Shown piece by piece: positions 1 to 64,000 of a stretch of DNA of 64,000 nucleotides. Location of the stretch: contig JAEINS010000005.1 of assembly GCA_016342755.1 (NCBI GenBank), positions 1 to 64,000 of the forward strand, read 5' to 3'. Every line of letters starts with the position of its first letter. Position 1 is the first letter of the stretch. A program made the translations under genes and the position numbers. Source of the DNA: Melioribacteraceae bacterium. Its GTDB lineage: Bacteria > Bacteroidota > Ignavibacteria > Ignavibacteriales > Melioribacteraceae. The notes beneath the pieces are model-generated. The model worked only from the letters and a program-made list of their open reading frames with translations, was not told the DNA's origin and made no database searches.

Positions 1-10
1 TAAATCCTAA

Positions 11-1429
11 TTATGCAACAAAATTAAATCGGGAAAAATAATTGTCGTTGACCGGAAATAATAGTTGTCGTTGATCAGTTGTTTTTGTGAATTTCACTCC
101 TCTTATCCAATTACAACGATTTTGACTTCTGATTAATTGATCAACACCATCAGCAATAATTAATCTTTTGGGTGTAAAAATTCTATAAAGAATTTCCTTT
201 TCTCTCTCCTCCCAATCTTGAGATTCATCAATTAAAATATAATCCCAATTTACTGTATCATATCTATTCAACATCATATCTTGAATGTCCGTGTCTTCGA
301 TTAAACCAGAATTTATATAGTCAATTAATAGATCTAAATATTTTTCATAATTTGAAATATAATCTTCGATATGTTTTCTGTTTCTTAGCTTTTCTTTTTC
401 TTGTTCTGGTTCAGTACTGATTCCAAATCCTAAAATTAATTCATAGAAGAACTTATGTAATGTCATAATATTTACAGTGTGACCATCAACTGTGTCGGGA
501 ATTTCAATTAAAGCTAGCATTCTTTGAATATCGCTAGCTAATGCGTGATTGTATGTAAGAATTAAACAGCGACGACCACTATTCAAAGCCAAATCACAGG
601 CTATTCGTAGAATTTTAATTGTTTTACCAGTACCAGCTCGACCAGAAATGACAACTAGTTCGTTTCCTATTGCTTTTGCGTATTGTTGAGTATTTAAAAT
701 TTGATTTGTAATATATTCTATTTTTTTACGTGTCAATTCACCAACTGCAATTTTAACGCCCTCAAAAAGATCAAAACATTTTTGAATTAAAATAGGATCG
801 CTATTTCTATCCTTAGCAATTGAACTAAGTGCAACAAAATCTTTTCCATTAGGTTGAAATGGCGGTCTTTGAATGCAGGCTTGTTCAATAAGATGCTGGA
901 AAGTAAATTCGCTAGGCAAATAATTATTTGCATAATTATTAGTCAATTGATCAATATTGTTTTGTGTTAAATTGCATAACCAAATAAAATTGTAAATGTA
1001 AGGAGAATATCCCAGCCGATCTTCAAAAAAATTTTTTAAGGAATATTTTTGTTCTTCGCTTTGTGTAGTTGTGTCACTCCAACCACTACTATATTTTACT
1101 GATAGCGTCGTCCCTTGCAATCTTATATCTCGTGGATTATGATGTTTGGTTTCTATACAAAAACAAAAATTGTTAAGCCAACATTTGCGGTTTGTAATCA
1201 CGTTGTCGCTATGAGATGCTGATTGAATTGTCATTGAACTTCTAGTAAACTGTGCCAAAACAATTAGATCAACATCTTTAACTTTTTGCCCAAATAATGT
1301 CGCGTTGGAATGAATTAAAATATTTCCTTCAAATTGTGAATCAACTTTTTCAAAAATTTCTTTCAGTTTTAATGCATCCTTGTATTCATTGGTCTGAGTA
1401 TTGCCCTTGAGCGTAATTTGTAATGCCAT
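11..1429 (-). CDS. NERD-like nuclease / UvrD-type helicase, C-terminally shortened
   Basis: Probable DNA/RNA helicase of superfamily 1 with an N-terminal NERD-like nuclease region. Residues about 50-110 contain an acidic stretch (DVDLIVL) followed by CIETKHH, which resembles a PD-(D/E)xK/NERD core. Walker A is GRAGTGKT near residue 265 and Walker B is ILIDESQDWEE near 400. Family members normally continue for 150 or more residues past motif II with motifs IV-VI. Here the protein ends about 70 residues after Walker B, in a tail (NDNYFSRFNFVA) that looks unlike a helicase. The last 80 bases hold an imperfect tandem duplication (CAACGACAAYTATT twice), so a frameshift or truncation at the 3' end is likely. 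The ATG at 1429 follows the cold-shock gene by 32 bp, so the two may be cotranscribed. A defence role is inferred only from family and context. Confidence 0.7.
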   Translation of the reverse strand: MALQITLKGNTQTNEYKDALKLKEIFEKVDSQFEGNILIHSNATLFGQKVKDVDLIVLAQFTRSSMTIQSASHSDNVITNRKCWLNNFCFCIETKHHNPRDIRLQGTTLSVKYSSGWSDTTTQSEEQKYSLKNFFEDRLGYSPYIYNFIWLCNLTQNNIDQLTNNYANNYLPSEFTFQHLIEQACIQRPPFQPNGKDFVALSSIAKDRNSDPILIQKCFDLFEGVKIAVGELTRKKIEYITNQILNTQQYAKAIGNELVVISGRAGTGKTIKILRIACDLALNSGRRCLILTYNHALASDIQRMLALIEIPDTVDGHTVNIMTLHKFFYELILGFGISTEPEQEKEKLRNRKHIEDYISNYEKYLDLLIDYINSGLIEDTDIQDMMLNRYDTVNWDYILIDESQDWEEREKEILYRIFTPKRLIIADGVDQLIRSQNRCNWIRGVKFTKTTDQRQLLFPVNDNYFSRFNFVA

Positions 1430-1461
1430 AAATGTTACCGAATTAAGTGTATAATAATTAT

Positions 1462-2016
1462 TTAAAGTACTACTATATTTGATCCTTTTGGACCTCGACC
1501 TTCGTCTAATAAATTGAATTTAATTCTAACTCCCTCTTTGATTTTAATCTTATCTTTAAAAGAAAAATCCTTTATGTGGAGAAATACTTTTGAAACAAGA
1601 TGACACTTCGCAAATCCAAATCCACGTTCTGTTCTCCATTCGTACAATACTCCTTCAATTTTACCATCTTTGTCAAATTGGTTTAAGTTTATTATTGCTT
1701 GACTAATATCTGAAGCGAAATAAGATGGAACTTTTCTCCATTGTTGTCGTGAAAATTGACCCCTCTCAAATTTATTAAATGGCAGGCCTTCTTGAGTTAA
1801 AATATCCTTTCTTGCAACGCCACCAGAAAACGAATAACAAGAGGTAGAGCCGTGCCAATTATCGGGAAAAATCCGAATTAATAAGATTAATTCTTCATTT
1901 TCATAAGAAAATTCTTTTTCTTCTATAATTGTTTTGTTTATTAGACCGTGAGACTTGGCAATTTCATCTGCACATTTTTCAGCTTCAGAATAGGTTGGAC
2001 AATAATGCGGAAACAA
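1462..2016 (-). CDS. small protein with C-terminal cold-shock-like domain
   Basis: The final ~65 residues look like a cold-shock/OB-fold nucleic-acid-binding domain: GVLYEWRTERGFGFA (RNP1-like), then VFLHIKDF (RNP2-like) and a closing GPKGSNIVVL strand. The N-terminal ~115 residues (PHYCPTYSEAEKCADEIAK onward) match nothing I recognise. I start it at TTG 2016, giving 184 aa, because a strong GGAGGT (2021-2026) lies 5 nt upstream. The longer reading frame to 2157 would translate the attC-like palindrome, which is implausible. The start lies 28 nt beyond the R'-like end of that palindrome, as in integron cassettes. Function beyond RNA/DNA binding is unknown. Confidence 0.65.
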   Translation of the reverse strand: MFPHYCPTYSEAEKCADEIAKSHGLINKTIIEEKEFSYENEELILLIRIFPDNWHGSTSCYSFSGGVARKDILTQEGLPFNKFERGQFSRQQWRKVPSYFASDISQAIINLNQFDKDGKIEGVLYEWRTERGFGFAKCHLVSKVFLHIKDFSFKDKIKIKEGVRIKFNLLDEGRGPKGSNIVVL

Positions 2017-2043
2017 TAATACCTCCAATATTTTATGAGTACA

Positions 2044-2270
2044 GCTAACGGCGTTGCCGATAAGCGGCGCCCCAAAACAGGAATACCGCATAAAAAACAA
2101 CTGCCGAATATTTAGCAAACTGTGCTTAACTTTTATTGTAAGCGCAGTTTGCAACAATGTTATTTAATAGAACTACCTTTAACAAGTTAACCGAAACGGA
2201 ACAACAAACTAGATAATTACTATAATGCCAAATGCGAATACGGCGTCCGCTTGATTGGCTGGTTATAAGC
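2044..2270 (-). repeat. integron attC-like palindromic element (227 bp)
   Basis: Read on the minus strand it begins GCTTATAAC 7 nt after the upstream gene's stop and ends CGTTAGC just before the next gene's RBS. The arms pair as in a folded attC: AAC with GTT in the R boxes, an unpaired central spacer, then GCCAATCAAGCGGACGCC against GGCGCCGCTTATCGGC, with one A and one C left extrahelical on one arm. The long terminal loop carries its own hairpin (2115-2128 with 2139-2152, 13 of 14 bases paired). It is longer than typical attC sites (about 60-140 bp), and no integrase gene is in the window. Confidence 0.5.
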
Positions 2271-2276
2271 GAAACT

Positions 2277-5200
2277 TTAGTTAACATTATGCTCGTTTTC
2301 TATTTTCATAATTTCAACATACTTATCCAAGTTCCCCACTTTAACAGTATCTCCAATCGATTTACCTTTTAAAGAAATTGCTAAAGGTGATTGCAAACTA
2401 ATTTCCTTAATATTCTTAGAAAGATTATTGTTTCCATTTACATTGGGAACTAATTTTACTGATATTATATTGTCAGTATTTAAGTATTTGACTTGGACTA
2501 TACTATTTGACATCACAACATTTCGTTGGACTATACTATTTGACATCACAACATTTCGTTGAACTATATAATACTCAATTTCCTTTTTGATAACACTTTC
2601 AACATTTTCATCAGATTCAATTTGTAATCCATCTTTTACCGTGTAACGTTTGCTCTCAAAAATTGAAATATCATCATTAAATGCTAAACTGGTTTTTGAT
2701 TTATCCTCAAACAATGAAGGAGAACTATTTTCTATATCTTTTATGAATTGAACTAATTTTTGTGTTTCTTTTTTAGGATTTCTCCACCAATTTGTACTCC
2801 AAATTCTATGAAATACAAATCCGTGATTTTCTAATATCTTTTGTCTGTGTTTGTCGTATAAATAAGCTTCTTGACTTGAATGATATGAAGCACCATCACA
2901 TTCAATTGCAATTTTTGGTAATCCTACTTGCATCGTATCATAAACCAAATCAATTCTAAAACCAGCAAATTGTAATTGAGGTATAATTTTATTTTCGTCA
3001 AAATAATCAGTCAACACCGCATAAACTTCTTCTTCGAATGGAGATTCTAAGTCTGCATTGAAATTATCAATTGAACTGCTTGTGGTTGAATTTTCAGCAA
3101 GGACATTTAATACAGCCAATCTTGCTTCGTAATCTTGTTCGCTAACAGCTTTTGCGTAAGCTAAATAAGCATATAAGGCAGCTCTTCTATTATTTGAACC
3201 TTCTGTTATTAAATGCTCCTTATAATTTAAAAATACTTCTTGAGGAATTGAGGAACATACATAAATTTTATATTTCGCCCTTGTGACAATTACGTTTAAT
3301 AATTTATATCCCTTGTGATGATTTATTGAACCAAAACGCTGAGCAAACTTATTATCTTTATTTATTCCGTATGTTGTGGAAAGGATAATTACATCTCTTT
3401 CATCGCCTTGTATGTTTTCTAAATTTTTTACAAAAAAACCATTTTCTTCTAGTTCAATAATCTTTTCATTGAAGTCTTTATATTGCTCAAACTTACGCCT
3501 ATCATTAATTTTCGCTAATATTAAGTTACGCTGATTAATATTGAATGTAGCAACACCAACGGACGGATAATTTCCATTAGGAAGTCTGGAAATATTATTT
3601 TCTATAATAGATAATACTATTTCAGCTTCAGAATCATTTGAATTATCTGAATATGTTCCGTTTACATTAATGTATTTAATTGGTATATATTCAAAACTAT
3701 TTGGTAAAGGTTTTAGTCTTTGATTATAAAATGCATAATTCGAATAATCTATTAAATAAGGATGTCTTGAACGATAATGAAAGTCTAAATACCTTTTTTC
3801 AAATCCAAGTTCAGAAGCAAATTCAAGAAGCGATTCACAATCAAGAAGCGAGTTACTTGCGTCACTTTTTATTCTTTCTATTTCGTCTTCAAAATCATCT
3901 TCATCTTCAATAGTGCCATCAAAAATTTTACTAAAGTAATTTGATGGAGGCATCTGATGTTCATCTCCAGCAATAATTATTTGTTTACCTTTTAAAAGTG
4001 CGGGCAAGTTGTCTTCTAGCTTTAATTGACTTGCCTCGTCAAACATAACGATATCGAAATACTTGTTTTGACCTTTGAATATATTACTTGCAACATCAGG
4101 TGTAGTAAGAATAATTGGGAAAAAGGTTGTAAACAAATCAGTATCAAGTTTCACAATCTCACGTAAAGAAAGTCTTTTGTGTTTAGTACTTGAACGTTTA
4201 TTATAAAGATTTTCAACTGCAATATTCGGATTTTTTACATCAAATGACCTTGTGGCATCAATTTGTTTAGAGAACCAATATTCTCGAATATACTTTATTT
4301 GCTCTTTTTCAAGTTCTGATAATGATTTTCCTAATTCGACGTGGTCATTATCATTTGTTGGTAAATCCATATTTGCAGAATTTACAAGTAATGAGTTTAA
4401 ATAAAAAATTAGGAAGGTTTTTCGCCAGTTTTCTTTTTCTAATAACTGAATGACAATTAGTTTTTCATTTGTTGTCAGAACAATATAAAACTGGAACCAT
4501 TTAAATTCAACAGTAAAAAGGTCATTTTCATTTCCAAAATATACTTCCTTAGCACTAATTAAATTCTCAATGCTTTCAATAAGAAATTTATGTGATTGAA
4601 AATTAAGCTCTAAATTGCTCCAACTGTCATCTTGTATTTTTGAAATTATATCAGAAAGTTGAGTTTGTATTGAATGTAATGTGTTAGTTTCAAATTCATC
4701 AGCACCAGATTGAAGAAAATTTAATTCACTAAATTCTGCCTCAATATTATTTTGAAAGTTGTTTTCAGTATTTTCAATTACGCCTTTATAGTTTTTAATA
4801 CTTAGTACAATATCAGAAATAGTGCTTGCTGATGAAATAACTTGGTAATCATTGAAAATATTTGTTTTGTTTAAGAGTTCAGAAAATATCGAATTAACTT
4901 GTAATTGGTCGTTTATAACTGACTTCTTCGTTTTGGAAAATAAAGAAGCTGTTTTAAAAAAGAAGCCATTTGTTTTTTCTTCATTATAAAAATCATCAGA
5001 CTTCTCATATTTTGAAAACACATTAGAAAGTGAGTTTAAATTCGATTCAATTTCAGTTTTCTGAAATTTTAGTTGTTCATTCCTAATATCATAGTATTCT
5101 TTCTCATATTCTAAAATACAATAGTGAATTGCTCTGATTTGTTTTTTGTAGTTTAAAAAATCTTCTTCAATAGATTGCTCTATGATGAACGGATTCTCTC

Positions 5201-6707
5201 CAATTAACTTATCCGAATTTAAAAAAGATAGTTTTTTAAAAGGTCTATATTCACGATATAAATCTTGCCCTTTTCTGATTAATTCAAGCAACTGATTAAG
5301 TTCAGATGACTCATACGAAAAAATATCTTTACTAAGTTCAAGATTATAATCCTCCGAATTGTCTTTTAATTCTGATAGAAGAGAACCGACTACGCTAGTC
5401 CAGTTTTTGTTTCCTATAAGTTTTTTATCAAGTTTTTGATGTCTTTTGTTAATTGAATCAATCAGAGCTTTTGACTTAGCTATTATATTATCTAAAGTTT
5501 CTTTCGAATGAGTATATCTGTATCGACGATAAGAAGAATTATCAACTCTATCTCTTACTGAATCAACAGCTTGTTTTCTGTCTTTTACAATATCCTTGAT
5601 TAATATAGTTTGATAATTAAGTCCCTTTTCATTTAAACCGTTGTATAAAACTTCTAAAGCTGTGCGTTTTTCACAAACTACAATTGTTCTTTTATGGTTT
5701 TCAAGAGCATTAACTAAAATAGCTGTCAAAGATTGACTTTTTCCAGTTCCAGGAGGACCTTGAATAAGAATGTTTCTCGAAGTATTTAAAGAATGCAAAA
5801 TCCATTGTTGTGACGGGTCTGTTTCGACAGATGAGATTGGTTGAAAAGAATGTTCGTCCATATCTTCAAGGTCTATTTCAGTACCTTTAAGTTCTAATAA
5901 ATTTCCGTAATCATTAATTATATTTTGCTTTTGAACTTCAAAAATTGAAAATAGACCACCAAAATCAATAAAAGAATTATTCGATGTTAATGGTAGTTTC
6001 TCATAATATTTCTTTTCCCCAATAGGTTTTATTTCTTTTAATTTTTTGTCAAATGTTTCATGCAAATCATTTGGTGTAGTACTATTTATTGCTTCAATTA
6101 TGTTTTCACATATTTCTAAAAGTTCATTTCTATCAATCAAGCCATCATCTAAATGTTCGCTAGATACTTGGGAGATTTCAATTTTTGAATCGTTTTGTAA
6201 ATGGTTTATTAAAACTTCATTGACATAGATTGGGTCATCTTCGTTTCGTTGTATTTCCCAAGTATTAAATTCTTTTGTCCTATTGATTCTTAATGACCAA
6301 ATTAGAATTGGAGCAACTGTTAATTTATTGTCAGATTGGTCTCTGCGAACGAGAATAGGAAAACCAAAACCGAAAGTATTGATTCCTTTCTCTGATTCAA
6401 TTGCATCAGTTTGGTTTATAAGATTCTCAAATGATTTTGTGATTTTCACTAATTGGGTTTGGTCTTCTTCAAAAAGTGAATTCAAATCCGGAACATTATC
6501 TTTCCAACTTATTCTGAATTTTAAAGGTAATTCTGTGAGTAATGAGTTTACAAAATTTTGAGGAATATTTTCGTCAATATATGAAAGCCTTGTTAAGTCA
6601 AACTTATATCTTGAACGTGCTGGAATTGCATTTAAGTGAACACCTCTACGGCTACCAACTTTAAGTCGGTTTTGAAGTTCTAATAATAATTTCTCTGTAA
6701 GAAACAT
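2277..6707 (-). CDS. large SF1 helicase with Vsr/DUF559-like nuclease and GreA/GreB-like tail
   Basis: A 1476-aa AAA_11/AAA_12 (COG1112-type) helicase. Walker A GPPGTGKS is near residue 317 and Walker B VMFDEASQ near 887, separated by a ~560-residue mostly helical insertion. GDEHQMPPS, HYRSRHP, NIQGDERDVIILS and LNVIVTRAK follow as motifs III-VI, ending near 1140. Residues ~1220-1320 (SPFEEEVYAVL, then IAIECDGASYH and a WSTNWWR segment) resemble the Vsr/DUF559/REase_MTES_1575 endonuclease fold. The last ~70 residues (EISLQSPLAISLKGKSIGD) resemble the GreA/GreB C-terminal domain. An in-frame 33-bp tandem duplication lies just before that tail. Helicases of this architecture are common in defence islands; a role against foreign DNA is inferred. 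An attC-like element follows directly after the stop. Confidence 0.8.
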   Translation of the reverse strand: MFLTEKLLLELQNRLKVGSRRGVHLNAIPARSRYKFDLTRLSYIDENIPQNFVNSLLTELPLKFRISWKDNVPDLNSLFEEDQTQLVKITKSFENLINQTDAIESEKGINTFGFGFPILVRRDQSDNKLTVAPILIWSLRINRTKEFNTWEIQRNEDDPIYVNEVLINHLQNDSKIEISQVSSEHLDDGLIDRNELLEICENIIEAINSTTPNDLHETFDKKLKEIKPIGEKKYYEKLPLTSNNSFIDFGGLFSIFEVQKQNIINDYGNLLELKGTEIDLEDMDEHSFQPISSVETDPSQQWILHSLNTSRNILIQGPPGTGKSQSLTAILVNALENHKRTIVVCEKRTALEVLYNGLNEKGLNYQTILIKDIVKDRKQAVDSVRDRVDNSSYRRYRYTHSKETLDNIIAKSKALIDSINKRHQKLDKKLIGNKNWTSVVGSLLSELKDNSEDYNLELSKDIFSYESSELNQLLELIRKGQDLYREYRPFKKLSFLNSDKLIGENPFIIEQSIEEDFLNYKKQIRAIHYCILEYEKEYYDIRNEQLKFQKTEIESNLNSLSNVFSKYEKSDDFYNEEKTNGFFFKTASLFSKTKKSVINDQLQVNSIFSELLNKTNIFNDYQVISSASTISDIVLSIKNYKGVIENTENNFQNNIEAEFSELNFLQSGADEFETNTLHSIQTQLSDIISKIQDDSWSNLELNFQSHKFLIESIENLISAKEVYFGNENDLFTVEFKWFQFYIVLTTNEKLIVIQLLEKENWRKTFLIFYLNSLLVNSANMDLPTNDNDHVELGKSLSELEKEQIKYIREYWFSKQIDATRSFDVKNPNIAVENLYNKRSSTKHKRLSLREIVKLDTDLFTTFFPIILTTPDVASNIFKGQNKYFDIVMFDEASQLKLEDNLPALLKGKQIIIAGDEHQMPPSNYFSKIFDGTIEDEDDFEDEIERIKSDASNSLLDCESLLEFASELGFEKRYLDFHYRSRHPYLIDYSNYAFYNQRLKPLPNSFEYIPIKYINVNGTYSDNSNDSEAEIVLSIIENNISRLPNGNYPSVGVATFNINQRNLILAKINDRRKFEQYKDFNEKIIELEENGFFVKNLENIQGDERDVIILSTTYGINKDNKFAQRFGSINHHKGYKLLNVIVTRAKYKIYVCSSIPQEVFLNYKEHLITEGSNNRRAALYAYLAYAKAVSEQDYEARLAVLNVLAENSTTSSSIDNFNADLESPFEEEVYAVLTDYFDENKIIPQLQFAGFRIDLVYDTMQVGLPKIAIECDGASYHSSQEAYLYDKHRQKILENHGFVFHRIWSTNWWRNPKKETQKLVQFIKDIENSSPSLFEDKSKTSLAFNDDISIFESKRYTVKDGLQIESDENVESVIKKEIEYYIVQRNVVMSNSIVQRNVVMSNSIVQVKYLNTDNIISVKLVPNVNGNNNLSKNIKEISLQSPLAISLKGKSIGDTVKVGNLDKYVEIMKIENEHNVN
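2493..2558 (-). repeat. 33-bp perfect tandem duplication inside the helicase gene
   Basis: Units 2493-2525 and 2526-2558 are identical and add 11 codons (IVQRNVVMSNS twice), with a decayed third start at 2559. It lies in the linker between the nuclease-like and Gre-like domains and keeps the frame. Confidence 0.9.
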
Positions 6708-7186
6708 TTTTAAATTATTTCCCGCTATTAGAGATTGAGTTTAAGTTACTATTTATTATTACTTATATCAAAAATAACACTTAGCTTATAACCTAATAAT
6801 ATACTGAATGGTTCTGCATAGCATTCCAGATATTATTCATAGGTTAATTGTCCCATTTTAATTAATTAAAAATCCCCAGAAGAAAATATCTAATTTTACT
6901 CTATATTCAAAATAAAAAAGAGTATAACTTAATACTTTCTAATAATTCATAAAGTACAAAAACTCATTTTATCTTATAATAGCACAATATTAAGAAACTT
7001 TTTAATTGTAATAGCCTGTTGTCAATGTCAAAAGCCCAAAACTTCATGTTCTCTCTCAATTGCCACTGTCAGCAGAGGGAAACACCTTTGGTCTGGTACT
7101 TAAAATGGTTTTGAGATTTTATGGCATTAATTGTATATTCAAAATCATCTGTTTTAATGAATACTTAATCTAGAATGGGATAAGAT
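6708..7186. other. intergenic region between helicase and GYD genes
   Basis: About 480 bp of very AT-rich DNA between divergent genes, so it should hold both promoters. The only structure I see is GCTTATAACC at 6784-6793, an inverted copy of GGTTATAAGC at 2261-2270. The 4.5-kb helicase gene is therefore bracketed by a 10-bp inverted repeat. No attC-like arm accompanies this copy, and no ORF or RNA gene was recognised. Confidence 0.5.
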
Positions 7187-7483
7187 ATGAAAACATTTAT
7201 TTTAATGACAAAACTTTCCACAGAAGTATCAGGCAAAATGAGAATGCGCCCCGAAGTTGGACATGACTGGCTGGAACATGTAAAGACAAAATGCCCTGAT
7301 GTTAAATTTATTGCTCATTACGCTCTATTAGGTAAATATGATTTTATGGATATTTATGAAGCCGGAGATGAAGAAACCGCCGCTAAAATAAGTATGATAA
7401 GTTTAGCAAATGGAGCGCAGATTGCTGAAAGCTGGCCGGCAATACCATATAAAAGATTTTTGGAATTGACTAAAGAGATATAA
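7187..7483 (+). CDS. GYD domain protein
   Basis: A 98-aa cytoplasmic protein matching the GYD family, small alpha/beta proteins of the dimeric ferredoxin-like type. The hallmark is HYALLGKYDFMDIYEAGDEE at about residues 44-63, followed by AAKISMISLANG and a C-terminal PAIPYKRFLEL. The full family length is present. It stands alone on the plus strand and is followed at once by a hairpin terminator shared with the convergent small secreted-protein gene. The biochemical function of GYD proteins is not established, so none is assigned. The start has only a weak ribosome-binding site (GGGATAAG). Confidence 0.8.
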   Translation: MKTFILMTKLSTEVSGKMRMRPEVGHDWLEHVKTKCPDVKFIAHYALLGKYDFMDIYEAGDEETAAKISMISLANGAQIAESWPAIPYKRFLELTKEI

Positions 7484-7484
7484 T

Positions 7485-7509
7485 AAATCCCGCGCAAAGT
7501 ACGGGATTT
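7485..7509. terminator. bidirectional hairpin terminator
   Basis: Stem AAATCCCG (7485-7492) pairs with CGGGATTT (7502-7509) between convergent genes. Flanking sequence (TTTGGGGTATT, then ACTAACTAA) is nearly the same as at the terminator near 12.3 kb, behind the paralogous gene, so the 3' region was duplicated with the gene. Confidence 0.75.
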
Positions 7510-7562
7510 ATTTGGGGTATTATAACTAACTAATATTGTTTAGAGTTACAATTTTATTGCTT

Positions 7563-7970
7563 TTAGTTTAAGGCTAAAATCTTATTATGAATTTTTCCGC
7601 TTATCTCTTTATATAACTCAGGCGAAAATCTATTAGAAATTTGCACTTCTTCAAATAACGAATAGTTCTCAATAAAAAGGATAGCTAGTTGAGCTTCATA
7701 TCTAATTATTGGATTCATTTTGTTTTGAGATACATTTTTTAATGATTTAAGTATATTTTCAAAATTATACGCTGGATATTTTCTTTTGAATACAATTGCA
7801 TTATAGATTGTATGTTCTACAATTCCTTCATATTGTACTTCTAAAGATTTAATACAATTTACTTCATATAGTTTTTGTTTTTTATCTAGACTGTCATTTC
7901 CCTGAGCAACGGATATTGATGAAGAAATTGTTATTAGTACTATAATTATTAGAGCAAACTTTTTTAACAT
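7563..7970 (-). CDS. small secreted protein, copy A of a paralogous pair
   Basis: 135 aa with a Sec signal peptide (MLKKFALIIIVLITISS, cleavage probably after SVAQ), giving a mature protein of about 110 residues. The mature part is helical, with a conserved single cysteine (EVNCIKSLEVQYEG) and a HEAT-like segment (PIIRYEAQLAILFIENYSLF). It is clearly homologous to the product of 12384-12791, with roughly two thirds of mature residues identical by eye. The family is not one I can name. Its gene has a sigma-54-like promoter and an upstream triple TGTGGCA array at spacings identical to the paralogue, so both probably answer to the NtrC-type regulator at 13037-14446. A periplasmic stress or sensor accessory role, as with ZraP in ZraSR systems, is only an analogy. 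Confidence 0.75.
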   Translation of the reverse strand: MLKKFALIIIVLITISSSISVAQGNDSLDKKQKLYEVNCIKSLEVQYEGIVEHTIYNAIVFKRKYPAYNFENILKSLKNVSQNKMNPIIRYEAQLAILFIENYSLFEEVQISNRFSPELYKEISGKIHNKILALN

Positions 7971-8014
7971 TTCTTTTTCCTTTACATTGTTTAATAAAAA
8001 TACAATCTACTTTA

Positions 8015-8032
8015 TACACCTATTATGCCAAC
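8015..8032 (-). promoter_or_regulatory. sigma-54-like promoter for small secreted protein A
   Basis: Minus strand reads TTGGCATAATAGGTGTA: a good -24 element (TTGGCA) and a weaker -12 (GTGTA for TTGCA) at the correct 12-nt GG-to-G spacing. The -24 GG (8028-8029) is 58 nt from the start codon. The paralogue has the same motif at the same distance. Confidence 0.65.
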
Positions 8033-8108
8033 AAGCTATTATTTCTATAACTTGTTATATTTTAATAAGTTATAGTCTGTTTATATAAACATGGTGTTTT
8101 ATGGAATG

Positions 8109-8210
8109 GTGCCACAGAATTACTGTGAACAAGAACAAGTTACGTTAACTTGTTTATTTATTGATAGTTACGAAGCAGTATTATTGTGGCTGAATGAAGT
8201 TTTGTGGCAC
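8109..8210. promoter_or_regulatory. upstream activator-type site cluster A
   Basis: GTGCCACA at 8109-8116, TGTGGCT at 8185-8191 and TGTGGCAC at 8203-8210: one inverted and two direct copies of the same octamer-like site. Start-to-start spacings are 76 and 18 bp, identical to those upstream of the paralogous gene. They sit 80-180 bp upstream of the sigma-54-like promoter, where enhancer-binding activators act. A separate perfect palindrome, AACAAGTTA-CGT-TAACTTGTT (8134-8154), lies inside and is not shared with the other locus. Confidence 0.6.
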
Positions 8211-8216
8211 TATTTT

Positions 8217-10160
8217 TTAGCTGGTTTTATTAGGTAATGTAAAACTAAAAGTTGTTCCTTCTCCAATTTTACTCTCAACTTTAATTTCGCCATTATGTTT
8301 TTCTATAAACTCTTTGCATAAAATAAGTCCAAGTCCGGTTCCCTTTTCCTTATTTGTACCTAAAGTTGAAGTATTGTTTCCTATTATAAAAAGGTCATCA
8401 ATACGGTCTTTTTCAATCCCTACACCTTTATCAACTATTGAAATCTGAATTGCATCATTTTTACTTTCAGCTTTAATTACAACTTTATCGCCATCGTTTG
8501 AAAACTTAAAAGCATTTGTAATTAAATTTCTAAGAATAGTATTAAGCATGTTATCATCAGCAAATACTTCTAAATCTCTATGAACATTTACAGAAATAAG
8601 AATCTTTTTTTGATTATACGAATTTCTAACTAAATCGATTACAGTGGTAATTAGGGGTCTAAGTTTAATAACAGCAGGGTTAAATTCAATCTGCCCCATT
8701 TGAGTTCTTGACCATTCGAGCAGATTCACCAACAAATTAAAACTTTGTTTAGAAACCTTATATAACATTTCGCTAAACAATTCTATATCATCATAATTTT
8801 CAGTTTTTATCTGCTTTAGAAGTACATCGGAATACCCAAGAATGGAATTAAACGGAGCTCTAAGATCATGCGCAATAATTGAAAAGAATTTATCTTTAGA
8901 TTTATTTAACTCTTCAAGTTTATTAGAATATAGTTCAAGATCTTTCTTCTGCGTTGAGATTAGATTATTTTTGGAAGCCAGGTCTTCATTTATTTCTTTC
9001 TTAAGGTTATTTTTCTGAATAAGAATAATAACCAAAAATGTTATAATTAAAATTATTATAAAAAGTACAACAACAATTATCCGGGTTTGGTTAACTTCTT
9101 CTTCCTGACGTTTATTTAAATTGTTTTTTTCTTTATTAAATTTGTAGTTAAGTGAAAGTTCTTGAACCTTTACAACCAGTTCAGTTTCAGCCAGACTGTC
9201 TCTTAATCCATTATATAAATTAAGATACTTAAAAGCACTATTGTATTTATTTTCTATTTTAAAAATATCGCTTAACATAAGAGCGGCTTTCATTTTAGGT
9301 TTCCAAAGATTTCCGTCTCCTTCTGCGTCAATTACTTTATAAAGATATTTTTTCGCTTCACTAAGATTATCGGCATTCAAATAATAACTGCCAATCAGAA
9401 CATAAGTTGTAAGAAGAATATCATCATCCTTTATATCATTAGAATACTTAATGTTATCGAACAAAATATTTTTCATCTTAGAAAAATCTTTTCGCTTTTC
9501 GTACAATTCCGCCAAACTTAAAGCAGTGGCAGGTATTCTTTCTATATCCTTAATTTCAGTTCTTAGTTTTAAAGCTTCAAGATGATAAAACAACGCACTG
9601 TCTAATTGATTTAATCCTTCATGAATATGCCCGACCTGGAAATAAATATATGCCAATTGTTTTTTATCATTTAATTTTTTTGCTATGGAAACAGCTTCGC
9701 TAACATATTCTAATGCTTCGTCATATTTCCCTTCAAGTCTGTAAACTTCGCCAATATTATTCAGCGCATAAGCCTTTTCCAAATCAAGACCATGTTCATC
9801 AGCTGTTTTTAGTGCTTCAAAATAGTGTTCTAAGGCAGAGGGATATATAAGCTGATAATCGAAAGATACTCTGTGAACAACACCCAGATAATTATTTATA
9901 CCGGCAATTTCTTTGTAATCATTTAGTTCTTGTGCAAGTTCTAAAGCCTTTATTCCATATATATAAGCATTTTCCCTGTCATATTTTCTTTTATCCCAAC
10001 AAAGTTTTTTATAAAACATCATCTTAGAACTATCCGATAATTCATCCAATTCTGAAGAATTTATAAAACTCTGATCTTCTCTACTAATTTCTTGCCCTGC
10101 AGAAACATTGATTAGAAGAAAAAAAGACAATATTAGTATATAGTTGAATTTAATACTCAC
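8217..10160 (-). CDS. TPR-containing transmembrane histidine kinase
   Basis: 647 aa. A signal peptide (FNYILILSFFLLINVSAG) is followed by tetratricopeptide repeats over about residues 50-330, e.g. YALNNIGEVYRLEGKYDEAL, then one membrane helix near 357-378 and a coiled coil. The kinase core has an H-box FFSIIAHDLRAPF with phospho-acceptor His431, N-box NLITNAFKF, G1 DKGVGI and G2 GTGLGL. The TPR sensor region is therefore periplasmic and the kinase cytoplasmic. No receiver domain or cognate regulator is adjacent, so it is an orphan unless it signals to the NtrC-type regulator 3 kb away. It is paralogous to the next gene upstream. Its stop codon lies 7 bp from the activator-site cluster. Confidence 0.88.
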   Translation of the reverse strand: MSIKFNYILILSFFLLINVSAGQEISREDQSFINSSELDELSDSSKMMFYKKLCWDKRKYDRENAYIYGIKALELAQELNDYKEIAGINNYLGVVHRVSFDYQLIYPSALEHYFEALKTADEHGLDLEKAYALNNIGEVYRLEGKYDEALEYVSEAVSIAKKLNDKKQLAYIYFQVGHIHEGLNQLDSALFYHLEALKLRTEIKDIERIPATALSLAELYEKRKDFSKMKNILFDNIKYSNDIKDDDILLTTYVLIGSYYLNADNLSEAKKYLYKVIDAEGDGNLWKPKMKAALMLSDIFKIENKYNSAFKYLNLYNGLRDSLAETELVVKVQELSLNYKFNKEKNNLNKRQEEEVNQTRIIVVVLFIIILIITFLVIILIQKNNLKKEINEDLASKNNLISTQKKDLELYSNKLEELNKSKDKFFSIIAHDLRAPFNSILGYSDVLLKQIKTENYDDIELFSEMLYKVSKQSFNLLVNLLEWSRTQMGQIEFNPAVIKLRPLITTVIDLVRNSYNQKKILISVNVHRDLEVFADDNMLNTILRNLITNAFKFSNDGDKVVIKAESKNDAIQISIVDKGVGIEKDRIDDLFIIGNNTSTLGTNKEKGTGLGLILCKEFIEKHNGEIKVESKIGEGTTFSFTLPNKTS

Positions 10161-10214
10161 TAGCCCTTTTGGTTTATGGGATTCTCAACAATTTACAAGA
10201 GATAAATATAGCTA

Positions 10215-12191
10215 TTAAATTGATAATAATCTAAAGCTAAATGTACTTCCAATTCCCAACTCACTTTTAACTGAAATATCTCCGCCATTTCGCTCAATAA
10301 ATTCTTTGCAAATAATAAGCCCAAGTCCTGAACCTTTTTCACCGGAAGTTCCAACCGAGGAATGCTCGCTTTCAATTTTAAATAAATTCTTTATGATATC
10401 TTCTTTTATTCCAACTCCGTTATCCGATATATCAATAATTATTCTGTCATTTATCTTTTTAGAACTAATAACAACTTCGCTTCCATTGTTCGAAAACTTT
10501 ATAGCGTTGTTTATTAGATTTCTAAAAACCGCCTTAATTGAAACCGGATCAGCAAATACATAATGTGAATCGGGGATATTACTTTTTAACGAAATATTTT
10601 TATTATCGGCTGTTACTCTTAAAAATTCAAACACTTCTTCTACAATTTCAATTAGATGAATTCTTGATCTTTCGAATCTTAGTTTTCCTCTTTGTATTTG
10701 CGACCACTTCAACAAATTATCAAGAAGATCATAAACAAGTTTTGCTGATTTATGAATACTTGATGTAAGTTCAACTACTTCATCTTCATCTAATTTATTT
10801 TCGTTGGAAATCAATAACTCAGAATTATTAATAATTCTTGCAAAGGGATTTTTTATATCATGCGAAATAATTGAAAAGAAAAGATCTTTAGAATCATTCA
10901 ACTCTTTTAATAATTTATTATTCTTACTTGTTTTTCTATAAAGAATGTAAAAAAGCAAAATCAGTAAAACCGAAAGAACCGAAACTAAGGTTGAATAAAA
11001 ACTTTTCTGTGTTTCCAAATTTAATTTTGTATTTAGAAGTTCATTTTCTTTATCTTTTTGTTTTCCCTTGTAAAGAGCTTCAATTTTTGCGATTTCTTCT
11101 TTAGTGTCCTTACTGTAAACACTATCCTTTAAACTTGAATACTCTTGAAAATAGCCCAATGCTTTAGAAATTTTGCCCCAGCTTTCATAAAGCTCCGCAA
11201 GAGATCTGCTGATGTCTAAAATTCTTGTTTTAATATTGGCATCTTCTGCTTCTTTTAAAGCTTTTAACAGATTAGTTTCTGCAAGACGGTATTTTTTTAA
11301 CTTTGTATAAATTTTTCCAATTCCAAGATAAACTCTTGCAAGACTATTGTTGTCTCCAATTTTTTCAATATGAACCAGTGCTTTTTTTCTATAATCAAGT
11401 GCTGCTTCATATTTCCCTAATTCATAATAAGCACCGGCTAAACCCATATATATTGAAGTTTTGCTGGTTGTATTATCTTTATAAACATAATCATATAAAC
11501 TTTCGGCTTTCTTATAATATTTAATTGATGTACTAAGTTCTTTATTATGGAAATAAGTTTCAGCAAGTAAATAATTTACCTGGGCCAGACCAAGTGTATC
11601 CTTAACTTCAATTCTTATTTTCTCCGCCGAAGTTAAATGCTCAATTGCCTTGTCATACTTTTTTTGATATCTAAAAAGTATACCTAAGTTTACATGACAA
11701 TTACTTTCGCCCTTTATATCTCCAATTTCTCTAAATATACTTAACGACTTATATATAAGCTCAATTGAACTGGTATAATTACTAAGTATTCTTTCAATTG
11801 TAGCTATGTTATTATAGCCGTATGCCATCTGCGTTTTTTGATTTAATAGCTCAGCATATTTAAGAGCTTTATTATAATACTCAACAGATTCATTAAATTT
11901 TGATTGATCACGGTAGGTTAAACCTAAATAACTATAACTTATTGAGTAGAGTTCTTCTATTCCGTTTTTTTCAACTAAATCAACAGCTAACAGACTAACA
12001 TCCTGAGCCTGCTGTATTTTATATCTTTTTCTTAAAAAATTACTGTAATCATTTAAGAATTCAATTTTTTCATTAAGGGTTTTATATTCGTTTAACTTAA
12101 CATTTACGCTATCGATAAATGTCTGTGAGTATAAACTATTTGCAAATAGAATAAAAATAGATATGAATACAATTTTACGTAAAGTGTTCAA
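10215..12191 (-). CDS. TPR-containing transmembrane histidine kinase (paralogue)
   Basis: 658 aa with the same order as the neighbouring kinase: signal peptide (VFISIFILFANSLYS), TPR repeats such as YGYNNIATIERILSNYTSS, a membrane helix near 400-420 (STLVSVLSVLLILLFYILY), then a HisKA/HATPase core. The H-box is FFSIISHDIKNPF with His444. The ATP-binding boxes are LINNAIKFSNNG, DNGVGI and GSGLGLIICKEF. It lies 54 bp upstream of its paralogue on the same strand, so the pair is probably cotranscribed. The mid-protein TPR pattern and kinase core suggest local gene duplication followed by divergence. No receiver domain is present, and ligand and partner are unknown. Confidence 0.88.
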   Translation of the reverse strand: MNTLRKIVFISIFILFANSLYSQTFIDSVNVKLNEYKTLNEKIEFLNDYSNFLRKRYKIQQAQDVSLLAVDLVEKNGIEELYSISYSYLGLTYRDQSKFNESVEYYNKALKYAELLNQKTQMAYGYNNIATIERILSNYTSSIELIYKSLSIFREIGDIKGESNCHVNLGILFRYQKKYDKAIEHLTSAEKIRIEVKDTLGLAQVNYLLAETYFHNKELSTSIKYYKKAESLYDYVYKDNTTSKTSIYMGLAGAYYELGKYEAALDYRKKALVHIEKIGDNNSLARVYLGIGKIYTKLKKYRLAETNLLKALKEAEDANIKTRILDISRSLAELYESWGKISKALGYFQEYSSLKDSVYSKDTKEEIAKIEALYKGKQKDKENELLNTKLNLETQKSFYSTLVSVLSVLLILLFYILYRKTSKNNKLLKELNDSKDLFFSIISHDIKNPFARIINNSELLISNENKLDEDEVVELTSSIHKSAKLVYDLLDNLLKWSQIQRGKLRFERSRIHLIEIVEEVFEFLRVTADNKNISLKSNIPDSHYVFADPVSIKAVFRNLINNAIKFSNNGSEVVISSKKINDRIIIDISDNGVGIKEDIIKNLFKIESEHSSVGTSGEKGSGLGLIICKEFIERNGGDISVKSELGIGSTFSFRLLSI

Positions 12192-12283
12192 GTGTTTCCC
12201 AATAATTTACAATTGTAATTATCGTAAATATAACTAATATATTTAGAAATATTAAAAATCTTTTTTATTTATTGGGTATAAAA

Positions 12284-12310
12284 AAATCCCGCACAGGGCA
12301 GTACGGGACT
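12284..12310 (-). terminator. intrinsic terminator behind small secreted protein B
   Basis: On the minus strand GTCCCG...CGGGAT forms a stem around a ~12-nt loop and runs into seven T residues. Its downstream context matches the terminator behind copy A at 7485-7509. Confidence 0.75.
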
Positions 12311-12383
12311 TATTTGGGGTATTCTAACTAACTAACATTGTTTGGAGTTCAAACTTTTTTTTGCTCTTTAGAGCTATATAAAA

Positions 12384-12791
12384 CTATTTTAGAGCTAACA
12401 TTTTATTATGTATTGTACTGCTTATCTCTTTAAATAATTCAGGATTAAATTGATTTGAAATTTTAACATTTTCAAACAGAGAGTAATTTTCAATAAAAAG
12501 AATAGCTAATTGTGCTTCATATTTAATTATCGGGCTAATTTCTTTTTGTGATACTTCTTTTAACGAACTTAAAATTTCATCAAATTTATAATCCGGGAAT
12601 TTACTTTTGAAAACTATTGTATTGTATATTGTTGCTTCAAGAACACCTACATACTCCTGCTCTAAAGACTCAATACAATTTTCTTCTAATAATTTAAGTG
12701 TTTTGCTTTCTAAACTTACACCTTCTCCGTTTACAGCCAAAACATTAATTGCTAATGCAAACAATACGAAACCAACTAACTTTTTGAACAT
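12384..12791 (-). CDS. small secreted protein, copy B of a paralogous pair
   Basis: 135 aa, the same length as copy A, with a signal peptide (VGFVLFALAINVLAVNG) and the same mature core: a lone cysteine (EENCIESLEQEYVG), TIYNTIVFKSKFP, then PIIKYEAQLAILFIENYSLF and a C-terminal IHNKMLALK. The homology with 7563-7970 extends into the terminator and the regulatory region, while the regulatory genes between them are unrelated to it. It lies immediately downstream of the NtrC-type regulator gene, separated by 245 bp of promoter DNA. AAAGGAT serves as ribosome-binding site 6 nt before ATG. Family and function are not recognised; export and sigma-54 control are what the sequence supports. Confidence 0.75.
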   Translation of the reverse strand: MFKKLVGFVLFALAINVLAVNGEGVSLESKTLKLLEENCIESLEQEYVGVLEATIYNTIVFKSKFPDYKFDEILSSLKEVSQKEISPIIKYEAQLAILFIENYSLFENVKISNQFNPELFKEISSTIHNKMLALK

Positions 12792-12834
12792 TTTATATCC
12801 TTTTCTATAATATTTTTAGTTACGCCTATATTAT

Positions 12835-12852
12835 TACACCTTTTGTGCCAAA
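12835..12852 (-). promoter_or_regulatory. sigma-54-like promoter for small secreted protein B
   Basis: Minus strand reads TTGGCACAAAAGGTGTA: a perfect -24 TTGGCAC and a weaker -12 GTGTA. The -24 GG (12848-12849) is 57 nt before the ATG, against 58 nt at copy A. Confidence 0.7.
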
Positions 12853-12927
12853 CAACACGTTATTGTATAAAGTATTGTTTTATATGATGTTAAGGAATTT
12901 CTAGAACTTTGTGGAAATTTTAGAAGG

Positions 12928-13028
12928 GTGCCACATAAAAGCAAAGAAAATGTACAATTCCGTGTAACTTCTTATTTTATAAAAGATTATGCAAATGTAC
13001 TTTTGTGGCAATTAACATTTTTGTGGCA
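12928..13028. promoter_or_regulatory. upstream activator-type site cluster B
   Basis: GTGCCACA at 12928-12935, TGTGGCA at 13004-13010 and TGTGGCA at 13022-13028. The spacings (76 and 18 bp) match cluster A exactly, although the DNA between the sites is different. The outermost site is 9 bp beyond the stop codon of the NtrC-type regulator gene. Confidence 0.62.
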
Positions 13029-13036
13029 GTACTTTT

Positions 13037-14446
13037 TTACTCCTTTGCTCTTACTAATCTATTGTTTAACGCTCTTCTGGTCATACCTAACAATTCAGCC
13101 GCAATTGTCTGGTTGCCGTCAGATCTTTTTAATGCTTCTTCAATAACTAATTGTTCCGCTTCCCTTAAACTGGGAAAATTCTCAGTAAACATAAGTTTAT
13201 CATTTAACTCTGTGTGTAAAGTTGTGTTATTACTCTGAGGAACAACTGTAATCTTCTCTTTAAAAATATCCATCGAAAGTATTCCACCAGTGTGTCTGCT
13301 TACCGCATCGAAAACTATTCCTTCAAGTTCCCGAATATTTCCCGGAAAATTATAATTATGAAGTAAAGTAAATAATTCTTTTGGCGGAGTCGGTGTTTTT
13401 TTTCCAAGTTTTTCCGCGGCAAGTTCTAAAAAATAGTTAACTAATATATTTATATCACATTTTCTTTCTTTTAATGACGGAATATGAATCTGATGAGCTT
13501 TTAATCTATAATACAGATCTTTACGAAATCTGTCATTTTCCTGCATAACATGAATATCTTTGTGAGTCGCGGCAATTATTCTGGCATCAGATAATTTTGG
13601 AATATCAGAGCCTAAGGGATAATATTGACTCTCCTGAAGCAAACGCAATAATTTAACTTGCGATTCCATAGCCAGATCACCAATTTCATCAAGAAATAAA
13701 GTTCCGCCTACCGCCTGCTCAATTAATCCTTTTCTTTCAATTTCGGCTCCAGTAAAAGCTCCCTTTTTATGCCCAAATAACATATCAGAGAAAAACTGAT
13801 CATCAACACCTGCAACATTAACGGGAACTAATTCACCTTTTCTTCCGCTTGAAAGATGGATTGCTTTAGCAATTAATTCTTTTCCGGTTCCTGTTTCTCC
13901 GGTAATTAAAATTGGCAGCGGAGTTGCGGCAATTGCTTCAATATACTTAAAGATTGAGCGCATAGATGAATCTTTAGTAATTATATGCGAAAACGATTCG
14001 GGACGTAAAATATTATCTTTAAGTAAATATTCTTTTAATCTGGAATTCTCATCAAACATTTCTTTTAAATGAAGACCTTTTCTTATGGTTGTAACAAGTC
14101 TGGTTCCGTCAACAGGTTTAACCATATAATCTAACGCACCCATTTTCATACAGTCAACCGCTTTATCAACATCGTTAATTGCGGAAATAATTATTACGGG
14201 AATATCAGGATATTTTTCAACTATCTGGGGAAGTAAATCTAAGCCGGATACAACGGGCATATTTATATCAAGAACCACTAAAGAAAATGATTCATGATCC
14301 AATAATTCCATAACTCTTCTGCTGTCTGAACAGGTTTTTGTATTGGTAATTCTATTAGATGCCATTGTCATTTCCGCACTCAGCAAAAACTGTTCTTCAT
14401 CATCAACAAATAAAATTGGATCATTTGGATATTTAGTATACTTCAT
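13037..14446 (-). CDS. NtrC-family sigma-54-dependent response regulator
   Basis: 469 aa with the classic three-domain order. The receiver domain (ILFVDDEEQF) has phospho-acceptor Asp60 in VVLDINMP. The AAA+ domain has Walker A GETGTGKE and an intact GAFTGA loop near residue 230, which contacts sigma-54. A C-terminal Fis-type helix-turn-helix (GNQTIAAELLGMTRRALNNR) completes it. It activates transcription from sigma-54 promoters in response to phosphorylation. Its ATG directly follows the TAG of the kinase gene (14447), so the two are translationally coupled and form a two-component pair. Likely targets in the window are the two small secreted-protein genes, which have sigma-54-like promoters and shared upstream sites. 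The kinase-regulator pairing is secure; the target assignment is inferred. Confidence 0.93.
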   Translation of the reverse strand: MKYTKYPNDPILFVDDEEQFLLSAEMTMASNRITNTKTCSDSRRVMELLDHESFSLVVLDINMPVVSGLDLLPQIVEKYPDIPVIIISAINDVDKAVDCMKMGALDYMVKPVDGTRLVTTIRKGLHLKEMFDENSRLKEYLLKDNILRPESFSHIITKDSSMRSIFKYIEAIAATPLPILITGETGTGKELIAKAIHLSSGRKGELVPVNVAGVDDQFFSDMLFGHKKGAFTGAEIERKGLIEQAVGGTLFLDEIGDLAMESQVKLLRLLQESQYYPLGSDIPKLSDARIIAATHKDIHVMQENDRFRKDLYYRLKAHQIHIPSLKERKCDINILVNYFLELAAEKLGKKTPTPPKELFTLLHNYNFPGNIRELEGIVFDAVSRHTGGILSMDIFKEKITVVPQSNNTTLHTELNDKLMFTENFPSLREAEQLVIEEALKRSDGNQTIAAELLGMTRRALNNRLVRAKE

Positions 14447-15664
14447 CTAATTATTCTCCTCAGTCACTCTAATAGGTATTCTAATAGAAATCCTTGTCCC
14501 TTTTCCCATTCTGCTTTTTAATTTAATTTTGCCGCCATGTTTTTTAATTATGTTGTATGAAATTGACAAACCTAATCCGGTTCCTCCAGAATCACGTTTT
14601 GTTGTAAAAAACGGATCCATTATTCTTTGAAGATCTTCATCTTCAATTCCCCTGCCTTCATCTTCAATTCTAAAATATATACTTTTTTTATCATCTCTGT
14701 AAGAAGTAAAAATATTTATTGCTTTGTCTTTTCCATTTAAAGACTGACATGCATTTGCAATTAGATTTATTATTACCTGTTCTATCTGCTGCTCGTTTCC
14801 CAAAAATGCAGGTAAAGATTCTCCATACTCAACATTAAATTTATCAGTTGAATTCTTGATTAAATTCCCAACAATTATTGCCGCATTTTTAACAGCTCTA
14901 TTAATATTAACTTCGGAATCCAGCTCGCCTTTATCCTTATGAGAAAATTCGGATAAGCTGCCAACTATTTTTTGAATTCTTTTTGAACCGTTTAAAATTC
15001 CTTTTAATAAAGGAACAACTTTGTTTCTTGCATCACTGTACATCATCCCGGAAACAACAAAATCGCCCTTTTCTTCGTAATATTCATTTAATATTGGCTG
15101 AATTTCTTCCCAAAGTTTTATAATATATTGACTATTTAGCATTATAAAGTTATTTGGATTATTAATTTCATGAGCTACACCGGAGACTAAAATACCTAAA
15201 GAAATCATTTTATCAGCATGAATAAGCTGCTGCTGTCTGCTTTCCGCTCTATCTTCCGCAACTTTTCTATCCGTAATATCGGTAATTAAACCGTCATAGA
15301 AATCAATTGGGCCATTAATATTTAGATCATGAACAATTGTATTTCTTACCCAGCGGACTGATCCGTTTCTGTGAATTATACGATGTTCAAGAGGTTCTAC
15401 TCTTTCACCGTTTAAAGCAGCTTCTGCACGCTGGATAACAGTATCTCTATCCTTTTTATGCACCATACTGTACCATAAAGTCGGATCCTTTTTATAATCT
15501 CCCGATTTATAACCAGTAACCGCAAAACACCCAATTCCATGTTCAGTATCAACTACTTTTCCATCTTTAATATTAACCGTGTAAATGTAATCAGTTAAAT
15601 AGTGCAGCAGCCGTTTATATTTTCGCCCTTCCAGGGTAAGATGCGAATCTTTATTTACTTCCAT
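14447..15664 (-). CDS. PAS-domain histidine kinase, partner of the NtrC-type regulator
   Basis: 405 aa and soluble: no signal peptide or membrane helix is visible. A PAS_3-type fold occupies about residues 12-130, ending in the PAC-like HRNGSVRWVRNTIVHD. The HisKA domain has SLGILVSGVAHEINNP with His165, and the HATPase has NLIANACQSLNG, DEGRGI and GGTGLGLSIS. It is therefore likely to sense a cytoplasmic cue or a small ligand through PAS. Its TAG stop abuts the ATG of the regulator gene with no gap, which implies translational coupling and a fixed stoichiometry. The architecture resembles NtrB-class kinases, but nothing points to nitrogen specifically. Confidence 0.9.
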   Translation of the reverse strand: MEVNKDSHLTLEGRKYKRLLHYLTDYIYTVNIKDGKVVDTEHGIGCFAVTGYKSGDYKKDPTLWYSMVHKKDRDTVIQRAEAALNGERVEPLEHRIIHRNGSVRWVRNTIVHDLNINGPIDFYDGLITDITDRKVAEDRAESRQQQLIHADKMISLGILVSGVAHEINNPNNFIMLNSQYIIKLWEEIQPILNEYYEEKGDFVVSGMMYSDARNKVVPLLKGILNGSKRIQKIVGSLSEFSHKDKGELDSEVNINRAVKNAAIIVGNLIKNSTDKFNVEYGESLPAFLGNEQQIEQVIINLIANACQSLNGKDKAINIFTSYRDDKKSIYFRIEDEGRGIEDEDLQRIMDPFFTTKRDSGGTGLGLSISYNIIKKHGGKIKLKSRMGKGTRISIRIPIRVTEENN

Positions 15665-16034
15665 TAATATCTCATGATATTTAATTGAAAGTTCAAATAT
15701 ATTCTAAGAATTAAGATTTTACAAATTTTGTTTTTGGGTCTTCACGTTAACCTAATAGCTTTGCAAAAAGAAAGACAACATCTTTCCTCAGTTCTTCGCG
15801 TTAACCAATGGATTTATCCACTGGTATAAAAACCATCAGAGACAAAACTCCCTACAGTTGTAATTTCGTTTTTTTAGATGTCCATTTTTATTGTTTTTCG
15901 GTTAAAATAAGAATAAATCCGTTATCAGATAATTTAACATTGAATAATTTACAAAAAATGATATTATAATTTTATAAACATAAAAATATTAAAATGAGAC
16001 AATATTTCATTATATTTTATCATTCTATTTTGTT
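15665..16034. other. intergenic region with direct and inverted repeats
   Basis: 370 bp between divergent genes. TCTTCACGTTAACC (15739-15752) and TCTTCGCGTTAACC (15793-15806) are direct repeats 54 bp apart. CCAATGGATTTATCCACTGG (15805-15824) is a near-perfect inverted repeat overlapping the second copy. These could be regulator sites for the PAS kinase operon, whose start is at 15664. No known riboswitch or RNA fold was recognised. Confidence 0.45.
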
Positions 16035-16049
16035 TTGGGAGGAATTATA

Positions 16050-16940
16050 ATGAAAATTAAAAAACTATTTCTAATATTTTTACTTGCTTTTACAAGTTCC
16101 AACTTCGCTCAAACTGAGTTGTTTTCATTCGAGGTAACAGCCGATATGAGAAGATTTGCTAAAACGGAATATCAAAACTCACAATATTTTTTAGGTGCTC
16201 TGGAAGCTATAAAAAAAATTGGTCACGGAAAGTTTATGATTAGTCCTGGTGATATTGATCCGCCCTGGTTTGTCTGCAATTTAATTAATCAGACTTTTGG
16301 CGACGGATATTTATGGTATCCGGTAATTGGAAACCATGACTCTGAAACTCCAAAAGATATGCACTGGTTAAGGGATTATTGCAAACAGCATATTCAAAAT
16401 CTAACTAGAAAAGGCCCGACAAACTGTACCGAAACAACATATTCATTCGATTATAAAAACGTACACTTTGCCGTTATAAACGAACATTTTGATAATAATT
16501 CAGACGTTGGCAGTAAAGGTGATATATGCGATTCAACTTTTTGCTGGTTAAAAAAAGATCTGGCAAAGTCTAAAGAACCCATAAAACTTGTAATAGGCAA
16601 CGAACCGATGGTTTCACTGCCGGATTATGATAATGGGCGCCACCGGCATAAAGGAGATAATCTTGACGCTCACCCAGAAAACAGCCATAGATTCCAGCAG
16701 TTATTAAAAGACAATAATGTTTTGGCGTATCTTTGCGGACATACACGAAATTTTTCATTCGGTAATATTAATGGTATTACGCAGATTGATGCCGGACACA
16801 GTCGGGGAATTGGTGACAAAGGTGCTCCGAGTACATTCCTAAAGTTTCATGTATTTAAAGATCATCTTACTTTTGACGTTTACAGAGATGATTCAAATGG
16901 CGGCGAATATAAACTAAAACATACTTTTGAACTGAAATAA
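16050..16940 (+). CDS. secreted calcineurin-like metallophosphoesterase
   Basis: A 296-aa exported phosphoesterase. The signal peptide is KKLFLIFLLAFTSSNFAQ. Metallophosphoesterase motifs are GDIDPP (GDxxx), WYPVIGNHDSE (GNHD/E) and LCGHTRNFSF (GHxR-type), so a dimetal centre acting on phosphomono- or diesters is expected. I start at ATG 16050: GGGAGG (16037-16042) is a good ribosome-binding site 7 nt upstream, while a possible TTG at 16035 lies within it. The protein has no T9SS tail and should be periplasmic. It is monocistronic, followed by a 28-bp palindromic repeat. The substrate is unknown. Confidence 0.85.
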   Translation: MKIKKLFLIFLLAFTSSNFAQTELFSFEVTADMRRFAKTEYQNSQYFLGALEAIKKIGHGKFMISPGDIDPPWFVCNLINQTFGDGYLWYPVIGNHDSETPKDMHWLRDYCKQHIQNLTRKGPTNCTETTYSFDYKNVHFAVINEHFDNNSDVGSKGDICDSTFCWLKKDLAKSKEPIKLVIGNEPMVSLPDYDNGRHRHKGDNLDAHPENSHRFQQLLKDNNVLAYLCGHTRNFSFGNINGITQIDAGHSRGIGDKGAPSTFLKFHVFKDHLTFDVYRDDSNGGEYKLKHTFELK

Positions 16941-16956
16941 AAATTCTTCTATTGTA

Positions 16957-16984
16957 GTAGAGACGAGGCATGCCTCGTCTCTAC
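16957..16984. repeat. 28-bp perfect palindromic repeat, copy 1
   Basis: The half-arm GTAGAGACGAGGCA is followed by its exact complement. An identical copy lies at 22393-22422 (extended by one base pair) and a decayed half-copy sits inside a coding gene at 59240-59260. Similar 'GTAGAGACG' palindromes are known as dispersed intergenic repeats in several bacteria. It may also terminate the upstream gene. Confidence 0.85.
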
Positions 16985-17035
16985 GTGATAAATGTATATT
17001 TAATCCGGGGTTCTTAAAAACCTTGGAGGTTAAGA

Positions 17036-18436
17036 TTATAAATACCCATCCTTAATTTTCATAAAATACTCATAAGCGGCTTCATATTCGTTTGGGATTA
17101 CTCCATCAAGAATAGCCTCTTCAATTGCTGTTTTAATTAAGCCGACTGTTTTACAGGGTTTTATATTGCATACAGACATAATCTCCTCGCCTCTTACCGG
17201 AGATTGGAATTCGCGCAGTTTATCCTTCTCTTTAACATCGCGAACTTTCTGCATTACAACTTCGTAATTATTTAAATAGCGTTTAACTTTACTTTCATTT
17301 TTGCTTGTTATATCCGCACGACAAAGTTTAATAAGATCTTCAAGATCTTCTCCGGCAGCAACAACAAATCTTCTAATCGCAGAATCGGAAACTTCTTCGT
17401 TAACCAAAGCAATTGGTCTAAGATGAAGCCGCACAAGTTTTTGCAAATATTCAAGTTTTGTAAAAGGAAGTTTTAATCGTCTGAAAATCCCTTTTTGCAT
17501 TCTGGCGCCAATTTCTTCGTGACCGTGGAAAGTCCAGCCAATTTCTTCATCAAACCGCTTGGTATTTGGTTTAGCAATATCGTGCATTAAAGCCGCAAAT
17601 CTAAGCCAGACATCATCACTAACTTTTGAAAGATTATCAATTACTTCGCAAGTATGCAAAAAAACATCTTTATGATGAAAATCTTTTCTCTGATCAACTC
17701 CGCCAAGTTTTGCAACTTCTGGGAAAATTACTTTCATAACTCCTGTATCGTAAAGAAGTTTCAAACCCACTGACGGTTTTGGCGATGCCATGATTTTCAG
17801 AAATTCATCTGTAATTCTTTCAACAGAGATTATTTTTAATCTTTCTGCTAAATTTTCAGCGGATTTCATTAAAACTTCATCAACCTCAAACTCAAGTTGT
17901 GCCGCAAATCTGAATGCCCGTAAAATACGTAAAGGATCGTCATCAAAGGTTTCTTCTGGATTAAGCGGAGTCTTAATTATTTTCTTCTCAATATCTTCCA
18001 TGCCGTTAAATCTATCAATTACATCACCAAAACTATCTTTATTTAATGATAAAGCAATTGCGTTTATAGTGAAATCTCTACGGTTTATATCATCTTCAAA
18101 GGTTCCAATTTCAACATTCGGATTTCTGCTTTCACGGTTATAAGATTCTTTTCTTGCACCAACAAATTCCAGATCAAGATTATCATACTTAAAATGAGCC
18201 GTTCCGTAATTTTTATATTCAACAACTTTATTACTGCCTAATTTAGCGGCTAGTAATTTCGCGAAATCCGGCCCATTTCCAATTACAAGAATATCAATAT
18301 CGTTTCGTTCTCTTTGCAGAACTATATCACGAACGTAACCGCCGACTATGTATATTTCAACATTTTGCTCCGCCGCAATTTCTGAAGCGATTTTTAGGAA
18401 TTTATAGTTTTCTATGTGTTCTTTTAAGTTTATCAT
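17036..18436 (-). CDS. tRNA nucleotidyltransferase / poly(A) polymerase family protein with HD domain
   Basis: 466 aa. The N-terminal class II nucleotidyltransferase head has IYIVGGYVRDIVL and the two-metal carboxylates in NDIDILVIG. The RNA-binding neck continues with NRRDFTINAIALS, DPLRILRAFRFAAQL and the ERITDEFLKIM helix. The HD-type phosphohydrolase domain (RFAALMHDIAKP, about residues 280-400) follows. The order matches CCA-adding enzymes or poly(A) polymerases of the HD-fused type, which mature or repair tRNA 3' ends. tRNA-Ser in this window (40775-40861) lacks an encoded CCA, so a CCA-adding enzyme is needed by this organism. Sequence alone does not separate a CCA-adding from an A-adding enzyme. 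Confidence 0.88.
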   Translation of the reverse strand: MINLKEHIENYKFLKIASEIAAEQNVEIYIVGGYVRDIVLQRERNDIDILVIGNGPDFAKLLAAKLGSNKVVEYKNYGTAHFKYDNLDLEFVGARKESYNRESRNPNVEIGTFEDDINRRDFTINAIALSLNKDSFGDVIDRFNGMEDIEKKIIKTPLNPEETFDDDPLRILRAFRFAAQLEFEVDEVLMKSAENLAERLKIISVERITDEFLKIMASPKPSVGLKLLYDTGVMKVIFPEVAKLGGVDQRKDFHHKDVFLHTCEVIDNLSKVSDDVWLRFAALMHDIAKPNTKRFDEEIGWTFHGHEEIGARMQKGIFRRLKLPFTKLEYLQKLVRLHLRPIALVNEEVSDSAIRRFVVAAGEDLEDLIKLCRADITSKNESKVKRYLNNYEVVMQKVRDVKEKDKLREFQSPVRGEEIMSVCNIKPCKTVGLIKTAIEEAILDGVIPNEYEAAYEYFMKIKDGYL

Positions 18437-18463
18437 TTTTTATCTTTATTATATAAAAATATT

Positions 18464-18579
18464 GAATGTCATCCCGAATAATTTCTTCATGAGGGATCTT
18501 TTTCTTAAGATTCCTCAGTCGCTGCGCTCTTTCGGAATGACAAATTATTGCACTTCATTTCAGCGAGAAACTTTTTCCT
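18464..18579. repeat. dispersed palindromic repeat unit, copy 1 (beside GIY-YIG gene)
   Basis: The unit begins TGTCATCCCGAA and its core ends TTCGGAATGACA (an outer inverted repeat with one mismatch), with an inner GAGGGATCTT/AAGATTCCTC stem. It touches the stop codon of the GIY-YIG gene. Six more copies lie on that gene's other side in the same orientation. Confidence 0.9.
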
Positions 18580-18858
18580 TTACAATATACATTCTTCCCA
18601 CTTAGAGTTCTTGCTTTCAATTAGTTTTACTTTCTTCTCTCTCCGCCAACCTTTTATTTCTTTTTCACGTTTAATAGCTGAATTCACATCATTTGTATGT
18701 TCAAAATATATTAATTTATTTAGATTGTATTTCTTTGTAAAACCATCTGTTAATTTATTTTTATGCTCATAAAGTCTTCTTTCTAAATCGTTCGTCATAC
18801 CAACATATAAAACTTTGTTATTCCAATTTGTTAATATGTAAACGTAATATGTTTTCAT
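18580..18858 (-). CDS. single-domain GIY-YIG nuclease
   Basis: A 92-aa protein consisting only of a GIY-YIG (UvrC N-terminal-like) endonuclease domain. The core is YYVYILTNWNNKVLYVGMT with the catalytic-region arginine in DLERRLYEHKN, then KLIYFEHTNDVNSAIKREKE, which should carry the metal-binding glutamate. No DNA-binding or UvrC-type extension is present. The gene is wedged between repeat copy 1 and the six-copy array, with no other gene between, so it is tightly linked to the repeats. Members of this small family are often found near such repeats in related genomes (my recollection). Whether it cuts DNA at the repeats or mobilises them is not known. Confidence 0.88.
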   Translation of the reverse strand: MKTYYVYILTNWNNKVLYVGMTNDLERRLYEHKNKLTDGFTKKYNLNKLIYFEHTNDVNSAIKREKEIKGWRREKKVKLIESKNSKWEECIL

Positions 18859-18865
18859 ATTTTTC

Positions 18866-19819
18866 TCAAAAGATTAGATCTTTCACTTTGTTAGAAATAA
18901 CAAACATTTTGAATGTCATCCCGAATAGTTTCTTCATGAGGGATCTTTTTCTTAAGATTCCTCAGTCGCTGCGCTCTTTCGGAATGACAAATTATTGCAC
19001 TTCATTTCAGCGAGAAACTTTTCCCAAAAAGATTAAATCTCTCACTTCGCTCGGAATGACAAAAATTTTGAATGTCATCCCGAATAGTTTCTTCATGAGG
19101 GATCTTTTTCTTAAGATTCCTCAGTCGCTTCGCTCTTTCGGAATGACAAATTATCGTACGTCATTTCAGTGAGAAACTTTTCCCAAAAAGATTAGATCTT
19201 TCACTTTGTTAGAAATAACAAACATTTTGAATGTCATCCCGAATAGTTTCTTCATGAGGGATCTTTTTCTTAAGATTCCTCAGTCGCTGCGCTCTTTCGG
19301 AATGACAAATTATTGCACTTCATTTCAGCGAGAAACTTTTCCCAAAAAGATTAAATCTCTCACTTCGCTCGGAATGACAAAAATTTTGAATGTCATCCCG
19401 AATAGTTTCTTCATGAGGGATCTTTTTCTTAAGATTCCTCAGTCGCTTCGCTCTTTCGGAATGACAAATTATCGTACGTCATTTCAGTGAGAAACTTTTC
19501 CCAAAAAGATTAGATCTTTCACTTTGTTAGAAATAACAAACATTTTGAATGTCATCCCGAATAGTTTCTTCATGAGGGATCTTTTTCTTAAGATTCCTCA
19601 GTCGCTGCGCTCTTTCGGAATGACAAATTATTGCACTTCATTTCAGCGAGAAACTTTTCCCAAAAAGATTAAATCTCTCACTTCGCTCGGAATGACAAAA
19701 ATTTTGAATGTCATCCCGAATAGTTTCTTCATGAGGGATCTTTTTCTTAAGATTCCTCAGTCGCTGCGCTCTTTCGGAATGACAAATTATTGTATGTCAT
19801 TTCAGCGAGAAGCTTTCCT
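18866..19819. repeat. array of six ~159-bp repeat units in a 318-bp dimer pattern
   Basis: GAATGTCATCCCG recurs at 18911, 19070, 19229, 19388, 19547 and 19706, exactly 159 bp apart. Spacers alternate between a CACTTTGTTAGAAATAACA type and a CACTTCGCTCGGAATGACA type, giving a 318-bp higher-order unit duplicated almost without change. Each unit holds the nested inverted repeats described for copy 1. ORFs across it are translated repeat (RSFGMTN) and not genes. Confidence 0.92.
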
Positions 19820-22096
19820 TTAATTTATATATTCAATCATCCAGTTAATTTTCTTTTCTCTATTATTAATCTGTTCCTTAATACTTAAATCATCAAAAAC
19901 TTTACATTTATCCGCAAACTCCAACGCCTTTTCCAATTCACCTTTTTTAATCAAATAATCAATTATCTCGAAACAAATACCTGCATCATCAACATCTTCA
20001 ATTAAAAATCTCTGATCAATATAATTTACAAATTCATCCAGATTCTCATTTAAGGCTTCAGATAAACTCAACATTATTGAAATTGATTCATTTACGAAAC
20101 CTTCTTTGTTCAGTTGCTTAATTAAAGAATATTTGTCAAAAAGGCTTCCAATTAAATATTTATTCAATAATTCTCTATTATTCCGCAAAAAAGCTAATCG
20201 TAAATATGCAAAATTTTTATAATAGTTTATCGGTTTTTCTCTTAATAAACGAGAATAGAGCGAATCTGCTTTTTCAAATTCATTATTCTTGATTAGAATA
20301 TCGGCAAACAAAATTTCACATGAATACTGATAAGATGTTGAATCATAATCACTAAAATGCTGATTTAGTAAATCTATACATTCACTAACTTTATTCTGAT
20401 TTTCCAAAGATTTTACTAATCCACGGAACGAACTATAAGTATTTGTCTTCTGGAAAATTTCCCTATAAATTTCTTCACTCTTCTTATATTTCTTTTCCGA
20501 ATAGAACTTCCCGGCATTTTTAATTCTTTCGGCAGCATATCTTGCGCAAATTTTCTTTGTTATCGGTTTTCGTCCAAAATAGATCTGCGCTTTATTTTTA
20601 TTAACTTCACAATGATATTTTTCTAAAAATCCTGAATATTCAACTTGCAGTGAATCTATACTTTTTCCATAATATTTTTGGAAATCAATATCGCCATAAA
20701 GATTTTTTGCTTTCTCAATTCCATAATTATCAATCAGATATTTTATAAACGAACCGGAATAAATGTAAGACAGACTTGAAACATTTCCGAAAAAGTTAAA
20801 CCCGGAGAACAATTGATTTAAGGGAATTTTATAACCGCTGAATTCCGCAAGTTTTGCCGCCTGATGAACCGGCATTCCCTGAAAATCATTTTCAACTGCC
20901 ATAGCAATTCCTTCAATCATTGCCGGATTAAAATTCTCAGCAATCTTAAAAGGCGTAACACCAAACTCAGCAGAAAATACATGAACCAGCTCATGTTTAA
21001 GAGAATTACGAAAATCTTTAACATCAATGTAAATTTGATTAAGCCATGGTTTAGCGACATCAGCATTCCGTGCTCCGAATAATTCCCCTTTTTGCTCCCG
21101 ATTTTCAAATACAAACGATGTGATTTTTTTCGGAGAAATATTTAATTCATGCTCCAGCAAATTATAATAATACTCATGCTCCGCAATAATAAATTTCAAT
21201 TCTTTTGCGCTTAAACTTTCCGGATAAAATATTTTGAAGTGTTCTGAAATTACTTTAGAGCCTAAAACATTTTCTATCCGATTTTCATCCGTAGAATATC
21301 CCAAATCACTTTTGAAAAATGAGAAAACTCCGACAACAACAAGGATTGCTCCCGCAAGATATACTTTGTTTTTTGCTGTTTTTTCAACTTTTTTAATATG
21401 AAAAAATATGCTCCCGCTAAATATTAAAATCATAGAAGTATATAAAATCTGCATTCCGCTTACAGAAATATCCTCATCATATATGGTTCCGAGGAAAAAA
21501 CCTATCAATGGATTGTAAAAGTATATTTGCGGATTAAAATATAGTTCTAAAATTGGTGATAAAACCAACGCTAAGTATATTATTAACAACAAGATGTATC
21601 TTCTTTTCTCACTTAAATAATTTGATATAATTCCCCAAAATATTCCAAAAATAAATGCCGGGATTGTAACCGCAAAATAAAATGAAATTCCTAAACAAAT
21701 TGGACAATTTTGAACAAAAATTGTTGAGATTACTGAAATAATTAATGGCAGCAGTGGTATAAGAATTAAGTAAAACCATCTGTCATCCCGAACATTTTTA
21801 CCGTGAGGGATCTTTTTTAGATTCCTCACACTCGCTTGGTTCGGTTCGGAAAGACACTCTGATTTTGTCATCCCGAATATCTTTTCCATGAAGGATCGTT
21901 CACGAAAAGATTTACCCATTTCGGGAGCATTCTTCAATAATTCAATTGTAATTATTGAAGCAAGAATTGCCTGCCAAATTCCATTGATTGCCGCAAAGTC
22001 GTAACTTAAAACATTTGTAATTGGAATTGTCTGAAGAAATAGACTGAATACAATGTGTATAAAAAGAAGAATATTTATAGTAGTTAGTTTTTTCAT
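19820..22096 (-). CDS. membrane-anchored zinc metallopeptidase (peptidase MA-like) with TPR tail
   Basis: 758 aa. The N-terminal ~260 residues hold several membrane helices (INILLFIHIVFSLFL, then FYLILIPLLPLIISVIST). A soluble domain contains KHELVHVFSAEFG near residue 366, an HExxH zinc site, with a downstream GIAMAVENDF segment that may supply the third ligand, as in peptidase MA/gluzincins. The C-terminal ~250 residues form TPR-like repeats (EIYREIFQKTNTYSSFRGL). Residues ~57-105 translate two copies of the dispersed palindromic repeat (21781-21930) inserted in frame between membrane segments, so this part is probably not original. The stop overlaps the end of the repeat array. Substrate unknown. 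Confidence 0.8.
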   Translation of the reverse strand: MKKLTTINILLFIHIVFSLFLQTIPITNVLSYDFAAINGIWQAILASIITIELLKNAPEMGKSFRERSFMEKIFGMTKSECLSEPNQASVRNLKKIPHGKNVRDDRWFYLILIPLLPLIISVISTIFVQNCPICLGISFYFAVTIPAFIFGIFWGIISNYLSEKRRYILLLIIYLALVLSPILELYFNPQIYFYNPLIGFFLGTIYDEDISVSGMQILYTSMILIFSGSIFFHIKKVEKTAKNKVYLAGAILVVVGVFSFFKSDLGYSTDENRIENVLGSKVISEHFKIFYPESLSAKELKFIIAEHEYYYNLLEHELNISPKKITSFVFENREQKGELFGARNADVAKPWLNQIYIDVKDFRNSLKHELVHVFSAEFGVTPFKIAENFNPAMIEGIAMAVENDFQGMPVHQAAKLAEFSGYKIPLNQLFSGFNFFGNVSSLSYIYSGSFIKYLIDNYGIEKAKNLYGDIDFQKYYGKSIDSLQVEYSGFLEKYHCEVNKNKAQIYFGRKPITKKICARYAAERIKNAGKFYSEKKYKKSEEIYREIFQKTNTYSSFRGLVKSLENQNKVSECIDLLNQHFSDYDSTSYQYSCEILFADILIKNNEFEKADSLYSRLLREKPINYYKNFAYLRLAFLRNNRELLNKYLIGSLFDKYSLIKQLNKEGFVNESISIMLSLSEALNENLDEFVNYIDQRFLIEDVDDAGICFEIIDYLIKKGELEKALEFADKCKVFDDLSIKEQINNREKKINWMIEYIN
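21781..21930. repeat. two repeat copies inserted in frame within a coding gene
   Basis: TGTCATCCCGAAC ... GTTCGGAAAGACA (21781-21856) and a second partial copy starting TGTCATCCCGAAT at 21866 lie inside the metallopeptidase gene. They contribute about 48 codons without a stop. The pattern matches the intergenic pair at 22232-22380. Confidence 0.85.
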
Positions 22097-22430
22097 TAAG
22101 ATTATTCAACTGAAATAATTACAAATATAACTATTTTTAATAAAACAAGGGCAAGTTTAACAATATGTTGAGTTGGAAAACTGATTGTGTGTGAAGCTGC
22201 TAGCAACGTCTCTACTATGTTTGGGATTCAGAGATGACAGTTTTTTTTATTTCAAAGGGATCTTTTTTTAGATTCCTCGCACTCGATTGGTTCGGTTAGA
22301 AATGACATTTTGATTTTGTCATCCCGAATATTTTTTCCATGAGGGATTTTTAACCAAAAACTTCACTCAATTCGGGAATATTTTCTTTTCAGCGTAGAGA
22401 CGAGGCATGCCTCGTCTCTACGATTTTGTT
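22097..22430. repeat. repeat-filled intergenic region
   Basis: Two degenerate copies of the dispersed repeat span 22232-22380 (GAGGGATTTTT and TGTCATCCCGAATA segments), followed by the second 28-bp GTAGAGACGAGGCA palindrome at 22393-22422 directly behind purB. Bases 22097-22231 should contain the promoter of the metallopeptidase gene; I see no gene. Confidence 0.8.
22393..22422. repeat. 28-bp perfect palindromic repeat, copy 2
   Basis: The same sequence as 16957-16984 with one extra paired base at each end. It lies 9 bp past the purB stop and may act as its terminator. Confidence 0.85.
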
Positions 22431-23855
22431 TTATAAAATCTTACCGGGAATATAATCTTTTGCAGATGGATATTTGTCTTTTAATTCTTCAACCTGTTCT
22501 GTAAACATTTTTATCTGAACTTTTGCGTTTCCAATTAATTCTTCCGCTCTGGCTATAATCGATTTAAGTTCATCTAAACTTAACGTTAATCTCTCATCAG
22601 CAGCTAATCTTTCAAGCAGATCATTCTTTTCTACAATACCGTTTCTCAAATCTCTTACTGTCTGAACAGCATGTTCCTTTATAGCTTTATGCGCCTGTTC
22701 TCTTGGAGTTCCCTTTTTAACAGCTTCCATTAAAATAGTTGTTGTTGATAAAAATGGGAAATAGTGTGTGTTCTCTTTTTCAATTACAGATGGATAAACT
22801 TCAATCTGATCCATAATTGTTAAGAAAGTTTCCAGCATTCCGTCTATTGCGTAAAAACTGTCCGGCAGAGCAACTCTTCTTACAACTGAACATGAAACGT
22901 CACCTTCATTCCACTGATCACCTGCTAATCCGGTTAACATTGCAACATATCCAGAAAGTATTTTTTGGAACCCGTTAATTCTTTCGCAAGAACGGCTATT
23001 CATTTTGTGCGGCATTACAGATGATCCGGTCTGCCCTTTTGCAAATCCTTCCGAAGCAGTTTCATTTCCGGCCATAATTCTTAAAGTTGTCGCAAAACTG
23101 CTTAATCCGCTTCCAAGTGTAAATAATGCTGAAACAGTGTTAAAATCGATGTTTCTCGGATAAACCTGTCCGACAGTTTTAAGTACTTTATTTATTCCTA
23201 AATGTTTAAGAATTTTTTCTTCTAATTGAGCAATTTTTTCAGAATTTCCGTCAAATAGTGTAAGTTGGTCAACTTGAGTTCCAACAGCGCCTTTAATTCC
23301 GCGAACAGGATAATCTTCAATAACTTTTTCTAAATTTTGAAGTCCATAAAGCAATTCTTCACCAAACATTGCTAATCTTCTGCCAAAAGTGGTTGGCTGA
23401 GCCGCCACATTATGAGTTCTTGCCGCCACAACCTGATCAGCAAATTCTTCAGATTTTTCAGCCAGCTTAATTAATGCTGTAGTGCTTTTTTCAGCCAATA
23501 ATTTCATTGCATTAAATGCCTGAAGCTGTTCAACATTTTCGGTTAAGTCACGACTTGTCATTCCTTTATGAATATGTTCGTGTCCGGCAAGTTCACAGAA
23601 TTCTTCAATTCTTGCCTTAACATCGTGCCGACTTATTCTTTCTCTTTCATCAATTGAATCTAAATTTATCTTTTCTTTTACTTTTTCATAATCCAGGATG
23701 GCTTCTTCCGGAATATCTAATCCAAGTTCTCTCTGAGCTTTCATTACAGCTATCCACAACTCTCTCTCAAGAACTATTTTTCCTTCAGGCGACCATATTT
23801 TCTTCATGCCTTCGGATGCGTATCTTTCGGCTAATACATTTGTAATCTTGTTCAT
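22431..23855 (-). CDS. purB: adenylosuccinate lyase
   Basis: 474 aa of the fumarase/aspartase superfamily. It catalyses two fumarate-releasing steps in purine synthesis: SAICAR to AICAR, and adenylosuccinate to AMP. The superfamily signature loop GSSVMPHKMNSRSCERING carries the mobile catalytic serine. AGHEHIHKGMTSRDLTE and ARTHNVAAQPTTFG supply the other conserved active-site regions. Length is normal and no defect is visible. It lies between murA and a repeat-filled gap on the same strand as murA, 145 bp downstream. That gap contains a degenerate dispersed repeat, so separate promoters are plausible. Confidence 0.95.
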   Translation of the reverse strand: MNKITNVLAERYASEGMKKIWSPEGKIVLERELWIAVMKAQRELGLDIPEEAILDYEKVKEKINLDSIDERERISRHDVKARIEEFCELAGHEHIHKGMTSRDLTENVEQLQAFNAMKLLAEKSTTALIKLAEKSEEFADQVVAARTHNVAAQPTTFGRRLAMFGEELLYGLQNLEKVIEDYPVRGIKGAVGTQVDQLTLFDGNSEKIAQLEEKILKHLGINKVLKTVGQVYPRNIDFNTVSALFTLGSGLSSFATTLRIMAGNETASEGFAKGQTGSSVMPHKMNSRSCERINGFQKILSGYVAMLTGLAGDQWNEGDVSCSVVRRVALPDSFYAIDGMLETFLTIMDQIEVYPSVIEKENTHYFPFLSTTTILMEAVKKGTPREQAHKAIKEHAVQTVRDLRNGIVEKNDLLERLAADERLTLSLDELKSIIARAEELIGNAKVQIKMFTEQVEELKDKYPSAKDYIPGKIL

Positions 23856-23887
23856 TTTATTTCCTTGTAACTTTATTTTTCTGTTTC

Positions 23888-23974
23888 GTCATCCCGAACT
23901 TGTTTTTGTGAGGAATTTTTCAACTTCAATAAGATTTCTCCTCACTTCGTTCATCGAAATGACAAATAATATTA
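23888..23974. repeat. degenerate dispersed palindromic repeat
   Basis: CGTCATCCCGAAC ... CATCGAAATGACA with an inner TGAGGAATTTTT/AGATTTCTCCTCA pair. It is a single diverged copy of the 18.5-19.8 kb family, located between purB and murA. Confidence 0.75.
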
Positions 23975-24000
23975 TCAAAGATGTCATCTTTATTTTATTC

Positions 24001-25266
24001 CTAAAACTCAGTGCCGGGAACTCTTTTAATATCTGCTCCCAAGGCCTGAAGTTTTTCTTCAATTCTTTGGTAACCGCGATCAATGTGATAAATTCTTAAA
24101 ACTTCTGTTTCTCCTTTTGCCGCTAATCCCGCAAGAACTAAAGAAGCACTTGCACGAAGATCAGTCGACATAACTTTTGCTCCCAAAAGCTTTCTACCAC
24201 CCTGAACTACAGCCGTATTATTTCTTACTTCAATATCTGCTCCCAAACGATTTAGTTCCGGAACATGTTTAAATCTATCGAGATAAATATTATCTGTTAC
24301 TGAGGAAACACCTTCGGCAAGACACATAAAAGCTGTCCATTGTGCCTGCATATCGGTTGGAAATCCAGGATAAATAGCTGTTGTTACATCAACATTTTTA
24401 ATCGATAAACCTTCTGCGTTAATTGTTACTAAATTGTTGTCTTTACATATTTTAGCTCCGCTGTCTTCAAGTTTCCATAGAACAGAGTTTATATGTTCGT
24501 GATCAATATAATCTAATGTGATTTTACTACGCGTTAATGCTCCGGCAATCAATAAAGTACCAGCTTCAATTCTGTCAGATATAGTTCTTACATTAGCCGG
24601 ATGTAATTCGTTAACACCTTCAATTTTTAGTGTTGAAGTTCCGATACCTTCAATTTGTGCTCCCATATCTTTCAGGAAATCAGCTAACTGAACAATTTCA
24701 GGCTCAATTGCAGCATTAGAAATTGTCGTGCTCCCTTCTGCTAAAACTGCTGCCATCAAAACATTTCCGGTTGCCCCGACAGAAGAAATATCAAAATGTA
24801 TATTTGCTCCCTTAAGTTTTTTAGCTTTTGCAATTATATAACCGCCTTCCAGCTCAATTTCCGCACCCAGTTTCTTCATAGCTTCTAAGTGAAGATTTAT
24901 TGGCCGAGGACCCCATGCGCATCCTCCGGGAAGCGAAACTTTGGCATATCCATATTTTGCCAAAAGCGGTCCAAGTACATATACCGAAGCTCTCATTTTC
25001 TTAACATGATCGTACGGAGCTTCCTGACTTATAATATCGGTTGTATCAAGTTCCAGCGTATGATTATTAAATTCAGCTTTAACTCCTAAATGTTTAAGAA
25101 GTTTAATCATTGTAAAAATATCATTTACTTCCGGAGTATTAGTTAAAACATTTTTGCCGTTATTTAACAAAGTTGCCGGCATAATTGCTAACGATGAGTT
25201 TTTTGCCCCGCTAACTTTTACAGTCCCGGAAAGTTTCTTTCCACCATTAATTATAAACTTATCCAA
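24001..25266 (-). CDS. murA: UDP-N-acetylglucosamine 1-carboxyvinyltransferase
   Basis: 421 aa. It transfers enolpyruvate from PEP to UDP-GlcNAc, the first committed step of peptidoglycan synthesis, in the cytoplasm. The PEP-binding catalytic loop is SLPGGCAWGPRPINLHL with Cys116 present, so fosfomycin sensitivity is expected on this residue alone. Lys22 lies in SGAKNSSL, DRFKHVPEL holds the conserved aspartate, and DLRASASLVLAGLAA is the substrate-binding arginine region. Length is the family norm. The gene lies 11 bp downstream of the Ser/Thr kinase gene on the same strand, so the kinase and this cell-wall enzyme are probably cotranscribed. Confidence 0.96.
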   Translation of the reverse strand: MDKFIINGGKKLSGTVKVSGAKNSSLAIMPATLLNNGKNVLTNTPEVNDIFTMIKLLKHLGVKAEFNNHTLELDTTDIISQEAPYDHVKKMRASVYVLGPLLAKYGYAKVSLPGGCAWGPRPINLHLEAMKKLGAEIELEGGYIIAKAKKLKGANIHFDISSVGATGNVLMAAVLAEGSTTISNAAIEPEIVQLADFLKDMGAQIEGIGTSTLKIEGVNELHPANVRTISDRIEAGTLLIAGALTRSKITLDYIDHEHINSVLWKLEDSGAKICKDNNLVTINAEGLSIKNVDVTTAIYPGFPTDMQAQWTAFMCLAEGVSSVTDNIYLDRFKHVPELNRLGADIEVRNNTAVVQGGRKLLGAKVMSTDLRASASLVLAGLAAKGETEVLRIYHIDRGYQRIEEKLQALGADIKRVPGTEF

Positions 25267-25277
25267 TTTCCTTTTCC

Positions 25278-27158
25278 CTACATTTTAATTATGGTTCCGT
25301 TTGAACCAACTATATATACTTTATCATTTTCAGTTACAAAAATATCATTTATCTTAACAAAAACACCTAATTCAAATTTCATCCATTTATGTCCGTCATC
25401 AGAGACTAAAACAACGCCTTTATCGCCAACAGCAATAAAATGTCCTTTATGAAGAACTACTTTATTCATTGGTACATTTTGATCAAGTTTTACTGAAGTC
25501 CAGTTATCGCCGCCGTTAGATGTTTTAAATATTTCACCACCGGCACCAACAATAACTCCTAATTCTTTATCCTTAAAACAGATCGATTTCAAATATTTAT
25601 TTGTAAAACTTTCTATTTTAGACCAGGATCTGCCTTTATCTGTAGATTTTAGAACAGTTCCATTCCAGCCAACAATAAAACAATTTCTTTCGCCGGCAAA
25701 CTTAATATCATATAGAAATTCCTCTGATCCTGAATGAATTTCTTCCCAGCTTGTACCGCTATCTTCTGTTCTTAATAAAAACCCTTTGCTTCCCAGAATA
25801 AAACCAATTCTTGAGTCCTTAAAATAAATTCTATTAAGAGTCTGTTTTCCTTTAATTATTCTTTTTTGCCAGTCAGATTTTTCATCTATTCTGGAAAGGA
25901 AGGTAGATTGTTCACCAACTATATATTCTTTACCGTTTTTAAGTTTAACAAAATCTCTAATAACAGATTTATTTTCTATTGAATCCTTTTCCCACGTCTG
26001 TCCGCCATCAACTGTTTTTATTAATAAACCGTCTTTACAAATAGCCGTTCCAGAATAAGAATCATTAAAAAACAACTTTTCTATTGATGAATTTACACCA
26101 CTTTTCAAAATTTTACGTTCAGAGAACATTTTTATATCATCTTCAAATAATATATCAAAACTGTACTTTTTAAATTTATCAAGCTCATTGCCCGATAACA
26201 TCTGATGCACTTTACCGTATACAAAATACGCCATAACAACAAAAAGGATAGAGAAGACAACAAACGAAAGTACAGAATATGTTTTAACCAAAAACGGGTT
26301 TCTTTCTTTCTTTTTTCCTCTATGCATATCACGAATTTTATCCAGATATGGATCAAGAATTTCAAATTTCTTATAAAACTCATCACACGAATAATATCTT
26401 TCTGAAGGATTTTTTCTTACAGCCCACTCAATTACTTCATTAACTTCTTTAGGAATTCCATTAATATTTTCCAGCTTCGGGAATTCACTTTTTACATGCG
26501 CTTCCATAACTTCATATTCACTGTCAAATTCAAACGGTGCAGCTCCGGTAAGCATTTCGTAAAAAGTTACTCCAAGAGAATAAATATCTGTTTTATGAGA
26601 TATAGTTTCTCCGCGGATCTGTTCGGGACTCATGTATAAAACTGTTCCAACCTTTGCGCTGGTTTTTGTCATTCCTTTATCAACAAGCGATTTAGAAATT
26701 CCAAAATCCATTATTTTAGTAATTCCCTCTTCACGGTTAAATATAATATTAGATGGTTTAATATCACGGTGAACAAATCCTTTTGAGTGCGCGTATCCAA
26801 TACCGGCAAGAATTTGACGCATCATATAAACCGCATCGAATATATGGATCTTTCCACGGTCATAGATTAGTTTATCAATACATTCACCTTCAACATACTC
26901 CATAACAATACCCAGAGTATCGGCTGTTTCAATAAATCCGTAAACAGTTACAATATTAGGATGAACTAACTGAGCCTGGTTTTTTGCTTCCCTTTTGAAC
27001 CTTTCAATAAAATGAGGCTGATCAACAATCTTAGAATTTAGAATCTTAATAGCCACAAATCTATCTAGTTTCATATCATAAGCTTTATAAACAGAACCCA
27101 TTCCGCCTTTTCCAAGCAGAGATATAATTTTATAATTCTCGATTGTTTTATTCTGCAT
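25278..27158 (-). CDS. transmembrane Ser/Thr protein kinase with Ycf48-like sensor propeller
   Basis: 626 aa. The cytoplasmic N-terminal PknB-type kinase has LLGKGGMGSVYKAYD (P-loop), VAIKIL (lysine), FVHRDIKPSNIIFN (catalytic loop), MDFGISKS and MSPEQIRGE. One membrane helix lies near residues 297-318 (VLSFVVFSILFVVMAYFVYG). The extracytoplasmic half is made of repeated TxDGGxTW-like blades (KTVDGGQTWEKDSIE, RTEDSGTSWEEI, KSTDKGRSWSKIE, KTSNGGDNWTSV), as in Ycf48/BNR-type beta-propellers. The layout suggests an outside ligand or unfolded-protein sensor that controls an inside kinase. Its position 11 bp upstream of murA suggests a cell-envelope link. Substrates are unknown. Confidence 0.9.
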   Translation of the reverse strand: MQNKTIENYKIISLLGKGGMGSVYKAYDMKLDRFVAIKILNSKIVDQPHFIERFKREAKNQAQLVHPNIVTVYGFIETADTLGIVMEYVEGECIDKLIYDRGKIHIFDAVYMMRQILAGIGYAHSKGFVHRDIKPSNIIFNREEGITKIMDFGISKSLVDKGMTKTSAKVGTVLYMSPEQIRGETISHKTDIYSLGVTFYEMLTGAAPFEFDSEYEVMEAHVKSEFPKLENINGIPKEVNEVIEWAVRKNPSERYYSCDEFYKKFEILDPYLDKIRDMHRGKKKERNPFLVKTYSVLSFVVFSILFVVMAYFVYGKVHQMLSGNELDKFKKYSFDILFEDDIKMFSERKILKSGVNSSIEKLFFNDSYSGTAICKDGLLIKTVDGGQTWEKDSIENKSVIRDFVKLKNGKEYIVGEQSTFLSRIDEKSDWQKRIIKGKQTLNRIYFKDSRIGFILGSKGFLLRTEDSGTSWEEIHSGSEEFLYDIKFAGERNCFIVGWNGTVLKSTDKGRSWSKIESFTNKYLKSICFKDKELGVIVGAGGEIFKTSNGGDNWTSVKLDQNVPMNKVVLHKGHFIAVGDKGVVLVSDDGHKWMKFELGVFVKINDIFVTENDKVYIVGSNGTIIKM

Positions 27159-27344
27159 TATTTTTGAAGTATTATTTAAAGAAGTTTTTGTAATTGCTCC
27201 AATATAAGAAATCTTAGAATATTATTTAGTTAATTTTTTTTTCATTTTTTTGCTTCAACTATTTTGAAATTAAATTGAAATTTATTAAGTTTTTGTTCTT
27301 GATATTTTTTTATTGATGTGCGCACTAAAGAATTACATTTCTAT

Positions 27345-27430
27345 GCGAGAGTGGCGGAATTGGTAGACGCGCTAGATTTAGGATCTAGTATCCCAAGGAT
27401 GTAGGGGTTCGAGTCCCCTCTCTCGTACCA
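27345..27430 (+). tRNA. tRNA-Leu (anticodon UAG)
   Basis: An 86-nt class II tRNA with CCA encoded. The acceptor GCGAGAG pairs with CTCTCGT, the anticodon stem CTAGA/TCTAG closes a TTTAGGA loop with anticodon TAG, a long variable arm follows (ATCCCAAGGAT), and the T-loop is GGTTCGAGTCC. It lies between the divergent kinase and trigger-factor genes. Confidence 0.95.
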
Positions 27431-27474
27431 GCAACTTCAGTTTAATAACCAAAACTTATTTTAAGAGGTACAGA

Positions 27475-28926
27475 GTGGAATCAAAAGTTAACATTTTAAC
27501 AGATTGTGAACATGAGTTAGAAGTTACTTTAAACTATGATGAGATTAAAGGTGATATAGACAGAGCATATAAGGAAGAAGGAAAAACAATTCAGATTCCC
27601 GGTTTTAGAAAAGGCAAAGCTCCTCTGGCTATGATTAAAAGAATATATGGTGATGCAATTGAGTATAAAGCAACTGAAAAGATTGCTAATGACCATTTTT
27701 GGAAAATTGTTGAAAAAGAAAAGTTAGAACCAATTTCAACTCCTTCGATGAATGATCTTGATTACCAGCCGGGTGAAAAACTTTCTTTCAAAGTTAAATT
27801 TGAAGTTAAACCTAAATTAGAACTAAAAGACTATAAAGGTTTAGAAATTGAAAAACCTATTTTCACTGTAAAAGACGATAGTATTGAAAGTGAAGTTAAA
27901 ATAGCCTTAAAATCTAAATCTGAGTTTGCTGAAGCTGAAAAAGTTGAAAATGAAGATTACAGAGTTACAGTTGACCTTCAAAGAATGGATGAAGAAAATA
28001 ATCCGATTGAAGGTAATATAAGTAAAGATATGGTATTAGATCTTTCCGAAGAAAAAATAAATCCTCAGATTAAAGAAAATACTATAGGTAAAAAAGTTGG
28101 CGAAAAATTTGAATTTACTTTCACAGACGAACACTCTACAGCTCCAGAAAAAACCGGTGAAGTTTTCAAATATGAAGGTCTTATTAATAAGATAGAAAAA
28201 ATGGTTTTACCAGAAGCTACCGAAGAACTTCTTTTAGAATTATCTCAAAATAAAGCTAAAACTCTTGATGAGTTCAAAGCTACTATTAGAGAAAACTATG
28301 AGCAATATTTCACTTCTCAGTCTGATAGTATCTACACAAATACTTTATTAAACAGAATTGTAGAAAACAATGATTTTGAAGCTCCTCAGGGTTATGTTGA
28401 TAATCTACTAAAAAACATGATTGAGCAGGAAAAAGAGCAAGCCAAACGTCAGAATATGCCCGCGTTAACTGATGAACAATATAAAGAGCAATTAAGTCAA
28501 AGAGCTCTCTGGACCGCAAAATGGCAAATAATATCTGAAAATATTATAGCGGTTGAAGAGATAAAAGTTGAAGATAAAGATCTTGAAGAATTAGCGGAAA
28601 AAGAAGCTGCAAAAATTGGTATTTCTAAAGAAAAACTAATGGGATACTATAAATCTTCCGGTCGTGCAGCACAGTTATTAGATGAAAAAGTTTTCGATTT
28701 CCTAAAAGAGCAAAATCCGGCAATAGAAATTGATGCTGAGGAACAGGCTAAAAAGATGGAAGCTGAAAACAAAAAGAAAACAGCTAAAAAAAGTACTGAA
28801 AAGAAAAAGGCTGAAACTAAAGAAGACGAAGCCCCTAAAAAAGCTGTTAAAAAACGCGTTACAAAGAAATCGGAAGAAACAGAAGAAGAAAATACAACTA
28901 AAACTTCTAAAAAATCGGAAGAATAA
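27475..28926 (+). CDS. tig: trigger factor with Lys/Glu-rich C-terminal extension
   Basis: 483-aa ribosome-associated chaperone. The N-terminal ribosome-binding domain carries the signature IPGFRKGKAPLAMIKRIYG at about residues 41-59. A PPIase-like middle region (IGKKVGEKFEFTF) and the helical C-terminal substrate cradle follow. The last ~55 residues are a low-complexity tail of Lys, Glu and Thr (KKKTAKKSTEKKKAETKEDE), which typical trigger factors lack. The GTG start at 27475 follows AAGAGG by 6 nt. It is cotranscribed with clpP 15 bp downstream, the common tig-clpP pairing, but clpX does not follow here. Confidence 0.93.
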   Translation: MESKVNILTDCEHELEVTLNYDEIKGDIDRAYKEEGKTIQIPGFRKGKAPLAMIKRIYGDAIEYKATEKIANDHFWKIVEKEKLEPISTPSMNDLDYQPGEKLSFKVKFEVKPKLELKDYKGLEIEKPIFTVKDDSIESEVKIALKSKSEFAEAEKVENEDYRVTVDLQRMDEENNPIEGNISKDMVLDLSEEKINPQIKENTIGKKVGEKFEFTFTDEHSTAPEKTGEVFKYEGLINKIEKMVLPEATEELLLELSQNKAKTLDEFKATIRENYEQYFTSQSDSIYTNTLLNRIVENNDFEAPQGYVDNLLKNMIEQEKEQAKRQNMPALTDEQYKEQLSQRALWTAKWQIISENIIAVEEIKVEDKDLEELAEKEAAKIGISKEKLMGYYKSSGRAAQLLDEKVFDFLKEQNPAIEIDAEEQAKKMEAENKKKTAKKSTEKKKAETKEDEAPKKAVKKRVTKKSEETEEENTTKTSKKSEE

Positions 28927-28941
28927 AAAGGAAGATTCAAT

Positions 28942-29568
28942 ATGAAACCAGAAATTATGAATCAATTAGTGCCTTATGTTATTGAACAAACCGGACGCGG
29001 CGAACGCGGAATGGATATTTTTTCGCGTTTACTTAGAGAAAGAATTATATTCTTAGGAACTGCTGTTGACGATCATGTTGCCAGTTTAATGGTTGCCCAA
29101 CTTCTATTCTTAGAAGCTGAAGATCCTGAAAAAGATATTTATTTATATATAAATTCTCCGGGCGGAAGTGTTTCGGCAGGTCTGGCAATTTATGATACTA
29201 TGAAATATATAAAACCCGATGTTTCAACAATTTGTGTCGGATTAGCTGCCAGTATGGGAGCTGTTCTTTTAGCCGGTGGTGCTGATGGAAAACGTTCATC
29301 ACTTCCCCACTCTAAGATTATGATTCACCAGCCATGGGTTGGCGGACTTCAGGGACAGACAAGCGACATTGAAATCCATGCAAAAGAAATGGTTAAAAGT
29401 CGTGATGTTTTATACAACATTTTATCTACACACACAAAAAAAACTATGAAGCAAATTAGTAAAGATTGTGACAGGGATTATTATATGACTGCGGCTGAAG
29501 CTAAAGAATATTGTATTATTGATAATGTTCTTGAAAAAAGACCGGTTCTTGGAAACAAAGAGAAATAG
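28942..29568 (+). CDS. clpP: ATP-dependent Clp protease proteolytic subunit
   Basis: A 208-aa self-compartmentalised serine protease that assembles into tetradecamers and degrades proteins fed by ClpX or ClpA-type unfoldases. Catalytic residues are visible as Ser104 (AASMGAVLL), His129 ([10 protein letters not shown]) and Asp179 ([11 protein letters not shown]), and the oligomerisation and handle regions are complete. AAGGA precedes the ATG. The gene is followed by a strong hairpin terminator, so tig-clpP forms a closed two-gene unit. No clpX lies next to it, so the partner unfoldase must be encoded elsewhere. Confidence 0.96.
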
Positions 29569-29590
29569 TTAATTTGTAGATTTTTATAAA

Positions 29591-29628
29591 AAAAAAGCTC
29601 TGCACTTTTACTAGTACAGAGCTTTTTT
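29591..29628 (+). terminator. intrinsic terminator of tig-clpP
   Basis: The stem AAAAAAGCTCTG (29591-29602) pairs with CAGAGCTTTTTT (29617-29628) and ends in a T-run. Confidence 0.9.
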
Positions 29629-29646
29629 CTTTTAACCCATAATTAT

Positions 29647-30090
29647 TTATTTAAGGTTTGGTAAGTTCGATTTTTGCCAAATTTTATAGAACTGACAATC
29701 GTGCACACCAAAATAAATTGAATATTCAACACAATTTTTAGTTGTACATTTTAACTTTCGTTCAAAAATTCTATCCGTAATTACATGTTTGTACAAAAAA
29801 TCATCAAACTCCTCATTAACTTCATTATACCCTTTTTTAATGATCTTAAACAAATCTCTGGATTCTTTAAAATCTAAAACAAATTCTTTTTTTTCTTTGC
29901 AGTATGGGCAGATAAGTAGCACATTTTCATTCGAAAATTCTATATCCAGAATATTCCGAAAATTATCCTTATTAATATCTATCTTCTTGTTATACGAGGG
30001 ATTCAATATAAATTCACTAATATCAGGAACCAAATTGGAAGTTTTTTCTTTGCTATTTAATTTTACCGAAGTCATTACAATTTTTTTCAA
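29647..30090 (-). CDS. hypothetical protein with two cysteine pairs (zinc-ribbon-like)
   Basis: 147 aa with no signal peptide. Two cysteine knuckles, ICPYCKEKKEF in the middle and KCTTKNCVEYS near the end, are spaced about 50 residues apart. They could bind one structural zinc ion in a ribbon. The rest (PSYNKKIDINKDNFRNILDI) is unlike families I know, and a lone histidine-cysteine pair (VHDCQF) follows. It is transcribed alone on the minus strand, convergent with clpP. Function is not assigned. Confidence 0.6.
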   Translation of the reverse strand: MKKIVMTSVKLNSKEKTSNLVPDISEFILNPSYNKKIDINKDNFRNILDIEFSNENVLLICPYCKEKKEFVLDFKESRDLFKIIKKGYNEVNEEFDDFLYKHVITDRIFERKLKCTTKNCVEYSIYFGVHDCQFYKIWQKSNLPNLK

Positions 30091-30212
30091 CCCTAATTAT
30101 GTTAAATTCATCTGAATTTTAATATAATAATTATATTAGAAAAATATTCAACTTCGAATAATAAATATAAAAAATGAGATTAGCATCTTTTCCGGGCAGG
30201 AATGTTTAAACT

Positions 30213-30243
30213 AAAAAGGCACATTAAAGAATGTGCCTTTTTA
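30213..30243. terminator. hairpin terminator between convergent-type ends
   Basis: AAAAAGGCACATT pairs with AATGTGCCTTTTT around a short loop. It lies directly behind the stop of the cohesin-repeat gene (minus strand), and its T-tract fits that direction. Confidence 0.85.
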
Positions 30244-30250
30244 ATTAATA

Positions 30251-33200
30251 CTATTTTAATAATAACATTTTTCTAACATCAACAAATTTTGAAGTCTCAA
30301 TTCTGTAAAAATAAGTTCCACTGGGTAAATTTATTGCATTAAACTGAACTGAATGATTACCGGCAGACATTTGCGATTCTAATACTGTACTTATCTTATT
30401 TCCAAGAATATCAAAAATCTCTATTTTTACGTTTGAACTTTGCGGCAGACCAAAAGCTATTTTTGTTGTTGGATTAAACGGATTTGGATAATTCTGATAC
30501 AAAGAATACTCATTTGGAATTTCTTTTTCATCATAAACTGAAACATTTAAGAAAATATTAACCTTAAATGTTGAAATAACTTTTTCTCCGCTGGCATCCG
30601 AGATTTCAATGGTAACTTCAACTTCACCAAGAAATCCGTCAATTTCATCAATACTTATAATCCCGGTTTCATTATCATAAGTTATTATTAATGAATCGTT
30701 AGAAGTTGAAAAATCATACTCTAAAGTGTTAACTTCATCATCACTGTCAGAAACATAATCCCAAATGTTTATTTCAATCGGACTTTCAATATCATACTTT
30801 ACAGTATCCTGAATTTCAGTAATCACGACAGGATCATTTACATTTTCAACAGTAAAAATAACCATAGCAGTATCTTTCATACTTGAAGGATCCGCAGCAA
30901 TAAAGCTAACAGTATCAACACCAAACCAGTCTTCGTTAGGAACAGTTACGGTTGCAATTCTATTTTCAATTGTAATTCCTAATTCAGAATTACCTTCAAA
31001 ACTCCAGGTAATTTCTTCATCTGTATTATCAACATCTTCAACAAAATCATCAAGATTTATGGTTTCAAAATTTCCGCCTTCGCTTATAGTTCTATTTCCT
31101 ATTGCACTTACAACAGGTGCGTCATTATCAGATGTAACACTAAATACAACATTTGCAGAGTCAGTTCCGCCTTCCGAATCCGAAACAACAAATAATAGAG
31201 TTTCACTTCCATTCCATTCTGAATTAGGAATTGTAACAGTAGCTATTCTATTTTCATCAACCACTACAATTAATTCGGCCTGTCCGCTAATATTCCAGAT
31301 TAAATCTGCATCAGCTGTATTTGCGTCTGTTACGTAATCATCTAAACTTATTTGAGCAAATGCTTCTCCTTCAATAACTGTCTGATCTGGTATTTCGGAT
31401 AGAACCGGAGCAACCATTGGAGATATATTTCCATTTATAAAGTTAACTTGTATTGCAGATGACATATCTGTTATTTGATTAGTTCCGGTAAATTCTATAT
31501 CAGAATTTCCGCCAAGATAGTTAAACTTTATATCGAACAATTTATCTGTAATAGTAATGGGACTTAAACTAAACCATGAGATAGCAAGTTCTCCGCCGTT
31601 ATCATTTAATAAAAAATTCCCGGTAAATGGATTGTTCTCAACACCAACAAATTCTAAAACGTCTGTATCAAAAGCAACAAACATTGTTAATGAAGCAACT
31701 TCAGCAAGTGAATCAGATAAAACCGGTACAGTCACTTCATTTCCAACAACACCATAAACATTAGAAATTGTTAATGAAGGATTATTTGGATTAAAAGGAT
31801 CTACTTTTACACTGCCATCAACAAAATTCATAGAAATTGCAGATGACATATCGGTAACCTGATTAGTTCCGGTAAATTCTATATCAGAATTTCCGCCAAT
31901 ATAATTAAACTTGATATCGAAAAATTTGTCTGTAATTGTTACAGGAGATAAACTAAACCATGATATTGCTATTTCTCCGCCATTATCATTTGCTAAAAAA
32001 TTTCCGGTAAAAGGATTATTTTCAAATCCAACAAATTCTAATACACTAGAATCGAACGATATAAACATTGTTACAGAAGCAACTTCGGCAAGCGGAGCAG
32101 AAAGAACAGGTACTGTTATTTCGGTCCCGGGAACCGCAATTAAATCCGGGATAGTAACATTTGGATCATCCGGATTTACTACTGAATTTATTGTAAAAAC
32201 AGCCTGATCTGTATCAGCGGCATTTTGTGGATCTTTAGCAGTGAAAGTAATTGTTTCTGAGCCAGTCCATAATGCATTTGGAGAAGTAACGGTAGCAACT
32301 CTATTAGTTATGGTAACAGTAAGATTAGAATTACCGCTCACTGTCCAAGTAATTTCTGTATCAACATTATTTAGATCTTCAACATAATCATCAAGATTAA
32401 TTGTTGCAAAAGAGTCTCCTTTATTAATAGTCTGATTTGGAATATCGGAAACAACCGGAGGATTGTTAAATTCTATAACAGAAAAAGTTGCATTGCTTGC
32501 GTCATTAATTTCTACACTGTCTATACTTGTAATTTTTACACTGTAATCACCAGCTATTGTTAAATCGCCAGGTATTGTCCATGCAAAACTTCCGTCGCTC
32601 TCTGTAGTAGCAGTTATATCCGAATCATAACTACTGCTTTTTAACAATTCAATTTTAACATTACCATCTATATTATCAGTCCAGGTAATATTGTGGGTAG
32701 TTGATTGTTCCCAGTTTTCTCCGCCATTAGGATTTGTTAAGGTAATAAATAAAGGCGGAGCAGGCGCCACTGTAAAATCAGCGTCACTCATATCAGAAAC
32801 ATCCGCACTATCAACACTAATAACTTTTACTTTAAAATCGGATGATTCAGATAAACTATTATTAAGTGTCCATGAATAACTTCCGTCGCTTTCGGTAGAT
32901 TCAATAATATTTTCCAAAAAAGAATCGGCTTTCCATAGTTCAATTTTTACATTCTCAGTAAAATTATCTGTCCATGAAATAGTATGGCTGCTTCCCTTTT
33001 CCCAAGATTCACCGCCATTAGGTGTAATTAGTTCAATTTCACGCGCCGGAGGAACTGAATTGTCAATTATACTACCGTTAACATAATTAATATCTAATGC
33101 CGCACTCATATTAGTAATTTGGTTTGTTCCGGTAAATTCAAGATCTGTATTTCCCCCCAGATACTTAAATCTTATATCGAATATTTTATCAGTTATAGCA

Positions 33201-33490
33201 ACTGTTGAAAGACTAAACCAGGCAACACCAATTTTACCGCCATTATCATTTATTGTTGCTCCGGTAAATGGGTTATTCTCAACACCCACATACTCAAGAA
33301 CATTTTTATCAAAAGAGATAAATAATGTTACGGAAGCTACTACCGGAAGAGGTCCGGAAGTGACTGGTATAACAACTTCATCTCCAACAGTAAGATCTTC
33401 CAAATTTGGCAGTGTTACATTAGTCTGCGCAAAAATTGAAGTAGCAAACAAAAATATTAATACAGGCAAAACAAATTTCAAGTTTTTCAT
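30251..33490 (-). CDS. T9SS-secreted protein with three cohesin-like domains
   Basis: 1079 aa. After a signal peptide (VLPVLIFLFATSIFAQ) comes cohesin-like domain 1 (about 22-145), two PNGGESWE-type Kre9/KNH-like domains (155-340), a cadherin-like module, cohesin-like domains 2 and 3 (440-563, 573-690; nearly identical around FVGxENNPFTGNF and NDNGGE), more cadherin-like modules with QTVIEGEAF and IWDYVSDSDDE, and a C-terminal T9SS sorting domain (LYQNYPNPFNPTTKIAFG ending MLLLK). It is therefore exported through the outer membrane and either released or attached to the surface. Cohesins bind dockerins in cellulosomes, but no dockerin is visible in the window, so here they may serve as adhesive scaffold units. 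Confidence 0.85.
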   Translation of the reverse strand: MKNLKFVLPVLIFLFATSIFAQTNVTLPNLEDLTVGDEVVIPVTSGPLPVVASVTLFISFDKNVLEYVGVENNPFTGATINDNGGKIGVAWFSLSTVAITDKIFDIRFKYLGGNTDLEFTGTNQITNMSAALDINYVNGSIIDNSVPPAREIELITPNGGESWEKGSSHTISWTDNFTENVKIELWKADSFLENIIESTESDGSYSWTLNNSLSESSDFKVKVISVDSADVSDMSDADFTVAPAPPLFITLTNPNGGENWEQSTTHNITWTDNIDGNVKIELLKSSSYDSDITATTESDGSFAWTIPGDLTIAGDYSVKITSIDSVEINDASNATFSVIEFNNPPVVSDIPNQTINKGDSFATINLDDYVEDLNNVDTEITWTVSGNSNLTVTITNRVATVTSPNALWTGSETITFTAKDPQNAADTDQAVFTINSVVNPDDPNVTIPDLIAVPGTEITVPVLSAPLAEVASVTMFISFDSSVLEFVGFENNPFTGNFLANDNGGEIAISWFSLSPVTITDKFFDIKFNYIGGNSDIEFTGTNQVTDMSSAISMNFVDGSVKVDPFNPNNPSLTISNVYGVVGNEVTVPVLSDSLAEVASLTMFVAFDTDVLEFVGVENNPFTGNFLLNDNGGELAISWFSLSPITITDKLFDIKFNYLGGNSDIEFTGTNQITDMSSAIQVNFINGNISPMVAPVLSEIPDQTVIEGEAFAQISLDDYVTDANTADADLIWNISGQAELIVVVDENRIATVTIPNSEWNGSETLLFVVSDSEGGTDSANVVFSVTSDNDAPVVSAIGNRTISEGGNFETINLDDFVEDVDNTDEEITWSFEGNSELGITIENRIATVTVPNEDWFGVDTVSFIAADPSSMKDTAMVIFTVENVNDPVVITEIQDTVKYDIESPIEINIWDYVSDSDDEVNTLEYDFSTSNDSLIITYDNETGIISIDEIDGFLGEVEVTIEISDASGEKVISTFKVNIFLNVSVYDEKEIPNEYSLYQNYPNPFNPTTKIAFGLPQSSNVKIEIFDILGNKISTVLESQMSAGNHSVQFNAINLPSGTYFYRIETSKFVDVRKMLLLK

Positions 33491-33895
33491 ATGTTATCCT
33501 TTTCTACTAGTTAAATAATATTAAACTTATATATATATGTAATATCTACATGTAAAATTGTTTTCTTTTAAGACATTATCGGGAAAAACATAATAACTAT
33601 TTATCAACATTTTTTGATTAAGTTAATTTTTAGGATTCAAATGCCAAGAATACTGAGCCGTGACAAAAAATGTATGAATTATTATTATCAACTTCCATAC
33701 CTAAATCAATTCCTACTAAATTTTAATGCAAATTTAATAAATAATTAAATTAATTATTTCATGATATTTAATCCAATTTATAAATTTTAGATATGGCTTA
33801 TTCTAAATCTTAAGCAGTATTTTTATTAATTATAATGATGTTTTGTATTCTTTTTTTATCTTGCTGACTCTAATTTTCAACTATTCGGATGATTA
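33491..33895. other. intergenic region between divergent genes
   Basis: 405 bp, strongly AT-rich. It should hold the promoter of the cohesin gene and that of the phosphatase-like gene. No repeat, RNA gene or conserved site was recognised. Confidence 0.4.
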
Positions 33896-34354
33896 TTGAA
33901 CTCGTTAAATAGCATATTCAAATTTCATAAAATAAATAATTTTATTTCAATAGCTGGTCAGCCAGGTAAAACAGAGTTTAAAACTGTTGCTGCAAACAAA
34001 TTTGATTTGGTTATAAACATTAGAACTGATGAGGAAATGGATTCCCTGTTCGATGAAAAAAATATTGTTGAATCATTAGGGATGAAATATTTTCAAATTA
34101 ATATGAGTTTGGATAATCCAAGAGAAGATTCCTTTCACAGGTTTTATGAATTATTAACTCAGCACAACGGTAAAAAGATTTTTATACATTGTAAAGCAAA
34201 CAAGAGAGTATCGGCATTTACTGCTGCTTATTTAATTATTAAAAACAAAATTTCTGAGCCAGATGGATTTAATCTAATTTATAACATTTGGGAGCCAACA
34301 GACAATTGGTTAAAGTTCATTGAAGATCGGATAAAACAGTACAAACAACTCTAA
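33896..34354 (+). CDS. DUF442-type protein tyrosine phosphatase-like protein
   Basis: 152 aa resembling the beta-lactamase-hydrolase-like/DUF442 phosphatase fold. It opens with INNFISIAGQPGKTEFKTVA, has the general-acid region MSLDNPRED, and a P-loop HCKANKRVSAF with Cys99 and Arg104 in the shortened C-x4-R spacing of that family. It should hydrolyse a phosphoester through a cysteinyl intermediate. The physiological substrate is unknown, and relatives have been linked to sulfide metabolism through domain fusions only. The TTG at 33896 is used because no in-frame ATG precedes the conserved region; the start is uncertain. It stands just before the chemotaxis-like module. Confidence 0.72.
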   Translation: MNSLNSIFKFHKINNFISIAGQPGKTEFKTVAANKFDLVINIRTDEEMDSLFDEKNIVESLGMKYFQINMSLDNPREDSFHRFYELLTQHNGKKIFIHCKANKRVSAFTAAYLIIKNKISEPDGFNLIYNIWEPTDNWLKFIEDRIKQYKQL

Positions 34355-34484
34355 TTAAATCCCCTCAAAATAATTTTCGCTATTTATCTTAATTTTTTCA
34401 AAAAAAAGAGTTAAATATTTTTTACTTCTCCCGATTATGGTTATTGGATTCATTCTTTTAATAATTTATAATAAGGATATTCAA

Positions 34485-36428
34485 ATGGGACTCACAAAAG
34501 ATATCAAAATTCTACTTGTTGAAGATGCCTCAGTTATGAGAAAAATGGAAATCAAAACATTGAATGTACTTGGTTTCAAAAATATAATTGAAGCTGTTGA
34601 CGGGAATGATGCTATCAATCAATTAAATAAACACATTGATGTGAAATTGATTATAAGTGACTGGAATATGCCTGAAAAAGATGGATTCGAACTGCTTCAA
34701 TGGGTTAGAACAAATAAAGCTACAAAAGAAATCCCTTTTTTAATGGCAACCGGACGCGGTGAGAAAAAAGAAGCCAAACAGGCTAAAGAAGCCGGTGTTA
34801 GTGCTTTTATCTCTAAACCATTTAATAAAGATGAATTATTAGAAAAAATTGAAGAAGCATTTGGATTAAAAGAAGAAGAAGTAAAAGTTGTAAGAACTAA
34901 GGCTGATAGAACTTCGGGCAATGGTAAATTAAAAATAAACGCGGCGCATATTCAGATTACCGATCACTTAACTTTAGGCGTTTTAAAACATTTGATTTCT
35001 AAAGGCGATCTTAATCCGGCACATTTTGAACTTGAAACAGAATGTATGTCGAGCTGGAACACTGTTGCAAAAGCTCTGGAAGATGGTTCAGCCGAAGCAG
35101 CTTTTATTTTAGCACCTTTAGCAATGGATTTATATAATGATGGAACTCCGATAAATTTAATCCTTTTTGCCCATAAAAATGGCAGCTGTTGTGTCAGGAA
35201 TAGCAAAGGAGGCAATTTTAGCGAAATGCAAAAAGATTTTTTCAAGGAAAAATCTTTTTATATACCTCACACAATGTCAATTCATAATATGCTTGGTCAT
35301 ATTTTCTTTAGTAATAATGATGTAAAACCAGGCGTCACAGGTCAGAAAGATGTTGATGTTGAGTTTGAAGTAGTAGCCCCCATTAAAATGCCCGAGTTTT
35401 TAGCAGAAAATTCTGATGCATGCGGATACCTTGTTGCTGAACCTCTTGGCACAAAAGCCATTGCGGCCGGTAATGCTGAGCTTCAATTTTTATCCAGTGA
35501 ATTATGGCATGATCATCCGTGTTGTGTTTTAGCTGTTCAGCAGGATGTTGTAAAGGACTTCCCGGAAGCATTGGATGAGTTTACAAAAATGTTAGTTCAT
35601 GCGGGAAAATTTATAGAAGAAAAACCCGGACTTGCGGCAGAAATAGCTGTTGAATTTCTTGATCCTAAAAAAGAATTAGGATTAAAAGTACCTGTGTTAA
35701 GAAACGTACTTACAGAACCTAAAGGAATAAAGACCAATAATCTTTATCCAAATAAATCCGATCTGGATCTGATACAAAAATATATGCATAATGAAATGGG
35801 TGTTGGTTCAATTATAGACATCGATAAATTTGTAGATATGAAGTTTGCCAATTCTGCGTGTACCGATTCCGACAAAAAAGCAAATAGAAAAACAACTATT
35901 GAAGAACTTACATCTAAAGCTAGAAATCTGATGCACCGGGATGAAGACTTTGCGGCAGATCAGTCTACCAAAGCACTTCTAAATCTTGAAGGGAAATACC
36001 TAAAGTTTGAACTTAACAAACAGCAATATGGTGTTGATATATTAAAAATAGTTGAAATAATTAAACTACCGCCGGTTACAATGGTGCCAAATACCAATAA
36101 TTACGTAAAAGGTGTTATTAACTTAAGAGGAAGCGTTGTTCCGGTTATTGATCTGAGAATCAAGCTTAATCTAAAATCGGTTGATTACACTGACAAAACA
36201 AGAATAATTATTGTTGAAAACGAAGTAGACGGTTTATTGCTGCGTGTAGGATTAATAGTTGATAATGTTGCTTCTGTACATGATGTAGTTGCCAGCGAAA
36301 TTGATGCTGCTCCAAGCTTTGGCGAAAAAGATAATAAAGACCATATTTTAGCAGTCGTAAAAACCGAAAAATCGGTGTATGTACTCCTTAATCTTGATAC
36401 TATTCTAAAACCGGAAAAGAAATATTAA
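34485..36428 (+). CDS. REC - NrtA/SsuA-like binding domain - CheW fusion protein
   Basis: 647 aa and cytoplasmic. Residues 6-125 are a CheY-like receiver: KILLVEDASVMRK, phospho-acceptor Asp59 (IISDWNMP), and ISKPF with the conserved lysine. Residues ~145-440 match NMT1/NrtA/SsuA-type periplasmic solute-binding proteins (AHIQITDHLTLGVLKHLI, YLVAEPLGTKAIAAGNAEL, WHDHPCCVLAVQQ) but lack a signal peptide. Residues ~505-640 are a CheW domain (YLKFELNKQQYGVDILKI, VKGVINLRGSVVPVIDLR). I start at ATG 34485 because AAGGAT lies 7 nt upstream; the longer frame from 34437 adds a spurious hydrophobic lead. It should couple phosphorylation and binding of a small molecule to a receptor-kinase array. An MCP lies downstream; no CheA is in the window. 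Confidence 0.88.
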   Translation: MGLTKDIKILLVEDASVMRKMEIKTLNVLGFKNIIEAVDGNDAINQLNKHIDVKLIISDWNMPEKDGFELLQWVRTNKATKEIPFLMATGRGEKKEAKQAKEAGVSAFISKPFNKDELLEKIEEAFGLKEEEVKVVRTKADRTSGNGKLKINAAHIQITDHLTLGVLKHLISKGDLNPAHFELETECMSSWNTVAKALEDGSAEAAFILAPLAMDLYNDGTPINLILFAHKNGSCCVRNSKGGNFSEMQKDFFKEKSFYIPHTMSIHNMLGHIFFSNNDVKPGVTGQKDVDVEFEVVAPIKMPEFLAENSDACGYLVAEPLGTKAIAAGNAELQFLSSELWHDHPCCVLAVQQDVVKDFPEALDEFTKMLVHAGKFIEEKPGLAAEIAVEFLDPKKELGLKVPVLRNVLTEPKGIKTNNLYPNKSDLDLIQKYMHNEMGVGSIIDIDKFVDMKFANSACTDSDKKANRKTTIEELTSKARNLMHRDEDFAADQSTKALLNLEGKYLKFELNKQQYGVDILKIVEIIKLPPVTMVPNTNNYVKGVINLRGSVVPVIDLRIKLNLKSVDYTDKTRIIIVENEVDGLLLRVGLIVDNVASVHDVVASEIDAAPSFGEKDNKDHILAVVKTEKSVYVLLNLDTILKPEKKY

Positions 36429-36593
36429 GAGATTTATTGTCACTTATAATAAAATAGATATAAACATTTTAAAATAAACATTTTGAAGTAATAATTATTA
36501 TTAAAAAAAGAGTTTAGGTCTTTAATATTAATAATTATTTCCGATAATAAATCTAACATATTTTTTAATTAATCATTATTATGAGGAGAAGTT

Positions 36594-37793
36594 ATGACAA
36601 AAGCAGTACGAATATTTTCTATAATCTTCATTTTAGCAGGCTTTCTTGCGGAAGATTATTTGGCACAATCCGATATAAACATCTTCGGGTTTTATCAGGC
36701 ATATGCCAGAAAAGTTGATGGTGATTTCAAAGTAACGGGAGATGTTCCTTACTTTCACCCGCAGCTTGGTTTAATCACTCTTGAAGATCAGGTTTTACAG
36801 AAAGAAACAAACGATTTTACTGATTCACAGGTTCAGCAATTAAATCTTTTCTTTCAAAAAAACATTTCACCATCTTTTTCATCATTTGTAAATTTACAGA
36901 TAGTTAATAATTTTAATTCGAAAAATATGTGGGGCGCATTTAGTCTTGAAGAAGCCTGGGTAAACTATCAATATAACGACGCGTTTAATGTTAAAGCAGG
37001 TTATTTGATTCCTAAGTTTAATTATCTTAACGAAATACAGAATAAAACCCCGCTTCTACCCTATTTAATAAGACCGTTAGTATACGAAGCTTCATTAACA
37101 AATATTGTTAATCCTACAGATTATTTGCCAACCAAAGCATTTTTACAAATATCCGGTTCAGTATTTTCCGATGAATTAACTTTTGAATATTCAGCATTTG
37201 TGGGGCCTTCAGAGGATAATTATATTGCAAATGATGTTGGTGATGGAGCCATTACTCCGGGCGTTGATACTACAAACTTCAAAACTTTTGGAGGCAGAGT
37301 TGGGATTTTATATTCAGACTTGAGAATTGGAACCTCATTTACAACGGATAAAGACAATCAAAAAGATATGGCTCCTGGAGATGATGTTAATAGAACCAGA
37401 CTTGGATTTGATATTTGATATAGTATTGGGAATATGTTCCTAGAAGGTGAATATATAAGTGTTATGCTCGATTATGATGAAGAGGATATAGATAAATCAT
37501 TTTATTACGGTTTAGCAGGTTATAATTTTAATGAAGATTTTTTTGGTTATGCTACTTATAGTACAATCAAAGATCAGCAGGTTAATTTTCTAAAAGATGG
37601 TTTAAAAAGTATTGTTATAGGTGCGGGATATAGACCAACTTTTGGAATTGTAATAAAAGCCGAATATGGAAATTATTTTATTTCTGAAGGAACAACAATT
37701 CCACTAATGATAGATCCTGCAATTCCGCCAATAGATGCAAACATAGAATTAGATTTTACAAATATAAGTTTAGCTATAAGTGTAATTTTTTAA
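36594..37793 (+). pseudogene. porin-like outer-membrane protein interrupted by one in-frame TGA
   Basis: A signal peptide (AVRIFSIIFILAGFLAEDYLA) is followed by beta-barrel-like alternation with aromatic strand ends (FGFYQAYARK, WVNYQYNDAFNVKAGYL, ISLAISVIF at the end). It resembles small phosphate-selective or DcaP-like porins. TGA at 37416-37418 stops translation after GFDI, and the same frame resumes at once (YSIGNMFLEGEYI) and runs to 37793, giving a 400-codon protein. One base change (e.g. CGA or TGG to TGA) explains it. It could be a pseudogene, a sequencing error or a readthrough codon. GAGGAG at 36583 is a good RBS. It is followed 13 bp later by the similarly interrupted binding-protein gene. 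Confidence 0.75.
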
Positions 37794-37806
37794 ATAGGAG
37801 AATAAA

Positions 37807-38229
37807 ATGAAAAACATAAAAATATTATTACCACTGTTTCTTCTATTTATATTTGCGTTAAATATAACCAGTCAGGCACAGGTTGCGATTATTGCAAATA
37901 AATCAGTTACAGAAAGCAGTATAGATAAAAATACATTATAAAATATATTTCTATTAAAATCATCAAGTTTGGGAAGTACTAAAGTAAAACTTTTTGATTA
38001 TTCTATCGAGAATTCAATAAAAATCAGCTTTCTTGGAACCATCGGTAAATCGAGCCTGGAACTTAAAAAAGCATGGTTAAAGGCAAAATTAACCGGAAAA
38101 GGTAACCCACCTGCAACAGTTGGTTCGGAAGATGAAATGATTAATAAAATAGCTTCAACTCCGGGTGCAATAGGTTTTATTAGCAGCAGTAAAGTTAATG
38201 ACCAGGTAAAGGTTTTGGCAACATTTTAA
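37807..38229 (+). pseudogene. small PstS-like periplasmic binding protein interrupted by one in-frame TAA
   Basis: ATG 37807, preceded by AGGAG, starts a signal peptide (ILLPLFLLFIFALNITSQA) and VAIIANKSVTESSIDKNTL. TAA at 37939-37941 then interrupts, and the frame continues NIFLLKSSSLGSTKVKLFD ... IASTPGAIGFISSSKVND to 38229. The reconstructed ~140 residues match the short PBP_like_2/PstS-related proteins that sit next to porins and chemoreceptors in other bacteria. A single substitution restores the frame. The same kind of lesion in the gene before it suggests joint decay of the module, unless both are errors. A hairpin follows. Confidence 0.75.
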
Positions 38230-38245
38230 CAATATATGTTTTTAT

Positions 38246-38272
38246 ATCCGGTATTTAATATTAATACCGGAT
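38246..38272. terminator. hairpin after the binding-protein pseudogene
   Basis: ATCCGGTATT (38246-38255) pairs perfectly with AATACCGGAT (38263-38272). The following T-run is weak, so it may attenuate rather than fully end transcription before the chemoreceptor gene. Confidence 0.6.
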
Positions 38273-38337
38273 AATTACTTAACAAATTATATGTTTATCC
38301 GAAGATAGGTTTGCAGGAAAAATAATTAGGAGATTAG

Positions 38338-40152
38338 ATGCAAAATTTATTAACATTACTTAAAACCTCAATTAAGACAAAATTACTTGTGATGGCAATT
38401 GTTCCTTTACTTGCAATTGTAATTTTTGCTTCAATCTATTATCCAAGTAAAATGAAGACCCAGGCTATTACAGATGCAGGGGCTAAAGTACACACTTTAA
38501 GCGAAATGCTTGCGTTTTCAGTTGGAGCCGGATTAAGCAACGGTGATTTTGAGTTAGTTCAAACCGCATTTGACTGGGCTAAAAAAGATCAGAATACATA
38601 TTACATTGTAATTATTGATGATAGCGGTGAAGTATTAATTGAACATAATCCGAACAAATTAAATGTTGATCATGCTAATTTACCAAAGAGTCTTTTTGAT
38701 GAAGAAACCAATTTATTTAAAACAAGCTTAAACATAGTTTATGCTGATACTGAGTATGGTAAAATTGGTGTTTTCTATTCACTTGAAACTGTTAACGCCG
38801 AAATTAATAGTAATTTAATAATTTCCCTTATAATTCTATTAACAATATTGGCAATAAGTACTGTAGTAATCTTTATACTGTCAAGAATGATCAGCAACAA
38901 TATTATATCGCTTAGAAACGCGGCTGTAGAAGCAAGCTCGGGTAATCTTGATGTAGATATTGATACATCGGGTGAAGACGAAGTTGGCGATCTCTCTAAG
39001 GCATTTGAAAAGATGCTGCAAGAAATTAAAGCTTCATCTGAGGCACTTGAAACAGAAAAATCCCAGGTTGAAAAGAAAGTTGAAGATGCTGTAAGAGAAT
39101 CTGAAAATACTAAAAACTATCTATCAAAAAGTATTGAAATTATTTTAGCGGTAGTTGAAAAACTTTCTTCCGGTGATTTAACAGTCCAGGTTGATATTAA
39201 CAGTAAAGATGAAATTGGCAAATTATCAAGTGAACTGAATTCTGCTATAGATAATGTTAGAAATCTCCTTCTCGAAGTAAAACAAGCTGTTGTATCAACA
39301 ATATCTTCTAGTAACGATATTACATCGGCAACGGAAGAAATGGCGGCAGGTGCTGCTGAACAAAGTGCACAGACCAATGATGTTGCGGCGGCAGTTGAGG
39401 AAATGGCCAGAACAATTATAGAAACTACCCAGAATGCCAGTAATGCGGCTCAGTCTTCTCAGAACGCCAGCGAACAGGCCAGAGTAGGTTATGATAAAGT
39501 TGAAGAAACAAAGCGCGGCATGGAAGAAATTGTTGCATCCACACAACAAACCGGCAAAGTAATTGAAAGTTTGACAGGTAAAACTGAACAGATTGGTGAA
39601 ATTGCCCAGGTTATTGATGATATTGCTGATCAGACAAACTTGCTTGCGTTAAACGCTGCAATAGAAGCTGCCCGTGCCGGTGAACAAGGACGCGGTTTTG
39701 CGGTTGTTGCCGATGAAGTTAGAAAGCTTGCCGAAAGAACAACTAAGGCGACAAAAGAAATTGCGGAAACAATAAAAGATATTCAAAATGAAGCCAGACA
39801 AGCTAACCAGTCCATGACAATTGCCGAAAAATCAGTTATAAATGGTATGGAAAGAACTAATGAAGTATCGAACGCGCTACAGGAAATCTTAAATAATTCT
39901 GAAAGTGTTGCTGCCGAAATTGAGCAGGTTGCGACTGCAAGTGAAGAACAATCGAGCACGGCCGAAGAAATTAGTAAAAGTATTGAAATGATAAATAATG
40001 TAACCAGAGAAACTTCAAACGCAATTGAAAATGTGGCACGTTCTGCTGAAAACCTACATGGATTAACCCAGAACCTTGGTGATCTCATTAGCAGTTTCAC
40101 AATTGAAAAAGAAGGCTTAGTACATCATAGTTCTTCATTAGAGCAATATTAA
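38338..40152 (+). CDS. methyl-accepting chemotaxis protein
   Basis: 604 aa. TM1 lies near residues 16-35 ([20 protein letters not shown]), then comes a ~120-residue periplasmic sensor of single-Cache/PAS size ([18 protein letters not shown]), TM2 near 158-180, a HAMP domain (about 180-232), a second HAMP-like segment ([19 protein letters not shown], about 275-320) and the signalling domain. Its hairpin tip is intact: [20 protein letters not shown] then [18 protein letters not shown]. It should cluster with CheW-type couplers and a CheA. The REC-NrtA-CheW fusion 1.9 kb upstream on the same strand is an obvious candidate partner. The upstream binding protein, if functional, could present a ligand. 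No CheA, CheR or CheB gene is in the window. Confidence 0.93.
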
Positions 40153-40471
40153 ATTTTATTTACGGGACTCTTATGAGTCCCTGATCTTTCCCTCAATCAA
40201 TAGACAAATCCAAGAAAAATAACAGAATAACAAATTCAATTATATTTATAACAGCTTCCTTTTAATCTAATTTCTTCTAATTAATGAATCTCTTAAGACA
40301 GAATTACTCTCTTCAAAAAAGCTAATATTATTTTTTTTTGAACCGCTCACTATTAAGTCTACGATAGTATTATTTTTATTTACATTTTTCTCAGAAATAA
40401 TTATTTTTGTACTAATATTAAAAAGTAATACCCAGCCTGGTTACAAAAATATTACAAAGAAAAGATTAAAT
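40153..40471. terminator. terminator-like hairpin and empty intergenic region
   Basis: GGGACTC (40164-40170) and GAGTCCC (40175-40181) form a tight stem with a TTAT loop behind the chemoreceptor gene. The rest up to 40471 is AT-rich with no gene recognised. Confidence 0.6.
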
Positions 40472-40723
40472 ATGTCGAATGATATTTTAACACTACTCTT
40501 ATCATATGAGTTTATAAGTACTGCTCTGGTGATTCTTGTTATTCTAATAGGAATTTTATTCTTATTTAAAGGTACAGGCGGACAGGAATCGACTATTGTT
40601 ATCCCTCAAGAATTACTGAATGACGAGCTGCCTGATAATTATTATACCGGAGATATTAAATATCTTCCTAAGCAGGCATCTTCAATTGATGATATTAAAT
40701 CAACATTCAGTAATTATACTTAA
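40472..40723 (+). CDS. small single-pass membrane protein, hypothetical
   Basis: 83 aa. Residues 14-33 form a strong membrane helix (FISTALVILVILIGILFLF). The C-terminal ~45 residues are hydrophilic (LPDNYYTGDIKYLPKQASS) and probably cytoplasmic, if the short N-terminus is outside. No family was recognised. The ribosome-binding site is weak (AAAAGAT). It lies alone between the chemoreceptor and tRNA-Ser. The sensible amino-acid composition and an ending clear of the tRNA speak for a real gene. Confidence 0.45.
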   Translation: MSNDILTLLLSYEFISTALVILVILIGILFLFKGTGGQESTIVIPQELLNDELPDNYYTGDIKYLPKQASSIDDIKSTFSNYT

Positions 40724-40774
40724 GTATAACTTTTAACTTAGTCTTAATTTTGATATATTTGTCATCTTGTTTTC

Positions 40775-40861
40775 GGAGAGGTGCGAGAGTGGTTGAATCG
40801 GCTCGCCTGGAAAGCGAGTATACCTTTACGGGTATCGAGGGTTCGAATCCCTCTCTCTCCG
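40775..40861 (+). tRNA. tRNA-Ser (anticodon GGA)
   Basis: A class II tRNA. The acceptor GGAGAGG pairs with TCTCTCC, the anticodon stem CTCGC/GCGAG holds a CTGGAAA loop with anticodon GGA, the long variable arm is TATACCTTTACGGGTAT, and the T-arm is GAGGGTTCGAATCCCTC. The discriminator is G, and CCA is not encoded. Confidence 0.95.
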
Positions 40862-41138
40862 CAAAAGCCCTTTGTTTATAACAACTTAGGGCATTTTCTT
40901 ACGGTAATGCCTTCTGAAACTCCTACAATTATAGCTAATCTTACTATTTTTTTGCTTTTTCTTTTCGTGTTATTACTTTAATATCCAAATTTATAAATAA
41001 CTTCTAAAATTATTTGATTTAGTTTTGTACAACTAATAAAATTGGGAAAAAAATCTTTTAATTGATATTAAAATACGATCAGATTTTTATGAAACCACTC
41101 CAGAATCCAGCGGAACCGGAGCCATTTTTCAACTAATA

Positions 41139-42101
41139 TTATTCAACTTCCTCAACACAAAGTTCTTTATTCTTAATTGCAAAAGTAGTTTTTAACACTA
41201 GTATTAATATCATAATATTCAGGAAAATAAAAACTGTCCATGATAAAACCTTAAAAAATGGAGACCCGGATTCTTCATACATTAAAAGGGTGCCTATTGC
41301 TAAAGCATCCAGAGGAATTGAATACGCCCACCATGGCAAATTAAATTTCAGCTTAATGAACATTTTAGCCTGAAATAAGAGCAGAATGAATAAAAATAAT
41401 CCAAAATAGTAAAGAATATTCCCAAAAGGAGTTAACCCTCCTAGAAGTTTTGTTAGCGCAATAAAACCAATTACCGGAGGAGCAAACAAAAAGAAAAGAG
41501 TTGGCAAAAGTTTCTGCGGAATTGGATTATGAAATATTACTCTATTCATTACTAAAATTGTCAGGATAAGCCACCAGAAAAATCCAATACTGAAGAAGAA
41601 TCAAGAGAGTTCGGCATCAAAATGCTTAACACCGGCATTATACTTCCAACTACGGGTATAAACCAAGAGGGATTTATATGATGAATCTGAAATTTTTCAT
41701 GCTTTATCCAGGCAGACATTATAATTATTGTAAAAACAAATTGGACAACAACTCAGCCCCACCATAAGTATTCTGACACAGGCAGATCTTTTCCTAAAAA
41801 TATTTAACTTGTTATTAAAAATAATTTGGCAATAATCGGGAAAAATTTAACTTAATCGGATGATCAAATTCTTTTTTTACCTCTTCATGGTATTTAATTA
41901 GTTTTGCCAGATATAGCACCAAAACAGTAAAAATTACAACTAATGAAATAATTAAAAGATAATTACTTATAACAATGGGCAGATGAAGTATATTTTCAGC
42001 TTTTGCCATGCCAGGGTAAAGCCAATTAAACCCAGACAAATAGCCAAAAATGAAATTGAAAAATTTTTCAATCTGCTAACAGTAAATTGTTCCTTGTGCA
42101 T
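41139..42101 (-). pseudogene. decayed TehA/SLAC1-family (TDT) transporter gene
   Basis: Fragments of one membrane transporter appear in order on the minus strand. From ATG 42101 the frame gives MHKEQFTVSRLKNFSISFLA; a frameshift near 42000 moves to the frame reading AENILHLPIVISNYLLI and KYHEEVKKEFDHPIKLNF. Further breaks follow before SAWIKHEKFQIHHINPSWF and FIPVVGSIMPVLSIL, and an open C-terminal half runs from 41549 to 41139 (FLFAPPVIGFIALTKLLG, LPWWAYSIPLDALAIG). Conserved TDT features (KHPxxLNFF-like, NPSWFIPVVG, WWAYSxPL) identify the family, which exports tellurite, dicarboxylates or anions. At least three disruptions make it non-functional. Confidence 0.75.
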
Positions 42102-42149
42102 TATAAATATCCTTGAAAATAATTTTTATTGCACGCTATTATTTTATGG

Positions 42150-42800
42150 TTACTTTTCAAGCAATAAAAGACAAGAGGTGCCAGATTTGTTTACAATTTT
42201 TTGTTTAATTCTAAAGCCAGATTTTAGGGCAAGAGCTTCAGCACCTCCGTTTGCAATAAAGTTTTTAAAGTTATTGAAATGATCGTTGCCCGCTAAAAAT
42301 TCGATAATATAGTCTAAAAATCCGTATAGGTTTCTTGGATGAGGTACCAAATACTCCCCAATAATAACATATTTAGCAACATTAAACAGAGATTGCAGCA
42401 ACTCTATCCTTTCAGCAGAATTCATTTCGTGAAGCACATATGTAAGCACTGCATAATCATACTTTACACTATTATTTAACATTAAAGCATTTGTATGTTC
42501 AAATTCTATATTTGAATGATTTTTAGATAATCTGCTTTTAGCAAGAGTAATATTTTTTTCAGATAGGTCAATAGCTTTAATAAAACTGCATTTATCAGCT
42601 AAATTAAACGCCATTCTTCCCGTACCACAGCCAATATCAAGCAGAGAAGAGTCTGCTTTAATTAAATCCCTTATCTTTGCAAATAGTTTATCCTGGTTAG
42701 GCGCAATAACAAAATCATAAAACAAACCATCGTACCAGTGATTTTTATTAGTATCCACATAAAACTCACATTTTAAGATTATATGATGCGAAAGTATCAA
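42150..42800 (-). CDS. class I SAM-dependent methyltransferase
   Basis: 216 aa. The SAM-binding motif I is SLLDIGCGTGRMAFNLAD, followed by an acidic ribose-binding residue in IKAIDLSEKN and post-motif segments NALMLNNSVKYDYAVLTYV and MNSAERIELLQSLFNVAKY. The fold is the standard Rossmann methyltransferase (Methyltransf_11/25 type). The C-terminus (IKQKIVNKSGTSCLLLLEK) completes the sheet. The acceptor cannot be inferred. It lies next to the TehA-like pseudogene, and tehA-tehB pairs in other bacteria combine just such a transporter with a methyltransferase, so this may be the surviving half of a TehAB-like pair (inference). Confidence 0.82.
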   Translation of the reverse strand: MILSHHIILKCEFYVDTNKNHWYDGLFYDFVIAPNQDKLFAKIRDLIKADSSLLDIGCGTGRMAFNLADKCSFIKAIDLSEKNITLAKSRLSKNHSNIEFEHTNALMLNNSVKYDYAVLTYVLHEMNSAERIELLQSLFNVAKYVIIGEYLVPHPRNLYGFLDYIIEFLAGNDHFNNFKNFIANGGAEALALKSGFRIKQKIVNKSGTSCLLLLEK

Positions 42801-43374
42801 AAAGGGTTCGATAGACCTAAAATATAGATGACATTATAATAAAAAATCAAAATTAAAAAACATATTAAAAGTCGATAATGAATATAAAAATATGTTGATT
42901 TCCCGGAGACATTTATGCTTAACTTCTAAAATATCAATCTAAAGAAAAAATTAATAATCTATTCTATTTTGGTAGAAATTATACCGCTGACAGAAAGGTC
43001 TGATCTGTCCCAAAGAAGTTAGATATAAAATTAGTAATATGTATTGTTAATTTAAAATCTGTGTCTCATTTCTTTCGGTGTTAAATACCCAATAGCCGAA
43101 TGCAATTTCCTGATATTATAAAATCCTTAGATATATTAGAAATTCCCTCTCTGTAAAGCCATTCTTGTTTTTCGGAAATTATAATGTCGCTAATCAATCC
43201 ACTTATTAAAATAAATATCTTAAATTAAAAGAAAGAATAAATAGCTTATTTGATTAGATTGTATGATGAATTAGAAAAAATATTTTAATCTAAATTTGAA
43301 AACAACAATTAAGTAATAAGAATTTATTTAGTAAATTTTATAAAAAGAAATTAACATTATAGGAAAAGAAAATC
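42801..43374 (-). mobile_element. IS3-family transposase remnant A and flanking intergenic DNA
   Basis: About 43052-43180 on the minus strand reads KNGFTEREFLIYLR, a frameshift, then FYNIRKLHSAIGYLTPKEM and a stop. This is the unmistakable C-terminal end of an IS3-group OrfB transposase (N-x-R-x-HSA-x-GY-x-P). Nothing of the rest of the element remains. An IS end-like stretch (CTGTCCCAAAGAAGTTAG) lies just outside near 43006. The remaining DNA up to 43374 is AT-rich without recognisable genes. Confidence 0.75.
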
Positions 43375-43884
43375 ATGAGAAATTTTGCTGGAAGCAGTAG
43401 ATCTGAAAAATCAAAAGATTCTAAGAAAAGGGATAATAAACGTTCGGGAAAATCTACTATGCACAAAGCCACATGCAGTAGTTGCGGTAAAGATTGTACA
43501 GTTCCCTTTGCCCCTACAAGTGGCAAGCCAATTTTTTGCAGCAATTGTTTTGATAAACATGAAAATGAAGATTCAAGAAAATCAGGCAGAGACAGAGGCG
43601 ATAGAAAGTTTAAGAGCGGAGATTCAAGAAAAAGAAGTTTTAATGATAGAGATTCTGCAATGTATAATGTAGTGTGTGATAGTTGCGGAAAAGATTGTGA
43701 AGTCCCTTTCCGTCCTACACAAGGGAAACCAATTTATTGTGATAAATGTTTTGGAAATGAAAAAGGATCGGAAAACAGAAATAACACTGATCAATTTAAA
43801 AAAGAATTCGCGGTATTAAATAAAAAGCTTGATAGGATTTTGGAAATTTTAATGCCTGATAATGATCAAGATGAATTAGAATAA
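43375..43884 (+). CDS. CxxC-x17-CxxC duplicated zinc-ribbon protein
   Basis: 169 aa. Two copies of the CxxC-x17-CxxC module occur: TCSSCGKDCTVPFAPTSG followed by PIFCSNCF, and VCDSCGKDCEVPFRPTQG followed by PIYCDKCF. A basic, Ser/Arg-rich linker with an RDRGDRKFKSGDSRKRSF-type stretch separates them, and the N-terminus (SRSEKSKDSKKRDNKR) is also basic. The zinc ribbons and charge suggest nucleic-acid binding, but the function of this family is unknown to me. The tail (NKKLDRILEILMP) forms a short amphipathic helix. It is monocistronic, with AGGAAAAG upstream and a strong terminator behind. It lies between two IS3 remnants. Confidence 0.82.
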   Translation: MRNFAGSSRSEKSKDSKKRDNKRSGKSTMHKATCSSCGKDCTVPFAPTSGKPIFCSNCFDKHENEDSRKSGRDRGDRKFKSGDSRKRSFNDRDSAMYNVVCDSCGKDCEVPFRPTQGKPIYCDKCFGNEKGSENRNNTDQFKKEFAVLNKKLDRILEILMPDNDQDELE

Positions 43885-43931
43885 TCAGAATTTTAACAAA
43901 ATGTTAAAATGTGAATTGCGAAAAAAATGAT

Positions 43932-43970
43932 TAAAATAAAAGAAGTGATCTATATACTTCTTTTATTTTA
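43932..43970 (+). terminator. intrinsic terminator behind the CxxC protein gene
   Basis: TAAAATAAAAGAAGT (43932-43946) pairs with ACTTCTTTTATTTTA (43956-43970) around a short loop, symmetric enough to work in both directions. Confidence 0.8.
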
Positions 43971-44015
43971 GTTTAGTTCAAAGTATTCATCACAATCATT
44001 TTTAAATGTAATTAT

Positions 44016-44459
44016 TTACTTGTAAAATATTGAGAAAGTCTTAATAATTGATGAGTGATTTAATGTATCAATTCTCGCCTCAGCTTCATTATAACCGATT
44101 ATGATTTCTTTATAATTTTTCCCGTTATAATCTTCACATGCCGCTCCAAGAATAATTTTTTCCTCAGCATTATTAAAAGTATAATTTAGTAATTTTACTC
44201 CCCAGCCATTCGGACAAGAAGTTGTATCCGATTTTTGTAATCCGGTTTTAACATTGTCGGATCCTACTTTATAAGTTGTAAAGTAAATTTTTGTATGCGG
44301 TCTTGAATAAAACTGATATGTAGTATCCAGGATTTGAACTTCCATTCTTATATCAGCGTTAAGCTGGATAAAATCGGATGGTTCTGTTAAATTATCTTTG
44401 CACCCCATTATTAAATATGCAAAAATGAAAACCGATATATAAAAACGAGTAAATTTCAA
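44016..44459 (-). CDS. putative lipoprotein, hypothetical
   Basis: 147 aa. The signal peptide ends in a lipobox (IFAYLIMGCKDN), predicting lipidation of the cysteine and anchoring in an envelope membrane. The mature part looks like a single beta-rich domain (ADIRMEVQILDTTYQF, KIYFTTYKVG, SCPNGWGVKLLNYTFNNAEE), with no family recognised. It is flanked by IS3 remnant B and convergent with the CxxC protein gene, and its own upstream region contains the remnant. Function is not assigned. Confidence 0.65.
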   Translation of the reverse strand: MKFTRFYISVFIFAYLIMGCKDNLTEPSDFIQLNADIRMEVQILDTTYQFYSRPHTKIYFTTYKVGSDNVKTGLQKSDTTSCPNGWGVKLLNYTFNNAEEKIILGAACEDYNGKNYKEIIIGYNEAEARIDTLNHSSIIKTFSIFYK

Positions 44460-44803
44460 TTATTGTATCCTCATAGTGTTCCTATTCAAGTCTGATCAAC
44501 TAGTGATCTGCACCTAAAAATTAGACACTAAACTACTAATATGTATTGTTAAGTTCAAACCTGTATCTCATTTCTTTCGGTGATAAATAATCAATAGCAG
44601 AATGCAGTCTTCAGGTATTATAAAATTATTCTAGGTATTGAAATATTACAAGTTCAGTAGTCTAAAAATTTAATATTATTCACTGTATGCCATTCTGTTT
44701 TTAGTTTATGGGGAAATGATTAGACAGCCTAGGCAGTCAGGCAACAGTTCCCTTTTCTTACTACTTTATGTTCATCTTTTAGGATTACATCAGACAAAAA
44801 TCT
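44460..44803 (-). mobile_element. IS3-family transposase remnant B and flanking intergenic DNA
   Basis: About 44536-44670 (minus) translates as TELVIFQYLE, stop, FYNT, stop, RLHSAIDYLSPKEM and RYRFELN. It is a second decayed IS3 OrfB C-terminus, related to remnant A 1.5 kb away in the same orientation. Outside it, CTGCACCTAAAAATTAGACAC resembles an IS3-type terminal repeat. The rest to 44803 shows no gene. Confidence 0.75.
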
Positions 44804-46339
44804 CTATTTCTTGGATTCATTAATTTCATTCAATAATTCAGATATTTCGCTATTATCAGGATTTAATTGTTGTGCGTTCAATAAAGCTTTTTTAGCTGAA
44901 TCTACATCCCCTTTTAATCTATATGAGAACGCTAAATCAAAATAAACATGCCACGAATCAGGGTACTCTTTCTGATTGAATAAATATAATTTTTCCGATG
45001 CATCTGCATCATAATCAATTAACATTCTGCCCAAGGCACTTATTTCCTCTTCACTATAATCATATTTGTTAAAATTAGTATCCTTATGATTTTTGTAGGT
45101 TGAGATTGCTGAATCGATGTTGTCCTGTAAAAATGTGTGTAATAATTTTGTTGGTTCTGAATAATTTAATCTCTCATTTACCGCATAATTATTTTTCTGT
45201 GAACTCAGATTCAATAGTTTGTTATTCGATTTTAAATTCTTGTTTAAAGTTGCATCAAAAAAAGTAAAAGCACTCTCACAAATAAATTGATAACTAGTTG
45301 AAAAATTATGTCTTATTGTATCGGGGTTACAATTATCAAAATATGTCCAAAACGATACGAAGCCAAAATGGGATAGATGCTGCATTCGAAAAAAGAATTT
45401 ATTTTTTGATTTTATTGAATTAAAATAAGGATATATTGATTGGTTGCTATAATTGCCCGCTAGAAAGTATGGGATTTCTGTTTTGGATATATCATAATCT
45501 TTTAATTTTGAAAGAGAAATAAATAGTGAATATTCATGACTGCCATCCATGCTAAAAACAGCTTTTACATTATTATGTTTCATTTGAAAGATAGAGGTTG
45601 CTAATCCACCGGTACTAAAACCTAGTAACCCAACGTTTGAACAATCGATGTTAATACTCTTTTCGGCGTAATCGAGAATAAACTCCATGTCTTCAACTTG
45701 TGCTAAAATACTTTTTTCTAAATCTTTACGTTCAATTGAATTAGGGCCTGCTGAAGGAACCGAAATAACATAGAAACCATGACTTGCCAAATATTCACAA
45801 ATAATATGATTTTGAATTGGTGATTTACTGTTGGATGGAGCATAAATGATTAATGGAAATTCACCTTTTTCAATTGGAAGATTTAAACATGCTTTTACAG
45901 GAGACTCAAGGATTTCTTGGGTATTAATATTCAATCCAATAGCATACTGCTTTTGAGCAAATTGAGCATATGCATTTAAGAAATTGTAACTATCATTTTC
46001 TACTAAATCTTTCGTTTTTGAAAAATCTTCCCTAATTGAAATTAAGTCGATGTATTGCTTGTAATTCATATTAACTATTTCAGATTCTTCGTTTGAAGGG
46101 TACCAGAAATTTATTAACATAGGACGAAAAATTGTATCCTGGTTATAAACATAAAAACGTGTTGTATCATATTCTTCATAATATCTGAAACCGACATTAT
46201 ATTTATTTTCTTCCATATTTGATTTACAAAGCAGATGAGTATTTACTATTAACAATAAAAAAATTGCAAGTTTTGTAAATGACATATAGCTTATTTGTAA
46301 ATTCATTAGTGAGTAAAAAGTTATAATTATTTGTCTCAT
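44804..46339 (-). CDS. secreted alpha/beta hydrolase with TPR-like tail
   Basis: 511 aa. An N-terminal hydrophobic lead (LAIFLLLIVNTHLLC) indicates export. The alpha/beta-hydrolase core (platelet-activating-factor acetylhydrolase/dienelactone hydrolase type) has the nucleophile elbow NVGLLGFSTGGLATSIF (GxSxG) and a candidate acid in VFSMDGSHEYSL. A late histidine in MQHLSHFGFVSFW could complete the triad. Residues ~425-510 look like TPR helices (HVYFDLAFSYRLKGDVDSA). The listed ATG has GGGAT 7 nt upstream; internal ATGs at 46306 and 46285 would place the signal peptide at the very start and are equally possible. The substrate is unknown. The gene stands alone. Confidence 0.72.
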   Translation of the reverse strand: MRQIIITFYSLMNLQISYMSFTKLAIFLLLIVNTHLLCKSNMEENKYNVGFRYYEEYDTTRFYVYNQDTIFRPMLINFWYPSNEESEIVNMNYKQYIDLISIREDFSKTKDLVENDSYNFLNAYAQFAQKQYAIGLNINTQEILESPVKACLNLPIEKGEFPLIIYAPSNSKSPIQNHIICEYLASHGFYVISVPSAGPNSIERKDLEKSILAQVEDMEFILDYAEKSINIDCSNVGLLGFSTGGLATSIFQMKHNNVKAVFSMDGSHEYSLFISLSKLKDYDISKTEIPYFLAGNYSNQSIYPYFNSIKSKNKFFFRMQHLSHFGFVSFWTYFDNCNPDTIRHNFSTSYQFICESAFTFFDATLNKNLKSNNKLLNLSSQKNNYAVNERLNYSEPTKLLHTFLQDNIDSAISTYKNHKDTNFNKYDYSEEEISALGRMLIDYDADASEKLYLFNQKEYPDSWHVYFDLAFSYRLKGDVDSAKKALLNAQQLNPDNSEISELLNEINESKK

Positions 46340-46648
46340 CTGACTATCCCAATTATTATGTGTGATCTACTTTAATATAGATAACTAAACTATCGAAAAG
46401 TTGCCCCGGTTGGTAAATTATTTTAAAAATATTCAGAGTTACACATAACTGATTCCATGGATTATTAAGAATCACTTGCTGGATTGGGAGATAATACGGA
46501 CTTGTTGGAGTTTTGTTAGTTTCAGTTGGTTATCGAGATAAGCCTTTTACCATTATACTATTTCTTTATGTCCACTTTTTACGGCTCACATCACTTATAA
46601 AAAAGGTCCGATAAACGGACCTTTTTAATTCTAGAAATAAATATTTCT
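46340..46648. terminator. intergenic region with terminator of the DUF4623-type gene
   Basis: AAAAGGTCCG (46601-46610) and CGGACCTTTTT (46616-46626) form a hairpin terminator just behind the stop of the gene at 46649 (minus strand). The remaining ~260 bp to 46340 contain no recognisable gene; they should include the hydrolase promoter. Confidence 0.75.
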
Positions 46649-49600
46649 TTATTTAAGAAGCATCATTTTTCTAACATCCATAAATTTAGAACCATCAATA
46701 CCAACCGCTTCCAATCTGTAAATATACATTCCACTTGATAAATTAAGCGCATTGAAATTTACTGATTGAGTTCCTGCTGCCATATCCCGGTTAACTAATG
46801 TTTTAACTTCCTGACCTATAACATTATAAATTTTCAAAGTTACATTTGCGTTCACTTTTAATGAAAACTTTATAACAGTTGCAGGATTAAAAGGATTTGG
46901 ATAGTTTTGCTCCAACGCATATTCATTTGGTAAATTGTTTGTATTAGAAATATCAGTAAATGTACTATCCATTCTAATATTATCTATAATCCAATTGTCA
47001 CCGCCGGCAAATTCATCATTAGGATCACCAAAATTAGGAACTACAAATGCGATGTATGCATATTTACCCTCTATAGCAGAAAGATCTATCACTTTATTTA
47101 ATACAACATCGTAGCAATCTGATTCTTTAACTGAATCGATAACAACAAAATCCGAAGCATCCGTTTGACTGCCGGTTGATACCATAACTTTTAACATTGA
47201 TCCAAAATCATTATCCGGCGTATTCCAATCGTCCTGCACAAAGAAATGTAACGCGGACAAATCACCATCCAATTTTAATGCAGGTGTAACCAGGTAACAA
47301 TCCGATTTTGTATTGTAATTAGCCATATAAGCATGGTTAGCACCAGTATATGGTTTATAGGAGCTTTGTGCCCATGGTTCTGTCGGATTACCCGCTTCAA
47401 CATTAGCCGCAAATGTTACCCAGCCTTCTGTTAACCATTCGCCTTCAAAATCCTCATTCAATTCGGATAATGCTAATATTGGCATAGAAAGATCGGCATC
47501 TGTAAAAGAAGCTAACCCATTATTTGCTCCAAGTATAAATATAATAAGTGTTCCATCTTCTTGAAATTTATAATCGACTGATCCTGTTCCATTACCATTA
47601 GCTGTTACACCAATTGAAGGAGTGTAACCAACCAATGAAGTGCCTTCTTCTGTTAGGTTAATTACAGCAACTTTTTCAAGATCACTATTTCCGGAAACAT
47701 CCGGTAAATAAGCTAATAGAACTTCCCCGTCACCATAATCTTTATAAACAACTTTTGTTGCTCCGGTAGCAACTATTGAAGTTGCAATTGTATCAATCAG
47801 GCTTCCATCAGCATTAAAATGGATTAAAGGATTACCATAAGATTTTACATATATGGTTCCGTCATTAGCCTGGGCAACATTGGGAACTGATCCTAATGTC
47901 AGATCTGCCAATGTAATTTCTGAAGAAGTAAAATTTGCACCATTATCCGCTGTAGTAAATTTAACAACTTTGTTAGTACCGGAAGCTGCTGCATAAATTG
48001 CTATTGAGTTATCAGCCAAACTACCATAAGAACTGAACATATCTCCCAGTCTGGCACCGCCGGTATAACTTAACAGTGTATCCCATTTAGCATCTGTTGT
48101 ATTATAACTGTAAACCATAAAAGGTGCCGCTTCATTAGCGTTTAACGTCATATTACAAACTAATAATTTACCATCGTCTGTATATTCTGCACAATTAACC
48201 GGAAAATATCCTGTTCTAGCTGCTGGTGTTGGAATTGCGTCTAAACTATCTCCGGTTATAGCTGAATGTACTTGAATAAAATGCTCACTTCCGTTTCTTG
48301 ATACGACATATACTTTACCATCGCCATATGCCATTCCCCTTTCAGTATTTGAACCGAAGTATGAAGGAATATTTTCGCCAGTTAATGACCATGGAGTAAA
48401 CGCCACCATTGGATCAAACTTTAGTAATTGCGAATCATCAAATGCCGCTATTCCATTGTTTGTTCCAAGTAGATAAATAATTAATGTCCCATCAGCTAAT
48501 TGATAATAATCAATAGATCCGGTTCCGTTACCATTAACAATATTTCCAATTGAAGGTGTATAATAAAGAATTTCAGCTTTCTCAGCGCCTTCAGTAATAT
48601 TAACTAATGCAACTTTTTCAAGACCGCCATTTCCTCCTACATCAGGCAGGTATGCAAATAAATATTCAACACCATCAATCTCAGCAATTTTTATCTTGGA
48701 AATTCCTGTTCCAACTACATCTGTTGAAACTTCTGCAACCTTAGAACCATCCTGATTGAATTGAACCAGAGGATTTCCGTAAGATTTAACATAGATTGTT
48801 CCATCATTTGCCTGAGCAACATTAGGAGCCGATCCTAAAGTAATATCTGCCAATGTAATTTCTGTAGCAGTAAAACTTGCACCATTATCCGATGTAGTAA
48901 ATTTAACAACTTTGTTAGTACCGGAAGCCGCTGCATAAACTGCTAACGAGTTATCAGCCAGACTTCCATAAGCACTGAACATATCTCCCAACCTGTCACC
49001 GCCGGCATAACTTAACAGCGTATCCCATTTAGCTTCTGTTGTATTATAACTGTAAACCATAAAAGGTGCTGCTTCATTAGCGTTTAACGTCATATTACAA
49101 ACCAGTAAATCTCCTTCTCCAGTTGATTCAGCAGCATTAACGGGGAAATATCCTGTTCTTACAGATGGTGCTGAAATTGTATCAGTCAATTCGCCTGTTG
49201 CGGCATTATGAACAAAAATATTATGAGTTTCACCATTTCTTGAAACAACATAAACTTTTCCATTAGCGTATGTCATTCCTCTTTCTGTATTTCCGCTAAA
49301 ATATGAAGGAATTGCAGAATCCGTTAAAGTCCATGCTTCTACATTATCCATAGGATCCGGAGAAAATGTAAACGCTTGTATGCCATTATTAGTGCTCAAA
49401 ACAAAGATTTGAAAAGTACCGTCTTTATTATCCTTAACAGCAACATCACCAGTTCCGTTAGCGTTATTATTAACCCGCATAGAAGAAGTAATAACAAAAG
49501 TTGCCGCATTTTCTAAAACGCCGCCAATAACTTTAACCACTTTTGCATTTTCATTTCCTTCGCCATATTGGAATGAAACAAAGTACTCATTACCAAAATT

Positions 49601-50329
49601 ATCTGTTATATATCTAATTGAATTGGAGGAAGTAGAAACAACTTCGCCTGATACTGTTCCTAAATCATTACCATCAGTATCAAATTTCTTAGGATTTAAG
49701 CCAGTCGCATTATAATAAAAACTGCCATCATTTAAAGCCCCTACAGAAGCACTTCCGCCAGTTATACCTACGTCTATAGTTTCAACTGTAAATGAGGCTC
49801 CGTTATCATCGGTAGTAAACTTTGCAACATCGTTTGAATTTGATGACGCAAACCATAATGCGGCACTATTATCAGAAAGTGAGCCTGATACAGAGAATTT
49901 ATCTCCAAACCGGCCAGTTAAAGCTTCATCAACTACATTTACCGCAGTGGCTGATTCACTTTCCCATTTATAAACTTTTAAGTTCCCGTTAATAGAAAGA
50001 TTACAAACAAAAATAACCCCGTCCTCAGAAACAGCAACATCACTTATGTGATATATTCCGCCGTTAACTCCGGTAGCATCTAATATACCAAGTGAATCTC
50101 CGGTTTCGCCATCCAGTATATAAATATTATTTCCACCATTTCTGCTTGCAACTAATATTCTATCATTCCCATCAATATTGCCGTAAGCAAATCCGCGTGT
50201 AAGATCTGATGTATCAAACCAGGATGGTAAATTGTTATTTAATGCAGATTTTTCCCATACTTTTGTGAGTTGTCCAAAAGTTGTACTAATTGAAATAAGT
50301 AAAAAAAGTGTTATAAGAACTCTTTTCAT
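46649..50329 (-). CDS. T9SS-secreted protein with three DUF4623-type repeats
   Basis: 1226 aa. The signal peptide is VLITLFLLISISTTFGQ. Three ~320-residue propeller-like repeats follow (residues ~20-330, 335-660, 665-990), each opening near SRNGxxxxIxVH/L and containing DxxFxxxGSLxDNS and ANDGTIYVKSYGNPL-type segments. Repeats two and three remain very similar at the DNA level (e.g. around 48.0 and 48.9 kb). A choice-of-anchor/MAM-like domain follows (LNEDFEGEWLTEGWV, NWIIDNIRMDS), then the T9SS sorting domain (LEQNYPNPFNPATVIKFS ending MMLLK). DUF4623-type propellers are seen near glycan-utilisation genes. A candidate operator (50544-50561) lies 215 bp upstream, linking it to the two-component system at 54-57.8 kb. 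Confidence 0.82.
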   Translation of the reverse strand: MKRVLITLFLLISISTTFGQLTKVWEKSALNNNLPSWFDTSDLTRGFAYGNIDGNDRILVASRNGGNNIYILDGETGDSLGILDATGVNGGIYHISDVAVSEDGVIFVCNLSINGNLKVYKWESESATAVNVVDEALTGRFGDKFSVSGSLSDNSAALWFASSNSNDVAKFTTDDNGASFTVETIDVGITGGSASVGALNDGSFYYNATGLNPKKFDTDGNDLGTVSGEVVSTSSNSIRYITDNFGNEYFVSFQYGEGNENAKVVKVIGGVLENAATFVITSSMRVNNNANGTGDVAVKDNKDGTFQIFVLSTNNGIQAFTFSPDPMDNVEAWTLTDSAIPSYFSGNTERGMTYANGKVYVVSRNGETHNIFVHNAATGELTDTISAPSVRTGYFPVNAAESTGEGDLLVCNMTLNANEAAPFMVYSYNTTEAKWDTLLSYAGGDRLGDMFSAYGSLADNSLAVYAAASGTNKVVKFTTSDNGASFTATEITLADITLGSAPNVAQANDGTIYVKSYGNPLVQFNQDGSKVAEVSTDVVGTGISKIKIAEIDGVEYLFAYLPDVGGNGGLEKVALVNITEGAEKAEILYYTPSIGNIVNGNGTGSIDYYQLADGTLIIYLLGTNNGIAAFDDSQLLKFDPMVAFTPWSLTGENIPSYFGSNTERGMAYGDGKVYVVSRNGSEHFIQVHSAITGDSLDAIPTPAARTGYFPVNCAEYTDDGKLLVCNMTLNANEAAPFMVYSYNTTDAKWDTLLSYTGGARLGDMFSSYGSLADNSIAIYAAASGTNKVVKFTTADNGANFTSSEITLADLTLGSVPNVAQANDGTIYVKSYGNPLIHFNADGSLIDTIATSIVATGATKVVYKDYGDGEVLLAYLPDVSGNSDLEKVAVINLTEEGTSLVGYTPSIGVTANGNGTGSVDYKFQEDGTLIIFILGANNGLASFTDADLSMPILALSELNEDFEGEWLTEGWVTFAANVEAGNPTEPWAQSSYKPYTGANHAYMANYNTKSDCYLVTPALKLDGDLSALHFFVQDDWNTPDNDFGSMLKVMVSTGSQTDASDFVVIDSVKESDCYDVVLNKVIDLSAIEGKYAYIAFVVPNFGDPNDEFAGGDNWIIDNIRMDSTFTDISNTNNLPNEYALEQNYPNPFNPATVIKFSLKVNANVTLKIYNVIGQEVKTLVNRDMAAGTQSVNFNALNLSSGMYIYRLEAVGIDGSKFMDVRKMMLLK

Positions 50330-50543
50330 ATTGAACTCCGGTTTTGAATAAATAATTAAATTGACTTTAATAGTTAGTTATAGCTGAATAAATACATTCC
50401 TCCACGAATTAATTAAATATCTAATTCATACAATGCGAATGCACCCTGAGTCCCCAATATGAATGTTGTTAATAATTTATGTTTTCGAATATTACTCCGT
50501 TTTTCTGAACAGTAAAAGTTCTAATTATGTGCTTCCATTTTCA

Positions 50544-50561
50544 ACTACACGATTAGGTAGT
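50544..50561. promoter_or_regulatory. candidate 7-4-7 operator, site 1
   Basis: ACTACACGATTAGGTAGT: inverted heptamers ACTACAC / AGGTAGT with a 4-bp spacer. It matches the site at 54000-54017 in 15 of 18 positions, and the similarity continues for five more bases (yTTAT). It lies between the symporter stop (50563) and the DUF4623-type gene (start 50329). NarL-family dimers bind such inverted heptamers. Confidence 0.5.
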
Positions 50562-50562
50562 C

Positions 50563-52386
50563 TTATTCCTCTACTTTAACTTCTGTTGAAAGATGGCGGT
50601 ACCAGAAATAATATAAGCCAATTGATAAAACTGCTAATACAACTAAAAGAATTAGAAAAGACTCCCATCTTTTAAGAACAATTGTCATTAAACATAAAAA
50701 TAAAACTAACTGCCAAGGGAGAGCAAAAAATGTGGCGATAAGATCCCTTCTATTCTCTTTACCAATTTTTAATAATGTATTTTCAACTAATTTGCTTTTA
50801 ACATTAGACCAAAAACCAAATGGTCTGGTAGTTTTATAAAAGTTTAAAAGTATTTTCTCGTCGGTAGGTTTTGTTGTAAATGTACCAATTAAAGTTCCTA
50901 TTAGTGATATACCTGTAACAAACATGAACGCATAGTATTCAGTTATGTCAGGAAATACTATTTTTTGAATTATCGCCGCAATCATACCTCCGGCTACTCC
51001 GGCTGAAAAACCATATCCGTTTAACCGCCACCAGTACCATCTTATAAGAAGTGGGACAATTAATCCGGCTCCAATACTCATTGTAAGCCAACCCCAAATA
51101 TCATTGATACTTGAAACATTCAGGGTTAAGAATAATCCGGCAAGTACCATTAATACAGATGCTCCGCGACTATGTCTCATTAGTTGCTTCTGTGATGCCT
51201 CTGGTTTAATAAACGCCTGATAAATATCTTTAACCCAATATGAAGCTCCCGCGTTTACAATAGAATCGAAAGTAGACATTGCGGCTGCCATAAGTCCGGC
51301 AACTAATAAACCTCTTACCCCGATTGGAACTAATTCCAAAATAACAATTGGCAATACTTTTTCCGGGTCTTGAATTATTACACCAGATGCTGCGCCATAA
51401 GAAATGCCCATAATAGCTATAGCCGCAATAAAAGGCCATCTGAAGGCCAAAAGGAACGTCCAGAACAATGATAGAAGACCAGCTTCCCTATCGCTTCTGG
51501 AAGCAAAAAATCTTTGCAGCATATATCCGCCGGTTCCGCCGGCACCCTCTATAATTACTTTAATAATATAGAAAAGTATCGCAATTCCAAAAAGATTATA
51601 TATTGAATAGGAGGAATTCTCCGGCATATTTAAATTCCATTGCGGAATTATACTGGTCCATTGATCTTTATTTGTTTCAATTGGTATAAAGCCTCCTCCT
51701 TTAGCAGGAACCGAGATAGTAAAGTTATCGGGCAAACTGAATTTTGTAATTGAGATATAACAGATTATTATTATTGTGCTGAGTATTAAAACACCTTGAA
51801 ACACATCCGTCCAGACTACACCGTACAATCCGCTTGTAACTGTATAAATCATAGCCAGAACTATCATTAAAGAAGCTGCCCAAAATTCTGGAGGGAAACC
51901 AAGCAAATGAGGAAATCCAAGAAATTCTCCTATAAACTTACCAGTTCCAACGGCAAAATATGTAACAATTGCAACGGAACTAAATATAACCGCAATAGCT
52001 GTTATTAACCTGGCTATCTTCCCTTCCTTTCCATCACCAAATCTCAATTCCATCCATTCTGCCAGAGTCATAGCTTTAGAACGTCTGTTCCATTTGCCCA
52101 TAAAGATCATAAAAAACGCCATTACCAAAACAAGTCCGCCGCGTATTTCAATAAAAAAGCCCATTGCGCCAAATGCATACAGAAGTGCTACATTTATCAT
52201 CGTACCGCTAACATCCAAATTTGAAGCCATGCCGGAAGCGCCCAGCACCCACCATGGCATTTTCCTATTTCCCAAAAAATATGAGTTAATACCGTCTGAT
52301 GCTTTTTTTTGAAAATATAAACCAACACCAACCATCGATAACAAATAAATTACAACAATTAAATAATCTAAAAATGCCATACTCAT
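50563..52386 (-). CDS. sodium:solute symporter (SSS family)
   Basis: 607 aa with about 13-14 hydrophobic helices. Family features are FLGNRKMPWWVLGASGMASN in TM1-2, TLAEWMELRFGDGKEGKIA and AAAMSTFDSIVNAGASYW (the conserved sodium-site helix), followed by a long C-terminal soluble and TM extension. It should import a solute with sodium across the inner membrane. Given its partner NagX/DUF5009 16 bp upstream and three GHL10 genes nearby, an amino sugar or muropeptide sugar is a reasonable inference, but sugars, sialic acid and amino acids are all transported in this family. The gene is in a two-gene operon on the minus strand. Confidence 0.9.
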   Translation of the reverse strand: MSMAFLDYLIVVIYLLSMVGVGLYFQKKASDGINSYFLGNRKMPWWVLGASGMASNLDVSGTMINVALLYAFGAMGFFIEIRGGLVLVMAFFMIFMGKWNRRSKAMTLAEWMELRFGDGKEGKIARLITAIAVIFSSVAIVTYFAVGTGKFIGEFLGFPHLLGFPPEFWAASLMIVLAMIYTVTSGLYGVVWTDVFQGVLILSTIIIICYISITKFSLPDNFTISVPAKGGGFIPIETNKDQWTSIIPQWNLNMPENSSYSIYNLFGIAILFYIIKVIIEGAGGTGGYMLQRFFASRSDREAGLLSLFWTFLLAFRWPFIAAIAIMGISYGAASGVIIQDPEKVLPIVILELVPIGVRGLLVAGLMAAAMSTFDSIVNAGASYWVKDIYQAFIKPEASQKQLMRHSRGASVLMVLAGLFLTLNVSSINDIWGWLTMSIGAGLIVPLLIRWYWWRLNGYGFSAGVAGGMIAAIIQKIVFPDITEYYAFMFVTGISLIGTLIGTFTTKPTDEKILLNFYKTTRPFGFWSNVKSKLVENTLLKIGKENRRDLIATFFALPWQLVLFLCLMTIVLKRWESFLILLVVLAVLSIGLYYFWYRHLSTEVKVEE

Positions 52387-52402
52387 TTTCCTTTAGAGAT
52401 AA

Positions 52403-53821
52403 TCACGTTCTCCAGAACAATTTTCTTTTTGTGCAATAAGAAGTAAACATTATAACAAATGATGTAAAAATCACTCCTTTCAAAAAACCAAGTAACGGAT
52501 TGATTGCTAAATAATTTAAGAGTGAATTGAGATTAGTTAAAGCTAGTACAGGTGTAATTAAAGTGTGCCCCGCAATGTAAGCTATCATTGGATTTTGCCC
52601 ATTCTCAATAATACTGTTAACAAATTTACCTTTCCCCAGATAATCAATTATAATTGAGAAAAACATGTAACAGTAAATTGCCAGTCCTGCAGTAACAAAA
52701 TAATAACTAAGCGTTGGATGATCTTTTTTTATGCCGCCTTCAAATGCTTCGAAAAAGAAACCAAGTATTAACCAGTAAACACCCCATTTAAACAGACTGT
52801 TATATAATTTATCAGTAGCAGTAGTACTTCCTTTAAATAATTGCAACCCGGACAAAACTAAAATAACATTTAGTATCAGAGTAACATTTACGGATCTTGT
52901 AAATAATCCGTATAGATTAACTACAATAAAACCAAATAACAATAATACACTTATATAAGGTTTGTAAATAGTATTTTGGGAATATTCGCTTTTGGATTCT
53001 TTCTTCCATTTATGAATTAAATCACCAATAACTGTTCCCGGGATAACAATAAATAAATACTGCATGTAATAAAGCTTATATAACCAGGGGAATGGAGAGA
53101 AGTCCCATATAATCTGCGTGAAACTGCCATCCGCCGAATGAGACAATCTTAGAGCTAATATTATCCCCAAAATTCCTAATCGAAGTAAAAGGTTATCTTT
53201 AGTATATAACCATATAATTGATCCAAAGACTGCAACATTAGCTAACACGAGAATTATAATATCACTTCTATAAAGCGAAAATCCTTTCTCATTAATTAAT
53301 TCAAAAATTACCAGTATTAAAATCCCCCCAACATAACCGCCAATCTTTACAATCCGCTTAAAACTATTGCTATAACTATCCGATAATCTTAAAAGCATTG
53401 GGAACAACAATAAAAATCCAACTATAGAAATTATCCAGGTTAATGTTGTTGGGTTTGAATTAATTGACCAGGGTTTAATATGCTGAATATAAATTGCAAA
53501 AACCGCGAGCAGCAATCCTCTTTGAATAGAATGAAGACTTAGTTTCCACTTTACAATTCCTTTTTCAAGTTTGCCGTTTAATGCCAGTGGGAATGCCGCA
53601 CCCATTGCAAATAGGAAAAACGGGAAAACAAGATCAACCCATGTTATACCCGGTAAATTTGGATTAAATATATGATTGGGAGGAGGAACCTGGGCATGAT
53701 ACATCCAGTTAGGCAATAAACCTCCGTGCGGAATACTTCCAGAAAGTATCATCCCTATTATTGCAATACCGCGCAAGGCATCTAATGCAAACGCTCTTGA
53801 AGTTTTTTCTTTGCTTTTCAA
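52403..53821 (-). CDS. NagX/DUF5009-type membrane acyltransferase
   Basis: 472 aa with about 11 membrane helices. The N-terminus ALDALRGIAIIGMILSGSIP and DLVFPFFLFAMGAAFPLAL, with HIFNPNLPGITWVDLVFPF, is typical of DUF5009 and heparan-alpha-glucosaminide N-acetyltransferase-like proteins, often annotated NagX next to amino-sugar genes. These proteins probably move an acetyl group from the cytoplasm to an extracytoplasmic glucosamine-type sugar. It is the first gene of the operon with the symporter. It is divergent from the sensor kinase gene at 54068, and the 246-bp spacer between them carries the second copy of the candidate operator. Confidence 0.85.
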   Translation of the reverse strand: MKSKEKTSRAFALDALRGIAIIGMILSGSIPHGGLLPNWMYHAQVPPPNHIFNPNLPGITWVDLVFPFFLFAMGAAFPLALNGKLEKGIVKWKLSLHSIQRGLLLAVFAIYIQHIKPWSINSNPTTLTWIISIVGFLLLFPMLLRLSDSYSNSFKRIVKIGGYVGGILILVIFELINEKGFSLYRSDIIILVLANVAVFGSIIWLYTKDNLLLRLGILGIILALRLSHSADGSFTQIIWDFSPFPWLYKLYYMQYLFIVIPGTVIGDLIHKWKKESKSEYSQNTIYKPYISVLLLFGFIVVNLYGLFTRSVNVTLILNVILVLSGLQLFKGSTTATDKLYNSLFKWGVYWLILGFFFEAFEGGIKKDHPTLSYYFVTAGLAIYCYMFFSIIIDYLGKGKFVNSIIENGQNPMIAYIAGHTLITPVLALTNLNSLLNYLAINPLLGFLKGVIFTSFVIMFTSYCTKRKLFWRT

Positions 53822-53999
53822 TTTTCACCTTAGCTAAATTGATTGATTTAATTTGAGATCACCGATGAATAAATACTATTCCATTAAACTTATTTTTGAA
53901 AATTATTTTTAATGTATATTTAGATGACAAATTAATCAGGTTGTGTTAATGCTAATTTTTACTGCTGCATTAAATTCTTATTATAGACAGCTAAAAACA

Positions 54000-54017
54000 A
54001 CTACACAATAGGGTAGT
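54000..54017. promoter_or_regulatory. candidate 7-4-7 operator, site 2
   Basis: ACTACACAATAGGGTAGT, the counterpart of 50544-50561, lies 51 bp before the sensor kinase start and within the divergent spacer with the NagX operon. It could serve autoregulation and control of both directions. Confidence 0.5.
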
Positions 54018-54067
54018 TTTATAAGTTATATTTTATCAATAGATTAGGAATAATTGAATAAATTCGC

Positions 54068-57000
54068 ATGAGATTACAAATCGTAAAATATCATTTCTTA
54101 ATTTTTCTACTAATCATGTTAACTTCATTTTCCAAAGGAGAAGAGGTTAAGTTCGAAAGAGTTTCGGTTGATAAAGGATTATCTCACAGTTCTGTTTTTG
54201 CGATTCACCAGGATTCAAAAGGATTTTTGTGGTTCGGTACTCAAAACGGACTTAATAAATATGACGGGTATGAATTTAAAATTTATAGAAATGATCCGGA
54301 TTATTTAGGTAGTATTTCACACAATACAATATTTTCAATTACTGAAATTAAAAGCGGCGAAATTTTAATAGGAACTCTTGGCGGCGGATTAAATATTTTT
54401 AATCCTGTAACAGAATCTTTTACACATTTTGTTAATGATGAAAATAACCCGATGAGTATTAGTAATAATAACGTTCGCTGTATTATGGAAGACTCTGAGG
54501 GTACTATTTGGGTTGGGACTGACAATGGATTAAATGTTTTTAATCTCGCAGAAAAAAACTTCACACAGTTTTTGCACAATCCCTCCGATTCTTCAAGTAT
54601 AAGTGATAATAATATATGGTCTATATATGAAGATTCTAAAAACACAATGTGGATAGGCACATATAACGGACTAAATAAAATTGTTTCTAAAAATCCATTT
54701 TGCTTTAAACAATACAACAGTACAAATAATAAAAATAGCTTATCGCACAATTATATCTGGGCTATATGCGAAGACGCGGATAATAATCTTTGGGTTGGTT
54801 CCGATAACGGTTTAAACATCTATAATAGAAACAATGATAATTTTACACGTTTTTTTAATAATAATAATCCAAATAGTTTAAGCCATAATAAAGTCTGGTC
54901 TTTTCTGAAAGATGAGAACCAGGATTTGTGGATTGGGACTTTAGGCGGCGGATTAAATAAACTTGTTAACCACAAAGACAAATCCTTTAGTTTTCAGAAT
55001 TTCAAATCGGATCTTAATAATCCAAATAGTTTAAGTCATAATTATGTCTGGTCTTTATTCCAAGATAGATCAGGTGTGTTATGGATAGGTACAGATGTTG
55101 GTTTAAGTAAATATGACAGAACAAAATTCAAATTTAATTTATTAAAGCATATCCCGAATAATGAAAACAGTTTAAGTAATAATGAAGTAACTTCAATTTT
55201 TAAAGATAGTTTTAATAACCTATGGATAGGGACCAGAGACGGATTAAATAAGAGTACTTCCCATGTCAATAGTTTTATTCATTTTAACTCATCTAATAAA
55301 AGGCACGCAATAAGCAATAATTTTATAAGGACAATTTATGAAGCTCCTTCTCAAAAGGGTATTTTATGGATAGGAACCAATGGCGGACTTAATAAATTAG
55401 ACATAAAAACAAACCGTCTTGAAGTTTATTCTGAAAGCAGTACGGATTCTAATAGTCTAAGCAGCAATAACGTAACATGTATTCTGGAAGATTCTGAAGA
55501 AAATTTATGGATTGGATCTCTTGGTGGAATTAACTTGCTGGACAGGAAGACAAACTCAATAACAAAATTTCTTCTCGATATTAAAAACAATAATAGTTTA
55601 AGCAACAACTATGTTTTTTCAATTGTAGAAGATTCATCCGGTTACCTTTGGATTGGAACAAGCAACGGATTAAACAAGTTTGATAGGGACAATAAAAAGT
55701 TTACACGTTATTTCGTTGATAGGAACAACTCAAATTCATTATTAAATAATTTCATTTCTGATCTTTATGTAGATAAAGAAAATAATCTTTGGATTGGGAC
55801 TAATGGCGGACTTAGTAAATTAAATTTATCTAGCAATGAATTTAATAATTACTTTGGAAAAGACGGACTGCCAAGCAATGCGGTTGTTGGTATTGAGGAA
55901 GATGAGAACAATCATCTTTGGTTAAGTACTAATAATGGTATTTCTAAGTTTGATAAAACTAATTTGTCATTCGAAAATTTTTCTATCGGTGATGGAATTC
56001 AAAGTAACCAATTTACCGGCGGGGCAAGTTACAAATCAGAAAACAGACAAATGTTTTTTGGCGGTATAAACGGGCTAAATTCATTTTACCCATCAGATGT
56101 AATAAAAAATACAATAATACCTCCGGTTGTAATTACCGATTTTCTGGTTCAAAATAAATCTATAAAATTAGGAGACAATTCCCCTTTACATAAATCTATT
56201 TCACTTACTAAAGAGATCAAATTATCATACGAGCAAAACTATTTTTCATTTATCTTTGCGGCTTTGCATTTTTCATCACCGCAGGAAAATAAATATAAGT
56301 ACAAACTGATTGGTATAGACGGGAATTGGATTGAATCGGGCGGGCGGAGATTTGCAAACTATACAAACATAGATCCGGGAGAATATGTATTTAAAGTTAT
56401 TGCGTCTAATAACGATGGTGTGTGGAATAACGAGGGGTCGTCTATTAGAATTATTATCACTCCCCCTTTCTGGAAAACCTGGTGGTTTATTTTACTTTCA
56501 CTCACATCAATAATTGGATTAACATTTACATTTGTTCATTACCGCACAAAAAATTTGCTGGCAATAGAAAGATTAAGAATAGAAATTGCTGAAGATTTGC
56601 ATGATGATATTGGTACCAGATTAACTGAAATTTCAATGTTAAGTGATATGGTTTATCATACAAAATCTTCTTGCGATGATCCGACAAAAAAAACGATTAA
56701 AAGTATTGGCGGGATTGCGCGGCAATTAATTGATAACATGAGTGATATAGTCTGGCTAATAAATCCCAAACGTGATTCTCTTTATGAACTATTTTTAAAA
56801 TTGAAAGATACTTACGAAGACATGCTTTCTCATTCAAATATTTATCTTTACATAAATGATTTTGAATTTTTATCCGGTATCAGATTACCAATGGAATACC
56901 GGAAACATGTTTATTTACTTTTCAAAGAAGCACTGAATAACAGTATTAAACATAGCAAGTGTTCCGAAATATCGATTAACACTCATCTAAAAAGCAGAAT

Positions 57001-57169
57001 CTTAGAAATAACCTTGTATGATAATGGAAATGGATTTGATCTTGACAAAAAATCATCTGGCAATGGATTACAAAACATGTATCATCGTTCAGAAATAATT
57101 AACGGAGAATTACGAATCAGTTCATCAGAAACTTCTGGTACAATGGTTCAGTTTAGAGGCAGAATATGA
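54068..57169 (+). CDS. periplasmic-propeller sensor histidine kinase (HisKA_3)
   Basis: 1033 aa. The signal peptide is FLIFLLIMLTSFSKG. About 14 Reg_prop blades follow (repeated SLSHNYIWAICEDADNNLWV-like units with WIGT and GLNK), building two seven-bladed propellers to about residue 680. A Y_Y_Y domain (about 715-780) precedes a membrane helix near 797-820 (WWFILLSLTSIIGLTFTFV). The cytoplasmic part is a NarX-type HisKA_3 dimerisation domain with His845 in IAEDLHDDIGTRLTEIS, and a HATPase (FKEALNNSIKHSK, YDNGNGFDL). It resembles the sensor half of Bacteroidetes hybrid two-component systems but keeps its regulator separate: the stop overlaps the regulator's start (ATGA). A periplasmic glycan fragment is the likely ligand. 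Confidence 0.92.
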   Translation: MRLQIVKYHFLIFLLIMLTSFSKGEEVKFERVSVDKGLSHSSVFAIHQDSKGFLWFGTQNGLNKYDGYEFKIYRNDPDYLGSISHNTIFSITEIKSGEILIGTLGGGLNIFNPVTESFTHFVNDENNPMSISNNNVRCIMEDSEGTIWVGTDNGLNVFNLAEKNFTQFLHNPSDSSSISDNNIWSIYEDSKNTMWIGTYNGLNKIVSKNPFCFKQYNSTNNKNSLSHNYIWAICEDADNNLWVGSDNGLNIYNRNNDNFTRFFNNNNPNSLSHNKVWSFLKDENQDLWIGTLGGGLNKLVNHKDKSFSFQNFKSDLNNPNSLSHNYVWSLFQDRSGVLWIGTDVGLSKYDRTKFKFNLLKHIPNNENSLSNNEVTSIFKDSFNNLWIGTRDGLNKSTSHVNSFIHFNSSNKRHAISNNFIRTIYEAPSQKGILWIGTNGGLNKLDIKTNRLEVYSESSTDSNSLSSNNVTCILEDSEENLWIGSLGGINLLDRKTNSITKFLLDIKNNNSLSNNYVFSIVEDSSGYLWIGTSNGLNKFDRDNKKFTRYFVDRNNSNSLLNNFISDLYVDKENNLWIGTNGGLSKLNLSSNEFNNYFGKDGLPSNAVVGIEEDENNHLWLSTNNGISKFDKTNLSFENFSIGDGIQSNQFTGGASYKSENRQMFFGGINGLNSFYPSDVIKNTIIPPVVITDFLVQNKSIKLGDNSPLHKSISLTKEIKLSYEQNYFSFIFAALHFSSPQENKYKYKLIGIDGNWIESGGRRFANYTNIDPGEYVFKVIASNNDGVWNNEGSSIRIIITPPFWKTWWFILLSLTSIIGLTFTFVHYRTKNLLAIERLRIEIAEDLHDDIGTRLTEISMLSDMVYHTKSSCDDPTKKTIKSIGGIARQLIDNMSDIVWLINPKRDSLYELFLKLKDTYEDMLSHSNIYLYINDFEFLSGIRLPMEYRKHVYLLFKEALNNSIKHSKCSEISINTHLKSRILEITLYDNGNGFDLDKKSSGNGLQNMYHRSEIINGELRISSSETSGTMVQFRGRI

Positions 57170-57798
57170 TAAAAGTAGCTATAGTTGAAGATAACGAAAT
57201 AATAAATCACTCTCTTAAAACACTTATTAATAATACAGAAGAATTTTCATGTGTAGGGAATTATAGCAATTGTGAAGATATGCTTGAAGTGATTGAAGAA
57301 ATAATGCCGCACATTATGTTAATGGATATTAAACTTCCCGGGATGAATGGAATTGAAGGAGTAAAACAGGTTAAAGTAAAACTACCCTCAATTAGCATAC
57401 TTATGCTTACAGTTCACGAAGAGAATGATTTAATTTTTGATGCGTTATGTGCCGGTGCTTGTGGCTATCTTGTAAAAAAAACTCATCCGGAGAAAATACT
57501 GGAAGCCATTGAAGAAGCTTATGAAGGCGGTGCGCCCATGAGTTCTCATATTGCGCGCAAGGTTACTACTTTTTTCCAAATGGATAAAAAACTTTCGCCT
57601 GATAAAACTCTTTTAACTCCGCGCGAACATGAAATTTTAAGTGAGCTAATTAAAGGAAAAACTTATTACGCTATTGCTATGACACTAAATATTAGCCCGG
57701 ATACTGTGCGGTTTCACATAAAGAAAATTTATAAAAAACTTCATGTTCATTCTCAAGCTGAAGCAGTTGCAGAAGCCATTAAGAAAGGTATTATTTAA
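57166..57798 (+). CDS. NarL/LuxR-family response regulator
   Basis: 210 aa. The receiver domain (VAIVEDNEII) has phospho-acceptor Asp53 in IMLMDIKLPG and a KKTHPEK lysine region. A C-terminal LuxR-type helix-turn-helix follows at about 147-205 (LTPREHEILSELIKGKTYY, then ISPDTVRFHIKKIYKKL). It overlaps the kinase gene by 4 bp, so the two are coupled and form a pair. As a NarL-type dimer it should bind inverted heptamers; the ACTACAC-N4-RGGTAGT sites at 50544 and 54000 are candidates. Its 3' end overlaps the convergent L,D-transpeptidase gene by 8 bp. Confidence 0.94.
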   Translation: MIKVAIVEDNEIINHSLKTLINNTEEFSCVGNYSNCEDMLEVIEEIMPHIMLMDIKLPGMNGIEGVKQVKVKLPSISILMLTVHEENDLIFDALCAGACGYLVKKTHPEKILEAIEEAYEGGAPMSSHIARKVTTFFQMDKKLSPDKTLLTPREHEILSELIKGKTYYAIAMTLNISPDTVRFHIKKIYKKLHVHSQAEAVAEAIKKGII

Positions 57799-59056
57799 CA
57801 AGATTATTTTCTTTAGGCCATTCTATTTCATCAAGATGAATAGGAGCATTTTTATTATCAATTTCTATCAGTATTAAAAAAGCGTCGGACAAATTTAATT
57901 CCTTTAAAACATTAACCAGTTTATTCTGATTACTAATTTCCCGTGCGCCTGTCTTAAGATCCCACAATTCAGAAAGTGTAATACAACCTAACGATGGTGT
58001 ATTTGGATAGTAAATTTCAGTTTTGTAAAACTCAGGGTTTATTGTTGAACCGTGCGCTATAATTTCAGAACGACCAGCCATACCCGCAAAATATGATTCA
58101 TAAAGAGAACTATATTTTCTAAGGTTAACCGGAATTATATTGTTATATAAAACTTCATCCCATTTAGTCTTCACCGAATTACTATGAAAAAAATCTTCGG
58201 GTGAAATTTCAAACGGCATTCCAAGCTCAATTGTAGAAGTAGGTCCAATAAAAACATTCGAAGAATTCCCAAGTCCCAGAACAGAAAATATGCCCTGAGG
58301 TGTATTTCCATTTGTTAAATAGTATGGCAGGTTTGTAACACTTCTTGCTAAAGCCGGTACACTAAAAATCCGACCGCTCTTATCTCGTAAAAACATCCTG
58401 TCCGATTTGCGAATTATTATCAGTCCTTCATAATCTCTATTTTTTCTTTGCAGACAGTAAATGATAGTCGGACTTCCATTTAATCCGGTCAGGAAAAATT
58501 CATTCAGATTTATATTTGCCGGTCTGCTAAGATTAATGTGTTTGTATAAAGCTGATAGAACCGGACTTTTTTCCCAGTCAATAAATTTGTTCTTTAATAA
58601 TGCGTTAAACTCATTTAATTCAATTTGGTTTGATTTTAAAAGATAATTTGCAGCCATGGCAAAAACTTTATGATTAGCAGTTTTTCTGTAAAGTGTTTCT
58701 GCTTCAACTAAAAACTCATTTGGATAGATAGTATAAATTAGTTCTAATATTCCTCGTTTAAATGAATCAGAAGTTTTATCAATTACAGCAAAAGCCTTTT
58801 TTATTGAGTTAAATGTACGTTCACTTTTATAGCCGCTTAACTCCATTGCCCAAAATGCACCGCCCCATTTAGCTTCACTTAATGAATCAAATTCAAGAGT
58901 CAGTGCATTCTCAATTGTGTTTTCAATCAGATTATTATAGAATTTACTTCTCTCAATCTGTGTAGTTCTTTCTGAAAACACCCGTTCCTGTGTAACTGTT
59001 ACACTAGAAATTAGTAATATTAAACAAAGGCAATATTTGAATAATTGTATTTTCAT
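57791..59056 (-). CDS. L,D-transpeptidase-like (YkuD-type) secreted protein
   Basis: 421 aa. A signal peptide (YCLCLILLISSVTVTQ) is followed by a ~170-residue helical region without recognised homology, then a YkuD/ErfK-like catalytic region. The histidine segment is RSEIIAHGSTINPEF, and the nucleophile segment TPSLGCITLSELWDL matches the S-x-GC signature, with the cysteine as nucleophile. Family enzymes cross-link peptidoglycan stems or attach proteins to them in the periplasm. The spacing between His and Cys (about 25 residues) is normal. Its ATG abuts the TAG of the upstream GHL10 gene, so it is coupled to the glycoside-hydrolase operon, which supports a cell-wall role. Confidence 0.75.
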   Translation of the reverse strand: MKIQLFKYCLCLILLISSVTVTQERVFSERTTQIERSKFYNNLIENTIENALTLEFDSLSEAKWGGAFWAMELSGYKSERTFNSIKKAFAVIDKTSDSFKRGILELIYTIYPNEFLVEAETLYRKTANHKVFAMAANYLLKSNQIELNEFNALLKNKFIDWEKSPVLSALYKHINLSRPANINLNEFFLTGLNGSPTIIYCLQRKNRDYEGLIIIRKSDRMFLRDKSGRIFSVPALARSVTNLPYYLTNGNTPQGIFSVLGLGNSSNVFIGPTSTIELGMPFEISPEDFFHSNSVKTKWDEVLYNNIIPVNLRKYSSLYESYFAGMAGRSEIIAHGSTINPEFYKTEIYYPNTPSLGCITLSELWDLKTGAREISNQNKLVNVLKELNLSDAFLILIEIDNKNAPIHLDEIEWPKENNLVK

Positions 59057-60970
59057 CTATTTTAGTAATAACATTTTTTTTGAATCAGAAAAATCATTTA
59101 GCTTAATCTGATAAATATAAATTCCACTTGCAAGATTTGCTGCATCAAATTCAATTTTATAAACTCCGGCTGGTTGTTCTTTATTTACTAATGTTTTGAT
59201 TTCATTCCCTAATATATCGTAAACAATTATACTTACCATCGAGGCATGCTCCGTCTCTACAAATGGGATTGTATATTCAATTGTGGTTGTTGGATTAAAC
59301 GGATTAGGATAATTTTGAAGGAGCTGTATAGCCCGTGGAATCTCTTCTTGCGCCATATTGTCACTTACATCCGTTATTATTACTTCGGGAGATAGCTTTC
59401 TATTTATCATTAACATTGCAGCATCCGCCGCTAAATATTTTTCATCTGTAACTCTGGAATTATCAATTGTTAAAACTTTATGAATTCCTTTTGTTAAATA
59501 AATACTTTCCAGTTTTTGCCAGCCTTTTATTTCCATATTGTTTTGTGCAATAACATATTCTGTGGAATCTATGGATGAATAAACCTTATACGTGGCTGCA
59601 TCGGTTAAATTGGTATTAGGAACGGAATAATAATACAAATCATAATTAGCATTAAACTCAATGTTAAAATTATATCCAATATACTTTTTAGCAGCATGAT
59701 CATTTGTCCTGAATATTCCGCCTTCAAAACCACGCATTTTATATTCATCCCACTTCCCTATTATACTTGCCATTTCATCTGTTTCATTTACAATTTTTGC
59801 TTTTGGCCGCCATATATTATTATTTCTTAAAGGGATCGCTGCCGGGTTTTTATAATGAGTCGATTTTAGTAAATCCCCAATTAGATTATTATTTTTTCTA
59901 AGTCCTTCATAAAAGAAATAAACTTCACCATTAATACCCCTTTCTCTATTGGCTTTTATAGCACTCATCAAATAATCGGCAGACATAATATATTCATTTG
60001 AACCTGTTCCAATGTTAAGTAAAAGTCCGGGGAACAATATTTCCTTTTTGTCACCAGTTTGTAAAATTGCCTGGTTTAGTTCAAACAAGTATTCACTTAA
60101 ATTATATCTATATAACTGGGGAATAAAGTGATCAGCAATTCCTTCATCAATCCACGTTTGGGCATCTTGCAGATAGTTATGATATCCCCATGGATAAATG
60201 CTGGGACTTGAAGCAACAAATATATCTTCTGAATTTGATTTTATAATTTCACGAATATTATGATACCACTGATTCATTTTATCAGCCCGCCATCTTTTCC
60301 AGTTTACATCGGAAAAATTATCCGGAGGTTCCACACCGTTATGCTCTGATTTATAAATTGAAACTGTAACAGAATCATATCCTCCTTCTACAGGTAATGC
60401 GGGAATTCTATCGGAGAATTCTATCCCGTCAACATCATATTTTTCTATTACTTCAATAACAAGTGAATTTATAAAATCTTGCACATCAGGATTAATAGCT
60501 GACATCCAGTCAAATCCGTTTTTTGTACAAATATTACCATCAATTGTTCTTAATGCCCAATTCGGATATTTATCCAATATATGCCCGCCAAAAGGTGCAG
60601 TGCCACCGGAATAAAATGATGCAAATCCATATTCGAACCATGGATAAACTTCTATCCCGTTTCTATGAGCTTCAAGAATAATTTTCTCTAACGGATCACG
60701 CCCCGCAAACTCAGGATCAATTGATTTACCATCAAATAAATTTCCCATTACGGCACTTGGATATTGCGTGTAACCACCATTTAATACAACTACAAGAACC
60801 GCATTTATATTGATTGATGCTAAGTAATCCATAGCCTCAGCAATATTTGCATCAGTATACATTACTCTACTATCGATATCAGTAATTTTTACACCACGGA
60901 ATTCTTCAAGTTCTTGCGACAAAAATATATTGGATGTAAAAAGAATTAAAAAAAATGTTATTTTTTTCAT
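59057..60970 (-). CDS. GHL10 (DUF187/DigH-type) glycoside hydrolase with T9SS tail, active-site variant
   Basis: 637 aa from ATG 60970, which begins a clean signal peptide (ITFFLILFTSNIFLS); a longer frame to 61024 adds an unlikely lead. The TIM-barrel GHL10 domain covers residues ~22-350 (LEEFRGVKITDIDS, EAHRNGIEVYPWFEYGFAS, KNGFDWMSAINPDVQDFIN). Two normally conserved spots differ from its two neighbours: RGVW reads RGVK, and the GIQGDDR acidic pair reads GIEFSDR, so activity may be altered. A beta-rich domain and a T9SS sorting domain (NYPNPFNPTTTIEY ending MLLLK) follow. A decayed 28-bp palindrome inserted in that tail encodes VETEHASM. GHL10 relatives such as E. coli DigH cut denuded peptidoglycan glycans. 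Confidence 0.88.
   Translation of the reverse strand: MKKITFFLILFTSNIFLSQELEEFRGVKITDIDSRVMYTDANIAEAMDYLASININAVLVVVLNGGYTQYPSAVMGNLFDGKSIDPEFAGRDPLEKIILEAHRNGIEVYPWFEYGFASFYSGGTAPFGGHILDKYPNWALRTIDGNICTKNGFDWMSAINPDVQDFINSLVIEVIEKYDVDGIEFSDRIPALPVEGGYDSVTVSIYKSEHNGVEPPDNFSDVNWKRWRADKMNQWYHNIREIIKSNSEDIFVASSPSIYPWGYHNYLQDAQTWIDEGIADHFIPQLYRYNLSEYLFELNQAILQTGDKKEILFPGLLLNIGTGSNEYIMSADYLMSAIKANRERGINGEVYFFYEGLRKNNNLIGDLLKSTHYKNPAAIPLRNNNIWRPKAKIVNETDEMASIIGKWDEYKMRGFEGGIFRTNDHAAKKYIGYNFNIEFNANYDLYYYSVPNTNLTDAATYKVYSSIDSTEYVIAQNNMEIKGWQKLESIYLTKGIHKVLTIDNSRVTDEKYLAADAAMLMINRKLSPEVIITDVSDNMAQEEIPRAIQLLQNYPNPFNPTTTIEYTIPFVETEHASMVSIIVYDILGNEIKTLVNKEQPAGVYKIEFDAANLASGIYIYQIKLNDFSDSKKMLLLK
59240..59260. 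repeat. decayed palindromic repeat inside a T9SS sorting domain
   Basis: CGAGGCATGCTCCGTCTCTAC matches most of the 28-bp GTAGAGACGAGGCA palindrome (16957, 22393), with one arm shortened. It adds about seven codons between TIPF and VSIIVYDILG, a junction that is gap-free in the neighbouring paralogue. Confidence 0.75.
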
Positions 60971-61089
60971 AAGAATACTCAAAATATAAATGGAGTTGAG
61001 AAACAAAATCCGAAATTGCAACATGGACTTTTAATGAACGGAAATATTTCGGACTTTTTGATTATTCGGGGTTTCAAAACAATTAACAG

Positions 61090-62982
61090 TTATTTTATCA
61101 GCATCATTTTTCTAATTTTACTTTTGTTTCCGAAATTTAATTTGGAAAAATAAATTCCGCTTGGCAGGTTTTTGCCATCGAACTTTACTTTGTAATTTCC
61201 GGCAGATTTATTTTCATCAACCAAAACATTTAGCTCTTGTCCTAATATATCTACAACAGATAACTTTACATGATCTCTATTTGCGATACTGTATTCGATT
61301 GTAGTTTCAGGGTTAAAAGGATTTGGATAGTTCTGACTAAGTTCGAATGACTGTGGCAGCTCTTTTTTTTTATTTTCATGAACACCGGAAACAACACTGG
61401 GTTTTATCTTTCTGTTTATCATAATCATTGCTGCATCAGTAAAAATATACTTATCAGTTTGCAAACCGCTATTATCCAGCTTAAAAACTTTTTTTGTCCC
61501 CGACTTCAAATAAGTAGTTCCAATCTTCTGCCAGCCTTTTAATTGTGTATTACTCTGATCCACTAAAACCACCAGTGAATCGGCTCCATTAAATGTAGTG
61601 CTATCAGAATACAGAGTATATCGGGCTTTATCATGCCACGGAGTATTAGGCACCGCATAAATATAAACATCGTAAAACGCATTTTCAGAGACAGTTAAAT
61701 TGTATTCGGCTGCCGCATAATCCGATGTATCGTTTGTTCTATAAATTTTTTCTTCATAACCCTTCATGGGATATTCAGCCCAATTACCAATTAAAGTAAC
61801 GGCTTCATCTGTTTCGTTAACAATAGCTGCTTTAGGTCTTCTTACATTACCTTTTCTATATGGTATAAGAGCTTTTTCGGAATAAAAATTTTCTTTTAAA
61901 TAATCACCAAGTCTGTTATTGTTTGCTCTTAAACCTTCGTAAAAGAAAAAACACTCGCCCATTACATTTTTATTTCTATTTGCCTCAATCATATTACCGA
62001 GCAAATCTGTGTCTATAACATAACTTCCAGATTTAGATAAAATACCTGCAAAAAAAACTTCGGGATATTCACTTCTAACCTGACTTACGGTTGTATTCAA
62101 AGCATAATTATAATCGGTCATTGAATATTGGTACAGTTGAGGAATTAAATTATCAACCAGTTTTTCTTTTGCCCACTGTTTTGAATCTTGCAAATACTCG
62201 TTATAACCCCAATAATAAGGAGTTGGCGATGAAGATATTATAATGTTTTCATCACGCGCTTTTATCGAATCGCGTAAGTCAGAAAGATATTGCGTTAATT
62301 TATCAGCACGCCATTTTTTCCAGCTTGGGTTTGTATAACTTGAGGGCGGTTCTAGTCCGCCATTTTCTGATTTATAAAGTTCAACTGTATAATCTTCATA
62401 TCCCCCAATTGAAGGCATAGCCGGAAGTCTGTCGTCTCCCTGTATTCCATCAATATCGTATTTATCAATTACTTCTAAAATTAATGATGTCATATATCCT
62501 TGAACTTCCGGATGAATAGCAGACATCCAGTCAAATCCGTTTTTAACAACCAGGTTTCCGGATCTATCTTTTAATGCCCAGTCAGGATATTTTTTAATTA
62601 TATGTCCCCCGTTTTCACTATAAGAAGTGGAAAACCCAAATTCGAACCACGGAATAACTTCAATACCATTCCGATGTGCTTCAATTATAACACGCTCCAG
62701 AAAGTCACGATCCATAAAACCATTTGCCTGAAGTGTTTTTACCTTAAAATGACTTTCAAATACTTCACTTGGATAAAGTGTATAACCTTTATTATATACA
62801 ACCGGGAAAATTACATTTATTCCTATCGAGGCAAGATAATCCATCCCTTCGGCAACTTTCTCATCTGTCTCCAATACTTTGCTATCTACATTTGTAATCC
62901 AGACACCTCTAAACTCTTCAACCTGACTGGAAACAATATTTGAAAAAACAACTACAAAAAATAAGACAATATATTTCTTCAC
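61090..62982 (-). CDS. GHL10 (DUF187/DigH-type) glycoside hydrolase with T9SS tail
   Basis: 630 aa. The signal peptide is YIVLFFVVVFSNIVSS. The GHL10 barrel has EEFRGVWITNVDSKV, EAHRNGIEVIPWFEFGFS, KNGFDWMSAIHPEVQ and the acidic DGIQGDDRLPAMPS, all intact, at residues ~22-345. A jelly-roll-like region follows (AEYNLTVSENAFYDVYIYAV), then the T9SS domain (LSQNYPNPFNPETTIEYS ending MMLIK). The enzyme should be exported to the surface and hydrolyse a glycan with N-acetylated amino sugars, by analogy with DigH/YddW on denuded peptidoglycan. It sits in a tandem of three paralogues, 11 bp downstream of the next, followed by the L,D-transpeptidase-like gene. Confidence 0.9.
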   Translation of the reverse strand: MKKYIVLFFVVVFSNIVSSQVEEFRGVWITNVDSKVLETDEKVAEGMDYLASIGINVIFPVVYNKGYTLYPSEVFESHFKVKTLQANGFMDRDFLERVIIEAHRNGIEVIPWFEFGFSTSYSENGGHIIKKYPDWALKDRSGNLVVKNGFDWMSAIHPEVQGYMTSLILEVIDKYDIDGIQGDDRLPAMPSIGGYEDYTVELYKSENGGLEPPSSYTNPSWKKWRADKLTQYLSDLRDSIKARDENIIISSSPTPYYWGYNEYLQDSKQWAKEKLVDNLIPQLYQYSMTDYNYALNTTVSQVRSEYPEVFFAGILSKSGSYVIDTDLLGNMIEANRNKNVMGECFFFYEGLRANNNRLGDYLKENFYSEKALIPYRKGNVRRPKAAIVNETDEAVTLIGNWAEYPMKGYEEKIYRTNDTSDYAAAEYNLTVSENAFYDVYIYAVPNTPWHDKARYTLYSDSTTFNGADSLVVLVDQSNTQLKGWQKIGTTYLKSGTKKVFKLDNSGLQTDKYIFTDAAMIMINRKIKPSVVSGVHENKKKELPQSFELSQNYPNPFNPETTIEYSIANRDHVKLSVVDILGQELNVLVDENKSAGNYKVKFDGKNLPSGIYFSKLNFGNKSKIRKMMLIK

Positions 62983-62993
62983 TTAAAATAACC

Positions 62994-64000
62994 TCAGTTA
63001 ATAACTGGAAAATTAATTTTATCTTTATAAATACTCTTAAAAAACTTGGAATTCTTTTTTAATCCTTCAAAAAAGAAATACACTTCACCATTTATTCCGT
63101 TAAGCCTATTCTGCTTTATAACTTCAGTCAGATACTCTTCCGGCGCGTAATAATCACCTAACTTAAGTAAAATACCTGGAGCCATCATATCAAAATCAAA
63201 TCCCTTTGCGTACTTAACTGTTTCGTTTAAGGTTTCGCTATATTCTTTAACACTGTAGCGATATATTTGCGGACAAATTATTTCAACCTGTTTATTTTTA
63301 ATCCAGGTTGGCCAGTCCTGTAAATATTCTTCTTTACTCCATGGAAAAATACTGGGTGACATTGAGATAATCATATCCGGATTTATAGCTTTTACAGTTG
63401 TGTATAATTTTGTCATGTACGAATTCATAATATCAGTACGCCAATTAAGCCATTCAGAATCCTTTGAGTCTTCTGGCGGCTCTTCTCCATTATGTGTGTT
63501 TTTATATAAATCAACAGTATAATCATCATAACCAGCTTCAGAAGGCATTGCCGGAAGTCTGTCATCGCCCTGGATACCATCAACATTGTAGTTTTCTACG
63601 ACTTCACAAATTATTGATAATATAAAATCCTGGACTTCGGGATTAAATCCGTTCATCCAATCGAATCCGTTTTTTGTTACAAGATTTCCATCATAATTTT
63701 TTGATGCCCAATGAGGTTTTTTCTCTAATAATATTCCGCCATTTGCGTTGTAGGAAGCAGAAAATCCAAACTCAAACCATGCTATTACTTTTATGTTCTT
63801 ATTATGAGCTTCATCAATTAATTCTTGCAGAGGATCCCGACCATCATATGCCGGATCAATTTCTACTCCGGTAAAATTTTTCATTATTTTACTCGGGTAC
63901 ATTGTCATTGCCTTATTCCATGTTACAACAAAAATTGTATTCATTCCAAGTTCATCAACTAAGCTTACAGCTTCTTTAATATTTTCGCTGGATGACAAAA
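62994..64000 (-). CDS. GHL10 glycoside hydrolase, 5' end beyond the window
   Basis: At least 335 residues of a third paralogue; the reading frame is still open at the window edge, and the N-terminal signal and RGVW motif are missing, so it is partial. What is present matches the barrel: EAHNKNIKVIAWFEFGFS, KNGFDWMNGFNPEVQD, and the complete acidic motif DGIQGDDRLPAMPSEAGY. Unlike the two downstream paralogues it ends soon after the barrel (GLKKNSKFFKSIYKD), without the beta-rich region or a T9SS tail. It should therefore remain periplasmic or be anchored differently. It is the first visible gene of the GHL10 tandem; genes upstream are outside the window. Confidence 0.88.
   Translation of the reverse strand, partial: LSSSENIKEAVSLVDELGMNTIFVVTWNKAMTMYPSKIMKNFTGVEIDPAYDGRDPLQELIDEAHNKNIKVIAWFEFGFSASYNANGGILLEKKPHWASKNYDGNLVTKNGFDWMNGFNPEVQDFILSIICEVVENYNVDGIQGDDRLPAMPSEAGYDDYTVDLYKNTHNGEEPPEDSKDSEWLNWRTDIMNSYMTKLYTTVKAINPDMIISMSPSIFPWSKEEYLQDWPTWIKNKQVEIICPQIYRYSVKEYSETLNETVKYAKGFDFDMMAPGILLKLGDYYAPEEYLTEVIKQNRLNGINGEVYFFFEGLKKNSKFFKSIYKDKINFPVIN

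Follow-up and report, generated by a model that had tools for sequence, protein, structure and literature searches.

A receiver, solute-binding and CheW domain fusion of anaerobic bacteria, probably a cytoplasmic sensing adaptor of chemosensory arrays

Input into bacterial chemotaxis is usually pictured as passing via receptors, and external binding proteins dock on these outside the cell. CheW-CZB proteins belong with CheV and CheWS to one kind of known adaptor, the CZB domain itself being a known sensor of zinc and HOCl. In CheV, a single chain with an adaptor role joins an N-terminal CheW coupling domain to a C-terminal receiver that can be phosphorylated by CheA. CheWS of Treponema denticola, a soluble spirochaetal protein without a receiver, is anchored to the array by its CheW domain and carries a cytoplasmic ligand-sensing domain of the CheR-like, SAM-binding type, which makes it a CheW-anchored cytoplasmic SAM sensor (PMC10653840). 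Extra density beneath the ring has been seen in arrays for CheWS. Proteins related to the nitrate-binding protein NrtA are also found inside the cell. In the NasS/NasT system, NasS is an NrtA-like binding protein held in the cytoplasm as a nitrate/nitrite sensor (PMC3795266), which conserves the nitrate ligands and acts on an ANTAR RNA-binding protein, and in NrtC and CmpC, cytoplasmic NrtA-like C-terminal domains have a regulatory role towards the ABC transporter they are joined to. Meanwhile, 3UN6 of Staphylococcus aureus and the NitT/TauT-type solute-binding proteins (SBPs) associated with clade-B CODH are exported ABC-transporter components with no signalling domain fused to them; the CODH-associated SBPs resemble 3UN6, and nickel import has been proposed for them (PMC6344411).

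The window, that is, the whole stretch of 64,000 nucleotides analysed here, belongs to a genome of 4.73 Mb, the nearest named relatives of which, according to searches, are Melioribacter and other Ignavibacteria. At positions 34485-36428 of its forward strand a 647-aa chain is encoded, in which a CheY-type receiver (residues 9-123, 34509-34853; Response_reg, E 4e-22), a type II solute-binding fold (NMT1_2, PF13379, residues 180-388, E 6e-23) and a CheW coupling domain (residues 505-642, 35997-36410; E 1e-33) follow one another. All three domains score far above the Pfam gathering scores, which confirms the composition proposed in an earlier note made from the letters of the DNA. As a conserved unit the binding domain extends over residues 147-456 approximately (34923-35852), as judged from Pfam, an AlphaFold2 model and fold matches. 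The open reading frame is supported by full-length orthologues. A longer in-frame ATG lies at 34437; most orthologues, however, start at or near the shorter ATG at 34485, and since this agrees with the probable ribosome-binding site AAGGAT at 34473-34478 (+), the ATG at 34485 was taken as the start of the gene. Because the receiver forms the N-terminus of the chain, the protein lacks an export signal, and the claim of a solute-binding fold without a signal peptide, located in the cytoplasm, is borne out; the NrtA-like domain shares this feature with NasS.

When compared with the described systems, the fusion resembles CheV in combining CheW and a receiver; the order of the two, however, is reversed, and a 310-residue binding domain is inserted between them. 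It resembles CheWS in its presumed CheW anchorage and cytoplasmic sensor, but contains a receiver, and no match to CheR was found in the chain by Pfam. NasS, NrtC and CmpC share the cytoplasmic NrtA-like domain, but the transporter-regulating role of the last two is not a chemotactic one. No description of the receiver-SBP-CheW architecture was found in the papers searched, yet it may figure among the 30 undescribed CheW architectures of Fig. S10 in PMC10653840. The earlier statement that no characterised system has this order of domains therefore stands as far as the literature found is concerned, but CheV, CheWS and CheW-CZB are adaptors of the same kind, and a cytoplasmic sensor of this fold is known in NasS. 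CheW-anchored cytoplasmic sensors are known as a kind, and the fusion would add to them a sensor of the NrtA/3UN6 type.

The fusion is not a one-off. A search of genomes for the three-domain order returned 43 different sequences (one of them, L089, cut by the end of its contig), and these, like the relatives detected in a peptide-pattern scan, come from Ignavibacteria, Bacteroidota MAGs and Desulfobacterota; Melioribacter roseus has an orthologue. L089 had also been considered as a variant with repeats in place of CheW, a reading rejected since the sequence simply ends with its contig. Full-length fusions are present in 14 of 97 related genomes (host included), in 13 of 391 genomes drawn from the class of the host, and, as strong matches, in about 20 of 345 genomes drawn from the phylum of a Desulfobacterales MAG (G369). 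Plasmids yielded only remote SBPs, none with more than 60% identity. An assembly artefact is ruled out, as the same order recurs at 46-69% identity in dozens of independent genomes, and the conservation of the family across two distant groups of anaerobes indicates that the trait is under selection.

Mean pairwise identity among the 43 sequences is highest in the binding domain (60%), followed by the receiver (56%), CheW (43%) and the linkers (about 20%). In a maximum-likelihood tree the binding domains of the fusions form one branch (94/88, recovered in 96% of bootstraps), neighboured by receiver-SBP proteins without CheW and one cytoplasmic SBP-only protein; exported relatives fall outside this branch. 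The receivers likewise constitute one clade, separate from the sampled CheY proteins (100/100), and the CheW tree is weakly resolved. In G006, which shares its genus with two carriers, the flanking genes are the same, but only a 151-aa CheW ORF (L022, 1516-1971) is found; its identity with the CheW domain of the nearest fusion is 89%. Judging from the sequence, this is a natural deletion, with receiver and SBP cleanly lost at the syntenic locus and CheW kept; the coupling domain can therefore persist after the loss of receiver and sensor.

The signalling domains appear to be functional. D59 (codon at 34659-34661, +), T89 and K111 occur in 43/43 sequences, as do E13 and D14, and the position given earlier for the receiver aspartate is thereby confirmed. 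D59, T89 and K111 match Asp57, Thr87 and Lys109, the phosphorylation residues of CheY. Given their invariance, the receiver should be phosphorylatable. In the CheW domain, which gives a fold match to CheW in structures of the core signalling unit, E524 and R548 are kept in 42 of the 43 sequences and are the counterparts of E38 and R62 of E. coli CheW.

On these grounds the protein is probably (we would say at about 0.7) a cytoplasmic sensing adaptor of the chemosensory array, similar in kind to CheV and CheWS, a reading well supported by the sequence, the structural model and the genomic context. The CheW domain would most likely occupy the CheW position in the CheA/CheW ring, leaving the binding domain to hang in the cytoplasm and close on an intracellular ligand. 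Such closing would modulate CheA activity, either by straining CheW differently or by moving the receiver; CheA in turn would phosphorylate Asp59 as a feedback step, as proposed for CheV. The earlier suggestion that the fold samples the cytoplasm and feeds an array is in keeping with the cytoplasmic site, the conserved CheW and receiver residues and the chemotaxis operons found in some relatives, the link to the array itself being one of context. If it is true, a solute-binding protein would sit inside the cell, within the signalling lattice and next to the kinase. A protein of the same composition might also sense no ligand at all, serving, much like CheV, as an adaptor and a phosphate sink in which the SBP fold is a spacer or scaffold. 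The intact phosphorylation residues of the receiver suit such a role, and CheV is thought to be both adaptor and phosphate sink (PMC4742279); nevertheless, a spacer would be expected to drift as the linkers do, while the SBP is the most conserved part of the chain and its pocket-lining motifs are invariant. Moreover, one of the Desulfobacterota genomes (G371) retains a receiver-SBP protein that lacks CheW, as well as an SBP-only protein of the cytoplasm. We consider the spacer role quite improbable.

The middle region was indeed predicted as a type II binding protein, as the earlier note had it. The AlphaFold2 model of this domain, computed from an alignment of 19 relatives, reached a mean pLDDT of 86.9 and a pTM of 0.88 (88.3 and 0.78, respectively, for the whole protein), and its best fold matches in the PDB were 3un6 (Z 32.9), NrtA (2g29, Z 33.7) and CmpA. 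A viral structure library gave weak matches only. Structures of Thi5 were also among the fold matches, raising the thought of a Thi5-type enzyme (HMP-P synthase) in the middle of the chain; with a Z of about 22 versus 33 for binding proteins, and with transporter binding proteins as the nearest sequence relatives, this is very hard to credit. By several measures the nearest group in both fold and sequence consists of 3UN6 and the clade-B CODH-associated SBPs, which have the CC pair in common with the fusion.

The binding domain contains four motifs with invariant residues, all on the forward strand: HIQITDH (residues 155-161, 34947-34967), AHKNGS (229-234, 35169-35186), IPHTMSIH (260-267, 35262-35285) and HPCC (344-347, 35514-35525). 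Seventeen residues checked, namely H155, Q157, T159, D160, H161, W191, H230, G233, S234, P261, H262, S265, H267, W341, H344, C346 and C347, are found in all 43 sequences, and C187 in 40. The nitrate pocket of NrtA is built of Trp102, Gln155, His196 and Lys269 (PMC13204499). W102, H196 and K269 (numbered by counting along the NrtA alignment with an offset of 29, in agreement with the ranges of the fold match) align with W191, H267 and C347 of the fusion, and the position of Q155 falls at or beside S234. Hence, W191 and H267 are kept from the nitrate ligand set shared by NrtA and NasS, but the lysine is replaced by the invariant Cys347 of the HPCC motif in 43/43 sequences, which disfavours nitrate. 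The additional invariant pocket histidines match 3UN6 and not NrtA, and a nitrate-type ligand is accordingly not supported.

3UN6, which is titled as zinc-bound, shares H230, H262, H267, C346 and C347 with the fusion in the alignment. Because of these five His/Cys residues and the missing nitrate lysine, the sequence suggests, as a best guess, a soft metal or another small ligand that binds thiols and imidazoles; a soft metal ion in particular is a tentative proposal, with the odds somewhat against it. The CC pair by itself does not mean a metal, since HPCC also occurs in SBPs adjoining cyanase. Since the pocket is invariant, the question of what it binds lends itself to direct testing, and the fusion would provide the first ligand lead for the uncharacterised 3UN6/clade-B CODH-associated SBPs. 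It is also conceivable, at less than even odds, that an undescribed and widespread class of input is at hand, in which a transporter-type SBP, relocated to the cytoplasm and built into the array as an adaptor, would enable anaerobes to navigate by their internal supply of a metal or another thiol-binding ligand with no dedicated receptor.

Alternatively, the same adaptor could, like NasS, be a cytoplasmic sensor of a small anion such as cyanate, nitrite/nitrate or a sulfonate. The closeness of the fold to NrtA, CmpA and 3UN6 and the retention of NrtA W102 and H196 speak for it, as does SsuA_fam, the best named NCBIfam family, albeit with a score of 47 against a cut-off of 163. On two alphaproteobacterial plasmids (L172, L173), genes for HPCC-bearing SBPs of the CmpA/NrtA family precede those for cyanase, a hint that this branch may bind cyanate. 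These cyanase-linked SBPs share H267, H344, C346 and C347 with the fusion, but are devoid of H155, Q157, H161, H230 and H262; taken together with the replacement of Lys269 and the absence of cyanase from the 97 Ignavibacteria relatives, by which a cyanate link through cyanase was rejected, this makes a small anion a rather unlikely ligand.

Some stand-alone SBP relatives adjoin NitT/TauT transporter and CODH genes. A link to CO or CODH, prompted by the stand-alone SBPs in clade-B CODH operons, was discarded, for no CODH above the cut-off was found in the 97 Ignavibacteria relatives, fusion carriers included. The organometallic SAO system was rejected too, the similarity to SaoX being weak (18 bits versus 300). 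No conserved metabolic neighbour of the fusion gene was found across the genomes compared. In Chlorobiaceae, genes for an encapsulin shell and for a cysteine desulfurase are also close to the stand-alone relatives; one such run of genes (L152, 5498-15801) comprises, besides the SBP, a CODH-like protein, a family 2A-type cysteine desulfurase cargo, an encapsulin shell with a cNMP-binding domain, and cysteine synthase.

The vicinal cysteines could also act as a redox or electrophile sensor, C346 and C347 being oxidised or reacting with no reversible binding of a ligand. Both are invariant, C187 is nearly so, the hosts are anaerobic, and two neighbouring MCPs carry CZB domains, one as a strong match and one just below the cut-off. 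CZB is, in addition, slightly enriched in fusion carriers (6/14; hypergeometric p 0.01, a value that ignores relatedness). The same CC pair, however, is found in exported ABC-type SBPs encoded with transporter genes, where it must serve substrate binding or structure, and we regard a redox sensor as improbable.

As to the genomic surroundings of the proposed sensing adaptor, in most genomes the fusion gene is solitary among unrelated neighbours, and that of the window also lies outside any chemotaxis operon; the host genome encodes two CheA proteins and more than ten MCPs. Chemotaxis genes adjoin the fusion in four Desulfobacterota, in one case as a complete operon. The second fusion copy of G569 lies in the order MCP-fusion-MCP-CheR-CheB-CheA, in G410 the genes after the fusion encode CheX and an SBP-only protein of the cytoplasm, in G371 the order is CheW-MCP-fusion, the MCP bearing CZB zinc-binding domains, and in L048 genes for CheA and CheR are nearby. 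At another site of G371 (L168, 493-3448), three genes in a row encode CheY, an SBP-only protein that is cytoplasmic, and a receiver-SBP protein without CheW. A Tat-exported stand-alone SBP relative was found in G390 within a CheR-2xCheW-SBP-MCP-PBP-CheA-CheB cluster.

The chemoreceptor gene said to follow the fusion on the same strand is present (38338-40152, +; 604 aa, HAMP and MCPsignal by Pfam), but 1.9 kb further downstream, a broken porin-like gene standing between the two; it is not a conserved neighbour. It may be a partner of the fusion; an operon with a downstream MCP as a general rule was rejected, as the adjacency is not kept in relatives. The intervening porin-like gene (36594-37793, +; about 400 aa), a neighbour of the fusion, has an in-frame TGA at 37416-37418, which could reflect a pseudogene or a sequence error, the frames of relatives running uninterrupted for 388-401 aa. 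Elsewhere (L047, 6121-7554) the gene beside the fusion combines a DsrC-like domain and a cysteine desulfurase in one chain. Finally, the host genome has a frame of 309 aa (G000, C30:131343-131801) that matches both CheW and CZB and, by its sequence, probably encodes a CheW-CZB adaptor.
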